Source: Candidatus Iainarchaeum sp.
GTDB taxonomy: Archaea; Iainarchaeota; Iainarchaeia; Iainarchaeales; Iainarchaeaceae
Direction: 5' to 3'
Assembly: GCA_016202305.1 (NCBI GenBank)
Contig: JACQPB010000002.1
Span: 1 to 47,028, forward strand
Length of the DNA stretch: 47,028 bases
Made by a program: the position numbers and the translations under genes
The notes under the pieces: model-generated
The model's input: only the letters and a program-made list of their open reading frames with translations
Told to the model about the DNA's origin: nothing
Databases searched by the model: none
Shown: piece after piece, positions 1 through 47,028 of the stretch
Layout: every line of letters begins with the position of its first letter
How positions within the stretch are numbered: the first letter of the stretch is position 1

Positions 1-108
1 AAGTAGAACTCCACATTGTTGGATATAAGAAAATAATCCGCGTATGGTGGAAAAAGAATCTCATAAAACAAGTCGCAATTTAGCCTAGCCAAAAAGTCTC
101 ATTCTAGC

Positions 109-591
109 TTGGCCGTAACACCTAGAGATAAAGAATTTGTCAATATTTCAAAAGAGATTGTGGAAATTAAAAAAGACAGGGGATTATTGAAGACTCTTCG
201 GGGCTATTCTAATTTGCAATTGGGGGTGATGTTTATACTGTGGGGGGCGTTTATTTTTGGTATGTTCTACCTCTCTCTAAAACGCAATCCAAAGATTTCA
301 TTATTCTATTTCTTGGCATTATTTGCGCTTATGATTTCTAGTCTTGGAGTTTTTTATTATGTTGTCCTGTTTTATATTATCAAAATTTTCAAATTTCTAA
401 ATCCGGGAGCCAAAATAAAAGCCATTGAATTTTATGGCTTTGAGCCATTCTCGGAAAAAAGTCTTGTGAATGTTTGGTCTTACAAATCAAGCGCTTATTC
501 ATATTACAAGTTCAGTCGGTTTCTTTTTTACCCGTCAATAATAATTTTCCTGTTGGCTTTAGGCGTTGTGATTTTCAGAATATCTATTTAG
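109..591 (+). CDS. hypothetical membrane protein, TTG start
   Basis: Provided ORF; several hydrophobic stretches; AT-rich composition. Confidence 0.55.
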   Translation: MAVTPRDKEFVNISKEIVEIKKDRGLLKTLRGYSNLQLGVMFILWGAFIFGMFYLSLKRNPKISLFYFLALFALMISSLGVFYYVVLFYIIKIFKFLNPGAKIKAIEFYGFEPFSEKSLVNVWSYKSSAYSYYKFSRFLFYPSIIIFLLALGVVIFRISI

Positions 592-678
592 AGCACGTCC
601 CAGTAGGTCAGCGGTTGTGCAAAGACTGGCTGTTAGGGCGGTTTTCATGCCACGCCACAAGTCTACTGGGATAGGCTC
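591..678. ncRNA. candidate structured RNA / long interrupted stem
   Basis: GAGC(591-594)-CCCAGTAG(599-606) pairs with CTACTGGG(663-670)-GCTC(675-678); internal GGCG...CGCC hairpin. Confidence 0.3.
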
Positions 679-778
679 TTAGGGTCCATCTATATAGATT
701 ATGGCTGGCCATGAAACCCGCCTCAATCATTCTCCGGCCTCAGTTATAAATTTAAACAACGGCTTCCAATAAATAGCA

Positions 779-1618
779 ATGTTCCAACCTTCGAAACTGC
801 TTTTTGCAACCCCCGGAATCCCTCTTTCCACGCAGCCGCGCGACACCGAAAACGGCATAAGGCAGGTGAAAAAGCTCGGCCTCGGCGCGATGGAGCTGGA
901 GTTCGTGCAGAGCGTGTTCATTTCGAAGGAAAAGGCACCCGAAATAAAAAAGGCCGTCGACGAAACCGGAGTGGCTCTCACGTGCCACGCCCCATACTTC
1001 ATAAACCTGAACGCTGTTGAGCCGCAGAAGCGCGGGGCATCCCGCTCCCGCATACTTCAAAGCGCAAAAATCCTGGATGCGTGCGGCGGCTACTCGGTCT
1101 GCTTCCACCCGGGCTACTACCTCGGCATGGAGCCCAAGAAGGTGTTCGAGAGCGTGAAAAGCGAAATGGAGAAAATCATGGGGGAAGTGAAGTCCCTCGG
1201 CCTCAATGTCTGGATAAGGCCGGAAACCACGGGGAAGCCGACGCAGTTCGGGAGCATTGACGAGCTGTGCGACCTCAGCGCAGGGTTAGACCATGTCCTT
1301 CCCGTAGTCGACTTTTCGCACCTGCACGCGCGCACGAACGGCAAGTTCAACACGCGGGAAGAATTTACGCAGGTCATGGAGCTGATTGAGAAGAAGCTCG
1401 GAAAGGTCGCGCTGCACAACATGCACATCCATCTCTCAGGGATAGAGTACGGGCCGAAAGGCGAAAAAAACCACCTTGTCCTTGATGAGAGCGACATGAA
1501 CTGGCGCGAGCTGCTGCAGGTGCTGCACGATTTCAATGCGAAGGGCGTGCTAGTGTGCGAGAGCCCGAACATCGAGGAGGACACGCTGATGTTGCAGCGT
1601 GAATACGGGAAGCTTTGA
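779..1618 (+). CDS. AP endonuclease family 2 / endonuclease IV-like TIM-barrel protein
   Basis: Protein pattern: CHAPYFINL, CFHPGYYLG, RPETTGK, VVDFSHLHAR, HIHLSG. Confidence 0.8.
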   Translation: MFQPSKLLFATPGIPLSTQPRDTENGIRQVKKLGLGAMELEFVQSVFISKEKAPEIKKAVDETGVALTCHAPYFINLNAVEPQKRGASRSRILQSAKILDACGGYSVCFHPGYYLGMEPKKVFESVKSEMEKIMGEVKSLGLNVWIRPETTGKPTQFGSIDELCDLSAGLDHVLPVVDFSHLHARTNGKFNTREEFTQVMELIEKKLGKVALHNMHIHLSGIEYGPKGEKNHLVLDESDMNWRELLQVLHDFNAKGVLVCESPNIEEDTLMLQREYGKL

Positions 1619-1620
1619 CT

Positions 1621-2886
1621 CTATTTGCCGGTCACGACTTCCGAGAGCGCCCCTACGAACCTTGCAATGTTTTCATCCGTCATTTCCTTTTTCGGGGTGA
1701 TTACAATCCTTATCCCTAGCACACTGTAGTTTTTCCCGCTTATCCTGATTGGCGACACCCTGAATCCCTTTTCCAGAAGCCCAACCATGAGGTGTTCGAG
1801 CTCCTTTTCCGATTCGCACTTTATCGGGACAACGCCCGATTCTATAGGTGCGAGCATCGAAAACCCGTTCTCTCCGATTTCTTTTCCGGCATTCTTTGCT
1901 CTTTCTGTGCAGAGTGCTGCAAGCGCCCTCAGACCTTCGATTCCAAATTGTTCGATTGTGGCAAGTGCGGTTGCAACCGGAAAAGCGCTCCGTGTAGTGC
2001 CGAGCGCTGACATGTTGCCTGTGAAATAGTCGGCTTCGTGCCCGGCCAATTTTTTGTCTTTCGCTTCCTTGAGCATAAGTATTCCGGCGCCTATCGCCCC
2101 AATGAACTTGGTCGTGTCCACTGCTACCGAGCTCACTACAAGAGAAGCCGATATCCTTATGGCATTAGGGTGTCCGGTAAGGTTGAGTATGGTTCCGCCG
2201 TACGCCGCGTCTACGTGCACCCATATTCCGTGCTTCATGCAAAGCTCCTCTACCTCAGGATTGAAAATGAACCCTTCACTGTTGCCGAAGTAGGTGGTGC
2301 CGTGCGTTGCATTCACCATTGCGATGTTCGGGCCATATGTCTCAAGGATTTTTATCACTTCCTTCTCGTCTGCCTGAAAACCTTTTTCAGGTTTTGCATC
2401 CACTGTGAGTATTTTCATTTCGAGCTTGTCACAGGCGTTCTTTATAGATGAATGCGCGATGTTTGTTGTAAGCACGAATCTCTTGCCTGTCTTCTTCCTG
2501 GCCATGTAGAGCGCTATTTCGTTGGCCTCGGAGCCGGAGTGGAGTACTATCCCTTTGGTTTTTTCGAGGCCGAGTATCCGCTCCGAGAAAAATCTTGTCA
2601 GTTTTGCCCGCGCCCTCTGCGCTTCCTCGTCGCTGGCGTCGGCGAGATTCCTCATGGCAAACCCCGATTCCTCAATGAAGATGCTCTCAGGGCATATTCC
2701 TATCATGCTGTACATGTCGATTGCCTGTCTACGGCCAGTTGATGCATCCCCCTGGTTCATTTTTTGCCCGGTAAAAATTGCCTTGTCGGGTGGTAATAAT
2801 GCCGACGTTGATTTTTGTTTCAACCAAAAGGTTAAAAATTCTACAGTAGTTTTATGCATTGTGGTAAAAGAATCGGAGATGGCCAT
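1621..2886 (-). CDS. PLP-dependent decarboxylase/aminotransferase superfamily protein
   Basis: HSGSEANEIALYMARK, VHVDAAYGG and VDTTKFIGAIGAG (likely PLP lysine); start may be internal. Confidence 0.75.
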   Translation of the reverse strand: MAISDSFTTMHKTTVEFLTFWLKQKSTSALLPPDKAIFTGQKMNQGDASTGRRQAIDMYSMIGICPESIFIEESGFAMRNLADASDEEAQRARAKLTRFFSERILGLEKTKGIVLHSGSEANEIALYMARKKTGKRFVLTTNIAHSSIKNACDKLEMKILTVDAKPEKGFQADEKEVIKILETYGPNIAMVNATHGTTYFGNSEGFIFNPEVEELCMKHGIWVHVDAAYGGTILNLTGHPNAIRISASLVVSSVAVDTTKFIGAIGAGILMLKEAKDKKLAGHEADYFTGNMSALGTTRSAFPVATALATIEQFGIEGLRALAALCTERAKNAGKEIGENGFSMLAPIESGVVPIKCESEKELEHLMVGLLEKGFRVSPIRISGKNYSVLGIRIVITPKKEMTDENIARFVGALSEVVTGK

Positions 2887-3655
2887 TGCCGAGGAGCTCG
2901 TTTCCTCACGGGTGGGACTTAGCGACCTATACTCGCTTCTCAGGAAGAAACGTCTTTTTCATGGCTCTATACAGGCGCTCTTCAAACTGCTCAAGAAAAT
3001 GGTAGGGGAAGGCATCCTTGCAAAGGACCGGAAAAGTTACTCGCTTTCCAAGGCGTGGGTGGTGCGGAACAAGAGGTTTTTCGACCGCCTTTTCGACAGG
3101 AAATCCCGCCTTGAATCTAGTGCGCCTATGCTCAGTCAGGATTATGAGGAATATTCCTTCGATTCGCTTTTTTCGCTTGACAATTTCTGGTACGACGCGA
3201 TTTACAGGATAGCGAAAGGTTCTGCCAAGAAGAAAATATTCATACGAAACAGCTATTACTGGTGGATAATACTGAACCTCAATTACGAGCTTCTCACCCT
3301 AAGCGACCACAAGAGGCGTGGCTTCGATATTCATATACTCCTTACAAAGGACAACAAGCTCAACCGCTGGGCCCTGAAAGTGCTTGAAGAGCACGGTTTC
3401 AGGGCGTCAATCGAGGGCGATGAAGACGATTCGCAAATAGATTGGAATGTGTTCGACGACACGCTGATTCAGGTCAATTATGACCGCAAAACTGCAGCGG
3501 CTATAAAGCGCATTTTTGGGCGCTATAAATTCGTCGAGGAGATTCCTCCAAAGGAGCTTGCAAAGCTCACTGCGGGAAAGGGAAAATTTTTGCTGAGGAT
3601 AATACGGAACAGGCCGCTTGCGGAGCAGATGAAGAAAGGGTTCGAAAAACCTTAA
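2879..3655 (+). CDS. TrmB-like winged-helix transcriptional regulator
   Basis: ORF trimmed to ATG at 2879; N-terminal HTH-like region followed by an alpha/beta domain. Confidence 0.5.
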   Translation: MAIAEELVSSRVGLSDLYSLLRKKRLFHGSIQALFKLLKKMVGEGILAKDRKSYSLSKAWVVRNKRFFDRLFDRKSRLESSAPMLSQDYEEYSFDSLFSLDNFWYDAIYRIAKGSAKKKIFIRNSYYWWIILNLNYELLTLSDHKRRGFDIHILLTKDNKLNRWALKVLEEHGFRASIEGDEDDSQIDWNVFDDTLIQVNYDRKTAAAIKRIFGRYKFVEEIPPKELAKLTAGKGKFLLRIIRNRPLAEQMKKGFEKP

Positions 3656-3708
3656 GCTGGACGCCGCCTTAGCGCTGGTGACGCTGTTTTCATCTCGCCA
3701 CGAATATT

Positions 3709-3873
3709 TTGCCTTTCAGGGCTTACCTTCTCATTGTCATCCTTGGGGCTGTTTTTCTGGCAGGCCTATTCCCAGACATGGTTTGCGGTCTTGCCATTGA
3801 GATAAAATCACGGGATGCGAGGTTAAGTTTCGTTGGCTTTCTCGCCATTGGCTTCATCATTGTCAGTCACTAA
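3709..3873 (+). CDS. possible small two-TM membrane protein (54 aa, TTG start)
   Basis: Frame reads LPFRAYLLIVILGAVFLAGLFPDMVCGLAIEIKSRDARLSFVGFLAIGFIIVSH*; not in ORF track. Confidence 0.25.
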   Translation: MPFRAYLLIVILGAVFLAGLFPDMVCGLAIEIKSRDARLSFVGFLAIGFIIVSH

Positions 3874-4114
3874 TTTTCTTCACGAATATGCATGGCACCG
3901 GGCAGGCGTCCGCCGCTTCCTGGTTCTGCTTCATCTTCGCGTCGTCGACTACCTTGAATTCCTGCGTCCCATGCTCGCCCTGCTCCTTGCCAGAATCTAT
4001 GAGGTGGCTCTTGTCGCCTTCCATTATCCAGTCTTCGGGGTTTATTGCCGCGCACGCGCCGCAGCCGATGCAGATTTCCTTGTGGTGCTCGACCTTGAAC
4101 TTTGCCATCGCCAT
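3863..4114 (-). CDS. 4Fe-4S ferredoxin
   Basis: CIGCGAC ... ADACPVPCIFV. Confidence 0.85.
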   Translation of the reverse strand: MAMAKFKVEHHKEICIGCGACAAINPEDWIMEGDKSHLIDSGKEQGEHGTQEFKVVDDAKMKQNQEAADACPVPCIFVKKISD

Positions 4115-4195
4115 TGCCTCTTGAACTACCTAATACCGTTGCCGAGTCTTATAAACATTTTGGGTCGTTAAACGGCATTGCCGAAGCAATCTCGG

Positions 4196-4666
4196 TCATA
4201 ATCCGAAGCCCCTGATTATTTCGCCCGCATGGTTCGCCGTGTCCGGCCTCCCAATCACCTTGACGATTATTCCGTTTTCATCAATCAGGAAAGTGGTGCG
4301 CGCTATTCCCATGAATGTCTTCCCATACATGCTCTTTTCCTTCCACACGCCGTACTTTTCAATCACCTTTCCGTCAGGGTCTGAAAGTATCGGGAAATTG
4401 AAGCCGAATTTGCCGGAAAACTTCTTGTGGCTCTCGACGCTGTCCTTGCTCACGCCCAGCACGATGATGCCTTTTTCCTTCAGTGCTGCGAAGCTGTCGC
4501 GGATGCTGCATCCCTGCGCGGTGCAGCCGGGCGTATCATCCTTGGGGTAAAAGTATAGCGCGACCTTCCTGCCCTTGTATTCCCGGAGGCTGTGCTCTTT
4601 GCCATACTGGTCATCGAGCCTGAATTCCGGCGCTTTTTGCCCTTCCTGAATCATTTCCATCCACAT
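4196..4666 (-). CDS. bcp: peroxiredoxin, Bcp/PrxQ family
   Basis: FYPKDDTPGCTAQGCSIRD motif. Confidence 0.9.
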   Translation of the reverse strand: MWMEMIQEGQKAPEFRLDDQYGKEHSLREYKGRKVALYFYPKDDTPGCTAQGCSIRDSFAALKEKGIIVLGVSKDSVESHKKFSGKFGFNFPILSDPDGKVIEKYGVWKEKSMYGKTFMGIARTTFLIDENGIIVKVIGRPDTANHAGEIIRGFGL

Positions 4667-4669
4667 TCC

Positions 4670-5245
4670 TCATGCCGTATCGTAAATGCTGCACGGCTTT
4701 CCGGCAGTGCAGTTCTCCGCTGGCAGGTTGAATCCCTGTGGCATCGGGCATTTCTTGGAGTAAATGCACGATTCGCTTGTTATGCTGTCGAGCATTTCTT
4801 TTGTAGGCGTGCCCTCGCCGTAATAAATGAGGATTTTGTCGAGGTCGCGTGGCCTGTAGTCGCCGTATTCCGTCGCCGGGGCGCCATTGACGTACATGGC
4901 CAGTTTTCCGTTTGCTCCGGAGCAGTAATCCGCCTTTCCGTCGGAAAAGCAGTCGCCTGTCAGGCCCATTCCGATGCTCTTGAAGAACTCGCCCAGGGTC
5001 GCGTCGCGGCTGTGGAAGTGTATAACGTTCGGGTTGAAGTCGTGCATGTGCGCATCGTGCGATAGTTCCTTGTACTCATCGCTCATGTATTCCGCCTTGT
5101 TGAGGTCCATTGCCTTGCCTTCGAGGATGACCTTGAAATCCGCGTGCATGTGGTAATCCTCCGGCGCGGTTTCCCACGGGAGCGTACACCCGGACACGGC
5201 AACTGTGATGAAGATGGCCGCCATGGCAATGGCGCTCTTAAGCAT
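4670..5245 (-). CDS. secreted His-rich lipoprotein-like protein
   Basis: Signal peptide with VSGC lipobox-like motif; HMHADF, HDAHMHDF, IHFHSRDATLGEFF; Cys-rich C-terminus. Confidence 0.6.
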   Translation of the reverse strand: MLKSAIAMAAIFITVAVSGCTLPWETAPEDYHMHADFKVILEGKAMDLNKAEYMSDEYKELSHDAHMHDFNPNVIHFHSRDATLGEFFKSIGMGLTGDCFSDGKADYCSGANGKLAMYVNGAPATEYGDYRPRDLDKILIYYGEGTPTKEMLDSITSESCIYSKKCPMPQGFNLPAENCTAGKPCSIYDTA

Positions 5246-5314
5246 GGATTAGAGCCGCACCGAAACCGATATTATTATATCCGTGTTAATAATAATTTGA
5301 AGGTCAGGTGGTTT

Positions 5315-5806
5315 ATGATGGTTTCTTCGGTCGCAAAGCCGGTCGTCGGCATTCTTATGGGTTCCAAGTCTGACCTTGATGTCATGAAGGAAGCCTCTGA
5401 GGCGCTGGAAGGCTTCGGCGTGGCCTGCGAGATGCGCGTGATTTCCGCGCACCGCTCGCCCAAGCTACTTGACGAGTATCTTTCTTCCGCGCGTGGGCGC
5501 GGCATCAGCGTCATAATAGCGGGAGCCGGGGGCGCGGCCCATCTTGCCGGTGTGGTGGCCTCACACACGACTCTTCCGGTCATTGGCGTTCCGGTGGAGT
5601 CGAAGTCGCTGAAGGGCCTTGATTCACTTTTATCCACAATCCAGATGCCTCCCGGAGTGCCTGTAGCGACAGTCGGCATCAACGCCGCGAAGAACGCCGG
5701 CATACTTGCCGTCCACATGCTCGCGCTTTCGGACGCTTCCCTTGCAAAGAAGCTCGATGCTTACCGCGCAGACATGGCCGAGAAGATAAGGGCGACGAAA
5801 ATCTGA
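5315..5806 (+). CDS. purE: 5-(carboxyamino)imidazole ribonucleotide mutase
   Basis: GILMGSKSDLDVM, SAHRSP, AGAGGAAHLAGVVASHTTLPVIGVP. Confidence 0.93.
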   Translation: MMVSSVAKPVVGILMGSKSDLDVMKEASEALEGFGVACEMRVISAHRSPKLLDEYLSSARGRGISVIIAGAGGAAHLAGVVASHTTLPVIGVPVESKSLKGLDSLLSTIQMPPGVPVATVGINAAKNAGILAVHMLALSDASLAKKLDAYRADMAEKIRATKI

Positions 5807-5921
5807 TTTGTTTTCACGACAACGCAGGCCAAGGGCTTGGAATCATCGTCAGGTGAACATCGACACGCATTATTGGGGTGATAATAAGGCAGCAGTATTT
5901 ATATATTTGCATATATGAATA

Positions 5922-6209
5922 TTGTTCATGGAAAGTAGGGTAAAGCTGCTTAAGGCGCTTTCCGACGAAAGCAGGATGAGAATAGTTCGCCTTCTTATGG
6001 GAGGGGAGCAGTGCGCGTGCTCGATTGTCCCTTATGTCAAAAAGGCGCAGCCGACGGTTTCCCGGCACCTGAAAATCTTGGAGGAAGCCGGAGTTGTGCA
6101 ATCAAGGCGGGACGGCACGAACATCTGGTACCATCTGAAGGGAAAGGATGCCACCAAGGTGCTTGGTGCGCTCGGCATCCGCAAAATCAGGCCCAATGCA
6201 AAGTGTTGA
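5922..6209 (+). CDS. arsR: ArsR-family transcriptional regulator
   Basis: LLKALSDESRMRIVRLL ... CACSI ... QPTVSRHLKILEEAGVV. Confidence 0.9.
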   Translation: MFMESRVKLLKALSDESRMRIVRLLMGGEQCACSIVPYVKKAQPTVSRHLKILEEAGVVQSRRDGTNIWYHLKGKDATKVLGALGIRKIRPNAKC

Positions 6210-6221
6210 TGGGGTGGTTTT

Positions 6222-7262
6222 GTGGGGACTGCGGAAAAGCTAACATTACTTGACAGGCATCTGACTCTTTGGATATTTTCGGCAATGGCGCTCGGCATCG
6301 CGCTTGGAGCTTTTGCGCCCGGCTTTACTGAATCCATTTCCGGCCTTCAGGTTGGCACGACATCCATCCCGATAGCCGTGGGGCTTATACTTATGATGTA
6401 CCCTCCGCTTGCAAAAGTCAGGTATGAGAAGCTTGGTGGCGTATTCAAGGACAGGAAAATCGTGGCGCTCTCCCTTGCGCAAAACTGGCTGGTCGGGCCA
6501 TTGCTCATGTTTGCCCTCGCAGTGATATTCTTGAGGGACATGCCAGAATACATGATAGGGCTTATCATGATAGGAATTGCGCGCTGCATCGCCATGGTTT
6601 TGGTGTGGAACGAGCTTGCCAAGGGGCACACAGATTATGCAGCCGGATTGGTTGCATTCAACAGCATTTTCCAAGTGCTTTTCTACGCAGTTTACGCATG
6701 GATATTCGTGACTGTGCTGCCGCCCGTGCTCGGGCTTGCGGGAAGCGTAGTGGATGTGAGCCTGTGGCAGGTGGCTGAAAGCGTTTTCATCTACCTTGGA
6801 ATACCTGCGATTGCCGGCGCTGCCACACACTATTACCTTGTAAGAAAAAGGGGCGAGGATTGGTACCACAAGAAATTCATTCCAAAAATAAGCCCCATGG
6901 CATTGGTTTTCCTGCTCTTCACCATAGTTGTGATGTTCAGCCTCAAAGGAAGCCTCATACTGCAGATTCCGCTTGATGTCATCAGGATAGCAATCCCGCT
7001 CCTGCTTTACTTTGCCCTAATGTTCTTCATCAGCTTTTACATGGGCAAAAAGCTCGGTGCAGACTATCCAAAGACCGCAACGCTTTCATTTACTGCTGCC
7101 AGCAATAATTTTGAACTCGCAATAGCCGTCGCAGTGGCTGTTTTCGGGATTGGCTCTGGTGTGGCGTTTGCCGCGGTCATAGGTCCGCTTGTCGAAGTAC
7201 CAGTAATGATATGGCTTGTGGATGCCTCTCTCTGGCTCAGAAAGAGATACTTCCTAGGATAG
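6222..7262 (+). CDS. acr3: ACR3-family arsenite efflux transporter (GTG start)
   Basis: Multi-[20 protein letters not shown] and [19 protein letters not shown] signatures. Confidence 0.93.
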
Positions 7263-7264
7263 CC

Positions 7265-7507
7265 CTAGCAAAAAACTACCTGGTAAAATTCAAGTATTTG
7301 CCCATTGCTCTGGATGAACGCGGCAACCTGTTCTTTCACGTTATATTTTTTGTTTTGGATATCCTGGGCTTCAATACCCTCGTTTATCAGGAAAACTTTC
7401 ACGTCATGCTTTCCCTTGGGTGCGGTCACGCCGAACCTGAAGGCATTCCATGCCTTTTCAGGCTCCTTTGTCCTAGAGGTCAAGCGGCCCGGGTTCAGTC
7501 TGCCCAT
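7265..7507 (-). pseudogene. truncated DsrE-family gene
   Basis: KEPEKAWNAFRFG...GKHDVKVFLINEGIEAQDIQNKKYNVKEQVAAFIQSNGQILE resembles DsrE-like proteins but ends before the expected C-terminal Cys region. Confidence 0.55.
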
Positions 7508-7649
7508 CTGTCATCATCTCCCTGAATGAGGATCCGAATCATCGTCATACTCCACATCCCCGGGCCGATAGATTAATGGGCTTGGTTGCTTTTTATAGGC
7601 TTTCACGCTTGCTATAAAAACGTTTTTATGGGGAATATTTGCGGTTATC

Positions 7650-9332
7650 GTGGGAAAGATTGCCCTCAACGAGCGCAGTTCGCGCATCACGCAGGGGGAC
7701 AGGCGCGCCCCGAACCGCGCGATGCTGCGCGCCGTCGGCTTCAAGGATGCGGATTTCGGCAAGCCTATTGTCGGAATTGCCAGCACATGGAGCGACATCA
7801 CGCCGTGCAATGCGCACATTGGCAAGCTTGCTATTGAGGCGAGGAAGGGCGTCGAAAAGGCGGGCGGCAAGGCGCAGACATTCGGGACAATTACCGTGAG
7901 CGACGGCATCTCGATGGGCACAGAGGGCATGAAGTATTCGCTCGTTTCGCGCGAGGTCATCGCTGATTCGATAGAGGTTGTGTCGAATGCGCAGGCTTTC
8001 GACGGCGTCGTCGCGATTGGCGGCTGCGACAAGAACATGCCGGGCTGCCTCATGGCCATGGCGAGGCTCAATGTTCCCGCGGTTTTCGTTTATGGCGGCA
8101 CGATACTGCCGGGCAGCTATAAGGGCAGGGACATTGACATTGTCAGCATTTTCGAGGCCGTGGGCCAGTACAGCGCGGGGAAGATAAGCAAGGGGCAGTT
8201 CCACGGCATAGAGTGCCATGCGTGCCCCGGCGCGGGCTCGTGCGGCGGCATGTACACTGCCAACACTATGGCCACTGCGATAGAGGCGCTTGGCATGAGC
8301 CTTCCTGGCTCCGCTTCCAATCCTGCCGAAAGCGAGGACAAGAGGGCTGATGTCAGGGCTGCTGGTGTCGCGGTGCTGAACCTTCTCAGGCAGGGCATAA
8401 GGCCGCGTGACATAATGACGAAGGAGGCTTTCGAGAACGCGATTGCCGCGGTGATGGCTCTCGGCGGCTCCACGAATGCAGTCCTGCACCTCATCGCGAT
8501 TGCGAGGACCGCAGGAGTCGGGCTTTCCCTTGACGATTTTGACAGGGTCGGCAAAAGGGTTCCGCTGCTCGCGGACCTCAAGCCTTCCGGGAAGTATGTG
8601 ATGGCTGACCTCGACAGGGTCGGCGGCTCCGCCGCTGTCCTGCGGCTGCTTTTCGAGGCCGGCTTCCTGCATGGCGAGTGCATGACTGTTACCGGCATGA
8701 CCATGGCCGAGAACCTGAAAGGCGCGCCAAGGCTTGCGGCGCACCAGGATATTATCGCCGATTTGAAGGACCCTTTGAGGAAGTCGGGCCATCTGGTCAT
8801 ACTCCGTGGCAACCTGGCTCCCGAAGGCTCCGTGGCCAAGGTTTCGGGCCTCAAGAGGGCCTCCATTACCGGGCCTGCGAGGGTTTTCGAGTCGGAGGAG
8901 GCGTGCCTCGACGCTATCCTGTCCAAGAGGATAAAAGTGGGGGATGTGCTGGTGATAAGGTATGAAGGGCCGAGGGGCGGCCCCGGAATGCGCGAGATGC
9001 TCGCGCCCACATCGGCCCTCATGGGAGCCGGCTTCCATGATTCTGTCGGCCTCGTCACGGACGGCAGGTTTTCCGGCGGCACCCATGGCCTTGTCGTCGG
9101 CCATGTCTGTCCGGAGGCGCAGGCCGGCGGGCCCATAGCTGTCGTGAGGGACGGGGACATGATAACGATTGACGCGGAAAAGCAGGTCATCCGCCTTGAG
9201 GCAAGCGACGCGGAGATAAGTTCGAGGCTGGAGGCGTGGAAGGCGCCGCCCCTGAAGTACATCGGGGTACTGCGCAAGTACGCGAAGTCGGTTTCCTCCG
9301 CAAGCGAAGGCGCATTGACCGACAGGCCGTGA
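7650..9332 (+). CDS. ilvD: dihydroxy-acid dehydratase
   Basis: [65 protein letters not shown]. Confidence 0.96.
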
Positions 9333-9449
9333 CTGCTCCGGATGCCACGAAAACCCGTTAAAACCGCTTTTTCGCGCATTTGTTTTTAAACCTTTTTTCA
9401 TTGCTTTAATCAGTTTTCCTCGGGGAAACGCCAAAAGGAGGTTTTTTGA

Positions 9450-9626
9450 ATGGCAGATTCATTGGTCGTAGGTTCAAAGGTTAAGGAAGCAATCAAGGCG
9501 CAGGACTGCAATACTGCGGGAGACGCCGTTGACGCTTTGAGCGAAGTCGTTGCCTGGCACATAAAGAGGGCGGCGGAAAGGGCGAAGGCGAATGGCAGGA
9601 AGACCGTGCGCGGAGTTGACTTCTGA
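9450..9626 (+). CDS. short histone-fold protein (58 aa)
   Basis: ATG with AGGAGG upstream; MADSLVVGSKVKEAIKAQDCNTAGDAVDALSEVVAWHIKRAAERAKANGRKTVRGVDF*; below ORF-track cutoff. Confidence 0.75.
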   Translation: MADSLVVGSKVKEAIKAQDCNTAGDAVDALSEVVAWHIKRAAERAKANGRKTVRGVDF

Positions 9627-9674
9627 ATATTGATTTTTTGAGGTTTGGAGGGCACGTGCCCTTCAAATCCCAAG

Positions 9675-10370
9675 CTATTTTTCCAGTGATTTTTCCCTTA
9701 TCTCAACCAGCTTTTTCGTGCTTTTCGAGAGCAGTTTCCGGCCTTTTGCCGTCACCAGCACGTCGTCCTCTATCCTTATTCCGAGCCTCCGCGGAATGTA
9801 GACGCCGGGCTCTATCGTGACAATGTCGCCTTCGCGCAGGAAATGCCCTTCCTTCCTGCCGAGCCTCGGCCTTGCGTGGATTATCTTCTTCAGGCCGTGC
9901 CCCAGCCCGTGGCCGAAGTATTTCGCGTGCTTCCCGAGTGTTTTCCTCGCGTGCATGTAAACTTCGTGGCCGTCAATGCCGGCCCTTATTTTTCCGGTGC
10001 ACAGGACATTTGCCCTGAGCACCTTTTTGTAGAGCGCTCTCCCGCTTTTTGCGGCCCTGCCGAAGTGAATCGTGCGCGTCATGTCGGAGCAGTAGCTGTT
10101 CACGCGCGCGCCGAAATCGATGACGCAGAAGCCGCCGCCGGCAAGCTTCGCGTTCGTGGGCCTGTGGTGCCAGTCGACGGCGTTCTTCCCTATCGCCACA
10201 ATCGGCGGGAACGCGGGGCCCGCGCCGGCGCGCTTGAATTCCGCTTTGATGAACCGCGCGATGTCGCGCTCGGTAACGAATCCGTGCCTGCGCGCCCTTC
10301 GCACTATTTTGGAGAAAATTTTGTCATTGATGCGGCAGCCACTTGAGATGTTTCGGAGTTTTTTGTCCAT
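9675..10370 (-). CDS. M24 family aminopeptidase (Xaa-Pro/Met aminopeptidase-like)
   Basis: VIDFGARVNSYCSDMTRTIHFG, FGHGLGHGL, LREGDIVTIEPGVYIP, GIRIEDDVLV. Confidence 0.88.
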   Translation of the reverse strand: MDKKLRNISSGCRINDKIFSKIVRRARRHGFVTERDIARFIKAEFKRAGAGPAFPPIVAIGKNAVDWHHRPTNAKLAGGGFCVIDFGARVNSYCSDMTRTIHFGRAAKSGRALYKKVLRANVLCTGKIRAGIDGHEVYMHARKTLGKHAKYFGHGLGHGLKKIIHARPRLGRKEGHFLREGDIVTIEPGVYIPRRLGIRIEDDVLVTAKGRKLLSKSTKKLVEIREKSLEK

Positions 10371-10394
10371 ACCAACAAATACTGCAGCAATGAT

Positions 10395-10841
10395 TTATTT
10401 ATACGTCTGGGCGAGGGCGTCTATTTCCAAAATTACTCCGTAGCAGCGGTGAAACTCCGAGAGGCCTGGTTCCGCATTTGCCCAGCGCCTCGTGTACGAA
10501 AGCATGGTTATGTAGTCTTCGGAATATACTCCACGAAAATCTGTGATAAGCCTGTTATAGGCCCTGAGCGCCGTTTTCCAGTTTGCTTGTAAGTTTCTTT
10601 TCTGCGCATCTGGGTTCATGGGTCCGGCTTTCAACTTTTCTATATTATTCTTGGCAGCGGTCAATACTGTGAATGCATTGGTTGCCTTGAGTTTTAGGTT
10701 TGCCATAATTTTTTCCATAACTTCCCGGTCTTTTTTCAGGAACTCTGGCCGGAATCTGTTCTTCTCATCATCAAAAGTCAATCCGTGTTTGGATCTAGCC
10801 ATTTTACGGTTTGGTCTTTTTCCAGGGGGCATTGCAAACAC
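10395..10841 (-). CDS. hypothetical protein
   Basis: Provided ORF in a gene-sized gap; no recognised family. Confidence 0.45.
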   Translation of the reverse strand: MFAMPPGKRPNRKMARSKHGLTFDDEKNRFRPEFLKKDREVMEKIMANLKLKATNAFTVLTAAKNNIEKLKAGPMNPDAQKRNLQANWKTALRAYNRLITDFRGVYSEDYITMLSYTRRWANAEPGLSEFHRCYGVILEIDALAQTYK

Positions 10842-10862
10842 GGCATTTCAATCATAAATTTT

Positions 10863-11414
10863 TCACGGCGTCACGCGCTCGACTTCATAGTAGTTGATTT
10901 CGTTCTCCGAATCCACCACCGCGTTCAGGAGCTTCGTCTTGAGGTTGCTCGCGAGCCTTACCATGCGCGAGAGTTCTATGAAGTTGTACTTGTCGTCCTG
11001 GGCCGTGACGTTTATGCACCACTGCGAATGCGCCTCGCCGGGCTTCTTTCCACGGGGATACACGCGGAAGTCGAACCCGAACTTGAACCCGGTCTTGACG
11101 ACGAAGCCGCGCTCCCTCATGTCCCTGAAGACCTGGTACTTGAGGTAAAAGTTCTTGATTTTCTTGTCGGCGTGCCTCGTGAGTGCCTCTTCCGTCAGCT
11201 TGGCGCCGTCCTTGGAGCTTTCCATGCCGAACTTTTCCTTCTCAAGCAGGTAAAGCGCCTCGAACAGGTCGAGCACGAGCTCGTGCTGCTTCTGCTCCCC
11301 GAAGCCCTTCTGCCTCAGCGTGTCGCCGAGGCGCTTGTCGCGCAAAAAGACCTTGTCGTCAATAAGGATGGCCATGTAATGCTTATATGCTTGAAAGGTT
11401 ATAAAATCATGCAT
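10863..11414 (-). CDS. endA: tRNA-splicing (intron) endonuclease
   Basis: FRVYPRGKKPGEAHSQWCINV and LKTKLLNAVV match catalytic Tyr/His/Lys context; start probably MAILIDDKVFL. Confidence 0.85.
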   Translation of the reverse strand: MHDFITFQAYKHYMAILIDDKVFLRDKRLGDTLRQKGFGEQKQHELVLDLFEALYLLEKEKFGMESSKDGAKLTEEALTRHADKKIKNFYLKYQVFRDMRERGFVVKTGFKFGFDFRVYPRGKKPGEAHSQWCINVTAQDDKYNFIELSRMVRLASNLKTKLLNAVVDSENEINYYEVERVTP

Positions 11415-11436
11415 CCGGAATCATTCAGGTGGCTCA

Positions 11437-12522
11437 ATGCACGCAATCGACCCATGGGGCTCTTTCGCTGTCAAGGACTATGGCCACGTATTCAAGGAGT
11501 TCGGCCTGCAGGAGTTCCCGGAGCAGTATTCTCGCAGGCTCGGCCACTACCTCTTCGACCGGGGCATCATCATAGCGCACCGCGACTTTGACAGGGTGCT
11601 GAAGCGCATCGAGGCCAGGAAGCCTTTCGTGAACATCACCGGAATAGCTGCCTCTGGGCCGTTCCATCTCGGCCACAAGGTGGATATTGACTTGTTCAGG
11701 TTCTTCAGGGAAAGCGGCGGGAGGAATTATTTCGCTGTCTGCGACCTCGACGCTTTCCTCAGCAGGCCGGATGACAAGATACCTGACCTGAAAACTGCAA
11801 AAAAATGGGCCGTGCAGAACGCCGCCGACGCCCTGGCACTCGGCCTCGAGGAAGACGACATTTACGTGCAGTCGCGCAAGGAAACGAGGTATTACGAGTT
11901 CGCTTTCGAGCTGAGCAAGAAAATAACCAAGAACACGTTCGAGGCGGTTTATGGCCATGTGGATTTGGGGAAGGTTGCCGCGAACTTTTTGCAGTACGCC
12001 GACATAATGCACCCGCAGCTCGCGGAATTCGAGGGCTCCATGCCTTCAATCACCGGGATTGGCCTCGACCAGGACCCGCACGCGCGCCTCACGCGCGACA
12101 TCGCGAAGAGGCTCCCTTACGGCCTCGAAGTGCCGGGGTTCATCTACTTCAGGCACCAAAGCGGCCTGCAGCCGGGGCAGAAGATGTCGTCCTCGGTCCA
12201 TGAAAGCGCGATTTTCCTGAATGACGACCTCAAGACTGCCGAGAAGAAAATAAAGAGGGCGTTCTCCGGGGGCCAGCCGACCGTCGAAGAGCACAGGGCC
12301 AAGGGAGGGAACCTCGAAATAGACCTGGTTTTCGAGATGCTGAAGTTCCATTACCCGGATTCGAAGGAGCTGGGGAAAATCGGGAAAGAATTCGCTTCCG
12401 GGGAGATGCTCGCGGCCGGGCTCAAGCAGTTCGCTGTGGATTTCTTCGTGCCGATGCTGAAGGAGCACCAGGCCCGCGTGAAGGAAAACATGAAAAAGGC
12501 GGAGAAGATTGTGAATGGCTAA
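11437..12522 (+). CDS. trpS: tryptophanyl-tRNA synthetase
   Basis: GPFHLGHK (HIGH-like) and KMSSSVHESAIFL (KMSKS-like). Confidence 0.92.
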   Translation: MHAIDPWGSFAVKDYGHVFKEFGLQEFPEQYSRRLGHYLFDRGIIIAHRDFDRVLKRIEARKPFVNITGIAASGPFHLGHKVDIDLFRFFRESGGRNYFAVCDLDAFLSRPDDKIPDLKTAKKWAVQNAADALALGLEEDDIYVQSRKETRYYEFAFELSKKITKNTFEAVYGHVDLGKVAANFLQYADIMHPQLAEFEGSMPSITGIGLDQDPHARLTRDIAKRLPYGLEVPGFIYFRHQSGLQPGQKMSSSVHESAIFLNDDLKTAEKKIKRAFSGGQPTVEEHRAKGGNLEIDLVFEMLKFHYPDSKELGKIGKEFASGEMLAAGLKQFAVDFFVPMLKEHQARVKENMKKAEKIVNG

Positions 12523-12528
12523 TTGTTT

Positions 12529-12942
12529 CTACTGATTTATATTCTCAGTTCTGTAAAATACGTCATTCCCGTGTACAAATTGGTAATTCTCGGCTTCAGT
12601 ACGCCATGAGAAGGCGACATTCTCGATTTTGTGGATGAGGTCACGGCTTACTGTGTTTTCAATTGTCCGGCTTTTTGGGTCATTCGCGAAGAACTGGGGA
12701 AGAACATTGGATAATATTGTGGCTCTGTCTGCAAGGGCTCGATAATCCGAAACTATTGCCGCTATTCTTTCTTCCGGTATGGGGTCTCTCCCAAGTGTCG
12801 TGGAATAACGTATTTCAGAAATCAGTCTTCGAAATCCGGCATGAATATCATTGTATTCTTGCACAAGCGGGTTCATGTTTCGCATTTGCGTTTTTCTTGC
12901 CCTGTAAGCCCTTCTCCTGTTTGCCCTTGGCATCCGTGTCAC
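12529..12942 (-). CDS. hypothetical protein
   Basis: Provided ORF; basic N-terminus; no family recognised. Confidence 0.45.
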   Translation of the reverse strand: MTRMPRANRRRAYRARKTQMRNMNPLVQEYNDIHAGFRRLISEIRYSTTLGRDPIPEERIAAIVSDYRALADRATILSNVLPQFFANDPKSRTIENTVSRDLIHKIENVAFSWRTEAENYQFVHGNDVFYRTENINQ

Positions 12943-12966
12943 ACTCGCCTCTGCGCTATCAGTCCT

Positions 12967-13335
12967 TCATACCACTTCCACATCAATCTTCTCTTCCTTC
13001 AGGCCCTTCACCAGCTTCCTGAAGTACTGGTTGTCCTGCTTCTTGAGGTACACCCTGCCGACTTTCCTGAGCATGGCAATGTTGACTATCTTGCTCTGGG
13101 TGTCGCCCCATTCGAGGATGTCTTCGCAGGTTTTCTTCTTTTTTCCCACGGTTTTCTTGACCTCCTCCATCACGGAGCGCGCCTTTGAGATGAATGCCGT
13201 GGTGAAGCCGAATTTTTCCTTCGGGCTAGCGTCCACGACTACCAGGACGAGCACTTCGCTCGCGCCCTTCACCGCCGTGTCTATGAATGCGTCGTCGTTC
13301 TCCGTTTCGGAGAGCACCGGTATGAGGACTTTCAT
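12967..13335 (-). CDS. universal-stress-like small protein
   Basis: MKVLIPVLSE...ASEVLVLVVVDASP N-terminal alpha/beta pattern. Confidence 0.45.
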   Translation of the reverse strand: MKVLIPVLSETENDDAFIDTAVKGASEVLVLVVVDASPKEKFGFTTAFISKARSVMEEVKKTVGKKKKTCEDILEWGDTQSKIVNIAMLRKVGRVYLKKQDNQYFRKLVKGLKEEKIDVEVV

Positions 13336-13374
13336 CGTGTCGCTTCCATTCCAATTCCGGCAGCGCTGTCCGGC

Positions 13375-14154
13375 TCATGATATGTACTGGTATGATTCCT
13401 TTTTCTTCTCTATCATGGCGCCATCTTCCTTCGTGAACTCGGCCGCAATCCTTATCAGCGTGGGGGTGAGCCCGGTTTTCTCCGCGAGCTGCCCCAGGGT
13501 GGCGTTCCTGAGCTGCTTCATTTCGTTGAGCAGCTTCTGGCTCGTCGACTCCAGCAGGGCCGACTGTATTATGAAGAATTCGCCGGAGAACGCCCGCGTT
13601 CCCCTTATCTCGCCGGCCTTTATCCTTTCCCTGAGCTCTTCGCTGAGCGCCTTCGCGCGCGTCTCGTTCCTAACGACTAGGAAGCCGTCCTTTTCCAGGG
13701 AGAATTCCTCTATGGGCTTCTCCGCGTTGTCGAACTTTTTTTCCGGCCGAGTAGCCATGGCGTTTTTCGGGATTGTGTAAAGGGCCTTCCTGAACACTTC
13801 GCTCGACTTGTACTTCACCACCTTTCCGGCCGCGAGCATTTCAGCGAACTTCACGCGCTCCGCGGCCAGGAGTTTTTTCTCGAACCTGCCTTCCATGCGC
13901 TCCTGCGGCGGCAATTTCCGGAGCATGCCTGTTATTTTCTGCTCGATGCTGTCAGTTGACTGTGCTGCTGCCCTCTCCACGTAAGCCGTTTGTGCCGCTT
14001 TTTCATGCGTGGCCGGGCGCTCTACAAGCACCCATACGCCGTCGCACGCCCTGCAAAGCTCGTATTCGGGCCCTGCGCGCAGGCCTGTGCCATCGGTTTC
14101 CTTTTCCCCGAAGGAAAGGAACCTCTTTTCCCCTTTGCGCGAAACTTCGGCCAT
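13375..14154 (-). CDS. hypothetical protein with C-terminal winged-helix-like region
   Basis: NATLGQLAEKTGLTPTLIRIAAEF near C-terminus. Confidence 0.5.
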   Translation of the reverse strand: MAEVSRKGEKRFLSFGEKETDGTGLRAGPEYELCRACDGVWVLVERPATHEKAAQTAYVERAAAQSTDSIEQKITGMLRKLPPQERMEGRFEKKLLAAERVKFAEMLAAGKVVKYKSSEVFRKALYTIPKNAMATRPEKKFDNAEKPIEEFSLEKDGFLVVRNETRAKALSEELRERIKAGEIRGTRAFSGEFFIIQSALLESTSQKLLNEMKQLRNATLGQLAEKTGLTPTLIRIAAEFTKEDGAMIEKKKESYQYIS

Positions 14155-14420
14155 GGCGACCCATTATCATTGTCCGGAAAGGGGTTATAAAGATAAGGAA
14201 AGCCACATTGCGCGCGGAGCGGTGTCCTGATTTTTCCGGAAAAATGGTATTTTGCCGATGTTTGTCCGGCGGCGGTTTTTTTTGCGCAATCCCTGCCATG
14301 TGCCGTGGCTTGTTCCGGGCCGAAGGGTACGGTTGCGGCTTCCGGGCGGCGAAAGGGCTTTTCGTGCCCGCATTACAGTTAAAAACCCGTTTTTCCTATA
14401 GGTTCATTCGGGGGTTTCTC

Positions 14421-15446
14421 TTGGGCACGGCCATAGGCGACATAGTGCCTCGTCAGGGCATTTCTCTTGATTCGCTTAACGGCAGGACTCTCGGCTTCGA
14501 TTCGCACAACATCATTTACCAGTTCCTTTCGAGCATCAGGGGCGAGGACGGCACGCCGCTCAAGGACTCGCACGGCAGCGTGACTTCGCATCTTGCCGGC
14601 CTTTTTTACCGAACCATCAACCTGGCCGAGAAGGGCGTGAGGCCGGTGTTCGTCTTCGACGGCGCGCCTTCGGCGCTCAAGGGCGAAACTCTGCGCAGGC
14701 GACGCGAGACGAGGACGGAGGCGACGCACAGGCACGAGGAGGCCGTGAAGGCGGGTGACCTGGAGGAGGCCCGCAAGTGGGGTTCGCGCGCCCTGAGGCT
14801 CGACGAGAAAATGGTAAGCGACGCGAAGCAGCTGCTCGTGCTCATGGGCTTCCCTGTGGTGCAGGCTCCGGGCGAGGGCGAGGCGCAGGTCGTGGCGATG
14901 GCTATGGCCGGCCGCATAGACGGGTGCGTGAGCCAGGATTATGACTCGCTCCTGTTCGGCGCTCCGGTGCTCTACAGGAACGTGGGCGTGAGCGGGAAGA
15001 GGAAGGTCCCGGGCAGGAACATTTATGCGGACGTGGAGCCGGAGAAAATAATCCTCGAGAAGGTCCTGTCGGAGAACGGCATCACGCGCCGGAAGCTCAT
15101 CTGGCTGGCGATGCTCGTCGGCACGGATTTCAACGAGAAGTTTCCGGGAATAGGCGTCAAGTCAGCGCTCAAGCTAGTGAAACAGAACGATTCGTTCGAT
15201 GCCATTGTCGCGGGCGCAAAGTCCGCGCCGGATTTCGACTGGCGCGAGGTGGAGTCGCTTTTCATGGAGCCGATTGTTTCGCAGGAGTATTCGATTGGGT
15301 TTTCCGCTCCGCAGCACGACAGGCTGGTTGATTTTTTGTGCGGGAAGCATGATTTCAGCAATGAGCGCGTAAGCAGGTCGCTTGAGCGCCTTTCCGCGGT
15401 TTTCGCCGAGAAGTCGAAGCAGTCTACCTTGGGGGCGTGGGCATGA
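14421..15446 (+). CDS. fen: flap endonuclease 1 (TTG start)
   Basis: GTAIGDIVPRQGISLDSL, PVFVFDGAPSALKGETLRRRRETR, APGEGEAQ, SQDYDSLLFG, GTDFNE; C-terminal QSTLGAWA PIP-box-like. Confidence 0.93.
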   Translation: MGTAIGDIVPRQGISLDSLNGRTLGFDSHNIIYQFLSSIRGEDGTPLKDSHGSVTSHLAGLFYRTINLAEKGVRPVFVFDGAPSALKGETLRRRRETRTEATHRHEEAVKAGDLEEARKWGSRALRLDEKMVSDAKQLLVLMGFPVVQAPGEGEAQVVAMAMAGRIDGCVSQDYDSLLFGAPVLYRNVGVSGKRKVPGRNIYADVEPEKIILEKVLSENGITRRKLIWLAMLVGTDFNEKFPGIGVKSALKLVKQNDSFDAIVAGAKSAPDFDWREVESLFMEPIVSQEYSIGFSAPQHDRLVDFLCGKHDFSNERVSRSLERLSAVFAEKSKQSTLGAWA

Positions 15447-16549
15447 AAAAGTATTTTCTGCCGGTGAAAATAATATTCGGCGAGAAGTCCTACCAGAAGC
15501 TTTTCTCCGAGCTCGAGGGCGCGGGAGTGAAAAAGCCGCTCCTGATATGCGGCAGCCATTTCGTTTCCTCTTTCAAGTACAAGGATTTCGAGGAAAAGGT
15601 GCCTGTATTCGAGGTTTTCACCGGTGTGGAGCCGAATCCATCCACGTCCACGGTAGACCGAGCCGCTAGCCTCCTCAACTCCTCGCAATGCGACGCGGTC
15701 GTGGGCATCGGCGGCGGCAGTGTCCTTGACGCGGCGAAGGTCGTTGCGTGCATGCATGGCTTCAAAAAAAGCTGCGAGTCGTTTTACAGGAAACCGCCAC
15801 ATAGGAAAAATCGCGTGCCTTTCTTCGCAGTTCCCACGACATCTGGCTCGGGCAGCGAGGCCACGCGCTACTCGGTGCTGACGCGCTCCGACGGCTCGAA
15901 GAAGACGCTGCGCCATGATCTGTTCTATGCGCGTGTTGCCATAGTCGACCCGGAACTCACTTACTCCATGCCACCGGAAGTGACGGCGGCCACGGGGATT
16001 GACGCTTTCTGCCAGTCAGTAGAGGCATACTGGGCAAAAACAGCCACTCCGCAGACTGATGCGTTCGCCGCGGAGGCAATCGGGCTGGCTTACCACTCCA
16101 TTTTCAAGGCCGTGAACGACCCTGACAAGCAGGCCAGGCAGAACATGTCGCTTGCCTCTTTGTGCGCGGCACAGGCTTTCAGCAACACCGGCACCACTGC
16201 GTGCCACCAGGTTTCTTATCCTCTTACCCGGCACTTCGGCCTCGTTCACGGGTTCGCGGTGGCCATCACGCTCCAGTGGTTCCTCGGGTTCTATTCGGAG
16301 AAGGGCGGGAAGGCCGGCGAGAAGTGCCTGGAAATATGCAGGCTCATCGGCGCAAAAACGATTGCCGAAGGCAGGGAGAAGCTCATCGGGCTGCTTTCCT
16401 CAATCGGCGCCCCCACGAAACTGCGGGAAATAGGGTGCAGGCCAGAGGACTTCCAGAAAATAGTGGCTGTATGCCTTGAGGAGAGGCCTCAGAACCCGCG
16501 AAAGCACACAAAAGAAGACATTGAGAGGATGCTGGCGGAGATTTGCTGA
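15443..16549 (+). CDS. iron-containing alcohol dehydrogenase family protein
   Basis: GGGSVLDAAKV, PTTSGSGSEATRYSV, GLVHGFAVAI; ATGA overlap with fen. Confidence 0.88.
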   Translation: MKKYFLPVKIIFGEKSYQKLFSELEGAGVKKPLLICGSHFVSSFKYKDFEEKVPVFEVFTGVEPNPSTSTVDRAASLLNSSQCDAVVGIGGGSVLDAAKVVACMHGFKKSCESFYRKPPHRKNRVPFFAVPTTSGSGSEATRYSVLTRSDGSKKTLRHDLFYARVAIVDPELTYSMPPEVTAATGIDAFCQSVEAYWAKTATPQTDAFAAEAIGLAYHSIFKAVNDPDKQARQNMSLASLCAAQAFSNTGTTACHQVSYPLTRHFGLVHGFAVAITLQWFLGFYSEKGGKAGEKCLEICRLIGAKTIAEGREKLIGLLSSIGAPTKLREIGCRPEDFQKIVAVCLEERPQNPRKHTKEDIERMLAEIC

Positions 16550-16585
16550 ACTTGTTCATTCGAAAACCATGGCGGGGCTTTCAGT

Positions 16586-17827
16586 TCATCTGCCAAGTTC
16601 CATGTACGCTTCCGCGAGCAGGTAAATCGAGCCTGTCACGAGAACCATGTCCTCCTTTCCTGCCGCATTGACCGCCTCGCGGATAGCGGCCCTTGCCGGC
16701 ACAATGACTATGCCATTTCCCGCCTTTCGCATGATGTTTTCCGGCTCTTCCGCCCTTCCTGTCCCGGCTTTCGTGAGAATCAGCTCGTCTGCCAAGGTGA
16801 GCAGCTCCTTCGCCCCTTTAACGTCCTTGTCCTTCATGGCGCCGAACACCACCGTGAGTTTTTTATAACGGAAAAGCCCGAGCGCCTTGCGCAGCTTTTC
16901 CCAGCCATCGGGGTTGTGCGCCGCATCAAGCACGACCAATGGCCTTTTGCGGAGGATTTGCAGCCTCCCTTTCCACTTCGCTTTCCTGAGCCCTTCCCTT
17001 ATGCTCCTTCGGGTTATTTTCACTCCTTTTTCAGCGAGCGCGAGCGCCGCTGCCGCGGCAAGAGCAGCATTCTCACATTGGTGGTTTCCCGCGAGCGAAG
17101 TTTCGAGGCCAGCGATTTTTTCCGGCGCAGTCAAGTCCAGTTTTTCGCCGTGCACGCTGTCCTTGCGGCCATTCCATTCAACGCATGAAACAGCCGAGCG
17201 CATTTTCGCGGCTTTCCGCATTATGGTTTTTATCCCGCTGTTGTTCCGTGCTACCACGACGGGCGTTCCGCGCTTTATGATGCCTGCCTTCTCCGCCGCG
17301 ATTTTTCCTATCGTGCGGCCAAGGTACTGCGTGTGCTCGAGGGAAATGGACGTTATCACGGACACCAGCGGCTCCACGATGTTGGTTGCATCGAGCCTTC
17401 CGCCCATGCCTGTCTCAATCACGGCAAAATCCGCATTCTCTTCCAGGAAATGCCTGAATGCCATTGCAGTGATTGCCTCGAAATAACTTGCGTCGATGGA
17501 ATGCGCTTCAATTATTTCCCTGAAATGGCTGGCCAGGAGGGAAAATTTCTCCCGCGGGATGTCGTGCCCGTTTATTTTTATCCTTTCAGCGGGCTCGAGG
17601 ATATGTGGGGATGTGTACAGGCCCGTCCTGAACCCTGATTCCTGCAGTATCCCTGCGATGAACGCGCACGTGCTGCCTTTCCCGTTGGTTCCGGCAACGT
17701 GCACGCACTTCAGCTTTCCCATGCCGAGGCGCGAGAGCCGCACGAGCCTCGTGATGTTGCCGAGGTCGAAGCCCGTCATGCGCTGGCCAAGGGAATCGAG
17801 CCATGCCTTGCTTTGCCCATAGTTCAT
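16586..17827 (-). CDS. folC: folylpolyglutamate/dihydrofolate synthase-like Mur ligase
   Basis: VAGTNGKGSTCAFIAGIL, YTSPHILEPAERI, TGMGGRLDATNIV, LDAAHNPDGWEKL. Confidence 0.92.
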   Translation of the reverse strand: MNYGQSKAWLDSLGQRMTGFDLGNITRLVRLSRLGMGKLKCVHVAGTNGKGSTCAFIAGILQESGFRTGLYTSPHILEPAERIKINGHDIPREKFSLLASHFREIIEAHSIDASYFEAITAMAFRHFLEENADFAVIETGMGGRLDATNIVEPLVSVITSISLEHTQYLGRTIGKIAAEKAGIIKRGTPVVVARNNSGIKTIMRKAAKMRSAVSCVEWNGRKDSVHGEKLDLTAPEKIAGLETSLAGNHQCENAALAAAAALALAEKGVKITRRSIREGLRKAKWKGRLQILRKRPLVVLDAAHNPDGWEKLRKALGLFRYKKLTVVFGAMKDKDVKGAKELLTLADELILTKAGTGRAEEPENIMRKAGNGIVIVPARAAIREAVNAAGKEDMVLVTGSIYLLAEAYMELGR

Positions 17828-17847
17828 TCTGCGTTTTCCGTGTGTTT

Positions 17848-18717
17848 TCATATTATCAATGCGAGCGCGATGCTTGATGCGATGGCCAGTGCGGCGCCGA
17901 AGTACTGGTGCAGCATCACGCTCTCCTTGTTCAGCCACACGCCGAGCGCTATCGCGATTGCGGGGTAGCTTTCCGTAACCCCTATGATGAGGGATATCTG
18001 GCTTCCTGAAACCGCTATCGCGAAGAGCAGCCATGCCGCTGTATCGAATGCCCCGGTCGCGGCCAACAGTGCCGGGTATTTTGACGCGTTCGAGAGCAGT
18101 TCGCGGAGGGCGCCTTTTTTCCAGAGGTATGCGAGGCAGAGTGCCGTGAATCCTATCCACGGCACCCATATGACCATTATTGGTGAAATTCCCTTGGCTC
18201 CGACCCCTGTGAGGAAATTCACCAGCCCCATGCCTATTGCTGACGCTCCTGCTATCATGGCGCCCCTTTCGAGGTTCCGCGCGAAATGCCCTATTGACAG
18301 GTGCCGCGTAGCCATGAGCATTATGCCGATGAACACCGTCGAAATGACGGCGAGCTGCGCCAATGTGAGGCTTTCCCTGAGGAAAATGAATCCAAGAATG
18401 ACTGTTACGGGAAGTTCCAGCTCGAGTATCACCTCCACCACAGAAAGCTTTCCCTGCTTCAGGGCCTCAAAGTTGAGTACCGCGACTATGAATGTCACTA
18501 TGCCTATTCCGGCGAGGAAAAGGACGTTGCCCTGGGAGAGCTTATGGAAATCCTGTGCAATGAACGGGAGCAGGCCCACTGCGCCCACTATCCCTATGAA
18601 TGCGAGGGTTTCAATGTCGCCTATCTTCCGCACGCTCTTTTGTATCAGGAAGTCGCCTATTCCCCAGCAAAGCATGGCCCCGAAGGCCGCGAGAACCAGG
18701 TTTTCCGCAAGTGCCAT
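17848..18717 (-). CDS. EamA/DMT-family transporter
   Basis: About ten TM segments, DMT repeat pattern. Confidence 0.8.
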   Translation of the reverse strand: MALAENLVLAAFGAMLCWGIGDFLIQKSVRKIGDIETLAFIGIVGAVGLLPFIAQDFHKLSQGNVLFLAGIGIVTFIVAVLNFEALKQGKLSVVEVILELELPVTVILGFIFLRESLTLAQLAVISTVFIGIMLMATRHLSIGHFARNLERGAMIAGASAIGMGLVNFLTGVGAKGISPIMVIWVPWIGFTALCLAYLWKKGALRELLSNASKYPALLAATGAFDTAAWLLFAIAVSGSQISLIIGVTESYPAIAIALGVWLNKESVMLHQYFGAALAIASSIALALII

Positions 18718-18769
18718 CTATTATGTTTTTGGGAAACCTTAATTAATTCCTTTCGCCATGTGTTTCCTC

Positions 18770-19402
18770 ATGAAAAGGGCAGTCCTTGTCTGCAATGGTT
18801 CAGTTTCGACGAAACAGCTGTATTCCACTATTTCCAGGGAGGATTTCCTGATTGCCGTTGACGGCGGCGCTAACAAGCTGGTGAAGACCAGGTTCGTGCC
18901 CGACCTGGTTATAGGGGACATGGATTCCATCAACAAGGCCGCGCTCAGGCGTTTCAGGCAATGCTCCTTCCTCAGGTTTCCACGCGAAAAGCCGGAGCTT
19001 GACCTGGAGCTCGCGCTCTCCTACTGCGCTGGCAACAGGTTCCACGAAGTGCTCGTCCTCGGCGCCATAGGGACGCGCGCCGACATGTCTCTCACCAACA
19101 TTTTCCTGCTTTCCGGTGTTCCTGAGGGCATCGACGCGAAGATTGTGCATGATGGCCAGGAGATTTTCCTGATGAGGAAAGGCCGCGTCCTTCACGGTGT
19201 TCCAGGAGAACGGATTTCCATTTTTCCGATAGGCGGCGACGCCCGCTGTGTGACCCTCACGGGGTTCAGGTATGCGCTGAGCTCGCGTGACGTGCCATTC
19301 GGCCTCGGCCTCGGCCTGAGCAACGAGTTTATAAGCAAAAAAGCGAAAGTTTCGTTCAAAAGCGGAATGTTGCTCTGTGTGCACTTTCACGATTGGTTCT
19401 GA
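18770..19402 (+). CDS. thiamine pyrophosphokinase-like protein
   Basis: AVDGGANKL, PDLVIGDMDSI, EKPELDLELAL, GAIGTRADMSLTNIFLL. Confidence 0.82.
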   Translation: MKRAVLVCNGSVSTKQLYSTISREDFLIAVDGGANKLVKTRFVPDLVIGDMDSINKAALRRFRQCSFLRFPREKPELDLELALSYCAGNRFHEVLVLGAIGTRADMSLTNIFLLSGVPEGIDAKIVHDGQEIFLMRKGRVLHGVPGERISIFPIGGDARCVTLTGFRYALSSRDVPFGLGLGLSNEFISKKAKVSFKSGMLLCVHFHDWF

Positions 19403-19417
19403 TTTTTAAGGCTTCCA

Positions 19418-20515
19418 GTGCACTCTGGTTCTGTGGCGCACATGTTTCCAGGTAAGCGGTTTTTGCTCGTGCTTGCGGTTTTTGCCCTGCTCTTTGCGGG
19501 GTGCGTGCAGCAGGGCGGCGTCAGGCAGGACATGAACGCTTCCGGCCCTGATGGGGCTGGCAAGGCGGCGGAGCCGCGGGAGCTTGTGGTTTATACTTAC
19601 GATTCCATGGCTTCCGAGTACGGCATCGGGCCGCAAATCGTGCCAAAGTTCGAGGCGAAGTGCGGCTGCAAGGTGAAGATGATTGCCAAGGGGGATGCCG
19701 GCCAGGTTCTCGCCTCGCTCGTGCTTGAAAAGGGGAATCCGAGGGCGGACGTCATCGTAGGCATTGACAACAGCCTGCTTTCAAGGGCCGTGAAGTCAGG
19801 GGTCGTGGAGAAGTTCACTCCTCGGAACATGTCAATAGTTCCTGAGAGGCTGCGCTTTGACAAGGAAGGCCACTTCACTCCTTACGATTTCGGGTATTTC
19901 GCTTTCGTGTACGATTCCAACAAGGTCAGGGACCTGAATTCCTTCGATTCCCTGCTCCGCGCCCAGCTCGAGAGGAAAATAGCTGTGCAGAATCCGCGCA
20001 CTTCCTCGCCGGGCCTCGGGCTGCTGCTTTGGACAGTCGCGGTTTACGGTGACCCCGGGTACAAGGGTTTCTGGCAGAAGTTCAGGAAGAGCGTACTCTC
20101 AGTGACCGCGGGCTGGGACGAATCCGCCGGAATGTTCAGTGCGGGAGAAGTGCCTGTTTACCTGAGTTATTCCACTTCCCCGCCTTACTACGCGGAGTTC
20201 GAGGGCAGGCCTGAGTTCGTCGCGGGCGAGTTCATGGAAGGGCATTATGTCCAGGTGGAAGGCATGGGAATAGTCAAGGGCGCGAAGAACCGCGGACTCG
20301 CGGAGCAGTTCATAGAGTTTTCCCTCACGCCGGATTTCCAGGGCGAGGTCCCGCTGAACCAGTTCATGTTCCCTGTGAATGAATCAGTGGAATTGCCGGA
20401 GTCCTTCAAGTACGCCTTCAAGCCTGCAAGGCAGCTGGAACTTGACCCCGCGCTTGTCGAGGAAAAGCAAGAGGAATGGATTTCCGAATGGGAAAAGATA
20501 ATGAAATCTGGTTAG
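19418..20515 (+). CDS. thiamine ABC transporter substrate-binding lipoprotein (ThiB/TbpA-like)
   Basis: FAGC lipobox; LVVYTYDSMASEYGIGPQIVPKFEAKCGCKV; PRTSSPGLGLLLWTVAVYG. Confidence 0.87.
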   Translation: MHSGSVAHMFPGKRFLLVLAVFALLFAGCVQQGGVRQDMNASGPDGAGKAAEPRELVVYTYDSMASEYGIGPQIVPKFEAKCGCKVKMIAKGDAGQVLASLVLEKGNPRADVIVGIDNSLLSRAVKSGVVEKFTPRNMSIVPERLRFDKEGHFTPYDFGYFAFVYDSNKVRDLNSFDSLLRAQLERKIAVQNPRTSSPGLGLLLWTVAVYGDPGYKGFWQKFRKSVLSVTAGWDESAGMFSAGEVPVYLSYSTSPPYYAEFEGRPEFVAGEFMEGHYVQVEGMGIVKGAKNRGLAEQFIEFSLTPDFQGEVPLNQFMFPVNESVELPESFKYAFKPARQLELDPALVEEKQEEWISEWEKIMKSG

Positions 20516-22098
20516 CCGGGAAAGCGGTTTTCCTGCTTTTTTTCCTCGCTTTTTTCGCCGCGCCGCTGCTGCTCATGCTTTCAGGGGCCATTTCTCCGGG
20601 CGCGCTTGAAAGGCTGGCAGTGCTGATTTCCGTCAACCTCGGCGTGATGTACAACTCTTTCTTCCAGGCGGTTGTTTCCGTTTTTTTCGCGCTCCTGTTC
20701 GGCCTTCCAGCGGCATACGTTCTCGCCAAGAAGGATTTCCCTTTCCGCGGCCTTGTAAAGTCGCTTTCCATGCTCCCTTTCGTCTTTCCTTCTATACTTG
20801 TTGTCCTGTCTTTCGTGATAGTGCTTGGAAACAACGGTTGGGTAAATTCTTTCCTGCGGTGGGCTTTCGGGCTTCCGGAGCCGGTAAATTTCCTCTATGG
20901 GTTCTCCGGGGTTGTCATTGCCCACGTTTTCTACAATTTTCCCGTGGTGGCGGGCCTCGTCTCTTCGGCCTGGGAAAGCCTCGACTCCGGCGCGGAGGAT
21001 GCCGCAAGAAGCCTCGGGGCGGGGAAGGCGGCCCGCTTCCTCCGCATAACGCTGCCCCAACTCCTTCCTTCCATTGCGGCTTCCGCAATGCTCGTGTTCA
21101 TGTACTGCTTCATGAGCTTCACCATCGTGCTGTCTTTCGGCGGCCTGCGGTTCTCCACGCTTGAAGTCGAGGTTTACACGCAGGCAATGCGGAACCTGGA
21201 TTTTGCGTCAGCTTCGCTGCTCGCGCTCGTCCAGTTCATGCTGCTCCTGGCTTTTGCAGGGGTTTACTGGGCGATTTCGAGGAAGCGCCGCGCCACCTCG
21301 CAGGCCGCCCCTCCGGCCAAAAGCCCACTGGCGCTTTTTTCTTTTGCCGGCATTCTCGAGGGTTCGTTCATCCTGCTCCTTTCGCTCTCCGTGTTGGTGC
21401 CGGTGCTTTCGCTCGTGCTCTTCTCCTTCACCGACCCCGCAACCGGCGGTTTCACGATAGCTGCTTTTGAAAAGGTCTTTTCCTCCGCTCCCAGCCCGCT
21501 TGGCACGACACCAGTTTCAGCGATATTCTACAGTTTCGCGATAGCTTCCGGCGCATCGCTGGTAGCTACGCTGATGGCCCTGCTAGCATCGCTCAGGGAG
21601 ACGCGCGTGAAAGCCGCTGCAGTATTGCTATCCTCCTCCATCGCGGTCTCGGCAATCACTCTCGGGCTCGGATATTACATGGCTTTCGGCTCCGGGAGCA
21701 TGCTGGTGATTGCCTTGGCGCATTCGGTGCTCGCTTTCCCTTTTGCGTTTTTTTCAATCAGGAATGCAGTTTCACGTCTTGGGCCGGAGCAGGCCGACTC
21801 CGCGAGGACACTTGGGGCAGGTGCCATTGGGGTGCTGCGGCGCATCACTGTTCCGCGGATAAGCGGCGGGATGGCATCCGCCTTCTCGTTTTCGTTCGCG
21901 GTTTCCCTCGGCGAGCTCGGCATCGTGCTCATGCTGTATGATGGCGTGTATGCCACAATGCCCGTCTACATTTACCGCCTCCTCGGCACGTTCAGCGTGC
22001 ATTCAGCAGCCGCGATGGGGCTCATATTGATATTTTCAAGCATGGCTTGTTTTTATGCGGTGCATTTGTTTTCTAAGGGGCAATGGAGGCTGGCTTGA
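20476..22098 (+). CDS. ABC transporter permease, ThiP-like
   Basis: Two permease domains with EDAARSLGAGKAARFLRITLP and DSARTLGAGAIGVLRRITVP loops. Confidence 0.87.
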   Translation: MDFRMGKDNEIWLAGKAVFLLFFLAFFAAPLLLMLSGAISPGALERLAVLISVNLGVMYNSFFQAVVSVFFALLFGLPAAYVLAKKDFPFRGLVKSLSMLPFVFPSILVVLSFVIVLGNNGWVNSFLRWAFGLPEPVNFLYGFSGVVIAHVFYNFPVVAGLVSSAWESLDSGAEDAARSLGAGKAARFLRITLPQLLPSIAASAMLVFMYCFMSFTIVLSFGGLRFSTLEVEVYTQAMRNLDFASASLLALVQFMLLLAFAGVYWAISRKRRATSQAAPPAKSPLALFSFAGILEGSFILLLSLSVLVPVLSLVLFSFTDPATGGFTIAAFEKVFSSAPSPLGTTPVSAIFYSFAIASGASLVATLMALLASLRETRVKAAAVLLSSSIAVSAITLGLGYYMAFGSGSMLVIALAHSVLAFPFAFFSIRNAVSRLGPEQADSARTLGAGAIGVLRRITVPRISGGMASAFSFSFAVSLGELGIVLMLYDGVYATMPVYIYRLLGTFSVHSAAAMGLILIFSSMACFYAVHLFSKGQWRLA

Positions 22099-22932
22099 AT
22101 GGACATAAAGCTTGAAGGCGTTTCGGTTTCCTTTCCGGGCTTCGGCATCGCTGGCCTTTCCCTCAGTGCCGGCGACGGCTCCTTCACATCCATTGTCGGG
22201 CCGAGCGGATGCGGCAAGACAACTGTACTAAGGGTAATCGCCGGGCTGCAGCCCACTTCCTCCGGCAGGGTGCTCTTCTCCGGCAGGGACGTGACTTTTT
22301 CGGAGCCGGAGGAGCGCAATGCGGGGTTCGTTTTCCAGCAGGACTCGCTTTTCACGCACATGAGCGTGGCGGAGAACGTGGCTTTCGGGCCGAGGATGAG
22401 GAAGCTTCCTGGAATTGAAAAAATCGTGGAGGCCGCCTTGGCGACGGTGCACCTTTCAGGCTTCGGCTCACGCTCAGTGGATTCGCTCAGCGGGGGCGAG
22501 AGGAAGCGCGTGGCTATTGCGCGAGCGATTGCGTCAAAACCGGCAGTTCTCCTGCTCGACGAGCCCATGAACGGGCTAGACGCGAAGCTGCGCGAGCGCA
22601 TGAAGGCGCTTCTCCGCGAGCTGCGCGAATCGACCGGCATTACAGTTATACTTGTCACGCACGACATTGACGAGGCGTTTTCCATCAGCGACAAAATCGT
22701 CGTGATGAACAACGGCTCCGTGGAGCAGGCGGGAACGCCGCTGGAGATATTCACGGAGCCGGCCACCGTGTTCGTGAGGGACTTCGTGTCGGATTACGTG
22801 ATTGCCGAGGGCACGGCAAGCTCCACTGGCGGGAAGGCCTTCATAGAGGGCAGTTTCAGGATTCCTTCCGGCGGCAGGAAGCCGGGAAAAAAGGCCTATG
22901 TGAACATCAAGAAGGGGAGCTGGCGCTGGTAA
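22099..22932 (+). CDS. ABC transporter ATP-binding protein, ThiQ-like
   Basis: GPSGCGKTT Walker A, LSGGERKRVAIARA signature, LLLDEP Walker B. Confidence 0.93.
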   Translation: MDIKLEGVSVSFPGFGIAGLSLSAGDGSFTSIVGPSGCGKTTVLRVIAGLQPTSSGRVLFSGRDVTFSEPEERNAGFVFQQDSLFTHMSVAENVAFGPRMRKLPGIEKIVEAALATVHLSGFGSRSVDSLSGGERKRVAIARAIASKPAVLLLDEPMNGLDAKLRERMKALLRELRESTGITVILVTHDIDEAFSISDKIVVMNNGSVEQAGTPLEIFTEPATVFVRDFVSDYVIAEGTASSTGGKAFIEGSFRIPSGGRKPGKKAYVNIKKGSWRW

Positions 22933-22942
22933 CAGGTTTCCC

Positions 22943-23593
22943 TCATTTGAACCCGTGCTTCCCTTTCATGGGCACGAACATGAAAATCTCTGTTTCGAGC
23001 GTCTTCTTGAGCGGCCTTCCGCCATTCTTGGCCAGCACTTCCATCATCTGGCTCGCCTCGTCGCCTACAGGGGCCACTATCCTGCCGCCTTCCGCGAGCT
23101 GGCTGAACAGTTCCTTCGGGATGAAGGGGCAGGCGCAGCTGAGCAGTATCCTGTCGAAGGGCGCGTTTTCCTTCCATCCTTCCGCGCCGTCGCAGAGCCT
23201 CACTTCGGCGTTTCCGATGCCGGCCCTCGCGAGGCTCTCCGCGGATTTTTCCGCAAGCTCCCCGATTATTTCAGTGCCGAATGCCCTTCCTTCAGGCCCG
23301 ACTATTTTAGCGAGGAGCGCCAGCACATAGCCGCAGCCGCTCCCTACCTCGAGGGCCTTCATGCCTTCCCTTGCCTCAAGCAGCTCGAGCATTATTGCAA
23401 TGGTGCTCGGCTGGGATATTGTCTGGCCTTTCCATATCGGCACGGCGTTGTCATCGTACGCGTATTGCCTCGCTTCGCGCGGCACGAATTCCTCCCGGGC
23501 CACGGAGAGGAACGCCTCCTTCACTTCGCGGCTCTTTATTGCGGTTGCGCAGAGGTATTCGACGAGCCTTGCGCGCTTTTGGGCATAGTTCAT
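22943..23593 (-). CDS. pcm: protein-L-isoaspartate O-methyltransferase
   Basis: FVPREARQYAYDDNAVPIWKGQTISQPSTIAIMLELL; LEVGSGCGYVLALLAKIVG. Confidence 0.93.
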   Translation of the reverse strand: MNYAQKRARLVEYLCATAIKSREVKEAFLSVAREEFVPREARQYAYDDNAVPIWKGQTISQPSTIAIMLELLEAREGMKALEVGSGCGYVLALLAKIVGPEGRAFGTEIIGELAEKSAESLARAGIGNAEVRLCDGAEGWKENAPFDRILLSCACPFIPKELFSQLAEGGRIVAPVGDEASQMMEVLAKNGGRPLKKTLETEIFMFVPMKGKHGFK

Positions 23594-24492
23594 GCTCTCG
23601 GCCTTCTAATGTCTGGTTTTTCTTTTGGAAAAAACGGCCTGTGCACTTTGACCCTCTTTTCCCTAAGTGGCCTTTCTGCCAACCGCAATTCATAGAATCC
23701 GCCTCCTGTTTCTGAAGGCGGCCTGAAACCCAGCTTTTCAAAATTCGGGTCGTACAAATTCGGCTCCATTTTTCCGGTTTCAGGGTTCCTTTTTCCGGTT
23801 TTGAATTCACGCTTCCAGAACAATGGGTGCTCCTTCATAGGAATTCCGCGCATAATGCCTATTCCGAGCGATGCGCATATGCGCTGGCCAAGTTGGTTCA
23901 GGAATATAGGGTAAGGCTGCTTCGCGGCTTTCTCGAAATCTTTCCTCACTCTTTCTTTTGTCGGAAGGCCTCCCTGCACAGTGGCTATCGAGGCGACCAA
24001 CGCATTTCTACCCCCGATATTTTCCGCATGGAAATTCAGGCCTACGGTTCCGACTTTTGCGATTCCCAATCCTGACTTTATTTCAAGTTCCGGGTCATAA
24101 ATGCTTATTTGGCACATGGATTCCGGGTATGTTCCAAAATTGTTATGGACTCTTAAAATATATTTTCCGAAAAGTGGCTGCTCTTTGTCCGTCAGCGATT
24201 CTATTTTGAGGCCAATCAGGTGGCTTATGAGCACGTTCTTCACTCTTTGCTCCGGGCTCATTCTTTCATTGGACAGGAATACGGCTTTTTCTGCTGACTG
24301 GACAAGCTTTCTCTCAAACTTCGGGTTTCCTGCGATGCCTTTGAGGAGTTCAATTCTCTCGCGGTCCTCGGGAGTCACTGTTCCGGTGACTCTTCTTTTG
24401 AAAAACCCCTGATAATAGCCAAATATATTGCCGAGTTTACTTCCGCGGTTGGGGAATTCCCTTGCAATCAAATCCTTTACTGTTTCGGCCAT
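23590..24492 (-). CDS. conserved hypothetical protein
   Basis: Long ORF overlapping pcm start; no family recognised. Confidence 0.6.
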   Translation of the reverse strand: MAETVKDLIAREFPNRGSKLGNIFGYYQGFFKRRVTGTVTPEDRERIELLKGIAGNPKFERKLVQSAEKAVFLSNERMSPEQRVKNVLISHLIGLKIESLTDKEQPLFGKYILRVHNNFGTYPESMCQISIYDPELEIKSGLGIAKVGTVGLNFHAENIGGRNALVASIATVQGGLPTKERVRKDFEKAAKQPYPIFLNQLGQRICASLGIGIMRGIPMKEHPLFWKREFKTGKRNPETGKMEPNLYDPNFEKLGFRPPSETGGGFYELRLAERPLREKRVKVHRPFFPKEKPDIRRPRA

Positions 24493-24498
24493 CGCGCC

Positions 24499-25413
24499 TC
24501 ACTTCCCCTCTTTTTCCCTGATGAGCTTCTTGAGTTCCTTTATCCTGCCGATGGTGTCGAGGTCCGCTTCCTCTATCACGGGAATGCCTTCTACGCTCTT
24601 GAGCTTGTATTCCTTCGTGACTATTATCGAATCGGATTTCACTGCGGTTGTGGCCTTCCTCAGCTCGAGGGCCTTTTTCGGGATGTCGAACTTCCCTTTT
24701 CCCGTGCTTATCAGCATCCCCCTGTCCACTTCGCCGTAGGCGTCGAACGGCGCGTGCTCGAAGAGCGCCATCTTCATGCCGAGGCCGTGCAGCTTCTCCA
24801 GGAGCTTTTCCTCCGGGACATCGTCAAACCTTTCAGGCTTCAGCCTCGGCCCCATGATGTCTAATCCCCTGATGAATTCTCCGTCGAGCTCCTTCTCAAG
24901 CTTTTTTGCAGTTTCCATGGACGTCGAAGCTCCCTTCTCGAATCTGTACAGGGTTTCGCTCGCTACTCCTATCCTCTCCGCGAGCTCATGCAGCGAGAGC
25001 GCGAGCTCCATCCTTTTCCTGCGCAGCGCCTCGAAGTCCATCTCCACGGTGCTCCTTCCCTTGAAGTAGCTGACTTCGGGGTTCCGGTTTTCCAGGAGGG
25101 CCCTGAACGTGCCGATTGTCATCGCCGGCACTCCGTACCTGTAGTAAACAGTGCTGTCCTCCATCCTGAACACCTTGGTCTTCGCGCCTATTATCGCGGC
25201 CCTCGCGCCGAGCGTGCAGGCCATTTTCACGAGCTCCTCGCCCTGCTCCTTCCTTATGGAGTCGATGTTGTCGTACACTTTTATCAGGAGCGTCGAATCC
25301 GTCTTCCTCGCTATGATGTCGAAGCACGTGTTCGTGTCGAGGAACGTGGTCGCTGCGAAGCCATTCGTGTGCAGCGCGGAAAGGCACGCCTCTATGAGCT
25401 GCTCCCTCGTCAT
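24499..25413 (-). CDS. archaeal HTH-type transcriptional regulator
   Basis: Central Xre-like HTH: LRRKRMELALSLHELAERIGVASETLYRFEKG. Confidence 0.8.
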   Translation of the reverse strand: MTREQLIEACLSALHTNGFAATTFLDTNTCFDIIARKTDSTLLIKVYDNIDSIRKEQGEELVKMACTLGARAAIIGAKTKVFRMEDSTVYYRYGVPAMTIGTFRALLENRNPEVSYFKGRSTVEMDFEALRRKRMELALSLHELAERIGVASETLYRFEKGASTSMETAKKLEKELDGEFIRGLDIMGPRLKPERFDDVPEEKLLEKLHGLGMKMALFEHAPFDAYGEVDRGMLISTGKGKFDIPKKALELRKATTAVKSDSIIVTKEYKLKSVEGIPVIEEADLDTIGRIKELKKLIREKEGK

Positions 25414-26222
25414 AGCGAGCCCCCGACGAAAGCGGCCAGCGCGGCCAGCATGCCGTACTTGCTGAAGCGCTGCGCCTCTTCGAAATCCCGCCTGCCTGTG
25501 AGGCCGTATGATTTCGCCAGCATGACGCAGGACAGCGCGAAGAACGGAACGTAAAGCGCTCCGCTTATGGCTCCCGCGAAGTATACAGCTGCCCCGACGG
25601 ATACGGCGTCGAAGTAGAGCGCGAAAACAATGGCCCTTGCAGTGCCGTGCTTTACAAGCATCGGCAGTGTCGTTTTCACTCCCCTGTCTCCATCCATGTC
25701 CTCCATGTCCTTTATTATCTCGCGGCCCGCATTCGCGAAGAATGCTGCTGCTGCAACCGCTAGTGCGGCCGCATAATCGCCGGATATTGCCGCGCCGAAA
25801 ACCAGTGTGAGCGCGGTTCCAAGGGCGACCACGAGATTTCCTATGTACTTGAGCCCGTGCATGAGCGAGGCGTACGCCATGAGGAGGAGCGTGGCGAGCG
25901 CGGCTATTGCGAATGCCGTGACGTTCGTGAAGTATGCTGCCGTGAGGCCGGTAGCGAAAAGCGCGAGCGAGAAAGCGAGGGTGTTTTTGCCTGCACCTTT
26001 CGCCTTGCCGAGGCGCGCGTCGACTTCCGCGTCGAAGAAATCGTTCATGGCGTTTCCCGCGCCAGTTATGAGGAAGGCCGCGGCCATTCCCGTGGCGAGC
26101 GGCGCAGTGAAGGCGAGGGCCTTTGCCGCTATTACCGAGCCTGCGAGGACGCCTGCCGCGGAAATAATGCAGTTGCCGGGCCGCATGGCGCGGAGATAGG
26201 CTGCTGCTTCCATGTACACCAA
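25410..26222 (-). CDS. UbiA-family prenyltransferase, possibly DGGGP synthase
   Basis: NAMNDFFDAEVDA and NAGREIIKDMEDMDGDRGVKTTLP motifs. Confidence 0.88.
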   Translation of the reverse strand: MVYMEAAAYLRAMRPGNCIISAAGVLAGSVIAAKALAFTAPLATGMAAAFLITGAGNAMNDFFDAEVDARLGKAKGAGKNTLAFSLALFATGLTAAYFTNVTAFAIAALATLLLMAYASLMHGLKYIGNLVVALGTALTLVFGAAISGDYAAALAVAAAAFFANAGREIIKDMEDMDGDRGVKTTLPMLVKHGTARAIVFALYFDAVSVGAAVYFAGAISGALYVPFFALSCVMLAKSYGLTGRRDFEEAQRFSKYGMLAALAAFVGGSL

Positions 26223-26335
26223 TCAGCTTGAAGATTAGTTAAATGTTGCGCGAAGACGCGCAGGATTGGCGGGAAAAATGGCAGGCGCATGGCAAGGCGG
26301 CTTAATGAGTGTTTCAGGTGAAGCCAGCTTGCTGG

Positions 26336-26503
26336 TCACGCGCTCTTCTTCTTGCCCTTCTTCTTCTGGCGCAGCTTGTGCGAATTGCATTTCCTGCACT
26401 TTCCGGGCTTTTTTCCGCGGCTTGACCTGTTCTTGGCGTTGCACCGCATGCACACCCACACGTCCTGGAAAATCCTTTTCGCTGCTACGGGTGAAAGAGG
26501 CAT
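26336..26503 (-). CDS. rpl40e: ribosomal protein eL40
   Basis: VCMRCNAKNRSSRGKKPGKCRKCNSHKLRQKKK zinc-ribbon pattern. Confidence 0.85.
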   Translation of the reverse strand: MPLSPVAAKRIFQDVWVCMRCNAKNRSSRGKKPGKCRKCNSHKLRQKKKGKKKSA

Positions 26504-26902
26504 GAAACGCACCGATTGCAATATTCGTCTGTTTTCCTACAATTCCATCCACTGAAACACTTGTGAACCATCTGCCACTAAAGCTGTAGGCGTCCTTTGG
26601 CCTTGTTGCTTTGCGCTGCAAATTTCTTGTGACCGTTAAGTGCATCGTTTTGCCAACCGGAAGGCACGATGCTGGCTCTGCTTTACACAAACGTTCATTC
26701 CGAACGCAACCAGTTAACTACTATAGAATTGGTTTCACTTTATAAAACTTCTGAGGGTTCATTGCCGGTGCCCACACATGATTTTACTTGACATTCATCC
26801 AGCCATTAAAATAGGGTGCATTTATGCCAGTAACGATTATTAAATGTGATTGTAGGCTTTTCATTACTGCCTTGAAGTCAGGCTTTACTGTGCAATTAGT
26901 GG

Positions 26903-26957
26903 CTTTTTTCTTTTCGCCAACGTTTTCTTTTGGGCCGAAACCAAAAGAAAAGGTTGT
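26903..26957 (-). repeat. PIT-like mirror/inverted repeat element, copy A
   Basis: Minus strand reads CACAACC TTTTCTTTTGG-TTTCGGC-CCAAAAGAAAA-CGTTGGCG-AAAAGAAAAAAG; abuts tRNA-Glu 5' end. Confidence 0.8.
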
Positions 26958-27032
26958 GCCCCAATCGTCTAGCCCGGCCAAGGACACCGGCCTTTCAAGC
27001 CGAGAACCCGAGTTCAAATCTCGGTTGGGGCA
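26958..27032 (+). tRNA. tRNA-Glu (TTC)
   Basis: Cloverleaf: GCCCCAA/TTGGGGC acceptor, CTTTCAA anticodon loop, CCGAG TTCAAAT CTCGG T-arm; CCA not encoded. Confidence 0.93.
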
Positions 27033-27219
27033 ATGCATTTCCCAGCGCCTTGAGTTCGCGCGCCCGTGCAGGCGTTGGCGGTATTCACGGCGAATCTGGC
27101 GGCCGGAGCGCGCGGCGGGTGGGGGTTTCCGGAGCGAGCCTCTTGGGCTAATCCCTCAATATGGAGCCGTGGAAACGTCAGGCCGCGAATTCCCGGAGTG
27201 ACTGTTTAGCGGCCTTGCG

Positions 27220-28815
27220 GTGCATATGTTTTTATTTTTCTTCGGGCCTCATAAGAGCGTGCGTTACGGGGTTTTCCTTCTTGCGGTGCTTTGCGTTTCC
27301 ATTCTTCCGGCAGCCTTGGCTGTTGGAACCCAGCACGTGAAGGTCGCCATTGATGGGAACATGGTGGCGCATGTAGAGCACGCGTTCCCACTTGACACGG
27401 GTGAATACGCGAGCTTTGTTTTTTCCCCTCCTGCGGGCCTGGGGCACAACAAGGTCGCGGCTACGGTGAAGGGCGCGTACGATTCCGTGGGAGAAATAAA
27501 GTCGGTCGCTGAGAAGGAAGGGAAATACACAATCAGGCCGAATCTTGGCCAGACCGGGGTTCAGGACATAATAGTGAGGTACGATGTCTGGCCGGACATA
27601 AATTCCGGCACTTTGGTGTCATACGCCTTCACGGTTTACCTCGAGCCAATGTTCTTCAAGAGCCCGGAACTGGAAATCAGTTACCCGGATTCGCTGGAGC
27701 TGGTCAGCTCTGACCCGGATTTCGTTTCTGCCGACCCGGTCACGATTCGATATCCAGATACAAACATGCCGAAGCAGATAATCGTCAATTTTGTCCGGAA
27801 AATGCCGGAAGGCGGCGCAAAGAAGGTGGAGGCCGGGATATTCACGATTGCGGCTTCGCAGGAGCACATTGACATGATAAGGCCTGCAGCAGAGGCCCTG
27901 GACTTCCTTCCTGAAATGTTCGAGAAGACAGCTGGAGGTTATGGCCTCGGGAGGATTCTCGTCCTGGTGGCAGACATTTCCAGTGACGAAGGCGCCCATG
28001 CTTCGGTTCCTTCAGTCATCGTCATCAACAGGAAGTACCTGGAGGAAAATCACCAGCCCGCGGTGGTGCAGGACATTCTCGTGCATGAGACCGCGCACCT
28101 CGTCATGAACCGGCTGGTTTTCAGGACTCTTGACAATTCCGCGCCATGGTTCAATGAAGGGACGGCTGTTTTCTTCGCGAACCATGCCCTCTCGGATTAC
28201 CTGCATGACCCTGGCTACTGGGTGACTTATGACGAGGCGACAGGCATCGCTTACTTGTCGCAGAGCAACTGGGACAAGCCCAGCCCTGAAAAGCTGAAAT
28301 CCTTGTATGCGCGCGGCTTCGCTTTCATCCCCCAAGGCGCGGAAAGCGTCCATGACTTTTATGCCCATGCGGGAGTCGTCTTCTCGAACTTTTACGGCGT
28401 TGCCGGTGATTCAGGGTTCAGGAAGCTCATTTCCGGGCTTTCGGATGTGTATCCTGCAGGCGAATCGTGCAAGGGGTGCGATACCGAGCACATACTTTCA
28501 CTAATGTCGGAAATATCAGGGCTGGACACTAATGAGCTGCTGTATCCATTCAGGGAATCGCCGGACTTCGAGGCTGAAGTGTCAAGGCTGAATGGGGTGA
28601 GCAGGGCTTATTCCCAGGAAGAGGTGGACCAGATAACGAGGGCGTGGCTTTTGAAGAACGGCAAGATTGACGTGACACATCGTGACGGCTCTGCGCAAAA
28701 AGCCCTGTCAGAAATAATGGACCTCGCGGCCGTTATCGTGATGGCTTTGGGCGTTCTTTGTTTATTGGCTGTCGCGGCAAGGGCGCTTTCGCTCAAAAAG
28801 AAGAGTGCAGGATGA
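27220..28815 (+). CDS. secreted/membrane-anchored gluzincin metallopeptidase-like protein
   Basis: Signal peptide; HETAHLVMN plus WFNEGTAVFF; C-terminal TM. Confidence 0.75.
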   Translation: MHMFLFFFGPHKSVRYGVFLLAVLCVSILPAALAVGTQHVKVAIDGNMVAHVEHAFPLDTGEYASFVFSPPAGLGHNKVAATVKGAYDSVGEIKSVAEKEGKYTIRPNLGQTGVQDIIVRYDVWPDINSGTLVSYAFTVYLEPMFFKSPELEISYPDSLELVSSDPDFVSADPVTIRYPDTNMPKQIIVNFVRKMPEGGAKKVEAGIFTIAASQEHIDMIRPAAEALDFLPEMFEKTAGGYGLGRILVLVADISSDEGAHASVPSVIVINRKYLEENHQPAVVQDILVHETAHLVMNRLVFRTLDNSAPWFNEGTAVFFANHALSDYLHDPGYWVTYDEATGIAYLSQSNWDKPSPEKLKSLYARGFAFIPQGAESVHDFYAHAGVVFSNFYGVAGDSGFRKLISGLSDVYPAGESCKGCDTEHILSLMSEISGLDTNELLYPFRESPDFEAEVSRLNGVSRAYSQEEVDQITRAWLLKNGKIDVTHRDGSAQKALSEIMDLAAVIVMALGVLCLLAVAARALSLKKKSAG

Positions 28816-28906
28816 ATCGTGCTGGCAGCCGTTCCTGCTGCTTTTTCATGAAGGCACTGCGTCGCATGCTACATTTTAAATTGCTTTTGCTTTTCCAGTT
28901 TATGTA

Positions 28907-29575
28907 ATGCTTGAGAAGTTCAGGTCCCTTGAGTTCAGGACACAATTCCTCGTCTGCGTTTTCGTGGCCTCTGTAATAACCTCCAACATCATCGGCGGAA
29001 AGGTCTCGGAAATAGGCCTCTTCGGGCTGCCGGTGATTTTCTCGGTGGGCATAATCCCGTTCTTCATGACTTTCTTCATCCTTGACACAATAAATGAGGT
29101 GCACGGGCAGCAGAAGGCGAGGGAAACGGTGTGGCTCGCCATGTTCACGCAGGCCTTCATTTTCCTCGTAATCCTTGCCGCGCTAGCCCTCCCGTATGCC
29201 GAGAGGAGTTGGGTGAAGGCCCCGGAGTTCACGGCCGTTTTCGGGATGAGCATCCGCATAATCATAGCCAGCCTCGCGGCCTTTTTCCTCGCGGACATGA
29301 GCGACACGTACATTTTCGCGCGGCTCAGGGAGCGCACCAAAGGAAAGATGCTCTGGCTGAGGAGCAACATCAGCAATTTCATAGGCGAGACGATTGACAC
29401 TTTCGTGTTCATGTTCCTCGCTTTTTTCGACCCTGCAACCGGCCGGGGCGTTTCTTTCGTCATTGCGCTGACATTGCCCTACCTTGCGTTGAAGTTCGCC
29501 CTTTCAGTGATAAACACGCCGTTCGTGTATGCCGGGGTGGCGTGGCTGCGCGGGGGCGGGCAGGCTTCCAAATGA
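28907..29575 (+). CDS. VUT/YhhQ-family queuosine-precursor transporter
   Basis: VITSNIIGGKV, GIIPFFMTFFILDTINEVHG, WLRSNISNFIGETIDTFVFMFLAF. Confidence 0.85.
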   Translation: MLEKFRSLEFRTQFLVCVFVASVITSNIIGGKVSEIGLFGLPVIFSVGIIPFFMTFFILDTINEVHGQQKARETVWLAMFTQAFIFLVILAALALPYAERSWVKAPEFTAVFGMSIRIIIASLAAFFLADMSDTYIFARLRERTKGKMLWLRSNISNFIGETIDTFVFMFLAFFDPATGRGVSFVIALTLPYLALKFALSVINTPFVYAGVAWLRGGGQASK

Positions 29576-29613
29576 GGCCGGAGTTCACTTTTTAAACATG
29601 TTCGAATCAATTA

Positions 29614-29769
29614 ATGAGAATAAGCATTCCGGTGGTTTTGGTGAGCAAGAGGAGCAAGGACACTTCGCGTTTCAAGAAGACCCGCTCGAGGCAGAGGTGG
29701 AAGTGGGTAAAGAAGAAGATGCGCAGGAAGAAGCGCAAGAAGCGGTACATGAGGGAAAGGGCCAAGTGA
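29614..29769 (+). CDS. ribosomal protein eL41-like, N-terminally extended (51 aa)
   Basis: Frame reads MRISIPVVLVSKRSKDTSRFKKTRSRQRWKWVKKKMRRKKRKKRYMRERAK*; C-terminal 25 aa resemble eL41; not in ORF track. Confidence 0.7.
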   Translation: MRISIPVVLVSKRSKDTSRFKKTRSRQRWKWVKKKMRRKKRKKRYMRERAK

Positions 29770-29954
29770 AGCCCTCACAGCTTTTCTTCACGCTGGCATC
29801 CTGGCCTTCTTGGGCCGCATGCCAGTTCCCCGATTTTCCTGTCCGGATTGTCAATCTGCGGTATGCGATGCTTTGTCCATTCGTGGCCGTGCCATGTGCC
29901 GGCGGCATCATTTTTCGTGCTGTTCTGCTCGCACAAGCCTTTTGCCAGCAGTAT

Positions 29955-30920
29955 TCAGAATTTTTTGTGCCTTTCCCATTCCAGCGCGCTTGAAACCATT
30001 TCCTCGAGGTTCAGTCCGGGTTTCCAGCCGAGTTTTTCGAGCGCCTTGTTGTTCGATGCTACTAGTTCAGCCGGGTCACCAGGCCTTCGCGGGCGGTTTT
30101 CGGTCTTTATTTTTTTCCCGGACGCTTTTTCAGCCACCCCTATCACCTCCATCACCGAATGTCCGCTTCCCGAAGCGATGTTGAAGCAGTCTGACGGCTT
30201 TTTCAGCGCGTAATCCAGCGCTTTCATGTGGGCTTTTGCAATGTCGAGAACGTGCACATAGTCCCTTATGCATGTCCCGTCTTTTGTCGGGTAGTCGGTG
30301 CCGAACACTTCCAGTTTTTTCCCGTGCAGTGCGGCGTTGAGGCACATTGGTATTATGTGTGTTTCGGGCTTGTGGCTTTCCCCCATGATGCCGAATGCGG
30401 AGCCGGCTGCGTTGAAGTACCTAAGTATTGCGTACTTCGTGCCATTGGTGCCCGCAAATTCGCGTATCATGCTTTCTGCCGCGAGTTTCGAGCTGCCGTA
30501 CGGGTTCACGGGTTTCGGGACTTCATCCTCGGTTATCGGCATGGTTTTCGGCGTGCCGTAGACTGCCGCGGTGCTTGAGAACACGATGGCCGAGCAGCCG
30601 TTTTCCGCCATCGCTTCGAGCACGTTTGCCGTTCCAAGGACATTGTTCCTGTAGTATTTGAGCGGCTCGCGCATCGACTCGCCTACCTGCATGCTCGCAG
30701 CGAAGTGCATCACCGCGTCCGGCCTTTCCCTTGCCATGGCCCTGGAAAGATTTTTCTTTTCGAGAATGTCCGTCCTGTAGAACCTGGCGCCTTTCGGCAC
30801 GGCTTCCCTGTGGCCTCCCGCGAGGTTGTCGACTATAGCCACTTCCGTGGTTTCTTCAAGAAGCGCGCGCGAAACGACGCTGCCTATGTAACCCGCCCCT
30901 CCCGTGACAAGAACTTTCAT
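29955..30920 (-). CDS. galE: UDP-glucose 4-epimerase
   Basis: VTGGAGYIGSVVSRALLEE, SSTAAVYGTP, NPYGSSKLAAE, LRYFNAAGS. Confidence 0.95.
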   Translation of the reverse strand: MKVLVTGGAGYIGSVVSRALLEETTEVAIVDNLAGGHREAVPKGARFYRTDILEKKNLSRAMARERPDAVMHFAASMQVGESMREPLKYYRNNVLGTANVLEAMAENGCSAIVFSSTAAVYGTPKTMPITEDEVPKPVNPYGSSKLAAESMIREFAGTNGTKYAILRYFNAAGSAFGIMGESHKPETHIIPMCLNAALHGKKLEVFGTDYPTKDGTCIRDYVHVLDIAKAHMKALDYALKKPSDCFNIASGSGHSVMEVIGVAEKASGKKIKTENRPRRPGDPAELVASNNKALEKLGWKPGLNLEEMVSSALEWERHKKF

Positions 30921-31037
30921 GCGGCCGCCCTCTTATACTGTTGTCCTTCTATAAGATAAATCGTCCGCCGCGCGTTTTCGCCCCGGTTTTGCACCGCGTC
31001 AGAGTGGCCTGCCACTGGTTTTAAACGGTTTGGGGCT

Positions 31038-31904
31038 GTGGATTCTGCAATGAAGAACCTCATCATAACCTGCTCCGACGCGAAGTTCGGCGACTTCACC
31101 ATAATGCACTGGCTCCAGTCCCTCAAGGCCAATGCCGACCTTTCGCGCACTGAAATCGTGATACTCGACTACGGGCTTTCCGCTGCGCAACTGGAGCGTC
31201 TTTCCCGGGAGCCTGTAAGGGTAGTGCCGTGCGTCCGCGACGGGCATGTAATTTCCATAAGGCTGCGCGACATGGCCGCGTTCCTGCGCAAGAACAGGTA
31301 TGGGCAGGTGCTCGCGGTTGACGGCGGGGACATAATTTTCCAGGCTGGCATTGACGAGCTTTTTTCCATCAACCCTGGCGAGTTTCGCGTGGTATGCGAG
31401 GATTTCAACGTCCCTTTCGAGAAATTCTTCACCAGGAATTTTTTCAGGCCGGAGGACGTCAGGAAGATAAGGTCCGAGCTGAAAGGCAGGCCCATGGTAA
31501 ATGCAGGGGTTATAGCCGGCCCATACAAAAAATTTCTGGCCCTTTGCACGGAATGCGATGCCCTATTGGTTGACAAGAGCTCTTTCGGGCCAGACCAGGT
31601 TGCGGTGAATTACGTGCTTTACAGGGCAGGTTTCGTGGACGTAGGTGCGCGTTTCAATTTCGTGTGCACTACATGCGAGACGCCTTTCATGATAAAGGGC
31701 GGGGTGTTCTGCCTTTCAGACGGCAGGCCTATATCCATTGTCCATAATGCGGGCTACAGCGTCTGGTTCAGGCCCGTGGATAATTTCGGTTTCGGCCCGG
31801 GGCACAACCGAATCAAGCCGCTCACTTACCTTGCCGTGAGGCTGGCCACGAAGGCCATGCACGTGGCTTTCAGGGTATTTTCGCCTGCCGGGGCGCGGCA
31901 TTGA
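31038..31904 (+). CDS. putative glycosyltransferase (GT-A-like)
   Basis: VLAVDGGDIIFQ DxD-like region; in glycosyltransferase cluster. Confidence 0.55.
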   Translation: MDSAMKNLIITCSDAKFGDFTIMHWLQSLKANADLSRTEIVILDYGLSAAQLERLSREPVRVVPCVRDGHVISIRLRDMAAFLRKNRYGQVLAVDGGDIIFQAGIDELFSINPGEFRVVCEDFNVPFEKFFTRNFFRPEDVRKIRSELKGRPMVNAGVIAGPYKKFLALCTECDALLVDKSSFGPDQVAVNYVLYRAGFVDVGARFNFVCTTCETPFMIKGGVFCLSDGRPISIVHNAGYSVWFRPVDNFGFGPGHNRIKPLTYLAVRLATKAMHVAFRVFSPAGARH

Positions 31905-31931
31905 GGTATTTTTTTATTCCTTTCACACCAA

Positions 31932-32645
31932 ATGGTTGCTATGCTTATTTCGATTGTCATCCCCGCGCTCAATGAGGAGAATTACATAGAGCGCACCCTG
32001 AAGAGCGCCAGGGCGCAGAGAACGAGCCATGAAATCGAGCTTATCGTCGGCGACGGGTTCAGCACCGACAGGACCGTGGAAATAGCCAAGAAGTATGCGG
32101 ACATGATTGTGCTAGAGAAGAACCGCTCCGCCGCATGGCAGCGCCAGGCCGGCGCCAGGGTAGCAAACGGGGAAATAATAGCCTTCACGGATGCCGATGC
32201 CGAGCTTCCGCCGGACTGGGTGGAAAAAATCGTCGCGGAGTTCTCCAGGGACGAATCGCTTGCAATGGTTTATTCCCCGGTGGGCTTTTTCGACATGTCC
32301 GGTTTCGAAGATTCCGTGTCACGGTTTTCCTTCGAATTCTACGCCTCTGCTTTCGCGTTTGCAGGGCTTCACAGCCCTTCTGGGGCCAACATGGCCGTGA
32401 GGAAGGGCCTGTTCGAAATCGCCGGCGGATTCGACACTTCCCTGTCCACCTGCGAGGACATTGACCTTGCGCGGCGCCTCGGCAGTTTCGGCAGCCTGAA
32501 ATTCTTCAGGCGCAACATTGTGAGGGTTTCGCCGCGCAGGGTGAAGGCAGTAGGTTACCTGAACTATGCCATTTACCATATTGACAACCTCATAAGATTC
32601 AGCCTTACCGGGAAGTCGAAAAATGTCTATGTGCCGGTGAGGTGA
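31932..32645 (+). CDS. glycosyltransferase family 2
   Basis: SIVIPALNEENYIERTLKSARAQ; AFTDADAELPPDWV. Confidence 0.9.
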   Translation: MVAMLISIVIPALNEENYIERTLKSARAQRTSHEIELIVGDGFSTDRTVEIAKKYADMIVLEKNRSAAWQRQAGARVANGEIIAFTDADAELPPDWVEKIVAEFSRDESLAMVYSPVGFFDMSGFEDSVSRFSFEFYASAFAFAGLHSPSGANMAVRKGLFEIAGGFDTSLSTCEDIDLARRLGSFGSLKFFRRNIVRVSPRRVKAVGYLNYAIYHIDNLIRFSLTGKSKNVYVPVR

Positions 32646-32649
32646 GCTA

Positions 32650-33840
32650 TTGCGCCTCGCGATTTTCACCGACAGCTATAAGCCGCAGATAAACGGCGTG
32701 GTGACGCAGATAGCCAACATTTCCTCGGAGTTCGTGCGGCGTGGCCATCAGGTAATTGTCATAGCCCCTTCCGGCGACGGCAGGCATTCTGAATCCATGG
32801 ACGGCGGCGTGAAGGTGGTTTTCCTTCCTTCGGTGGCGCTGCCTTCCTACAAGGATTACAAGATAACATTGCCGCATTCTCCGCGCGTGTTCAGGGAGAT
32901 GGATTCTTTCAGGCCGGACATCATTCATGTGCACACGCCTTTTGGCGTGGGCTGGCTCGGGCTCAGGTGCGCAAAGAGGCTCCACGTCCCCGTAGTGGGC
33001 ACGTATCATACGCTTCTCCCGGAGTTCCTGATGTACCTTCCCGTGTCCGCGCTTGCCCGGGCCAACTGGGCGAAGCAAACCACATGGAAGTACACAAACT
33101 TTTTCTACGGCAAGTGCGACATTGTCACCACGCCCACCGAAAGGATGAAAGACGAGCTTTCGCTCAACGGCCTCAGTGGGGCCGTGGTGCTTCCCAATGC
33201 GATTGATTTCAGGATGTTCAATAAACGCAGGAGGCGAAACCATTCCGCAAAACGCGTGAAGATTATTTACTTCGGGCGCGTGAGCTATGAGAAGAACATC
33301 GAGGTGCTGCTTCTCGCATTGAAGCATCTCCTGTGGAAGCGGAAAGATGCATCCCTTTCCATCACCGGCTCAGGGCCCGCAATGCGGCGCATGGGGAAAA
33401 TCGCGCGCGAGCAGGACATTTCGGCCCACGTGCATTTCAGCGGCGCGCTTTCCAGCCCGGAACTCGCGGAGCACGTGGCCATGCACGACATTTTCGCCAC
33501 GGCCTCGACAATCGAGACGCAGGGCCTCACTATACTCGAGGCGATGGCGGCAGGCCTTCCTTGCGTCGGGCCGGACTTCCTCGCCGTCCCTGACTCGATA
33601 CGCGACGGAAAGAACGGATTTTTGTTCAAGCCGTACGATTTCGTGGAAGCGGCCGCGAAAATAGAGAAGCTCGCTTCCTCGCCATCTCTGCGGAAAAGGA
33701 TGGGCGGCAATGCGATTGAAACCGCAAGGAAATTTTCGGTTAACGTGGTTGCGGACCAAACCGAAAAACTGTACACGGGACTAATCAGGCTTTCATCGAA
33801 CGGCGCCCAGGTGACAAGGGCCGGGAAACATGGCAAATGA
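32650..33840 (+). CDS. glycosyltransferase family 4
   Basis: FTDSYKPQINGVVTQI; HVHTPFGVGWLG; ATASTIETQGLTILEAMAAGLPCVG. Confidence 0.92.
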   Translation: MRLAIFTDSYKPQINGVVTQIANISSEFVRRGHQVIVIAPSGDGRHSESMDGGVKVVFLPSVALPSYKDYKITLPHSPRVFREMDSFRPDIIHVHTPFGVGWLGLRCAKRLHVPVVGTYHTLLPEFLMYLPVSALARANWAKQTTWKYTNFFYGKCDIVTTPTERMKDELSLNGLSGAVVLPNAIDFRMFNKRRRRNHSAKRVKIIYFGRVSYEKNIEVLLLALKHLLWKRKDASLSITGSGPAMRRMGKIAREQDISAHVHFSGALSSPELAEHVAMHDIFATASTIETQGLTILEAMAAGLPCVGPDFLAVPDSIRDGKNGFLFKPYDFVEAAAKIEKLASSPSLRKRMGGNAIETARKFSVNVVADQTEKLYTGLIRLSSNGAQVTRAGKHGK

Positions 33841-34009
33841 TAAACCTAGGGGTTTCCCGCGGCCTTGCTTCAAGTGTTTTCGTGATTGGCGCCGGTGGGG
33901 GCCATGCCGCTGTTTTCGGTGAAAGGCTCGTGCTTTGCTGGAAACGCCAGTGCAGCCAAATGGCCGGGAATCACTTATTTCGCCTTTTTCCTTCACTTTC
34001 CGCAGTTAG

Positions 34010-34018
34010 GTTTATAAA
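34010..34018 (+). promoter_or_regulatory. candidate TATA box of the rRNA operon
   Basis: TTTATAAAT about 365 nt upstream of mature 16S. Confidence 0.5.
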
Positions 34019-34217
34019 TGAAGTATGCCACTATATAGTAAGATTAAGGCCAATCAGGCAGGTGGGCATTTCCATACCTAAACGCCCCAATGAGTAACTT
34101 TTTAGGGCGTTTTCACATAGCAAATGCGGCGCGCTTCGCGCGTGCATTTCGTGTGTCCTGGTGGCTTTCATGAGTACCCAAGCTTTTTTGGGTATGATGT
34201 GGTTATTGCCAGAGGTT

Positions 34218-34233
34218 TTCCGCAACGGAAAAC
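34218..34233 (+). repeat. 5' half of 16-bp inverted repeat bracketing 16S
   Basis: TTCCGCAACGGAAAAC, exact reverse complement of 35894-35909. Confidence 0.8.
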
Positions 34234-34377
34234 CAAAAAATCCAAGAGCTGGTTCCGCTTCGGCGGTTCCGGCAATTGGTCCAATTCCAATAAGTCGAAA
34301 GCTCAAAAGCCAATAGGCTTAGCTGAAAAAGGTTGTGCGGTTATGGCCGCGAGGCCATGAATAATGCAATCTTTTCA

Positions 34378-35867
34378 ATTCCAGCTGATCCTGCTGGCGG
34401 ATACTGCTATCGAAGTTCGATTCAGCCATGCAAGTCTAAGAGGCCAAGTCATGGTGGCCTCTGGCGTACGGCTCAGTAACACGTAGTTAACCTACCCTTA
34501 AGAGGGGCTAATCCCGGGAAACTGGGGCTAATCCCCCATAGGAAAAGGCAACTGGAATGTGCCTTTTCCAAAAAGGAGCACACCATGCAAGTGTTTCCGC
34601 TTTAGGATGGGACTGCGGTGGATTAGGTAGTTGGCGGGGTAAATGCCCACCAAGCCGAAGATCCATACGGGCCTTGAGAGAGGTAGCCCGGAGAAGGGTA
34701 CTGAGATAAGGACCCTAGCCCTACGGGGTGCAGCAGGCGCGAAAATTCTGCAATACACGAAAGTGTGACAGAGGAACTTCGAGTGTCCCCTTTGGGGACT
34801 TTTGCCAACTTTAGAAAGGTTGGCGAATAAGGGCTGGGTAAGATACGTGCCAGCCGCCGCGGTAATACGTACAGCCCGAGTGGTATCCCCTAATATTGGG
34901 CCTAAAGAGTTCGTAGCCGGCTATGTAAGTCCTTGGTGAAATCGGCTTTCTCAAAGAGTCGAATGGCCAGGGATACTGCATGGCTCGAGACCGGGAGACG
35001 TGAAGGGAATTTCCGGAGTAACGGTGAAATGTTGTGATCCCGGAAAGACCACCAGTAGCGAAGGCGCTTCACGAGAACGGCTCTGACGGTGAGGAACGAA
35101 AGCTGGGGGAGCGACCCGGATTAGATACCCGGTTAGTCCCAGCCGTAAACGATGCGGACTAGGTGTTCTAGCGCTCACGTAGCGCGGGAGTGCCGAAGCG
35201 AAGGTCTTAAGTCCGCCGCCTGGGAAGTATACTCGCAAGGGTGAAACTTAATGGAATTGGCGGGGACGCACTACAAGGGGTGGATGCTGCGGTTTAATTG
35301 GACACAACGCCAGAAAACTTACCAGGGGCGACAGCAGTATGATGGTCAGTCTGAAGGGCTTACCTGACACGATGAGAGGTGTTGTATGGTCATCGTCAGC
35401 TCGTACTATGAAGCGTCCTGTCAACTCAGGCAACGGGCGAGACCCACGTCCATAGTTGCTATTTCCCGATTCCGGGGGAGCACTCTATGGAGACTGCGGT
35501 GGTAACACTGAGGAAGGAGTGGGCCACGGTAGATCTGTATGGCCCGAATCTCCTGGGCTACACGCGGCATACAATGGACAAGACAATGAGTCTCGAGCCC
35601 GAAAGGGTAAGGTAATCCCAGAAACTTGTCCTCAGTTCGGATTGAGGGTTGTAACCCACCCTCATGAAGTTGGAATCCCCAGTAATCGGAAGTAACCATC
35701 TTCCGGTGAATTAGTCCCTGCGTCTTGCACACACCGCCCATCAAGCCAGCTGAGTGGGGTTTTGATGAGGCCATTCTCTCAGAGGGTGGTCGATTCAGAA
35801 TTCCGCGAGGGGGGCTAAGTTGTAACAAGGTGTCCGTAGGGGAACCTGCGGACGGATCACCTCCTTT
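34378..35867 (+). rRNA. 16S ribosomal RNA
   Basis: ATTCCAGCTGATCCTG 5' end; GTGCCAGCCGCCGCGGTAA; ATTAGATACCC; GGATCACCTCCTTTT 3' end. Confidence 0.96.
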
Positions 35868-35893
35868 TAATGCCCGGCAAATGCCGGGCACAA

Positions 35894-35909
35894 GTTTTCC
35901 GTTGCGGAA
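35894..35909 (+). repeat. 3' half of 16-bp inverted repeat bracketing 16S
   Basis: GTTTTCCGTTGCGGAA. Confidence 0.8.
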
Positions 35910-35920
35910 CTTTGATGCGG

Positions 35921-35986
35921 CCTTTTTTCTTTTCTTGGAAAGAAAAGAAAAAACGTCGACGAAAAAAGAAAAGAATTTTTTTCGTG
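35921..35986 (+). repeat. PIT-like element, copy B
   Basis: TTTTTTCTTTTCTT(35923-35936) / AAGAAAAGAAAAAA(35940-35953) hairpin; mirror arm AAAAAAGAAAAGAA(35962-35975); followed by T7. Confidence 0.85.
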
Positions 35987-35993
35987 CAATAGC

Positions 35994-36056
35994 CACACAA
36001 CCTTTTTCTTTTCGTTGACACGAAAAGAAAAACGTTGACGAAAAAAAAGTGTCAAG
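35994..36056 (+). repeat. PIT-like element, copy C (divergent third arm)
   Basis: TTTTTCTTTTCGT(36003-36015)/ACGAAAAGAAAAA(36020-36032); CGTTGACG spacer; AAAAAAAAGTGTCAAG. Confidence 0.75.
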
Positions 36057-36156
36057 ACATTTCGAGGCATTTTGGAATGTCAAAGGACAACTCTCACATG
36101 CAGCTGTGCTCGCATTTTTGCGGCCAGGAGAGCTAAGTTGCACGTGGGAAATTCAC

Positions 36157-36231
36157 GGGCCCTTAGCTCAGCGGCAGAGCGCTCCGTTTGCATCGGAGAG
36201 GCCACGGGTTCAAATCCCGTAGGGTCCACCA
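36157..36231 (+). tRNA. tRNA-Ala (TGC), CCA encoded
   Basis: GGGCCCT/AGGGTCC acceptor with G3:U70; CTCCG TTTGCAT CGGAG anticodon arm; ACGGG TTCAAAT CCCGT. Confidence 0.96.
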
Positions 36232-36290
36232 CAACCTTTTTTCTTTTCTCAGAGAGAAAAGAAAAAACGTTGACGAAAAAAGAAAAGAGC
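36230..36290 (+). repeat. PIT-like element, copy D
   Basis: TTTTTTCTTTTCTC(36237-36250)/GAGAAAAGAAAAAA(36254-36267); CGTTGACG; mirror AAAAAAGAAAAGAG(36276-36289). Confidence 0.85.
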
Positions 36291-36466
36291 AGTGAAAAAG
36301 TTTTACCTGAAGAAAAACCAAAACTACATCTGCATTTTTTGCGGAGTTTACGCTTACATGTTTTCACAGTTGTAAGGAATCGTCCTGAGTTATTTCAGGA
36401 CGAAGGGCTGAGCTGATTCCATTCCCAATGGTTTTGGCATTGAAGTCGTGCATTGGCAGACCCATC

Positions 36467-39463
36467 GGTTTAAGGAGTTCTGTAAGCCGTCTAGTGGATG
36501 ACTAGGCTTGGAAGCTGTTGAAGGGCGTGGCAAGCTGCGATAAGCCAAGGCGAGCCGCATGCAGGTTTTGAACCTTGGATACCTGAACAGCTCCGTAAGG
36601 AGTGGGAACGCCGGGAATCGAAGCATCCTAGTACCGGCAGGAAAAGAAAGCAATAGCGATTCCGTCATTAGGGTCGACCGAACGCGGAAGAGGACAAACC
36701 GAATTCTGCAGCGTGAGTTGCAGAAGATGTGGTGTTAGGGCCTGGTTACAGCCTCCTGTCATGAGTTGAAGTCCCCTGGAACGGGGCGCCATAGAGCGTG
36801 AAAGCCGCGTAAGCGAAATGCCGGGAGCTGATTGCCGGGTACCCAGAGTATGGCGCGTCGGATATCGCGTCAGAACGTGCGGGTCAATTACCCGTAATCC
36901 TAAATACTCTCCAAGTCCGATAGCTCACTAGTACCGTGAGGGAAAGTTGAAAAGCACCCTTAACAGGGGGTGAAAAGCGCCTGAAACTAGACGGCCATAG
37001 GCTGACAGGGCACAGAAGAGGTAAAGTCCTCCGAAGCGAGGCATGGAAACGTGCGGAGCGAGGAAGGATGATTCAGTGTCCTGTTGTTCGTCCTGAAACA
37101 CGAGCGAGGGAGTTTGCGGGTGTGGCGAGGTTAATCCCCTTCGGGGAGAAGCCGCAGCGAAAGCGAGTGCCCGCAACGCGCGAAAGCGCGTGAGGGGCAG
37201 GGTATGAATAGTGCCCAAGTCACACACGCCAGACCTGAAACCGGGTGATCTATTCCTTTGCAGGCTGAAGTCCCCCTTCCGGGGGATGGAGGGCCGATAC
37301 CAGTGTTAGTCCAACTATTTGGGTGACATGGGAATAGGAGTAAAATGCCATTCGAACCCGGTGATAGCAGGTTCCTTCCGAAATAGCTCTTAGGCTAGCC
37401 TTTGCTGAGGCGGGCTGTGGGGTAGAGATACTGATTAGAAAGTACTGGTTGGAAACTTCCAGCTTTCTTGTCAAACTCCCAATCTGCAGCCGCCGTAGAA
37501 GCAAGGAGTAGGGGTGCGTGGGGTAAGCCCCGTATCCTTAAGGGGAACGACCCAACCTTGGGTTAAGGCCCATAAGTGCGGATTAAGTGTAACTTGAAAA
37601 GCGTCCTTTTCCTAAAACAATGTGGAGGTAGGCTTAGAAGCAGCCATCCTTTAAAGAAAGCGTAACAGCTCACACATCTAGGTGAGGGGCCTTGAAAATA
37701 ATCTGGGCTAAAATCCGCCGCCGATACCCAGGAATGTCCACTGTGTGGACAATTTATTAGGAAGGTGCTCGGATGGTGTAGAAGCAGGGCAGCAATGTCC
37801 TGTGGAACCGTTCGAGATATGGATCCTCGTGCTAGTAATAATATAGAGAGGTGAGAATCCTCTCCGTCGAAAGGGCAAGGGTTCCTTAGCGCTAATCATT
37901 AGCTAAGGGTTAGTCGGTCCTAAGGCCAAACGTAGAGCGTATTGGCCGAAAGGGAAACGCGTTCATATTCGCGTACCATTCAGATACGTCTTCGGCAACG
38001 ATAGCCGTGCTCCAGACGCTTTGGGCTAGTGTCCGTCCCGCCGTCGCGGGATTTAAATTGCATAGGTCCGTGGAGAGCCGTAATGGCGAGAAGCGGAGCA
38101 AAGCAATGAACAGGAGAAATCTGGACACGAGGCCTGGAGCCCGTGAAAATGGAGTGCGGAAGGATTCTGAATGCCCGTACCAAGAACTGAGAAAGGTGCC
38201 CCTGGCTGAGAAGGCCAAGACGTCTCAGGGAATAACTCTGTTTAGGGAATTCGGCAACAATAGCCCTGTATCTTCGGTATAAGGGGTGCCTGCAGTGCAG
38301 ACTGCAGGTTGCAATAACAAGGGGGGTCCGACTGTTTATCAAAAACACAGGTGACTGCTAGCCAGCAATGGTGTGCATAGTCGCTGACTCCTGCTCACTG
38401 CCAGTACGTGAAACCCCGTTCCAACGGGACTAAGCGCTGGTGAAGAGCGGGCCTAACTCTGAGGCTCTCATGGTAGCGTAATACCTTGGCGGTTGAATGC
38501 CGTCTTGCACCAACGGAGTAACGAGATCCCCACTGTCCCGAATAGAGGCCTGATGAACTCGCTGCGCGGTGAATATGCCGCGGAATTCCAACGGGAAGAG
38601 AAGACCCCACGGAGGTTTACCACAATCTGATGTTGTGGTATGTTTTCTGATGTCTAGCGTAGATGGGAGCGCCGAAGTAGTTTCGCTAGGAACTATGGAG
38701 CGACAATGTAACACCATCCTTTGGAAAACGTACTGCTAACCCGCAAAGGGGACAGCATTTGACTTGGTGGTTTGGCTGGGGCGGCACGCCCCTGAAAATG
38801 TATCAGGGGCGCCCAAAGGTGTGCTCAGGTGAGTCAGAAATTCACCGTAGAACGCAAAGGCAAAAGCACGCTTGACCATGAACTACACAGCAAGGTTCGT
38901 GGATGCGAAAGCAGGGCTTAGCGAACGTCAGAAGCGCATTAGTGGCCCTCTGGTCTTACAGTGAATTTACCCTGGTGGTAATTGAGTGGTCGCGGGTGAG
39001 AGTTCACATCGACCCCGCGGTTTGCGACCTCGCCGTCGGCTCTTGATATCCTGGCCGTGCATAAGCGGCCAAGGGTGCAGGTGTTAACTGATTAAAATCG
39101 AACGTTAGTTGGGTTAAGAACGGTGCGAGCCAGTTTGGTTACTATCTGTTGGAATTGTTGGGCGTCTGAGGGGAAGGAGCACTGAGTACGAGAGGAACGG
39201 TGCTTCGTGGCCACTGGTACGCCAGTTGTCTGACAAGGCATCGCTGGGTAGCTACGCCATGGCTTATAAGAGCTGAAAGCATCTAAGCTCGAAGAAGCCC
39301 CTGAAAATAGACGCCCATTCCTGAAACTCCGCACGTAAAACTGCGGAGGCTAGGGACGAGGGCTCCGGCAAAAGACCGGATCGATAGGCTCGTGGTGTAA
39401 GCGCCAAGCTAACGCGAGGCGTTAAGCCTACGAGTACTAAAAGCCCGAGAGAACCCTTAAACC
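36467..39463 (+). rRNA. 23S ribosomal RNA
   Basis: Helix 1 GGTTTAAGG...CCTTAAACC; many conserved 23S blocks incl. CTGGGGCGGCACGCC, GAGTACGAGAGGAAC; termini approximate. Confidence 0.95.
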
Positions 39464-39479
39464 GGGTTTCATGCCAATG

Positions 39480-39560
39480 CACGAACCTTTTTCTTTCTCT
39501 TGAAAAGAGAAAGAAAAACCTTCACGAAAAAGAAAGAGAATTAACTGCTTTTTTTCGTGG
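39480..39560 (+). repeat. PIT-like element, copy E, followed by T-rich tract
   Basis: TTTTTCTTTCTCTT(39488-39501)/AAGAGAAAGAAAAA(39505-39518); mirror AAAAAGAAAGAGAA(39527-39540). Confidence 0.85.
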
Positions 39561-39669
39561 AGCATTTTTTTCACCTTGCCATAAGGCTGGCTGTTGCAAT
39601 TGGCAAGGCGGCCAGCGAACTAAATAATCCTCTCCGCGCCCTTGAGCCCCTGGAGGTATTGCTTCTTTG

Positions 39670-39909
39670 TCACGGGGCTTCCACACCGAATTCCGAGAGC
39701 CTGTCCATCATTTCGCTTATAGTGAGGACTGCCTTTTGCGATGCCCCGCCTATTGATATTTTGCCTTGCCTGTATTGCTCAATCGCCAAGTAAAGCCTCC
39801 CCTTCCCTATAAGGCTCCTTATTATTGTTGTCCTGTCCGCCTTTTCCTCCTCTGCCTCAAGGCAAACAAAGTCCAGGTCTTCCTTGTTTATGCTCATGAC
39901 CTTCTGCAT
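39670..39909 (-). CDS. UPF0175-like small HTH protein (possible antitoxin)
   Basis: YLAIEQYRQGKISIGGASQKAVLTISEMMDRLSEFGVEAP resembles UPF0175 C-terminal half. Confidence 0.6.
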   Translation of the reverse strand: MQKVMSINKEDLDFVCLEAEEEKADRTTIIRSLIGKGRLYLAIEQYRQGKISIGGASQKAVLTISEMMDRLSEFGVEAP

Positions 39910-40004
39910 TTTTCACCCCTCCAGCCGTTCATTGAAATCATTTATTATTCCTTTGAATACATTGTCACCGGATTCAAGTTCGAGTTGTTTTCGCGCTTTC
40001 CCAG

Positions 40005-40691
40005 CTATTTTGCCGTCGGTTTGCGCCCCTGCCTTTTCTTTAGTATGAGGAGTGTTGGCAGGTTGCTATACCCATATGCCTGGTTTCCTTGCTGGAGTGG
40101 GTACCGGGAATCCCATCTGACGATTTCGCAGTTCTGCTCCAGCTGTTCCCTGTCGGCGATGATTGGGTCTTCGAGGGGTGTTATTATTACCCTCGCGTTC
40201 GGATTGTCGCTCAGCATCTGCACCTGCCTGATGATTTCCTCTGTTGATTTCCTGACAATTTCTTGGCGTTGCATTCCTTGCCTGTCGTATCCGCCGGATG
40301 TGTAAACCCCCTGTGAGATTATAAGGTCGAATTTTCCTGTTGCGGAGGGAAGGTCCGTGACTCTTCTTTGGATGAACGTGGTTTCTGCGCCCGCTTCCCC
40401 CAGTGCGCTTTCAAAAGGCCCAAAAAGTGGGATGCGGCTTGCCCCTATCTCGGCAACGCGCCTGATTTTTTTTGCACGCAAAGCTATTGCAATTATTTTC
40501 CCGATGGGCCGGTTCAGCATGTTTTTCGTCCAGCCGCGTGTCAGTTCCGCGACAACTGCCGAAGCGTTAGCTATCCTTTGCCTGATAAGAATGGAGTTCG
40601 ACCCGTACTTTGCCATGATGGGCGCGATTACCGGTTTTAGTAGGCGGTCATGCCTTTCTTCAAACTCCATGCGCGCTTTGCCTTTCTTCAT
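40005..40691 (-). CDS. putative SAM-dependent methyltransferase-like protein
   Basis: RRVAEIGASRIPLF ... FDLIISQGVY Rossmann-like spacing. Confidence 0.45.
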   Translation of the reverse strand: MKKGKARMEFEERHDRLLKPVIAPIMAKYGSNSILIRQRIANASAVVAELTRGWTKNMLNRPIGKIIAIALRAKKIRRVAEIGASRIPLFGPFESALGEAGAETTFIQRRVTDLPSATGKFDLIISQGVYTSGGYDRQGMQRQEIVRKSTEEIIRQVQMLSDNPNARVIITPLEDPIIADREQLEQNCEIVRWDSRYPLQQGNQAYGYSNLPTLLILKKRQGRKPTAK

Positions 40692-40744
40692 CCGGCAGAA
40701 ACCCTTGTGTATACTTTATGCTTTCAGGGTATAATAATCTGTCC

Positions 40745-40836
40745 GGGCCAGAACTGCAAAGCCTGCTCTAAATTGTACTGGCCCGCGCCAAGCCGGAAGG
40801 ATTACCACATGAGGCGCGGCAAGCCACGGCGCGGGC
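40745..40836. ncRNA. candidate structured RNA/leader with mutually exclusive stems
   Basis: GGGCCAG/CTGGCCC and GCCCGCGCC/GGCGCGGGC share nucleotides 40781-40784. Confidence 0.3.
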
Positions 40837-40888
40837 ACTGCGAAAAAAGTTAGGGCTTGTATCGGTTTCCATTTTTTGAGTGCTTGCG

Positions 40889-41518
40889 CTATTTTCCTGG
40901 CTTGGTCGCGACAAGCAGCTTTCCATTTTTGCTGACTGAAAAGCGGCGCGCTCTGGCCACTTCCATGAACGCTTTTCTCCTCGCTATTTCGGACTTTATT
41001 TCGTGGGCGAGCTTCGGATTCCTCTCTTCAAGTTCCTCTGGAGGGTAAGGCGGGAAAAGTTCTGAAAGGCTTTCGCCCTCCCTGACGCTAATGGCAAGGT
41101 TGACTGTCCCGACCTTATTCCTAGTCGCGTGCCTGAAAACCGCGTCTAGAGTGCGGTGCCTCCAGCCCGTGTACTTCTTTGATACTGCACGGTGAATTCC
41201 GGGGTCGCCTTGCCGGAAATGTGCCTGCATGTACTCAATCGTCCATTCTGCAGGTTCCTCGGAAACGATAATCGTGCCTACAGGTCCACGGTTGAACTCC
41301 GCTACACCGCCGCTCTTCCTGTGCGTGGCAGCGTCCTCGAACAGCCCGAAGTGCTTTTCTTCGGGGTAGTAGAACCAAGACCTTTACCTGCCGATGCTCA
41401 GGTGGCCTATGAAAAAGCCCTCTCTTTTCCCCTTCACCCTCTGCCTGACAAGCACGGACTGGTCCACTGGGATTCTCACCCTCGAATAAATGAGCCTGTG
41501 GAAATTATGGGTAGGCAT
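40889..41518 (-). pseudogene. hypothetical gene interrupted by an in-frame TAA at 41384-41386
   Basis: Same frame reads MPTHNFHRLIYSRVRIPVDQSVLVRQRVKGKREGFFIGHLSIGR*RSWFYYPEEKHFGLFEDAATHRKSGGVAEFNRGPVGTIIVSEEPAEWTIEYMQAHF... Confidence 0.55.
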
Positions 41519-41573
41519 CCACACCAATAAAAAGCTCGTTTGGAATAAAAGACTATCCAGCCGGCAGATTGCC

Positions 41574-42671
41574 TCATGCTCTGAGCACGCGACTCCCGAT
41601 TTGAGCGAGCAAATCCCGCCTTATGTTCTGCGCAGTGACCTCAGGGCCCGCGCCGGGAGCCTCGACAACGTAAGGGTTGCCTGCGGTGTAGGTTCGCGTG
41701 ACGGCAACAATCTTGTTGCTGGTGCCGTCCAGATGGCCGAGAGGGCTCTTTTCCTGAATCTCTTCCAGTCCCACACGCATGGAAATCCCTCCTTCGGAGT
41801 TTTCAGCGCGGGCGACATAGCGTAACACACTGCCTTTCTGCCTTACGCGGAGCGCGCGCCCTGAAAAGTCTGGGTCAAGTTTTTCCAGCGCCTTGAGAAA
41901 CTCCTCTTTCTGGTCGGCACCGAGCACTTCCTTGGGCACGAATGGCTTGAGTTCTACATCGCCCATCTCCGCCTCGAATCCTGCGGAGCGCACGAGAATC
42001 AGCATCTTTTTTGCCACATCCTCGCCGGAGAGGTCATCAGCAGGGTTTGGCTCGGAGTAGCCGAGGGAAACCGCGCTGCGCACAGACTTTGAAAATCGCT
42101 CCCCACGCTGCAGCTCCGACGTGATGAAATTCAGAGTGCCTGAAAAGCAGCCCGCGAGAGACACCAGCTCGTCGTTCAGGTCCCTCAGGTCAAGCATCAG
42201 GCTCACGGCCTCTGCGCCGGCCATGACCGAGCACCGGAAGCCATAGCGCGGCACCTCACGCACGAGGCGCTGGAACGTGTCATTGTCGGAATAGGCAAGA
42301 GGGTTCTTGTTGGCAGTCACAATGGTAAATCCTGTTTTCCCGATGACTTTCTTGTGAAAGCCGAGCATTTCATCCTTCAGCGCCGTAACATCAACGAAAG
42401 CGAGGTTCTCGTGCCCGCCGCCGAGAGCCAGCGAAAGGATTTCCGGCAAAGGCAGAGGCTTGCCGACAATGGCGCCGGCGGAAAAAGAAAGCGCTTCCTT
42501 CGGGCCAATTCCGCGGGAAGAATAGGCAAGGCTTTTATTCGAGGCAAGCCCGACAATTCTAGTGGGGTTATTGTGCAGCTTCGCATCAGCATCCCTCCTT
42601 TCAATTATCTGCCTGACCAATGTGCTTCCGACATTACCGGTAGCTCCAATGATGAAGACATCCTGAATCAT
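41574..42671 (-). CDS. hom: homoserine dehydrogenase
   Basis: FIIGATGNVGSTLVRQI, TANKNPLAYSD, SLAGCFSGTLNFI, GYSEPNPADDLSGEDVAKKMLIL. Confidence 0.92.
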   Translation of the reverse strand: MIQDVFIIGATGNVGSTLVRQIIERRDADAKLHNNPTRIVGLASNKSLAYSSRGIGPKEALSFSAGAIVGKPLPLPEILSLALGGGHENLAFVDVTALKDEMLGFHKKVIGKTGFTIVTANKNPLAYSDNDTFQRLVREVPRYGFRCSVMAGAEAVSLMLDLRDLNDELVSLAGCFSGTLNFITSELQRGERFSKSVRSAVSLGYSEPNPADDLSGEDVAKKMLILVRSAGFEAEMGDVELKPFVPKEVLGADQKEEFLKALEKLDPDFSGRALRVRQKGSVLRYVARAENSEGGISMRVGLEEIQEKSPLGHLDGTSNKIVAVTRTYTAGNPYVVEAPGAGPEVTAQNIRRDLLAQIGSRVLRA

Positions 42672-42797
42672 GCAAAGATAACGGCGCAATATGTTTAAAT
42701 CAGGCCACGAAAGTTTTTCGGCGCCATGCACGGACTGATAACTCCCGGCAGTTAATGAGGCGCATTCCTTAAAAAGGGCTTCAACCGAATATACTAC

Positions 42798-43123
42798 CGG
42801 GTAGCAGGCGACCGGATGTCGGTATCCCATATCAGGGACGCTGAGGAAAGTCCGCCCACACGCAGAACACACGCATCGAGAGATGGCCAGGGGCAACAGA
42901 AACGAGACCATTGTTTGCGAACGGAGTGAACCAAGTGCATTCGAAGAATGCGCTGTCGGCATCGCCGGTCGAAAACGGCGGATGAAACGGGCCCCTGAGT
43001 GTGCAACTCCCACGCGGAGGCTAAGTCGAATTCCGGTGAGGCCATGTCCTGAAAAGGGCAGAAACCCTTGCATTAATGGGTTTTCAAGGCCGGAACAGAA
43101 GGCGGCTTACGTCCTGCTGCCCG
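42798..43123 (+). ncRNA. rnpB: RNase P RNA
   Basis: CGGGTAGCAGG...CCTGCTGCCCG P1; GAGGAAAGTCCGCC; GGAACAGAAGGCGGCTTAC. Confidence 0.93.
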
Positions 43124-43124
43124 A

Positions 43125-43430
43125 CTATTTCATTTTCATTACAAGCGTGCTTTTTGCAACGATCAAACGGTTTTGCTTAAGTCGTGCCTGATTCAAAGCT
43201 TTATCGGCTTTTATTAGGCTCTCCTTGGCCATTTTCCTTTCATTAGTTCCCATTTTTTGCAAATCATATGCCGTCTTTTTTCGTTGATAGTCTTGTTTAA
43301 GTGATTCGATTGCTCTATCAGCTTCTTCAATTTTTCTGTCGAGTTGTGCAACTTTGGCTTTTCGGGTACCGAACGCTTTTATTAGCGGCTCTCTTGATTT
43401 TTTCCACAGGCCGGTTAGGAGTTTTTTCAT
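43125..43430 (-). CDS. hypothetical coiled-coil protein
   Basis: Provided ORF, charged helical composition. Confidence 0.45.
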   Translation of the reverse strand: MKKLLTGLWKKSREPLIKAFGTRKAKVAQLDRKIEEADRAIESLKQDYQRKKTAYDLQKMGTNERKMAKESLIKADKALNQARLKQNRLIVAKSTLVMKMK

Positions 43431-43528
43431 ATCATGTAAATGATTATATCTGGAATATAAATGCTTTCTTTGGTGTCAGTACTTCCTCGTTTTCCGAAAT
43501 AAGCCAAATTTGATGTGAAAGACAGTTT

Positions 43529-43575
43529 TTTATTGGAATCTCAATACCACGCCGTCTCTGCGGCAGGGTAATTCA
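43529..43575. repeat. hairpin repeat, copy 1
   Basis: TTTATTGGAATCTCAATACCACGCCGTCTCTGCGGCAGGGTAATTCA. Confidence 0.75.
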
Positions 43576-43649
43576 CTATGCTCCAAATTTTTCTTTTTGA
43601 CTTTTCACTTTCGTAATAACTCATAAATGCCACCTCGTTTCTGGGTATT

Positions 43650-44363
43650 TCATAAAATTTGCTCTCGCTGCTTGAAGCATAGGTCCAGCTTGCCTGGCAT
43701 TACTCGGAAGCCTGTCCCGTGGTCATGCGGTCTGCCATCAGAATATTGTCCAATGCGGATGTCAACTGCTATTAATCCTTGCTTCACCAGTTCAATAAAT
43801 CTTTCGAAGTTGAATTCTTGCAGCAGGTAAGCTTCGTTGAACCAAAACTCTTCATTCCCGCCCCTGCCTTTGGACTCTGCTTTAACATATACTAACGCCG
43901 GGTATTTTCTCTCAAACGAATTTTTCAGTGTTGATTTGTCCCAGTATCCTAGTTCTTGGTTTTTTGCCGATACCAAAATCAGCTTGTTTTTTCTTGCGCT
44001 TATCTTGAATCCTTTTTTGCCTTTAAGGGTGTTATAGCCAGTGGCTTTTGCAGTAGTATGAAGCTCTTTTCTCCCTTTCCATTTTGCTGAGGGGTAACCA
44101 TACTTCTTCAGTAGACCCGCATTTGCTTTTGGCGGCAGAGGCGATTTGGTGAAAAGGGTTAGCATGCTTTTCGAGTTTTTTCTGGCAGATTTTAGCTCAA
44201 AATTATGCAAGTCGGGGCCAGCTATATTGTTTTCTTTGATGTTCACCAAGTCTTCAAAAGTCTTTCCAATGCCTGTGTTTCCGGTGCGATGAGTTTTTAT
44301 CCAGCCGACTTTTTTGATTTCCTTCAGTTTGGCAATAAACTCTTCATAAGTCAGCATTTCCAA
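43650..44363 (-). CDS. MvaI/BcnI-like restriction endonuclease
   Basis: GNTGIGKTFEDLVNIKENNIAGPDLHNFELKSAR; adjacent DNA methylase. Confidence 0.75.
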   Translation of the reverse strand: MEMLTYEEFIAKLKEIKKVGWIKTHRTGNTGIGKTFEDLVNIKENNIAGPDLHNFELKSARKNSKSMLTLFTKSPLPPKANAGLLKKYGYPSAKWKGRKELHTTAKATGYNTLKGKKGFKISARKNKLILVSAKNQELGYWDKSTLKNSFERKYPALVYVKAESKGRGGNEEFWFNEAYLLQEFNFERFIELVKQGLIAVDIRIGQYSDGRPHDHGTGFRVMPGKLDLCFKQREQIL

Positions 44364-44421
44364 ATTTGGGCGGCAAAACCAATTAAAAGAAGCGCTTTTT
44401 ACTCATAGCCGGAAAATCTTC

Positions 44422-45696
44422 CTACTTTGCACGTTTTTTTAATATGACTATAAATTCGTGGTTCATCGTGCTGCCAACTTCCCCTTTGACGTTTGTCGGG
44501 CTGTTGGATTTTGGGAGCCTTTTTGAGGGTATGTTCCTTATTATCGTTTTCTCATGTTCGTATGTTCCAACAGATTTGAATAATTCGACAATAATTTTGT
44601 CTGTTGGAATTTGCACCTGCTTTACTGTCCTATTTCCTACTACAAAGCAAAGCGTGCCACCTACTTTCATGACTCTATCTATTTCTTTTGCGCAGCTGTA
44701 AAAGTCTTTGTAAAAGCTCAATACTTCTTTTGCCCTTCTTTCATCTATCTTGGCTATTTTATCGACAATTTGAGCTAGGGTTAAGCTCTCAAGCGAGTAG
44801 TCAATTTTTTCTGCAGGTATCCCGCCCAAACTTGTTTGGTCAATTTTTTTGACTTTTTTTTCGTTGTAGTCGAGCCATTGCAATGCAAGCCTTGAAAATT
44901 GGCCGTAAGCTACTGTGGTTTTACTATCGCCATATGGGGGCGACGTTACAACAAGGTCAACGCTTCTGTCCGGAATACTTGTTCTATGTCTTGTATCTTC
45001 GTCTAAGACGAAGACCTTGCATTTATTTTTTTGTTCAATAAACTCTTTCATTCCACAGATATTTTCTCTTGCCTTTTCATAGAATTCTCGCAAAACATCA
45101 GGTTCAAATCTTTCCAGTTGGCTTGGTGCCATTTTGTAAAGTTTATATTCTCCTTTGCGGGTATCGGAAACATTCCTTACAGTTTCTGCAAAAGCTACCT
45201 TGAAAAAGTCTTTTACCGAACGGTCGTCAACGGCATTTATGCTTTTTTTTATTATGGCCAACTCCTTTATCACTCTTGGCTTGAACCAAAATTTTATATT
45301 AGAAAAATCTGGCACTTCTATATTGGCATCGCTTTTTTTGCTTATTTCTTTTTTCAGTTTTGAAAATTCCAGCTCCAAATAGTTGGTGTCAATCGGAGTG
45401 GTTTTTACTTTAGCAATGAGCAAAGCAAGAGGGTTTATGTCTACTCCATGAACTCTTTCAAAACCATCCAATAAGCATGATTCCACCAATACAGTGCCGG
45501 AACCCATGAATGGGTCTAAAACCGTTTTTTTCTCGGCACCAAACTCGTTCATTAATCGTCTGGCCACTTGCGGTATCATCATTGCGGGGTATGTATGAAA
45601 GCCGTGCGTGCAATACTTGCCGCTGTTGCTTTTGAAGTCCCAACTCGTGTCAATAGTTTGGCTAAGAGCAGGAGCCATGATAAGCTTAGATTGCAT
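44422..45696 (-). CDS. type II DNA methyltransferase, likely m4C
   Basis: DPFMGSGTVLVES and VVTSPPYGDS motifs. Confidence 0.9.
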   Translation of the reverse strand: MQSKLIMAPALSQTIDTSWDFKSNSGKYCTHGFHTYPAMMIPQVARRLMNEFGAEKKTVLDPFMGSGTVLVESCLLDGFERVHGVDINPLALLIAKVKTTPIDTNYLELEFSKLKKEISKKSDANIEVPDFSNIKFWFKPRVIKELAIIKKSINAVDDRSVKDFFKVAFAETVRNVSDTRKGEYKLYKMAPSQLERFEPDVLREFYEKARENICGMKEFIEQKNKCKVFVLDEDTRHRTSIPDRSVDLVVTSPPYGDSKTTVAYGQFSRLALQWLDYNEKKVKKIDQTSLGGIPAEKIDYSLESLTLAQIVDKIAKIDERRAKEVLSFYKDFYSCAKEIDRVMKVGGTLCFVVGNRTVKQVQIPTDKIIVELFKSVGTYEHEKTIIRNIPSKRLPKSNSPTNVKGEVGSTMNHEFIVILKKRAK

Positions 45697-45865
45697 ATGC
45701 TAATTAATTTTGCGCCCTTTATAAAGAACTTTCTAGACCTCATTGCCGGTGCGAAGGGATGTCGAATGGTCATCGTTTGGCTGGCTCTCTGTCCGTCGCT
45801 TCATTTTTCCGCTTCCCAGTGGCCGCCCTTGTCCGGCCCGATGCGCTTTATTGTGATTTCATATA

Positions 45866-45893
45866 TCGTCGTCTCTACGGCTGCGGGTAATTC
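45866..45893. repeat. hairpin repeat, copy 3 (partial)
   Basis: CGTCGTCTCTACGGCTGCGGGTAATTCACC resembles copy 1. Confidence 0.5.
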
Positions 45894-45915
45894 ACCTAAA
45901 AACGGTAAAGAGCTA

Positions 45916-47013
45916 TTAGCAGTTCAATAAATTTTTGAAGATGTACTGCAAAAACTTCTTTTTTTCTTCTTCCTTCGTGAGTATTGAAGTCAAATTATAG
46001 TATTTCCCAATAGTTTTGTCAGTCTCTATCCTTGATTCTACTTCATTAGTTATACAACTGGCCACTATTATGGTAAGCGCTTTGGGGCTATCTTTCAGAG
46101 ATTTTTCGAATGACTTTTTAGCAACTCCATATCTTTCAAGTGCGCCTGCCGGGTCAGTTCCGCCCTTAACCTCAATTACGGCAATCGTTCTTCCGTTAGA
46201 GCCAAGAATTGCAATATCGGGCTCGCTAGAAAAAAGCACAGATCTCTTATTTTTAAGAGTAAAACCTTTATAGTTCGTGATATTATCGATTTGTTTGACA
46301 GAGTTTCTTTTGTTGTATTTTTCCACAGCAGAATGATTGTCTCTTACCAAAAATGAAATTATTTGATTTCGCTCTATTGCTTCTTTGACTAGCATTTTCT
46401 GAACTACTTTTTCAGCCTCTGTACCAATTGCGTTTCTCCAAGAGCCGTCAATTTGTGAGCCAGTAGAAGCAAATAACATTCCAGAAATATGTTTATCGTT
46501 AAAACCTTCAAGTGCATTCTCAATTATCAGAGATATATGCTCATTGAACAATTTAGCCAATTTTAATGACTCTTCTTGAGTTGGATTGGCGCCTTTTTCA
46601 TTTTCAAATTTCTGAGGTGAAATACCGGCCAAATAGCTAACAGATTTTTGGGATAGTGCAGCAATATTTCTATAGTAACTAACTAATGCAGGATGTTCTC
46701 TAAGCAGCCGCGGATGGCAGAAGACTTGGATCAAACTTAGTTTCGTTTTCTTTATTTCATCCAGCGCCTTTTTTGCAATACCCCATTTTCGAGATTCGGC
46801 CCAATCAAAATTACCTTCCAACGGGATTAGCTTTTGTATTGTCTCGGAAAACTCGTAAGTGTGATATTCATTCAGCTTATTGTAGAAAAAGGTTGACCTG
46901 AGACGGTAGTTTATTGGAATCTCGAATACCCCGCCGTCTCTGCGGCGGGGACCGCCTGAATGAAATGTTCTTGTGCTTTTTGCTGGAATAAGTTTGCATG
47001 GTGGAAGCGGCAA
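45916..47013 (-). CDS. XcyI-like restriction endonuclease
   Basis: FEIPINYRLRSTFFYNKLNEYHTYEFSETIQKLIP; EPDIAILGSNGRTIAVIEVKGGTDPAGALERYGVAKKSFE. Confidence 0.7.
   Translation of the reverse strand: MPLPPCKLIPAKSTRTFHSGGPRRRDGGVFEIPINYRLRSTFFYNKLNEYHTYEFSETIQKLIPLEGNFDWAESRKWGIAKKALDEIKKTKLSLIQVFCHPRLLREHPALVSYYRNIAALSQKSVSYLAGISPQKFENEKGANPTQEESLKLAKLFNEHISLIIENALEGFNDKHISGMLFASTGSQIDGSWRNAIGTEAEKVVQKMLVKEAIERNQIISFLVRDNHSAVEKYNKRNSVKQIDNITNYKGFTLKNKRSVLFSSEPDIAILGSNGRTIAVIEVKGGTDPAGALERYGVAKKSFEKSLKDSPKALTIIVASCITNEVESRIETDKTIGKYYNLTSILTKEEEKKKFLQYIFKNLLNC
46910..46950. repeat. hairpin repeat, copy 2
   Basis: TTTATTGGAATCTCGAATACCCCGCCGTCTCTGCGGCGGGG. Confidence 0.75.
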
Positions 47014-47028
47014 ATCATTGTGTATATG

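Follow-up and report, generated by a model that had tools for sequence, protein, structure and literature searches.

Triplex-capable repeat elements beside stable RNA genes and within tRNA introns of Iainarchaeum and other archaea

Elements around the RNA genes of the window

The window, a stretch of 47,028 nucleotides from Candidatus Iainarchaeum sp. (contig JACQPB010000002.1), carries genes for 16S and 23S rRNA, tRNA-Ala(UGC), tRNA-Glu(UUC) and RNase P RNA, together with five copies, A to E, of a short repeated unit (Table 1). Read 5′ to 3′, the unit has the order flank(..CC)–Y–loop–R–spacer–R′, where Y denotes a pyrimidine arm, R the purine arm that forms its reverse complement, and R′ a third arm in which R is repeated in mirror order. 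Judged from its sequence, one strand of such a unit could fold as a pyrimidine-motif triplex and the complementary strand as a purine-motif triplex.

Elements B, D and E have perfect 14-level arms, those of E being of another sequence, joined by a 3-nt loop and an 8-nt spacer, with the basal stems CGGCC/CGTCG, CAACC/CGTTG and GAACC/CCTTC, respectively. The arms of element A are also perfect, with nine levels (26906-26951, minus strand) and a loop of 11 nt, and the tRNA-sense strand at this site reads Y′-spacer-Y-loop-R-GGTTGTG-tRNA. Element C contains a perfect 11-bp Y/R hairpin, but its R′ is imperfect. The spacer is CGTTGACG in both C and D, CGTTGGCG in A, CGTCGACG in B and CCTTCACG in E. 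An earlier note on this DNA had ascribed one architecture to all five copies; the description holds for A, B, D and E and breaks down at the third arm of C. The same note had read a tag, (CACAA)CC, in front of the unit. This tag is not fixed, and its bases are instead the 5′ strand of a basal stem that covaries with the spacer (see below). No element follows the RNase P RNA of the window, unlike in G006, G002 and ARS1307 (loci L096, L146 and L175).

Table 1. Positions of RNA genes, repeated elements and one leader segment in the window
Feature	Position	Strand	Context
Element A	26903..26957	-	inverted copy in tRNA-Glu(UUC) leader; 6 nt from tRNA 5′ end
tRNA-Glu(UUC) gene	26957..27033	+	
16S leader segment GAAAAAGGTTGTGCGGTTAT	34325..34344	+	complementary to element C flank and Y (35989-36008)
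16S rRNA	34378..35865	+	
Element B	35915..35975	+	direct, 3′ of 16S; Y at 35923; model match 80.9 bits
Element C	35995..36051	+	direct, between 16S and tRNA-Ala; Y at 36003; model match 64.4 bits
tRNA-Ala(UGC) gene	36157..36231	+	
Element D	36229..36289	+	direct, tRNA-Ala(UGC) trailer; Y at 36237
23S rRNA	36471..39460	+	
Element E	39480..39540	+	direct, 3′ of 23S; Y at 39488
RNase P RNA	42800-43121		

Two of the direct copies take part in, or abut, complementary segments on either side of an rRNA gene. The bracket formed around 16S by the leader segment and the flank and Y arm of element C scores 16 (shuffled mean 12.1, maximum 17), and around 23S the segment 36446-36458 is complementary to 39472-39484, the latter abutting element E, with a score of 13 against shuffles of up to 14. 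These segments would bracket 16S and 23S as processing stems, a reading for which the scores are suggestive only. A further complementary pair around 16S joins 34218-34233 with 35894-35909.

The mirror arm and the basal stem

A descriptor scan of 249 kb of the source genome, made up of stretches around matches and tRNAs, returned 18 elements with a score of at least 9, compared with a mean of 0.0 in eight local dinucleotide shuffles. The specificity of the third arm was assessed on all pyrimidine-first hairpins of at least 9 bp in the loci of the family genomes. Among 139 distinct hairpins, 105 were accompanied by a third arm that mirrors R with no more than one mismatch, whereas on the same hairpins a direct repeat of R was found 22 times and two complement controls not at all; the loci were chosen for holding matches, and the 105 are to be read as a contrast with these controls, not as a genome-wide rate. 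None of the 139 hairpins had a third arm on both sides. The second loop, i.e. the spacer, measures 8 nt in 59 of the 105 and 6 nt in 27, and the first loop 3-16 nt. Across the 114 elements found in family DNA, 60 different arms occur, and R′ is kept as the mirror of R, while shuffles give no such element. Isolated C's interrupt the T-runs of the arms, the longest run being 5-6 in most arms and seldom above six, as expected if the register of the third strand must be fixed. The C/G levels would provide such a register, which a pure T arm could not.

Spacer bases 3-5 pair with flank bases 3-5, with Watson-Crick pairs in 286 of 309 cells and dozens of different stems, including CAA/TTG, CAG/CTG, TCA/TGA, CGA/TCG, GCA/TGC, TAA/TTA and ACA/TGT. 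In 14 copies of the source genome the three basal pairs display CG/UA/GC, AU/GC/CG and AU/GU types, and the structure of these copies beats all slid and shuffled controls on percentage paired as well as on covariation score. Two levels separate the basal stem from the Y/R helix, and usually at least one of them is a C.C mismatch.

The three-way consistency was also followed at orthologous tRNA sites in different genera. Of 47 differences in Y, 33 recur as matching changes in R as well as in R′; of 44 basal differences, 29 are accompanied by a change of the partner base. The element in the tRNA-Val(UAC) leader is perfect in four genera, with differing arms. Two genera share the basal stem TAACC/CGTTA at Ser(GGA); the stem found there in G003, a genome from a family mate of one of these genera, is TGACC/CGTCA. 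Such matched changes could have arisen by gradual compensatory change or by conversion by another copy, both of which would fit. Two elements within one intron likewise have different arms, each internally consistent, which indicates that local rather than long-range pairing is kept; a long-range duplex between two elements of one intron was accordingly rejected as the cause of the mirror.

Placement and distribution

The source genome (1.04 Mb, 80% complete), of which the window is contig 34, contains about 23 copies according to model and pattern searches, and 21 of them adjoin stable RNAs, the exceptions being C30:11158 and C3:6874. Ten tRNA introns are among the stable-RNA sites, and some of them hold two copies; the other sites are leaders and trailers of tRNAs and the ends of 16S and 23S. 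By tally about 14 of the roughly 39 detected tRNAs carry an element. Several intron-containing tRNAs of the same genome are without one, and the element is thus not needed for splicing. The association with RNA genes proposed in the earlier note is real and was understated there, whereas its restriction to rRNA/tRNA boundaries is not borne out, copies being present in tRNA introns and after SRP RNA, RNase P RNA and stop codons as well.

In the loci of eight family genomes, 74 of the 114 elements adjoin tRNAs, and for all 74 the orientation is fixed by the site: copies at the 5′ end of introns are direct (26) and those at the 3′ end inverted (13), trailer copies are direct (18) and leader copies inverted (17). 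In every tRNA-linked copy the base of the hairpin consequently points toward the exon and the third arm away from it. The tRNA intron is the commonest site (39 of 74); intron base 6 is the most frequent start of the arm (12 of 26), and tRNA-linked copies outside introns lie 1-9 nt from the tRNA ends. The bulge-helix-bulge is canonical, with a full outer helix and at least three of four core pairs, in 25 of 30 element-bearing introns predicted by ARAGORN. SRP RNA and RNase P RNA are each directly followed by an element at three loci, and 23S rRNA at four, there at a distance of 18-29 nt.

Direct copies occur in addition 2-9 nt past protein stop codons. For 12 of the 40 elements that do not adjoin tRNAs, an automated ORF test found a stop codon on the same strand no more than 15 nt upstream, compared with 0.95% of random positions. 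From C-terminal sequence and position, on which the naming relies, the preceding genes look like thermosome (Diapherotrites, Micrarchaeota), FtsZ, Spt5 before L11, ribosomal proteins and an aIF2-beta-like gene.

All eight sampled family genomes, from four genera, match the model. With strict filters and a threshold of E<=1e-5, matches were obtained in 19 of 87 genomes from the phylum. When 85,462 species genomes were scanned with a pattern, 92 stretches emerged, 87 of them archaeal, a number that is an undercount since the pattern fixes one arm type. The archaeal matches fall in Diapherotrites, Micrarchaeota, Aenigmatarchaeota, Pacearchaeota, Altiarchaeota, Thermoplasmatales and others, and eight genomes from the matched groups gave 8-38 model matches each; these genomes are mostly metagenome bins, and some of the matches count one element on both strands. 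In other phyla, too, copies follow stop codons or reside in tRNA introns, some of which are, on inspection, at D-loop and T-loop positions. The five bacterial matches (L179, L199, L211, L213 and L215) were set aside as chance or another motif, two being without an element in the strict scan and three having different spacers and no tRNA context. Further copies, on which the earlier proposal depended, are present both in the genome and in its relatives, so that the proposal withstands two of the three tests set for it, and the combined data support a multi-copy archaeal family tied to stable RNA genes that is, as far as its sequence indicates, triplex-capable (PIT-like, class II/III).

Known relatives and possible roles

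PIT intrastrand triplex motifs were reportedly described by Hoyne and Maher in E. coli and other bacteria. The present elements resemble the PIT/TMECO motifs (Holder et al. 2015, PMC4666352) in the class II order Y-loop-R-loop-R′ and its class III complement, and in being multi-copy and non-coding. They also have the stem of 6-15 nt with at most one mismatch that is characteristic of intrastrand triplex sequences. TMECO combines a G/C-rich sequence with stems of 9 nt and a second loop of 3 nt, whereas the archaeal elements are T.A-T-rich with a second loop of 8 nt (or 6 nt); this loop joins a covarying basal stem and the elements lie at RNA edges and in tRNA introns, unlike TMECO. The G/C-rich TMECO sequence CCCTCNCCC...GGGNGAGGG does not describe their T/A-rich arms, of which 60 are distinct, and their mostly 8-nt second loop exceeds the 1-6 nt that the ITxF search definition allows for both loops (PMC4666352). 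The E. coli motifs had no promoter or terminator activity and formed no stable triplex in vivo, and neither 'tRNA' nor 'intron' appears in the main text of that study (PMC4666352). The G-rich repeats of Methanomicrobiaceae are archaeal, repetitive and intergenic as well and are triplex-capable in vitro, folding as hairpin, antiparallel triplex or G4; they differ in being G/C-rich and quadruplex-capable, and the text is without 'tRNA' (PMC8044849). The R-spacer-R′ arms would qualify as an H-DNA sequence, i.e. a homopurine mirror repeat in duplex DNA, but H-DNA does not account for the Y arm. Of the host introns at 37/38, the majority have the canonical bulge-helix-bulge of archaeal introns, and no report of a shared triplex-capable core in archaeal tRNA introns was found in the openly accessible literature searched.

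Our preferred reading, put forward tentatively, is that the elements would be exon-edge modules, each a removable lock or insulator beside a mature RNA end, with copies spread as a repeat. That selection keeps a three-strand fold is probable and well supported at the level of sequence. With less confidence, the unit can be envisaged as a compact lock that works while the RNA is transcribed and matured; placed next to the mature end, it would isolate the exon from its flanks and from other copies and prevent strand exchange among the many similar hairpins. The lock would then be discarded by the tRNA-splicing endonuclease in introns, by RNase P in leaders and by tRNase Z in trailers, or be left in the 3′ UTR. 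The copies probably spread or convert each other and would in this respect form a non-autonomous dispersed repeat. In different lineages the elements recur beside SRP RNA, RNase P RNA, 23S, thermosome-like, Spt5-like and ribosomal-protein-like genes.

Whether such a lock would form in RNA or in DNA is addressed by the arms. T.A-T-rich arms favour the pyrimidine motif, according to the stability statement in PMC4666352, and the strand with this motif would be the one reading into the exon, that is, the RNA for inverted copies and the template DNA strand for direct copies. Against an RNA lock stands the A-rich purine-motif triplex that direct copies would then have to form. Direct copies hardly fall short of inverted ones in the fidelity of the third arm, an observation that suits DNA at least as well. 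Counted over paired levels, mismatches of the third arm amount to 0 of 397 for inverted copies and to about 13 of 1,120 for all others, a weak hint that the inverted copies are stricter. The Y-R mismatches T.G and C.A number 8 and 5 in direct or unassigned copies and 0 and 2 in inverted ones, counts that lean toward RNA but are too small to settle the matter.

Close behind the exon-edge insulator ranks a selfish DNA element, possible although on the whole unlikely. The unit would then be a REP/MITE-like non-autonomous mobile element, its single-stranded DNA triplex being the substrate of a transposase or recombinase, that would survive only at harmless sites, namely introns, leaders, trailers and positions after stop codons, and would have created many of the tRNA introns. 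In both orientations it is one and the same end of a single type of double-stranded DNA unit that faces the exon, and the occurrence is patchy both within the phylum and across phyla. Copy number has expanded in G006, with 60 matches at E<=1e-5 compared with 4-24 in the other seven family members, and copies at unrelated G006 loci share the arm defects AAATAAAA (L094:7092, L099:734, L109:1124) and AAAGTAAAA (L095:7739, L101:1830, L105:7387). A tail like CCGCTCACGCAG is often present on these copies as well, and the shared features point to recent copying within G006. Direct repeats of 60-70 nt, possibly long target duplications or tandem slippage, flank the elements at L094:15820-16000 (G006; element L094:15884) and L145:460-650 (G002; element L145:529). 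In addition, a truncated 5′ part of a tRNA, followed by an element, lies just upstream of the complete tRNA at L203:5340-5700, L206:6755-6990 and L185:1235-1520 (Altiarchaeota, uncultured archaeon), which looks like a duplication made on the arrival of the element. The truncated copies at L203 form a tandem repeat. The intron gain with an upstream 5′ tRNA fragment described for Caldiarchaeum tRNA disruption resembles these three loci; a 1.8-kb recombinase-bearing sequence was implicated there (PMC3293823), whereas the unit here measures 50-60 nt and has no gene.

Insertion plus purging alone would hardly produce the observed placement, with copies 1-9 nt from exon ends or stop codons and the orientation fixed in 74 of 74 cases; no empty site has been demonstrated and viral contigs gave no match. 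REP elements, with their RAYT transposases, are dispersed hairpin-forming repeats often found after stop codons, as the archaeal elements are, but the latter have a third mirror arm and no linked Y1 transposase was found. IS200-type Y1 transposases are present in G001 and G006 and broken in G003. None was found in the source genome, G000 (80% complete), and the loci of 3.2-3.3 kb around the Y1 genes, with 1.5 kb of DNA to each side, contain no element. Membership in a REP/RAYT or IS200-type system was for this reason rejected. Decayed tandem R-spacer-R′ units with short hairpins between them were observed downstream of some elements (L144:1250-1459, L096:15250-15337). A short sequence like GGGGGGTGCATTGCCGGTC, a candidate small RNA or tRNA-like fragment, directly precedes the element at L101:13305, L107:1453 and L122:1107 (G006, G003), with a TATA-like box upstream in two of the three and no Rfam match.

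A terminator or 3′-end signal, in which the T-rich Y arm brings transcription to an end, either by archaeal oligo-T termination or through 3′ cleavage, and the hairpin or third arm protects the 3′ end, would suit the direct copies, which present the T-rich strand first 2-9 nt past stop codons and a few nt past SRP RNA, RNase P RNA and tRNAs. The genes ahead of direct copies are usually highly expressed. As a general role it is improbable: termination at the 39 intron copies would leave the tRNA unfinished, the copies at Spt5/L11 are placed between neighbouring genes, C's break the T-runs, and termination leaves the mirror arm and the inverted copies at tRNA 5′ ends unexplained. Less probable still is a splicing switch, in which the 5′ flank (e.g. 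CAACC) pairs either with the spacer, giving the triplex form, or with the intron 3′ end GGTTG, giving the inner helix of the bulge-helix-bulge, and thereby tunes splicing. In many introns the flank does correspond to intron bases 1-5, with both partners present and the two states competing for the same bases, but leader, trailer and 3′ UTR copies are without a splice site, and the switch cannot be the general role. Remnants of group I introns were rejected, no group I Rfam covariance match being obtained in the loci searched. A chance product of A/T-rich low-complexity DNA, to which the A/T-rich, simple arms might point, can be dismissed as next to impossible in view of zero elements in local shuffles, the specificity for the mirror, for orientation and for position, and conservation across genera.

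Returning to the exon-edge reading, a broader form of it, in which the elements are widespread archaeal RNA-processing modules that truly fold as intrastrand triplexes within tRNA introns and at the edges of tRNA, rRNA, SRP RNA and mRNA, have spread as a repeat, and from which many tRNA introns of these phyla were built or by which they were created, is conceivable but doubtful. Bacterial genomes have long been known to contain intrastrand triplex motifs, for which no role has been proven. Here, a triplex-capable design is combined with three-way consistency, persistence at orthologous sites, recurrence across phyla and a location at the edges of RNA processing, which makes its role directly testable. 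The elements furthermore bear on the origin of archaeal tRNA introns.
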